From positions 1 through 6,141 of the forward strand of contig JAOTXR010000140.1 of NCBI GenBank assembly GCA_029862285.1: a DNA stretch of 6,141 bases. Reading direction: 5' to 3'. Both the position numbers and the translations under genes were made by a program. The notes beneath the pieces were generated by a model. It was not told where the DNA came from. It saw only the letters and a program-made list of their open reading frames with translations, and ran no database searches. Of the stretch, positions 1 to 6,141 are shown piece after piece. Source of the stretch: Gammaproteobacteria bacterium (lineage in GTDB: Bacteria > Pseudomonadota > Gammaproteobacteria > Steroidobacterales > JABDKV01). The stretch's first letter is position 1. Each line of letters starts with the position of its first letter.

Positions 1-40
1 CGTTACTGGTACGACTGCTGGAAAGTTAAGAAGATCAGTC

Positions 41-334
41 CTAAGGTGCCGGGCGAACCAGCGTCGCATTGACTTCAAACCGGGAGCCGTCGGTGGCGAC
101 CAGCTCTACCTGCCACAGTTCTTCGTCCGGTATTGACGTTCTCTCATGCCCGGGCAGCTCGCGCTCATCGTCCACCTGCAAGCCCCAGACGCGAACATGG
201 CGTATGCCACTGACTTCGATAGGTCCGTCGCCGAATCGGGCCCGTAGTTCCGGCGATGGCCCCTGATCGAGCCACATCACGCATCCACGTTGTTTTATCG
301 CAGCAATATGATCCGGTAGTTTGTGTTCAGTCAC
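41..334 (-). CDS. Small conserved-looking protein of unknown function downstream of sdhB
   Basis: This 97-residue protein is not one I recognise. It starts with GTG at 334-332, preceded by a near-perfect Shine-Dalgarno (AAAGGAGG, 8 nt upstream), and ends with TAG, so it is very probably translated. No signal peptide or membrane segment is visible. The N-terminal third (around KQRGCVMWLDQG) has a short hydrophobic stretch. The rest is acidic and rich in alternating hydrophobic/polar segments (IEVSGIRHVRVWGLQV, LWQVELVATDG, RFEVNATLV), which suggests a small beta-rich cytoplasmic domain. It lies 58 nt after the sdhB stop on the same strand, so it could be the last gene of the sdh operon; no terminator is evident in between. 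I considered the flavinylation factor SdhE because of its size and location, but the RGxxE motif is missing and the predicted fold is beta, not helical. Function is unassigned; a link to complex II is only a contextual inference. Confidence 0.75.
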   Translation of the reverse strand: MTEHKLPDHIAAIKQRGCVMWLDQGPSPELRARFGDGPIEVSGIRHVRVWGLQVDDERELPGHERTSIPDEELWQVELVATDGSRFEVNATLVRPAP

Positions 335-342
335 TATCTGGG

Positions 343-350
343 CCTCCTTT
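343..350 (-). promoter_or_regulatory. Strong Shine-Dalgarno for the 97-residue protein
   Basis: On the minus strand the bases read AAAGGAGG, followed by 8 nt and then GTG at 334-332. This is the strongest ribosome-binding site in the window. It fixes the GTG start of the small gene and supports that gene being real rather than a chance reading frame. Confidence 0.8.
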
Positions 351-392
351 GCAGCCTAATCCCAAGTATGACCAAAAAAGTGGCGGCAAACC

Positions 393-1208
393 TCAGTTTT
401 TCTCTCGGGCAGTAAATACCGGTGCTTTGAGTGAGTCATGATCGACGGTGGCACAGGTGTCGCAGGGTTGCGCCGGCGACCTGCGGCTAAAATGAAACAG
501 ATCCAGCACCAGGTCGCGCTTCATCAGTTGAATCGCACGGGCCGGGTCGACACCTTTGGGGCACACACGTGTGCACTCCGCGGCATAATGGCAGTGTGCG
601 ATGCTGTGATGACCATCCATTTTCTCTTTTCGTTTGGAAAAGCCGGTATCGCGTGAATCGCTATTGTAGCGATGAGTTGCGGTTAACGGCATCGGCCCCA
701 GAAAATGTGGATCATTCGCCAGCGTCGGGCATGCAGCCATGCAGGCACCGCACTTAATACAGGAAGAGAATTGCAGAAACTCATTGAGTTCTTCGGGCGA
801 CTGGCGTAGTTCGCTTTCGCCAGGCTTCGGCAGGTCGCCGCCGTCACGAATCAGGTAGGGCGCGATGTCACGGTGTTTCTCAAACATCGGCATCAGGTCC
901 GGTACCAGATCCTTGGCAACCGGAAAGTTCCAGAGTGCCTCGAGCGTTATCATCTGCGCACTCAGGTTTTGTATTTGGGTGTTGCACGCGAGTTGCGGTT
1001 CGCTGTTAATGATCATGGCGCAGGAACCGCAAACCCCCATGCGACAGGAATGCCGCCAGGCAAGCGTGGCATCGAGGCGTTCCCGAATTTGTTGCAGGCC
1101 CTGCAGCACAGTCATGCCGGGTTCTGTTTCCACACTGAAGGTCTGCCAGTATGGCGCAGTGTCTGTGGCCGATGAGTATCGCCGTATCTTGAATTTTATC
1201 TGGTTCAC
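393..1208 (-). CDS. sdhB: Succinate dehydrogenase/fumarate reductase iron-sulfur subunit
   Basis: This is the iron-sulfur subunit of complex II, carrying electrons from the SdhA FAD to the membrane quinone site. I chose the GTG at 1208-1206 (271 residues): it overlaps the sdhD stop (TAGTG) and puts the [2Fe-2S] cysteines at C55, C60, C63 and C75, the E. coli SdhB numbering. The frame stays open upstream to an ATG at 1283, but that extension lies inside sdhD and does not resemble SdhB. An N-terminal ferredoxin domain (about 1-105) precedes a helical domain with C150-x2-C153-x2-C156-x3-C160-P and C206-x5-C212-x3-C216-P, supplying the [4Fe-4S] and [3Fe-4S] clusters. H207, next to the quinone site in E. 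coli, is kept, but the quinone-pocket Trp of E. coli (W164) aligns with N165 or A164. A tail of about 35 residues (237-271) containing CDTC extends beyond the usual end near residue 238. Last sdh structural gene of the cluster, likely translationally coupled to sdhD. Confidence 0.96.
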   Translation of the reverse strand: MNQIKFKIRRYSSATDTAPYWQTFSVETEPGMTVLQGLQQIRERLDATLAWRHSCRMGVCGSCAMIINSEPQLACNTQIQNLSAQMITLEALWNFPVAKDLVPDLMPMFEKHRDIAPYLIRDGGDLPKPGESELRQSPEELNEFLQFSSCIKCGACMAACPTLANDPHFLGPMPLTATHRYNSDSRDTGFSKRKEKMDGHHSIAHCHYAAECTRVCPKGVDPARAIQLMKRDLVLDLFHFSRRSPAQPCDTCATVDHDSLKAPVFTAREKN

Positions 1209-1210
1209 TA
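1206..1210 (-). promoter_or_regulatory. Stop/start overlap TAGTG between sdhD and sdhB
   Basis: The sdhD stop TAG (1210-1208) and the sdhB start GTG (1208-1206) share one G. No good Shine-Dalgarno precedes the GTG (upstream bases read GGGTGCTGTG). Reinitiation by ribosomes finishing sdhD is therefore the likely route to sdhB translation, which would keep anchor and Fe-S subunit levels matched. Confidence 0.7.
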
Positions 1211-1576
1211 CACAGCACCCGGGCCAAAACTGATGGTTACATAGGCGCCGGTGAAAAACAGAGTCAGACCGGCGGCCCAGCACATCACCGTGACGATGTG
1301 CTCCGCACGTGGGCTGCTCCAGTACTCCAGCAGCATCGTGCGCAGGCCATAAAAACCATGAAACAGCGCCGTAGCAAGAAGCAGAACATAAGTTGACTTA
1401 AAAAAACCGCTGCCCGCACGTTCCAGCATGTTTTCCCAAGCCAGCGGATGCCCTGATGTATTCAATAGCGCTGCAAGCACACCATCCAGGTGCATGATGC
1501 CCATATGTAATCCGAGCAGGACCAGGATAACGACAGCGCACACGATATTCAGCAGCCAGTATATTGTTTCGCGCAT
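1208..1576 (-). CDS. sdhD: Succinate dehydrogenase membrane anchor subunit, second anchor (SdhD-like)
   Basis: This 122-residue integral membrane protein is one of two anchors that tether SdhA/SdhB to the cytoplasmic membrane and help form the quinone and heme b sites. Three hydrophobic helices are visible, at roughly residues 8-29, 61-84 and 94-115. Candidate heme-ligand histidines are H24 (or H29) in helix 1 and H73 in helix 2. Helix 2 contains FHGFYGLRTMLLEYW, clearly parallel to FHAFNGVRLILIELG in the first anchor, so the two anchors appear paralogous. The ATG at 1576 lies 3 nt past the sdhC stop, with no obvious Shine-Dalgarno, which suggests coupling. The stop overlaps the sdhB start. 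The C/D naming is by position only; with anchors this divergent the letters could be swapped. Sequence style resembles type A (two-anchor, two-heme) complexes of archaea and actinobacteria more than E. coli SdhD; this is from recalled motifs, not an alignment. Confidence 0.85.
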   Translation of the reverse strand: MRETIYWLLNIVCAVVILVLLGLHMGIMHLDGVLAALLNTSGHPLAWENMLERAGSGFFKSTYVLLLATALFHGFYGLRTMLLEYWSSPRAEHIVTVMCWAAGLTLFFTGAYVTISFGPGAV

Positions 1577-1579
1577 GGT

Positions 1580-2020
1580 CTAGTGTGGGAACCGTAGCAA
1601 GTCAAAACCACCCAGGGCGATCAATATTCCCGTGACGATCATCAGCACGATCATCAACGGTCGTTGTTTGTGTATCGATCCGCGATACGGAAATACCGGA
1701 TGATCCGGTCGCCCAACGGCTATACCAAGCTCTATCAGGATAAGTCGAACACCATTGAACGCATGGAAAATGAATGCGCAATAGACCAGGTATTCCAGGA
1801 AAACAAAAACCGGGCCCCTGGTCATTGACATCAGGCGTTCCCAGGTTTCTTGTCCTAGCAGGCGCGAGCCGGTAAAGAAGACGTGCATGCTGAGAAACAA
1901 AAGCAAGGCCACTCCGCTGATGCGATGCAGGACATAAAGATAACCTTCGAATCCATGTCTGCCGCCCATGAGCCAGCGCCAAATACCGATACGGTTGCTA
2001 TTGCCGGTGATTTGCTTCAT
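1580..2020 (-). CDS. sdhC: Succinate dehydrogenase cytochrome b-type membrane anchor (SdhC-like)
   Basis: This 146-residue membrane anchor of complex II has three helices, at about 30-50, 72-98 and 120-142. The motif HRISGVALLLFLSMH (H32, H46) in helix 1 and FHAFNGVRLILIE (H86) in helix 2 are hallmarks of the SdhC/cytochrome b556 family. In particular they recall the mycobacterial and archaeal form, where the FHxxNGxR stretch sits at the heme. H46 and H86 are the best candidates for axial heme ligands. The N-terminal 25 residues (RWLMGGRHGFEGY) are probably cytoplasmic and contact SdhB. The ATG at 2020 follows the sdhA stop by 11 nt, with an AGGA that overlaps the sdhA TAG as ribosome-binding site. 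It lies between sdhA and the second anchor, which is an unusual position, since sdhC usually leads the operon in proteobacteria. Confidence 0.9.
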   Translation of the reverse strand: MKQITGNSNRIGIWRWLMGGRHGFEGYLYVLHRISGVALLLFLSMHVFFTGSRLLGQETWERLMSMTRGPVFVFLEYLVYCAFIFHAFNGVRLILIELGIAVGRPDHPVFPYRGSIHKQRPLMIVLMIVTGILIALGGFDLLRFPH

Positions 2021-2029
2021 CCGGAAAGA

Positions 2030-2033
2030 TCCT
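2030..2033 (-). promoter_or_regulatory. Shine-Dalgarno of sdhC embedded in the sdhA stop
   Basis: On the minus strand the sdhA stop and following bases read TAGGATCTTTCCGG and then ATG. The AGGA (2033-2030) reuses two bases of the TAG stop and sits 9 nt from the sdhC ATG. This close packing supports translation of sdhA and sdhC from one message. Confidence 0.55.
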
Positions 2034-3750
2034 AGTATTTTCGTTCCACTGGATTCCAGTGCGTGATAGTTACCGGTTTGTCGCCGATTTCGGGTCCATC
2101 GTCAGTGCGCCGGATCAGAGTGTGCTTGAGCCAGTGTTCATCATCTCTTTGTGGAAAGTCACGGCGTGCGTGCCCACCACGGGATTCCTCGCGTGCCAGT
2201 GCCGCCATCATTGCGATCTCCGCAAGATCCAGCAGGTTTTCCAGTTCCAGCGTGTTGACCAGATTACTGTTGTACACGCGCCCCTTGTCCTCAATGGCGA
2301 TCTGCTGCCAGCGCCCGCGCAACTCACCGAGTTTCCGCAGGCCGGTCGAAATACCCTCGTGCGAGCGGAAGACACCCATACACTCATCCATAAGGCGACG
2401 CAGCTCATGACTCAATGCGTAGGGATTCTGGGGACCTTTACGCTCGAGCAGATCGCCGAAAACATGTTGCTCTTCAGCCGCTACCCGATCTGCCGGGACG
2501 GCCGGCAGAGGCTGCCCCGCCTGCAACACGTCGGCAATTTGTTCGCCGCAGATACCACCCCAGACCAGGCATTCTGCGGTTGAGTTGGTGCCGAGCCGGT
2601 TGGCGCCGTGCAGGGATACACAAGCGGCCTCACCGGCCGCCCATACCCCCTCAATATTGGTTTTACCGTGGATATCAGTTTCTATTCCGCCCATCGAATA
2701 ATGGGCGACTGGGCGCACCGGAATCGGGTCCACCACAGGGTCGACATCGACAAATTTCATGCACAGTTCCCGAATCAGGGGTAGCCGCCGGAGTACGACG
2801 TCTTTCCCCAGATGTGCCAGGTCAAGGTGCAGGTAGTCGAGTCCTTCCGGTCCCGAAAAACCACGGCCTTGCTCTATCTCCTGCATCATCGCACGCGAAA
2901 TAATGTCGCGTGGCGCCAGCTCCATTTTCCCCGGGGCATAGTCACTCATAAAACGCTTGCCGGTATTATTCAGCAAGTAGCCGCCTTCGCCACGGCACCC
3001 TTCGGTGATCAGGATGCCGGATGGAACCAATCCGGTGGGATGGAACTGGATGAATTCCATGTCCTCCAGCGCCACGCCTGCGCGATAGGCCATTGCCAGC
3101 CCGTCCCCGGTTACCGTCTGGGAGTACGTGGTAAAACCGAAGAGAGTTCCGGCACCACCGCTGGCGATCAATAATGCGCGTGCACGCAAGACCAGGAACT
3201 TGCCATCCATCATATCGATAGCGGTAAGTGCACAGAAATGGCCATCGTCCACGATGATAGATGTGACAAAAACCTCATCGTAGCGAGTGAAGTTGTCGTA
3301 TTTCTGCAGCGTGTCGTACAGCGTCTGCATTTCGTAAAAACCGGTCTTGTCCGCGGCCATGGTTGCACGCGGAAAGCTGTGGCCGCCAAAATCACGTTGC
3401 AGAATTCGCCCATCTTCACGGCGTGACCACGGCAGACCCCAACGCTCCAATTGATAGATTTCATCAGGCGCCTGTTCGACAAAACGGAATACGACATCCT
3501 GGTCGGCAAGGAAGTCCGAGCCTTTGATGGTGTCCCAGGCATGCAAGTCGAGATTATCGCCTTCGTCGTTTTGCAGAACTGCTGCCGTGCCACCCTCGGC
3601 ACACACTGAATGCGAGCGCATGAGCTGCACTTTGGATACCAGACCGATATTCACATTTTGCTCGAGTCGGCGCGCAATCCCCAGCGCAGCACGCAGCCCG
3701 GCCAGCCCGGTGCCTAATATCAATACATCATGCGTTATTTGTTCTGCCAC
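2032..3750 (-). CDS. sdhA: Succinate dehydrogenase/fumarate reductase flavoprotein subunit
   Basis: This is the catalytic subunit of complex II, 572 residues (E. coli SdhA has 588), oxidising succinate to fumarate with covalently bound FAD on the cytoplasmic face of the membrane. Visible motifs, in order: GTGLAG (13-18) for FAD binding; RSHSVCAEGG with H47, equivalent to the flavin-linking histidine; FGGHSFPR (121-128); HPTG with H237; TEGCRGEGG with E250; PRD with R281, matching the general-acid arginine; HYSMGG with H350; GANRLGTNS with R385; and the C-terminal SRGGHARRDFP and RDDEHWLKHTL. All key active-site residues are present and the C-terminus is complete. The start is GTG at 3750; an in-frame TGA at 3783-3781 leaves no other start, and GTGAG about 6 nt upstream is a weak ribosome-binding site. 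The RLGTNSTAECLVWG segment differs from E. coli (GGNSLLDL) and is closer to archaeal and Gram-positive forms. First gene of the cluster. Sequence alone does not settle whether succinate oxidation or fumarate reduction dominates. Confidence 0.97.
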   Translation of the reverse strand: MAEQITHDVLILGTGLAGLRAALGIARRLEQNVNIGLVSKVQLMRSHSVCAEGGTAAVLQNDEGDNLDLHAWDTIKGSDFLADQDVVFRFVEQAPDEIYQLERWGLPWSRREDGRILQRDFGGHSFPRATMAADKTGFYEMQTLYDTLQKYDNFTRYDEVFVTSIIVDDGHFCALTAIDMMDGKFLVLRARALLIASGGAGTLFGFTTYSQTVTGDGLAMAYRAGVALEDMEFIQFHPTGLVPSGILITEGCRGEGGYLLNNTGKRFMSDYAPGKMELAPRDIISRAMMQEIEQGRGFSGPEGLDYLHLDLAHLGKDVVLRRLPLIRELCMKFVDVDPVVDPIPVRPVAHYSMGGIETDIHGKTNIEGVWAAGEAACVSLHGANRLGTNSTAECLVWGGICGEQIADVLQAGQPLPAVPADRVAAEEQHVFGDLLERKGPQNPYALSHELRRLMDECMGVFRSHEGISTGLRKLGELRGRWQQIAIEDKGRVYNSNLVNTLELENLLDLAEIAMMAALAREESRGGHARRDFPQRDDEHWLKHTLIRRTDDGPEIGDKPVTITHWNPVERKY

Positions 3751-3814
3751 AGTAATCTCACAAGCAAAGCAAAGGTAGCATCAACATGGCCGCAGTACAC
3801 CACCCCCCGGCGCC

Positions 3815-3838
3815 GGGCCGGTTAAAGAGACCGGTCCC
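3815..3838 (-). terminator. GC-rich hairpin between the TPR gene and sdhA (possible terminator)
   Basis: The 112-base gap 3751-3862 holds an imperfect inverted repeat, GGGCCGGT (3815-3822) and ACCGGTCCC (3830-3838), with one bulged base and a 7-nt loop. It begins 24 nt past the stop of the TPR gene on the minus strand, a fitting place for transcript end formation. No T-run follows it on the minus strand, so it is not a standard intrinsic terminator. It overlaps a perfect 12-bp palindrome, CCCGGCGCCGGG (3806-3817), so two competing stems can form. It could instead lie in an sdh 5' leader. I see no convincing sigma-70 promoter for sdhA in this gap. Confidence 0.35.
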
Positions 3839-3862
3839 TTCTGCCACTACCCGTTTTAATAG

Positions 3863-5272
3863 CTAGCCCGGCGATTGTGGGTCGCGGCGGGGAACTATAT
3901 CGAAGCAAATACTGACGCCGCGTTTATCATCCCGAAGTGGCAAGCTTTGGTAATAAAAGTAGGATGGGAACAACACCAGTTCTCCTGCTTTGGGCTGGTA
4001 TCGGTGCACCGGCGTTTGTGATTGCGAACACAGGTCATCAGCTGACTGTCCGAATTCGATCCAGCCGAGTTGCGATGAGTTTTTGGCTGGCAACGAACAG
4101 TCGACAAAGAAAAGGCCACTCAACCACCCCGACGGGCGTATTTGGGCTTGTTGGCCGGCTTCGAGGTGCAAAGGGGCCGCCCACATGTCCAATCGCCAGG
4201 CCTCCGGCGGTTGCCAGAGTGATCCTAATCCCGGAACCGGTTGCCACGTATCGGGGCGGGTGGCGATGTAGTCACGCACCTGCCCGCGGATTGCACTGAC
4301 CAAATGCGCTATCGTCGGATGCTGCGCTGGCAACAGACCGCCGGTCTCCTGGCCGGCACGAAGAGAGGGATGGGCCAGCAGGTATTCATGTAGCGAGGCC
4401 AGGTATTCCGCCAGTGTCTGCGACTGTGGCGGAGACACTGGCGCTATTCTCAACAAAGCATCGAAGTCCAGTAACTGTCCGGCAAGGTCGCGTCGATCCT
4501 TCTTGGTGTAAATCGCAGCAACCATTGCCAGCGATGTGACATCACCGGGTGATCGGCGCAAACAGTTCTCGTAAGCATGTAGCGCGCTTTCCAGTTGTCC
4601 GCCCGCAAACAGGCAGTTGCCAAGGTTCGCATACATCGCCGGTTGATGAGGTTGTAGCGTCAGGCTGCGTTGGAAGGCGCCAATCGCTTCGTCGTGGCAG
4701 CCCAGCGCTGCAAGTGCATTGCCGAGGTTACCGTGCGCGGCCGGTAAATCTGGTTTTAGCTCGACAGCGCGACGGCAGAGCGCCACAGACTCACTATTAC
4801 GGCCGAGTTGATGCAACAGTGCGCCCATGTTGACCAGCAGCGACCCATCATCGCCGCTTACTTTTTGGGCGGCAGCGTAGTATTGCAGCGCTTGTGCTGG
4901 TTCGCCCCTGCGATGCAGTAGCAGTCCCAGTCGAAACAACGCCTGGAAATTACCCGGATCGGCTTTTAGAGCTGCCCGAAAGGCGTCAATGGCCTCGCGT
5001 GGGCGCCCGGTGGTTTGCAGCAACAAACCGAGTCCGACGCGATAATCAGGCTCCTGTCCCGCAAATTCGATCGCCGAACGCAGCAGCGACTCGGCCGCCC
5101 GGGTGTCGCCGGTTTGCTGTGCGAGCACACCGAGCCAATGTAGCGCCCGATGGTCATCGGGTTGCTGCGACAGCGCCTCGCGATAACAGGCGGCCGCCTC
5201 GATGAGCTTTCCTTCGCGGTGGAGTGCGCGGCCTCGCTCGAAAGCGTTCGGTGATAGTGTTGGTCCAGTCAT
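3863..5272 (-). CDS. TPR-repeat protein with degenerate 2OG-Fe(II) oxygenase-like C-terminal domain
   Basis: This 469-residue, probably cytoplasmic protein has no signal peptide or membrane segment. Residues 8-244 form about seven 34-residue TPR units (repeated pattern LGxxLxxxGxxxEAIxAFxxALxxxP), a protein-interaction solenoid. A helical linker (about 245-340) leads to a C-terminal domain (about 343-462). Its landmarks SGWLSGLFFV (381-390), GELVLFPSYFYY (430-441) and ICFDIVP (455-461) match the 2OG-Fe(II) oxygenase family often fused to bacterial TPRs (Pfam 2OG-FeII_Oxy_5 type). Members usually carry HxH just before the GWLSG motif and a His after FPSYF as iron ligands. Here these positions are Q377, R379 and Y441, and the cofactor arginine is uncertain (R451 or G452). 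Catalysis as a normal dioxygenase is therefore doubtful; a scaffolding or binding role is an inference. ATG 5272 is the only possible start (in-frame TGA at 5305-5303), with no clear Shine-Dalgarno. It precedes sdhA by 112 nt on the same strand and diverges from the pirin gene. Partner and pathway are unknown. Confidence 0.9.
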   Translation of the reverse strand: MTGPTLSPNAFERGRALHREGKLIEAAACYREALSQQPDDHRALHWLGVLAQQTGDTRAAESLLRSAIEFAGQEPDYRVGLGLLLQTTGRPREAIDAFRAALKADPGNFQALFRLGLLLHRRGEPAQALQYYAAAQKVSGDDGSLLVNMGALLHQLGRNSESVALCRRAVELKPDLPAAHGNLGNALAALGCHDEAIGAFQRSLTLQPHQPAMYANLGNCLFAGGQLESALHAYENCLRRSPGDVTSLAMVAAIYTKKDRRDLAGQLLDFDALLRIAPVSPPQSQTLAEYLASLHEYLLAHPSLRAGQETGGLLPAQHPTIAHLVSAIRGQVRDYIATRPDTWQPVPGLGSLWQPPEAWRLDMWAAPLHLEAGQQAQIRPSGWLSGLFFVDCSLPAKNSSQLGWIEFGQSADDLCSQSQTPVHRYQPKAGELVLFPSYFYYQSLPLRDDKRGVSICFDIVPRRDPQSPG

Positions 5273-5292
5273 AGTGTTGCCCGGCCCAGTAT

Positions 5293-5304
5293 GAGCAAAT
5301 GCTC
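5293..5304. repeat. Short dyad GAGCA-AA-TGCTC in the divergent intergenic region
   Basis: A perfect 5-bp inverted repeat with a 2-bp spacer lies 21 bases upstream of the ATG of the TPR gene. It could be a repressor site over the promoter of that gene, but a dyad this short also arises by chance. Confidence 0.25.
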
Positions 5305-5334
5305 AAAGCCTGGCCAGCGGATACCGCGGGTAAT

Positions 5335-5359
5335 GGCAAATTGCCTGTCTGCAGCAGGC
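5335..5359. promoter_or_regulatory. Two overlapping dyads upstream of the pirin gene (possible operator)
   Basis: GGCAA-A-TTGCC (5335-5345) is followed by GCCTG-7-CAGGC (5343-5359), sharing three bases. Both lie just upstream of the possible -10 box for the pirin gene. In an intergenic region between divergent genes this is where a regulator would be expected. The binding protein is unknown and no family-specific consensus is recognised. Confidence 0.3.
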
Positions 5360-5366
5360 CATCGGT

Positions 5367-5372
5367 TAGAAT
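5367..5372 (+). promoter_or_regulatory. Possible -10 box (TAGAAT) of the pirin gene
   Basis: TAGAAT matches the sigma-70 -10 consensus at five of six positions. The best -35-like hexamer (TTGCCT, 5341-5346) is 20 bp away, longer than ideal. Transcription starting about 7 bases downstream would leave only a few bases before the ATG at 5383. This fits the lack of a Shine-Dalgarno there but remains speculative. Confidence 0.3.
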
Positions 5373-5382
5373 CAGCTTACCG

Positions 5383-6090
5383 ATGATTACAGTTCATATA
5401 CGTAGCGAGAGGGAACGATCCATGCGGATCTCCCACGGCATGTCCGGTAGTTTTTGCATCCCCGAAAAACAATCTACGGAACAGGACAGTTTTTCGTGTA
5501 TGCAAGGCATCGATGAATACGCGATAGATCCGGGGGTAGTGTTTGATAGCCATTCGCACCGGGAGGTTGAAATCCTGACCTATATCGTCGATGGAATACT
5601 CGAATATCGAGACGAAGCCGGGCGCCGGCGTTTGTTGCTGGGAGGGGAGGTGCAATTGGTCGGTGCTGGCAGCGGTATCACGCATAGCGAAAGTAACGCA
5701 TCGCATTCGGAGTCACTGCATGTGGTACAGGCGTGGTTTCGACCCGATCACAGCAAGAAGGCCGATAGATCCTACCAGCAACGTTATTTCCCCGACGACG
5801 GCAAGCGGGACAAACTGTGCCTGATCGCGTCGGGTGACGCGCGCGACGCTTCGCTGAGTCTATCGCAGGATGTCGATGTCTACGCAGGAACGCTGCATCG
5901 CGCGGAACCGGTTGTACATCAACGCAAGACGGGTCGGCGGGTATGGGTGCAAATCGCTCGCGGTGCGTTGAGTATAAACGACGTTGCGCTGGGCCCCGGC
6001 GATGCTGCAGCAATAAGCGGCGACGAAGACAAGGGACTGCGCCTGCAAGCTCAGGGAGAAGCCGAGTTTTTGCTGATCGATCTACCCTAG
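5383..6090 (+). CDS. Pirin family protein (bicupin, YhhW-like)
   Basis: This 235-residue cytoplasmic protein matches the pirin family in length (E. coli YhhW has 231) and sequence. The N-terminal cupin holds the metal site: H57 and H59 in DSHSHREVEILTYIVDG, and H101 and E103 in GAGSGITHSES. These numbers equal those of YhhW/human pirin when the ATG at 5383 is used, which is why I prefer it to the in-frame ATG at 5299. The C-terminal cupin carries the family-typical RRVWVQIARGALSIN (about 184-198) and the ending EAEFLLIDLP. YhhW and human pirin can oxidise quercetin in vitro, but the physiological role of bacterial pirins is mostly unclear, and nothing here shows the substrate. The early HGWLDSWHTFSF segment typical of pirins is not conserved (residues about 18-30 differ). 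There is no obvious Shine-Dalgarno. It is divergent from the TPR gene and may share regulation with it. Confidence 0.92.
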   Translation: MITVHIRSERERSMRISHGMSGSFCIPEKQSTEQDSFSCMQGIDEYAIDPGVVFDSHSHREVEILTYIVDGILEYRDEAGRRRLLLGGEVQLVGAGSGITHSESNASHSESLHVVQAWFRPDHSKKADRSYQQRYFPDDGKRDKLCLIASGDARDASLSLSQDVDVYAGTLHRAEPVVHQRKTGRRVWVQIARGALSINDVALGPGDAAAISGDEDKGLRLQAQGEAEFLLIDLP

Positions 6091-6141
6091 TGTCGGATTA
6101 AACGACTGTGCTACCAGGGGATAATCGATCCATCACGGTCG

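Follow-up and report, generated by a model that had tools for sequence, protein, structure and literature searches.

In human AspH a TPR superhelix precedes the oxygenase fold. Its metal site has two His ligands only, its TPR domain contributes to the binding of substrate, and AspH without the TPR domain turns over 2OG but does not hydroxylate the protein substrate (PMC6817910). Variants with a single His keep turnover (PMC10947486). Because AspH works with two His ligands and its single-His variants work as well, the loss of one or two ligands is insufficient to call such a protein dead. The JmjC domain is a member of the 2OG-oxygenase fold. Dead members of the wider fold are already known, for example JARID2, a JmjC protein described as having no demethylase activity and serving recruitment rather than catalysis (PMC4687429). 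JARID2 differs from the protein described here in being eukaryotic and in belonging to another subfamily with other partners, and it serves as an analogy only. The PF13759 (2OG-FeII_Oxy_5) domain is common in related genomes but hardly described: among the open-licence papers searched, four mention any of three names of the family, and we found no prior report of a TPR/PF13759 pseudo-oxygenase there.

We analysed a window of 6,141 nucleotides, which is the whole of contig G000:C41 in a 2.5-Mb assembly of 462 contigs that is 70.66% complete (genome G000). An ORF on the reverse strand, open over its whole length, encodes the window protein (P0001), with a TPR array and a C-terminal oxygenase domain (Table 1). 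Its description in the earlier note as a TPR-fused member of the PF13759 family was borne out by Pfam, which gave 40.2 bits (E 4.8e-10) for PF13759 against a cut-off of 27. The divergent pirin-family gene allows the orthologous locus to be recognised in genomes G001 and G003; these two genomes and G002 are of the same genus as G000. After the TPR gene, on the same strand, come sdhA, sdhC, a putative sdhD (called by position, without an NCBIfam match) and sdhB. The classical order of the sdh genes is CDAB, and the order in the window differs from it. The distance between sdhA and the TPR gene is about 33 kb in G003, and in G001 sdhA is on a separate contig. No promoter-like or terminator-like sites were found on the TPR gene's strand between 3600 and 5420, and a search for tRNA found none.

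Table 1. Features of the window (residue numbers refer to the window protein).
Feature	Position	Strand	Basis or remark
97-aa ORF after sdhB	41..334	-	unmatched in Pfam and NCBIfam at the thresholds applied
Succinate dehydrogenase genes	393..3750	-	order A, C, putative D, B
sdhA	2032..3750	-	downstream of the TPR gene, same strand
TPR-oxygenase ORF, 469 aa	3863..5272	-	TPR array and C-terminal PF13759 domain
PF13759 match, residues 363-458	3899..4186	-	Pfam
G452 (GGC)	3917..3919	-	column of the conserved Arg
Y441-Q442-S443	3944..3952	-	replaces conserved H-R-T (distal His); Y441 TAC at 3952-3950
R379 (CGC)	4136..4138	-	column of the second His of H-x-H
Q377 (CAA)	4142..4144	-	column of the first His of H-x-H
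E371-A372-G373	4154..4162	-	replaces conserved GGH
Linker/hinge, residues 271-342	4247..4462	-	bounds set by us
Junction A306/G307, nine residues gone	4352..4357	-	intact relatives carry an EPDSHTTRK-type segment
TPR region, residues 1-270	4463..5272	-	PF00515, 133.3 bits, 6 stretches; paired helices predicted
Pirin-family gene, divergent	5377..6090	+	Pfam Pirin and Pirin_C_2

We compared the predicted metal site with that of the family in two alignments, the first against 19 relatives. In both, the H-x-H...H columns are occupied by Q377, R379 and Y441, and the loss of all three predicted iron ligands claimed in the earlier note is thereby confirmed. Each of the three codons is one base from a His codon, and the span assigned to them, 3950-4144, proved exact when read directly. 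The conserved Arg 11 residues past the distal His, presumably the usual 2OG-binding position of the superfamily, is also gone (R452G). R451 stands one place ahead of this column, and a shifted Arg anchor through it is conceivable. In addition, the flanks of the site have changed (GGH to EAG at 371-373 and HRT to YQS at 441-443), and the nine-residue deletion lies in a conserved segment upstream of the PF13759 domain. Neither the H-x-H...H pattern of PF13759 nor the two-His site of the AspH type was found in the window protein, which goes beyond the AspH case in that all three His and the Arg are gone. H369 and H423 had been named as alternative ligands; both match histidines of the intact relative P0002 outside the triad columns, and they were ruled out.

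The frame is intact and the scaffold motifs PSGWLSG, GELVLFPSYF and CFDIVP are present, as had been noted. Five of the six inter-motif intervals have the same length as in P0002 and the sixth holds the upstream nine-residue deletion, which argues that the motifs are aligned without misregister. The changes in the Arg, the flanks and the upstream segment go beyond those listed in the earlier note. Two solved relatives, the uncharacterised proteins PDB 2rg4 and 3bvc, are related to the domain by profile (E 9.5e-12 and 8.8e-11, respectively) and have HIHP, the distal His and the Arg at these columns in the profile alignment. Unlike the window protein, they keep these site residues, and their chains of 216 and 212 residues lack such a TPR array. 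A single-sequence search with the window's own domain gave no PDB match. The window protein combines lost catalytic residues with an intact frame, as would a pseudoenzyme, and judging from the residues at the site its domain has probably lost the ability to bind iron and 2-oxoglutarate. A Pfam match above the cut-off does not prove oxygenase activity.

We then surveyed related domains in 169 fetched proteins and 29 of 30 domain loci (all but the window's own locus), using a profile derived from 19 intact proteins. HHHR was found in 94 of the 98 domain rows retrieved, which indicates that the lost residues are not a matter of chance. The other four rows are the window gene, P0008 and L020 (one gene of G003, counted twice), and P0013, in which the first two His are intact and the C-terminal part of the sequence is garbled just ahead of the distal His. 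Distinct proteins number slightly fewer than 98, as L010 and P0003 come from one gene, and so, probably, do L011 and P0010. Since similarity to the query decided which rows were taken and the profile came from intact proteins, dead members elsewhere may be missed. A PF13759 match was present in 53 of the 97 genomes searched, the window's genome included; there were three matches in G000, four in G001, one in G002, none in G003 and five in G004.

Comparison of the nearest relatives revealed states in or near one genus in which the gene is intact, degenerate or absent beside pirin. First, P0002, the closest homologue with 70% identity (encoded on a 2,580-base ENA contig), has all four residues intact, as has P0003, the same-genus orthologue in G001 with 53% identity (HLHP...H...R). 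Both have the layout of the window protein, in which the TPR array is followed by the linker and the domain, and P0003 is encoded at the same pirin-linked locus; they differ from it in keeping the three His, the Arg and the EPDSHTTRK-type segment. Second, P0008 of G003, whose gene is divergent from pirin like those of P0003 and the window protein, reads P, H, Y and M in the four site columns of the MAFFT alignment, versus Q, R, Y and G in the window protein; the last two of these columns are unaligned for P0008 in the profile alignment. The Pfam search found no PF13759 match left in P0008, nor one anywhere in G003, which is 95% complete. Finally, in G002 (94% complete) pirin is present without a TPR-oxygenase gene beside it. 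The sole PF13759 match of G002 is in another gene, and what resembles P0008 most in this genome is a TPR match of 26% at a different place. Genes that by eye resemble cytochrome genes adjoin pirin in G002 instead (G002:C6, L129, 3636-5095).

Of the four genomes of the genus, two (G000 and G003) have a dead or damaged site, and the nearest relative is intact. The expected clade of conserved non-catalytic proteins reading Q/R/Y was not found among the homologues retrieved, with P0002 and P0003 intact and P0008 reading otherwise. The opposite expectation, a single-strain oddity, agrees with the intact close homologues but not with G003, where the gene beside pirin has lost the site as well. When the C-terminal region of P0008 was used as the query, only P0008 itself was matched among 1804 candidates; this is a weak absence, because the query missed the known P0001 and P0002 too. 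P0001 and P0002, 70% identical without and with the site, offer biochemistry a close before-and-after pair for how an enzyme may become a binding protein, and the range of states within the genus, from intact through degenerate to absent beside pirin, is a natural test of TPR use apart from catalysis.

We favour, with a probability of roughly 0.52, the reading that the window protein binds partners through its TPR region and carries an oxygenase domain that is still folded but catalytically dead, so that it would be a protein-binding scaffold and not an enzyme. In the intact ancestor, a protein substrate would have lain between the TPR superhelix on one side and the oxygenase domain on the other, as in human AspH. 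Once catalysis was lost, the TPR groove may have kept its partner binding, and the dead fold may have been retained as a cap or as part of the interface. Pairing of the dead subunit with an intact paralogue was also considered and was weakened by the lack of a PF13759 match in G003, although G000 has two others. These two loci, C268 and C129, keep HIHP, the distal His and the Arg (the Arg by eye); the simple site pattern used on them was present in 9 of 12 loci. A partnership between paralogues is possible in G000 and is not evident in G003.

The structure prediction proposed in the earlier note gave a model that is largely confident overall. The AlphaFold2 model of the window protein has a mean pLDDT of 92.4 and a pTM of 0.88. 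Its TPR blocks score 62 for residues 1-10 and 93-98 beyond; in the oxygenase domain strands are predicted and the blocks score 70-97, with 78 for the block of the lost H-x-H (371-380) and 70-78 for the other low blocks. The model of the more degenerate P0008 has a mean pLDDT of 91.0 and a pTM of 0.88, with some blocks at 65-66. Models of the AlphaFold2 type are not very sensitive to destabilising changes. In a Foldseek search the whole-chain model was aligned with human AspH over 486 columns, gaps included (E 2.8e-11, rmsd 10.5, 13% identity), which exceeds either part of the chain alone. AspH stood at rank 18, with TPR and O-GlcNAc-transferase structures heading the list, and in a second look with VIA-align it was absent among the 50 matches listed, which were dominated by TPR structures. 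The two proteins differ at the site, as AspH binds iron whereas in the window protein none of the three ligand columns of the family is occupied by His.

A strong rival, which we rate as a serious possibility though short of even odds, is that the oxygenase domain is a decaying passenger. Catalysis would have become useless in part of the genus, the TPR region would still be used, and the domain would be drifting toward loss. The coexistence of intact (G001, P0002), degenerate (G000, G003) and absent-beside-pirin (G002) states fits this explanation, as do the nine residues deleted in the window protein, the several deletions in P0008 and the missing PF13759 match in G003. The rates of change point the same way. 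With intact relatives as the reference, lone departures from the majority in the oxygenase domain numbered 19 in P0001 versus 1 in P0002 (63 sites, p=4e-5), and in the TPR region 10 versus 2 (131 sites, p=0.039); for P0008 versus P0002 they were 29 versus 1 (55 sites) and 28 versus 6 (131 sites), respectively. Among columns invariant in ten intact relatives, P0002 included, P0001 is changed in 6 of 57 in the TPR region, 1 of 10 in the linker and 14 of 50 in the oxygenase domain, and P0008 in 14, 7 and 31, with gaps counted as changes. The P0001 branch is 0.44 versus 0.14 for P0002 in the linker-plus-oxygenase tree and 0.24 versus 0.14 in the TPR tree, and that of P0008 is 1.78 versus 0.72 in the same two trees. 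Change is strongly raised in the oxygenase domain and somewhat in the TPR region too, which indicates that constraint on the oxygenase domain is weaker or of another kind, above all in P0008. In favour of the binding-protein reading, the PF00515 score of the TPR region stays high, at 133.3 bits in P0001 against 143.3 in P0002, 107.9 in P0003 and 102.5 in P0008. The changes in P0001 were marginally clustered near the ligands (p 0.04, 0.067, 0.15 and 0.065 within 3, 5, 8 and 10 residues), and this clustering was gone once the four catalytic residues were removed (p 1, 0.64, 0.67 and 0.36 at the same distances). The corresponding values for P0008 were 0.019, 0.020, 0.33 and 0.31. Pairwise dN/dS was unusable, because synonymous sites were saturated or nearly so.

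To judge the open frames, we simulated drift without selection until the number of changed invariant columns equalled the observed number. No stop was left in 12-19% of the runs for P0001 (P 0.12-0.19), so that its open frame fits drift and says little for selection acting on the domain. The corresponding fraction for P0008, with deleted columns left out, was 3.8-5.9% (P 0.038-0.059), which makes its frame somewhat unlikely under drift. Against passenger decay, neither gene has a stop or frameshift, the WLSG, FG(Q) and GE-LFPS-F motifs are kept in both, and both models are largely confident. In P0008, five of the six inter-motif intervals differ in length from P0002 (two of six do in the intact P0003), and the flanking motifs are still in one frame. 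These results suggest that the domain is kept under selection in P0008. The earlier reading of a conserved non-catalytic derivative is supported in part, as to the loss of the site, but the faster change and the deletion partly suggest relaxed selection.

A narrower form of the binding-protein reading supposes one loss in an ancestor shared by G000 and G003, which would have yielded a binding-only pseudo-oxygenase that holds its former substrate unoxidised in the TPR cleft and has been kept since, G003 having the dead version alone. We consider this rather unlikely. The best tree pairs P0001 with P0002 (support 68 for the full length and 63 for the TPR region) and implies two separate losses, whereas a pair of P0001 and P0008 would mean one. 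The latter pair was not rejected (AU p 0.38 for the full length, 0.39 for the TPR region and 0.36 for linker plus oxygenase). A group of P0001, P0002 and P0008 has support of 63 in the full tree and 80 in the TPR tree, so that the intact P0002 is nested in a group that holds both degenerate proteins; the group is missing from the linker-plus-oxygenase tree, in which P0008 is a very long branch.

Site by site, the three proteins have 17 TPR, 1 linker and 5 oxygenase states in common against the majority of P0003-P0007, and 6, 1 and 1 of these, respectively, are absent from all five. Derived states common to P0001 and P0002 comprise 6 in the TPR region and 3 in the oxygenase domain (4 of the 9 absent from all five outgroups). 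Those of P0001 and P0008 comprise 3 and 4 (5 of the 7 absent, namely T366A, V387L, H441Y, R442Q and G259D), and those of P0002 and P0008 are 2 oxygenase states, of which 1 is absent from the outgroups. The two degenerate proteins have T366A, V387L, H441Y and R442Q in common, together with a deletion over the same stretch. These common changes would fit one loss or parallel change, and the other sites lean toward P0001 with P0002. The identities of sdhABCD, pirin and gyrB do not decide between one loss and two; rpoB was looked for in G001 and not found.

It is improbable that the site works in an altered form, whether because some metal binding is left or has moved or because the pocket now serves a different reaction or ligand. 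The single-His variants of AspH that still turn over (PMC10947486), the His that P0008 keeps at the second H-x-H column and R451 beside the lost Arg column would favour such a site, but the window protein has lost all three His and the co-substrate Arg, and the GGH and HRT flanks are changed too. An artefact of misalignment, assembly error or wrong family call, which the fragmented assembly might suggest, has very little left to recommend it, given the Pfam match above the cut-off, the spacing equal to that of P0002 past the deletion, the many coherent substitutions in an open frame and the second genome that lost the site at the same locus.

Other members of the family were seen in these genomes. 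Stand-alone PF13759 proteins with open frames of 203-209 aa are encoded at G000:C129 (L159), G001:C103 (L156) and G004:C246 (L154), and all three carry HIHP, the distal His and the Arg. On contig G000:C268 (L002, 3-2666, reverse strand) an 888-aa ORF runs past the contig end with the domain order TPR, intact PF13759, further TPR and Sulfotransfer_3, so that predicted hydroxylation and sulfation modules lie on a single chain.
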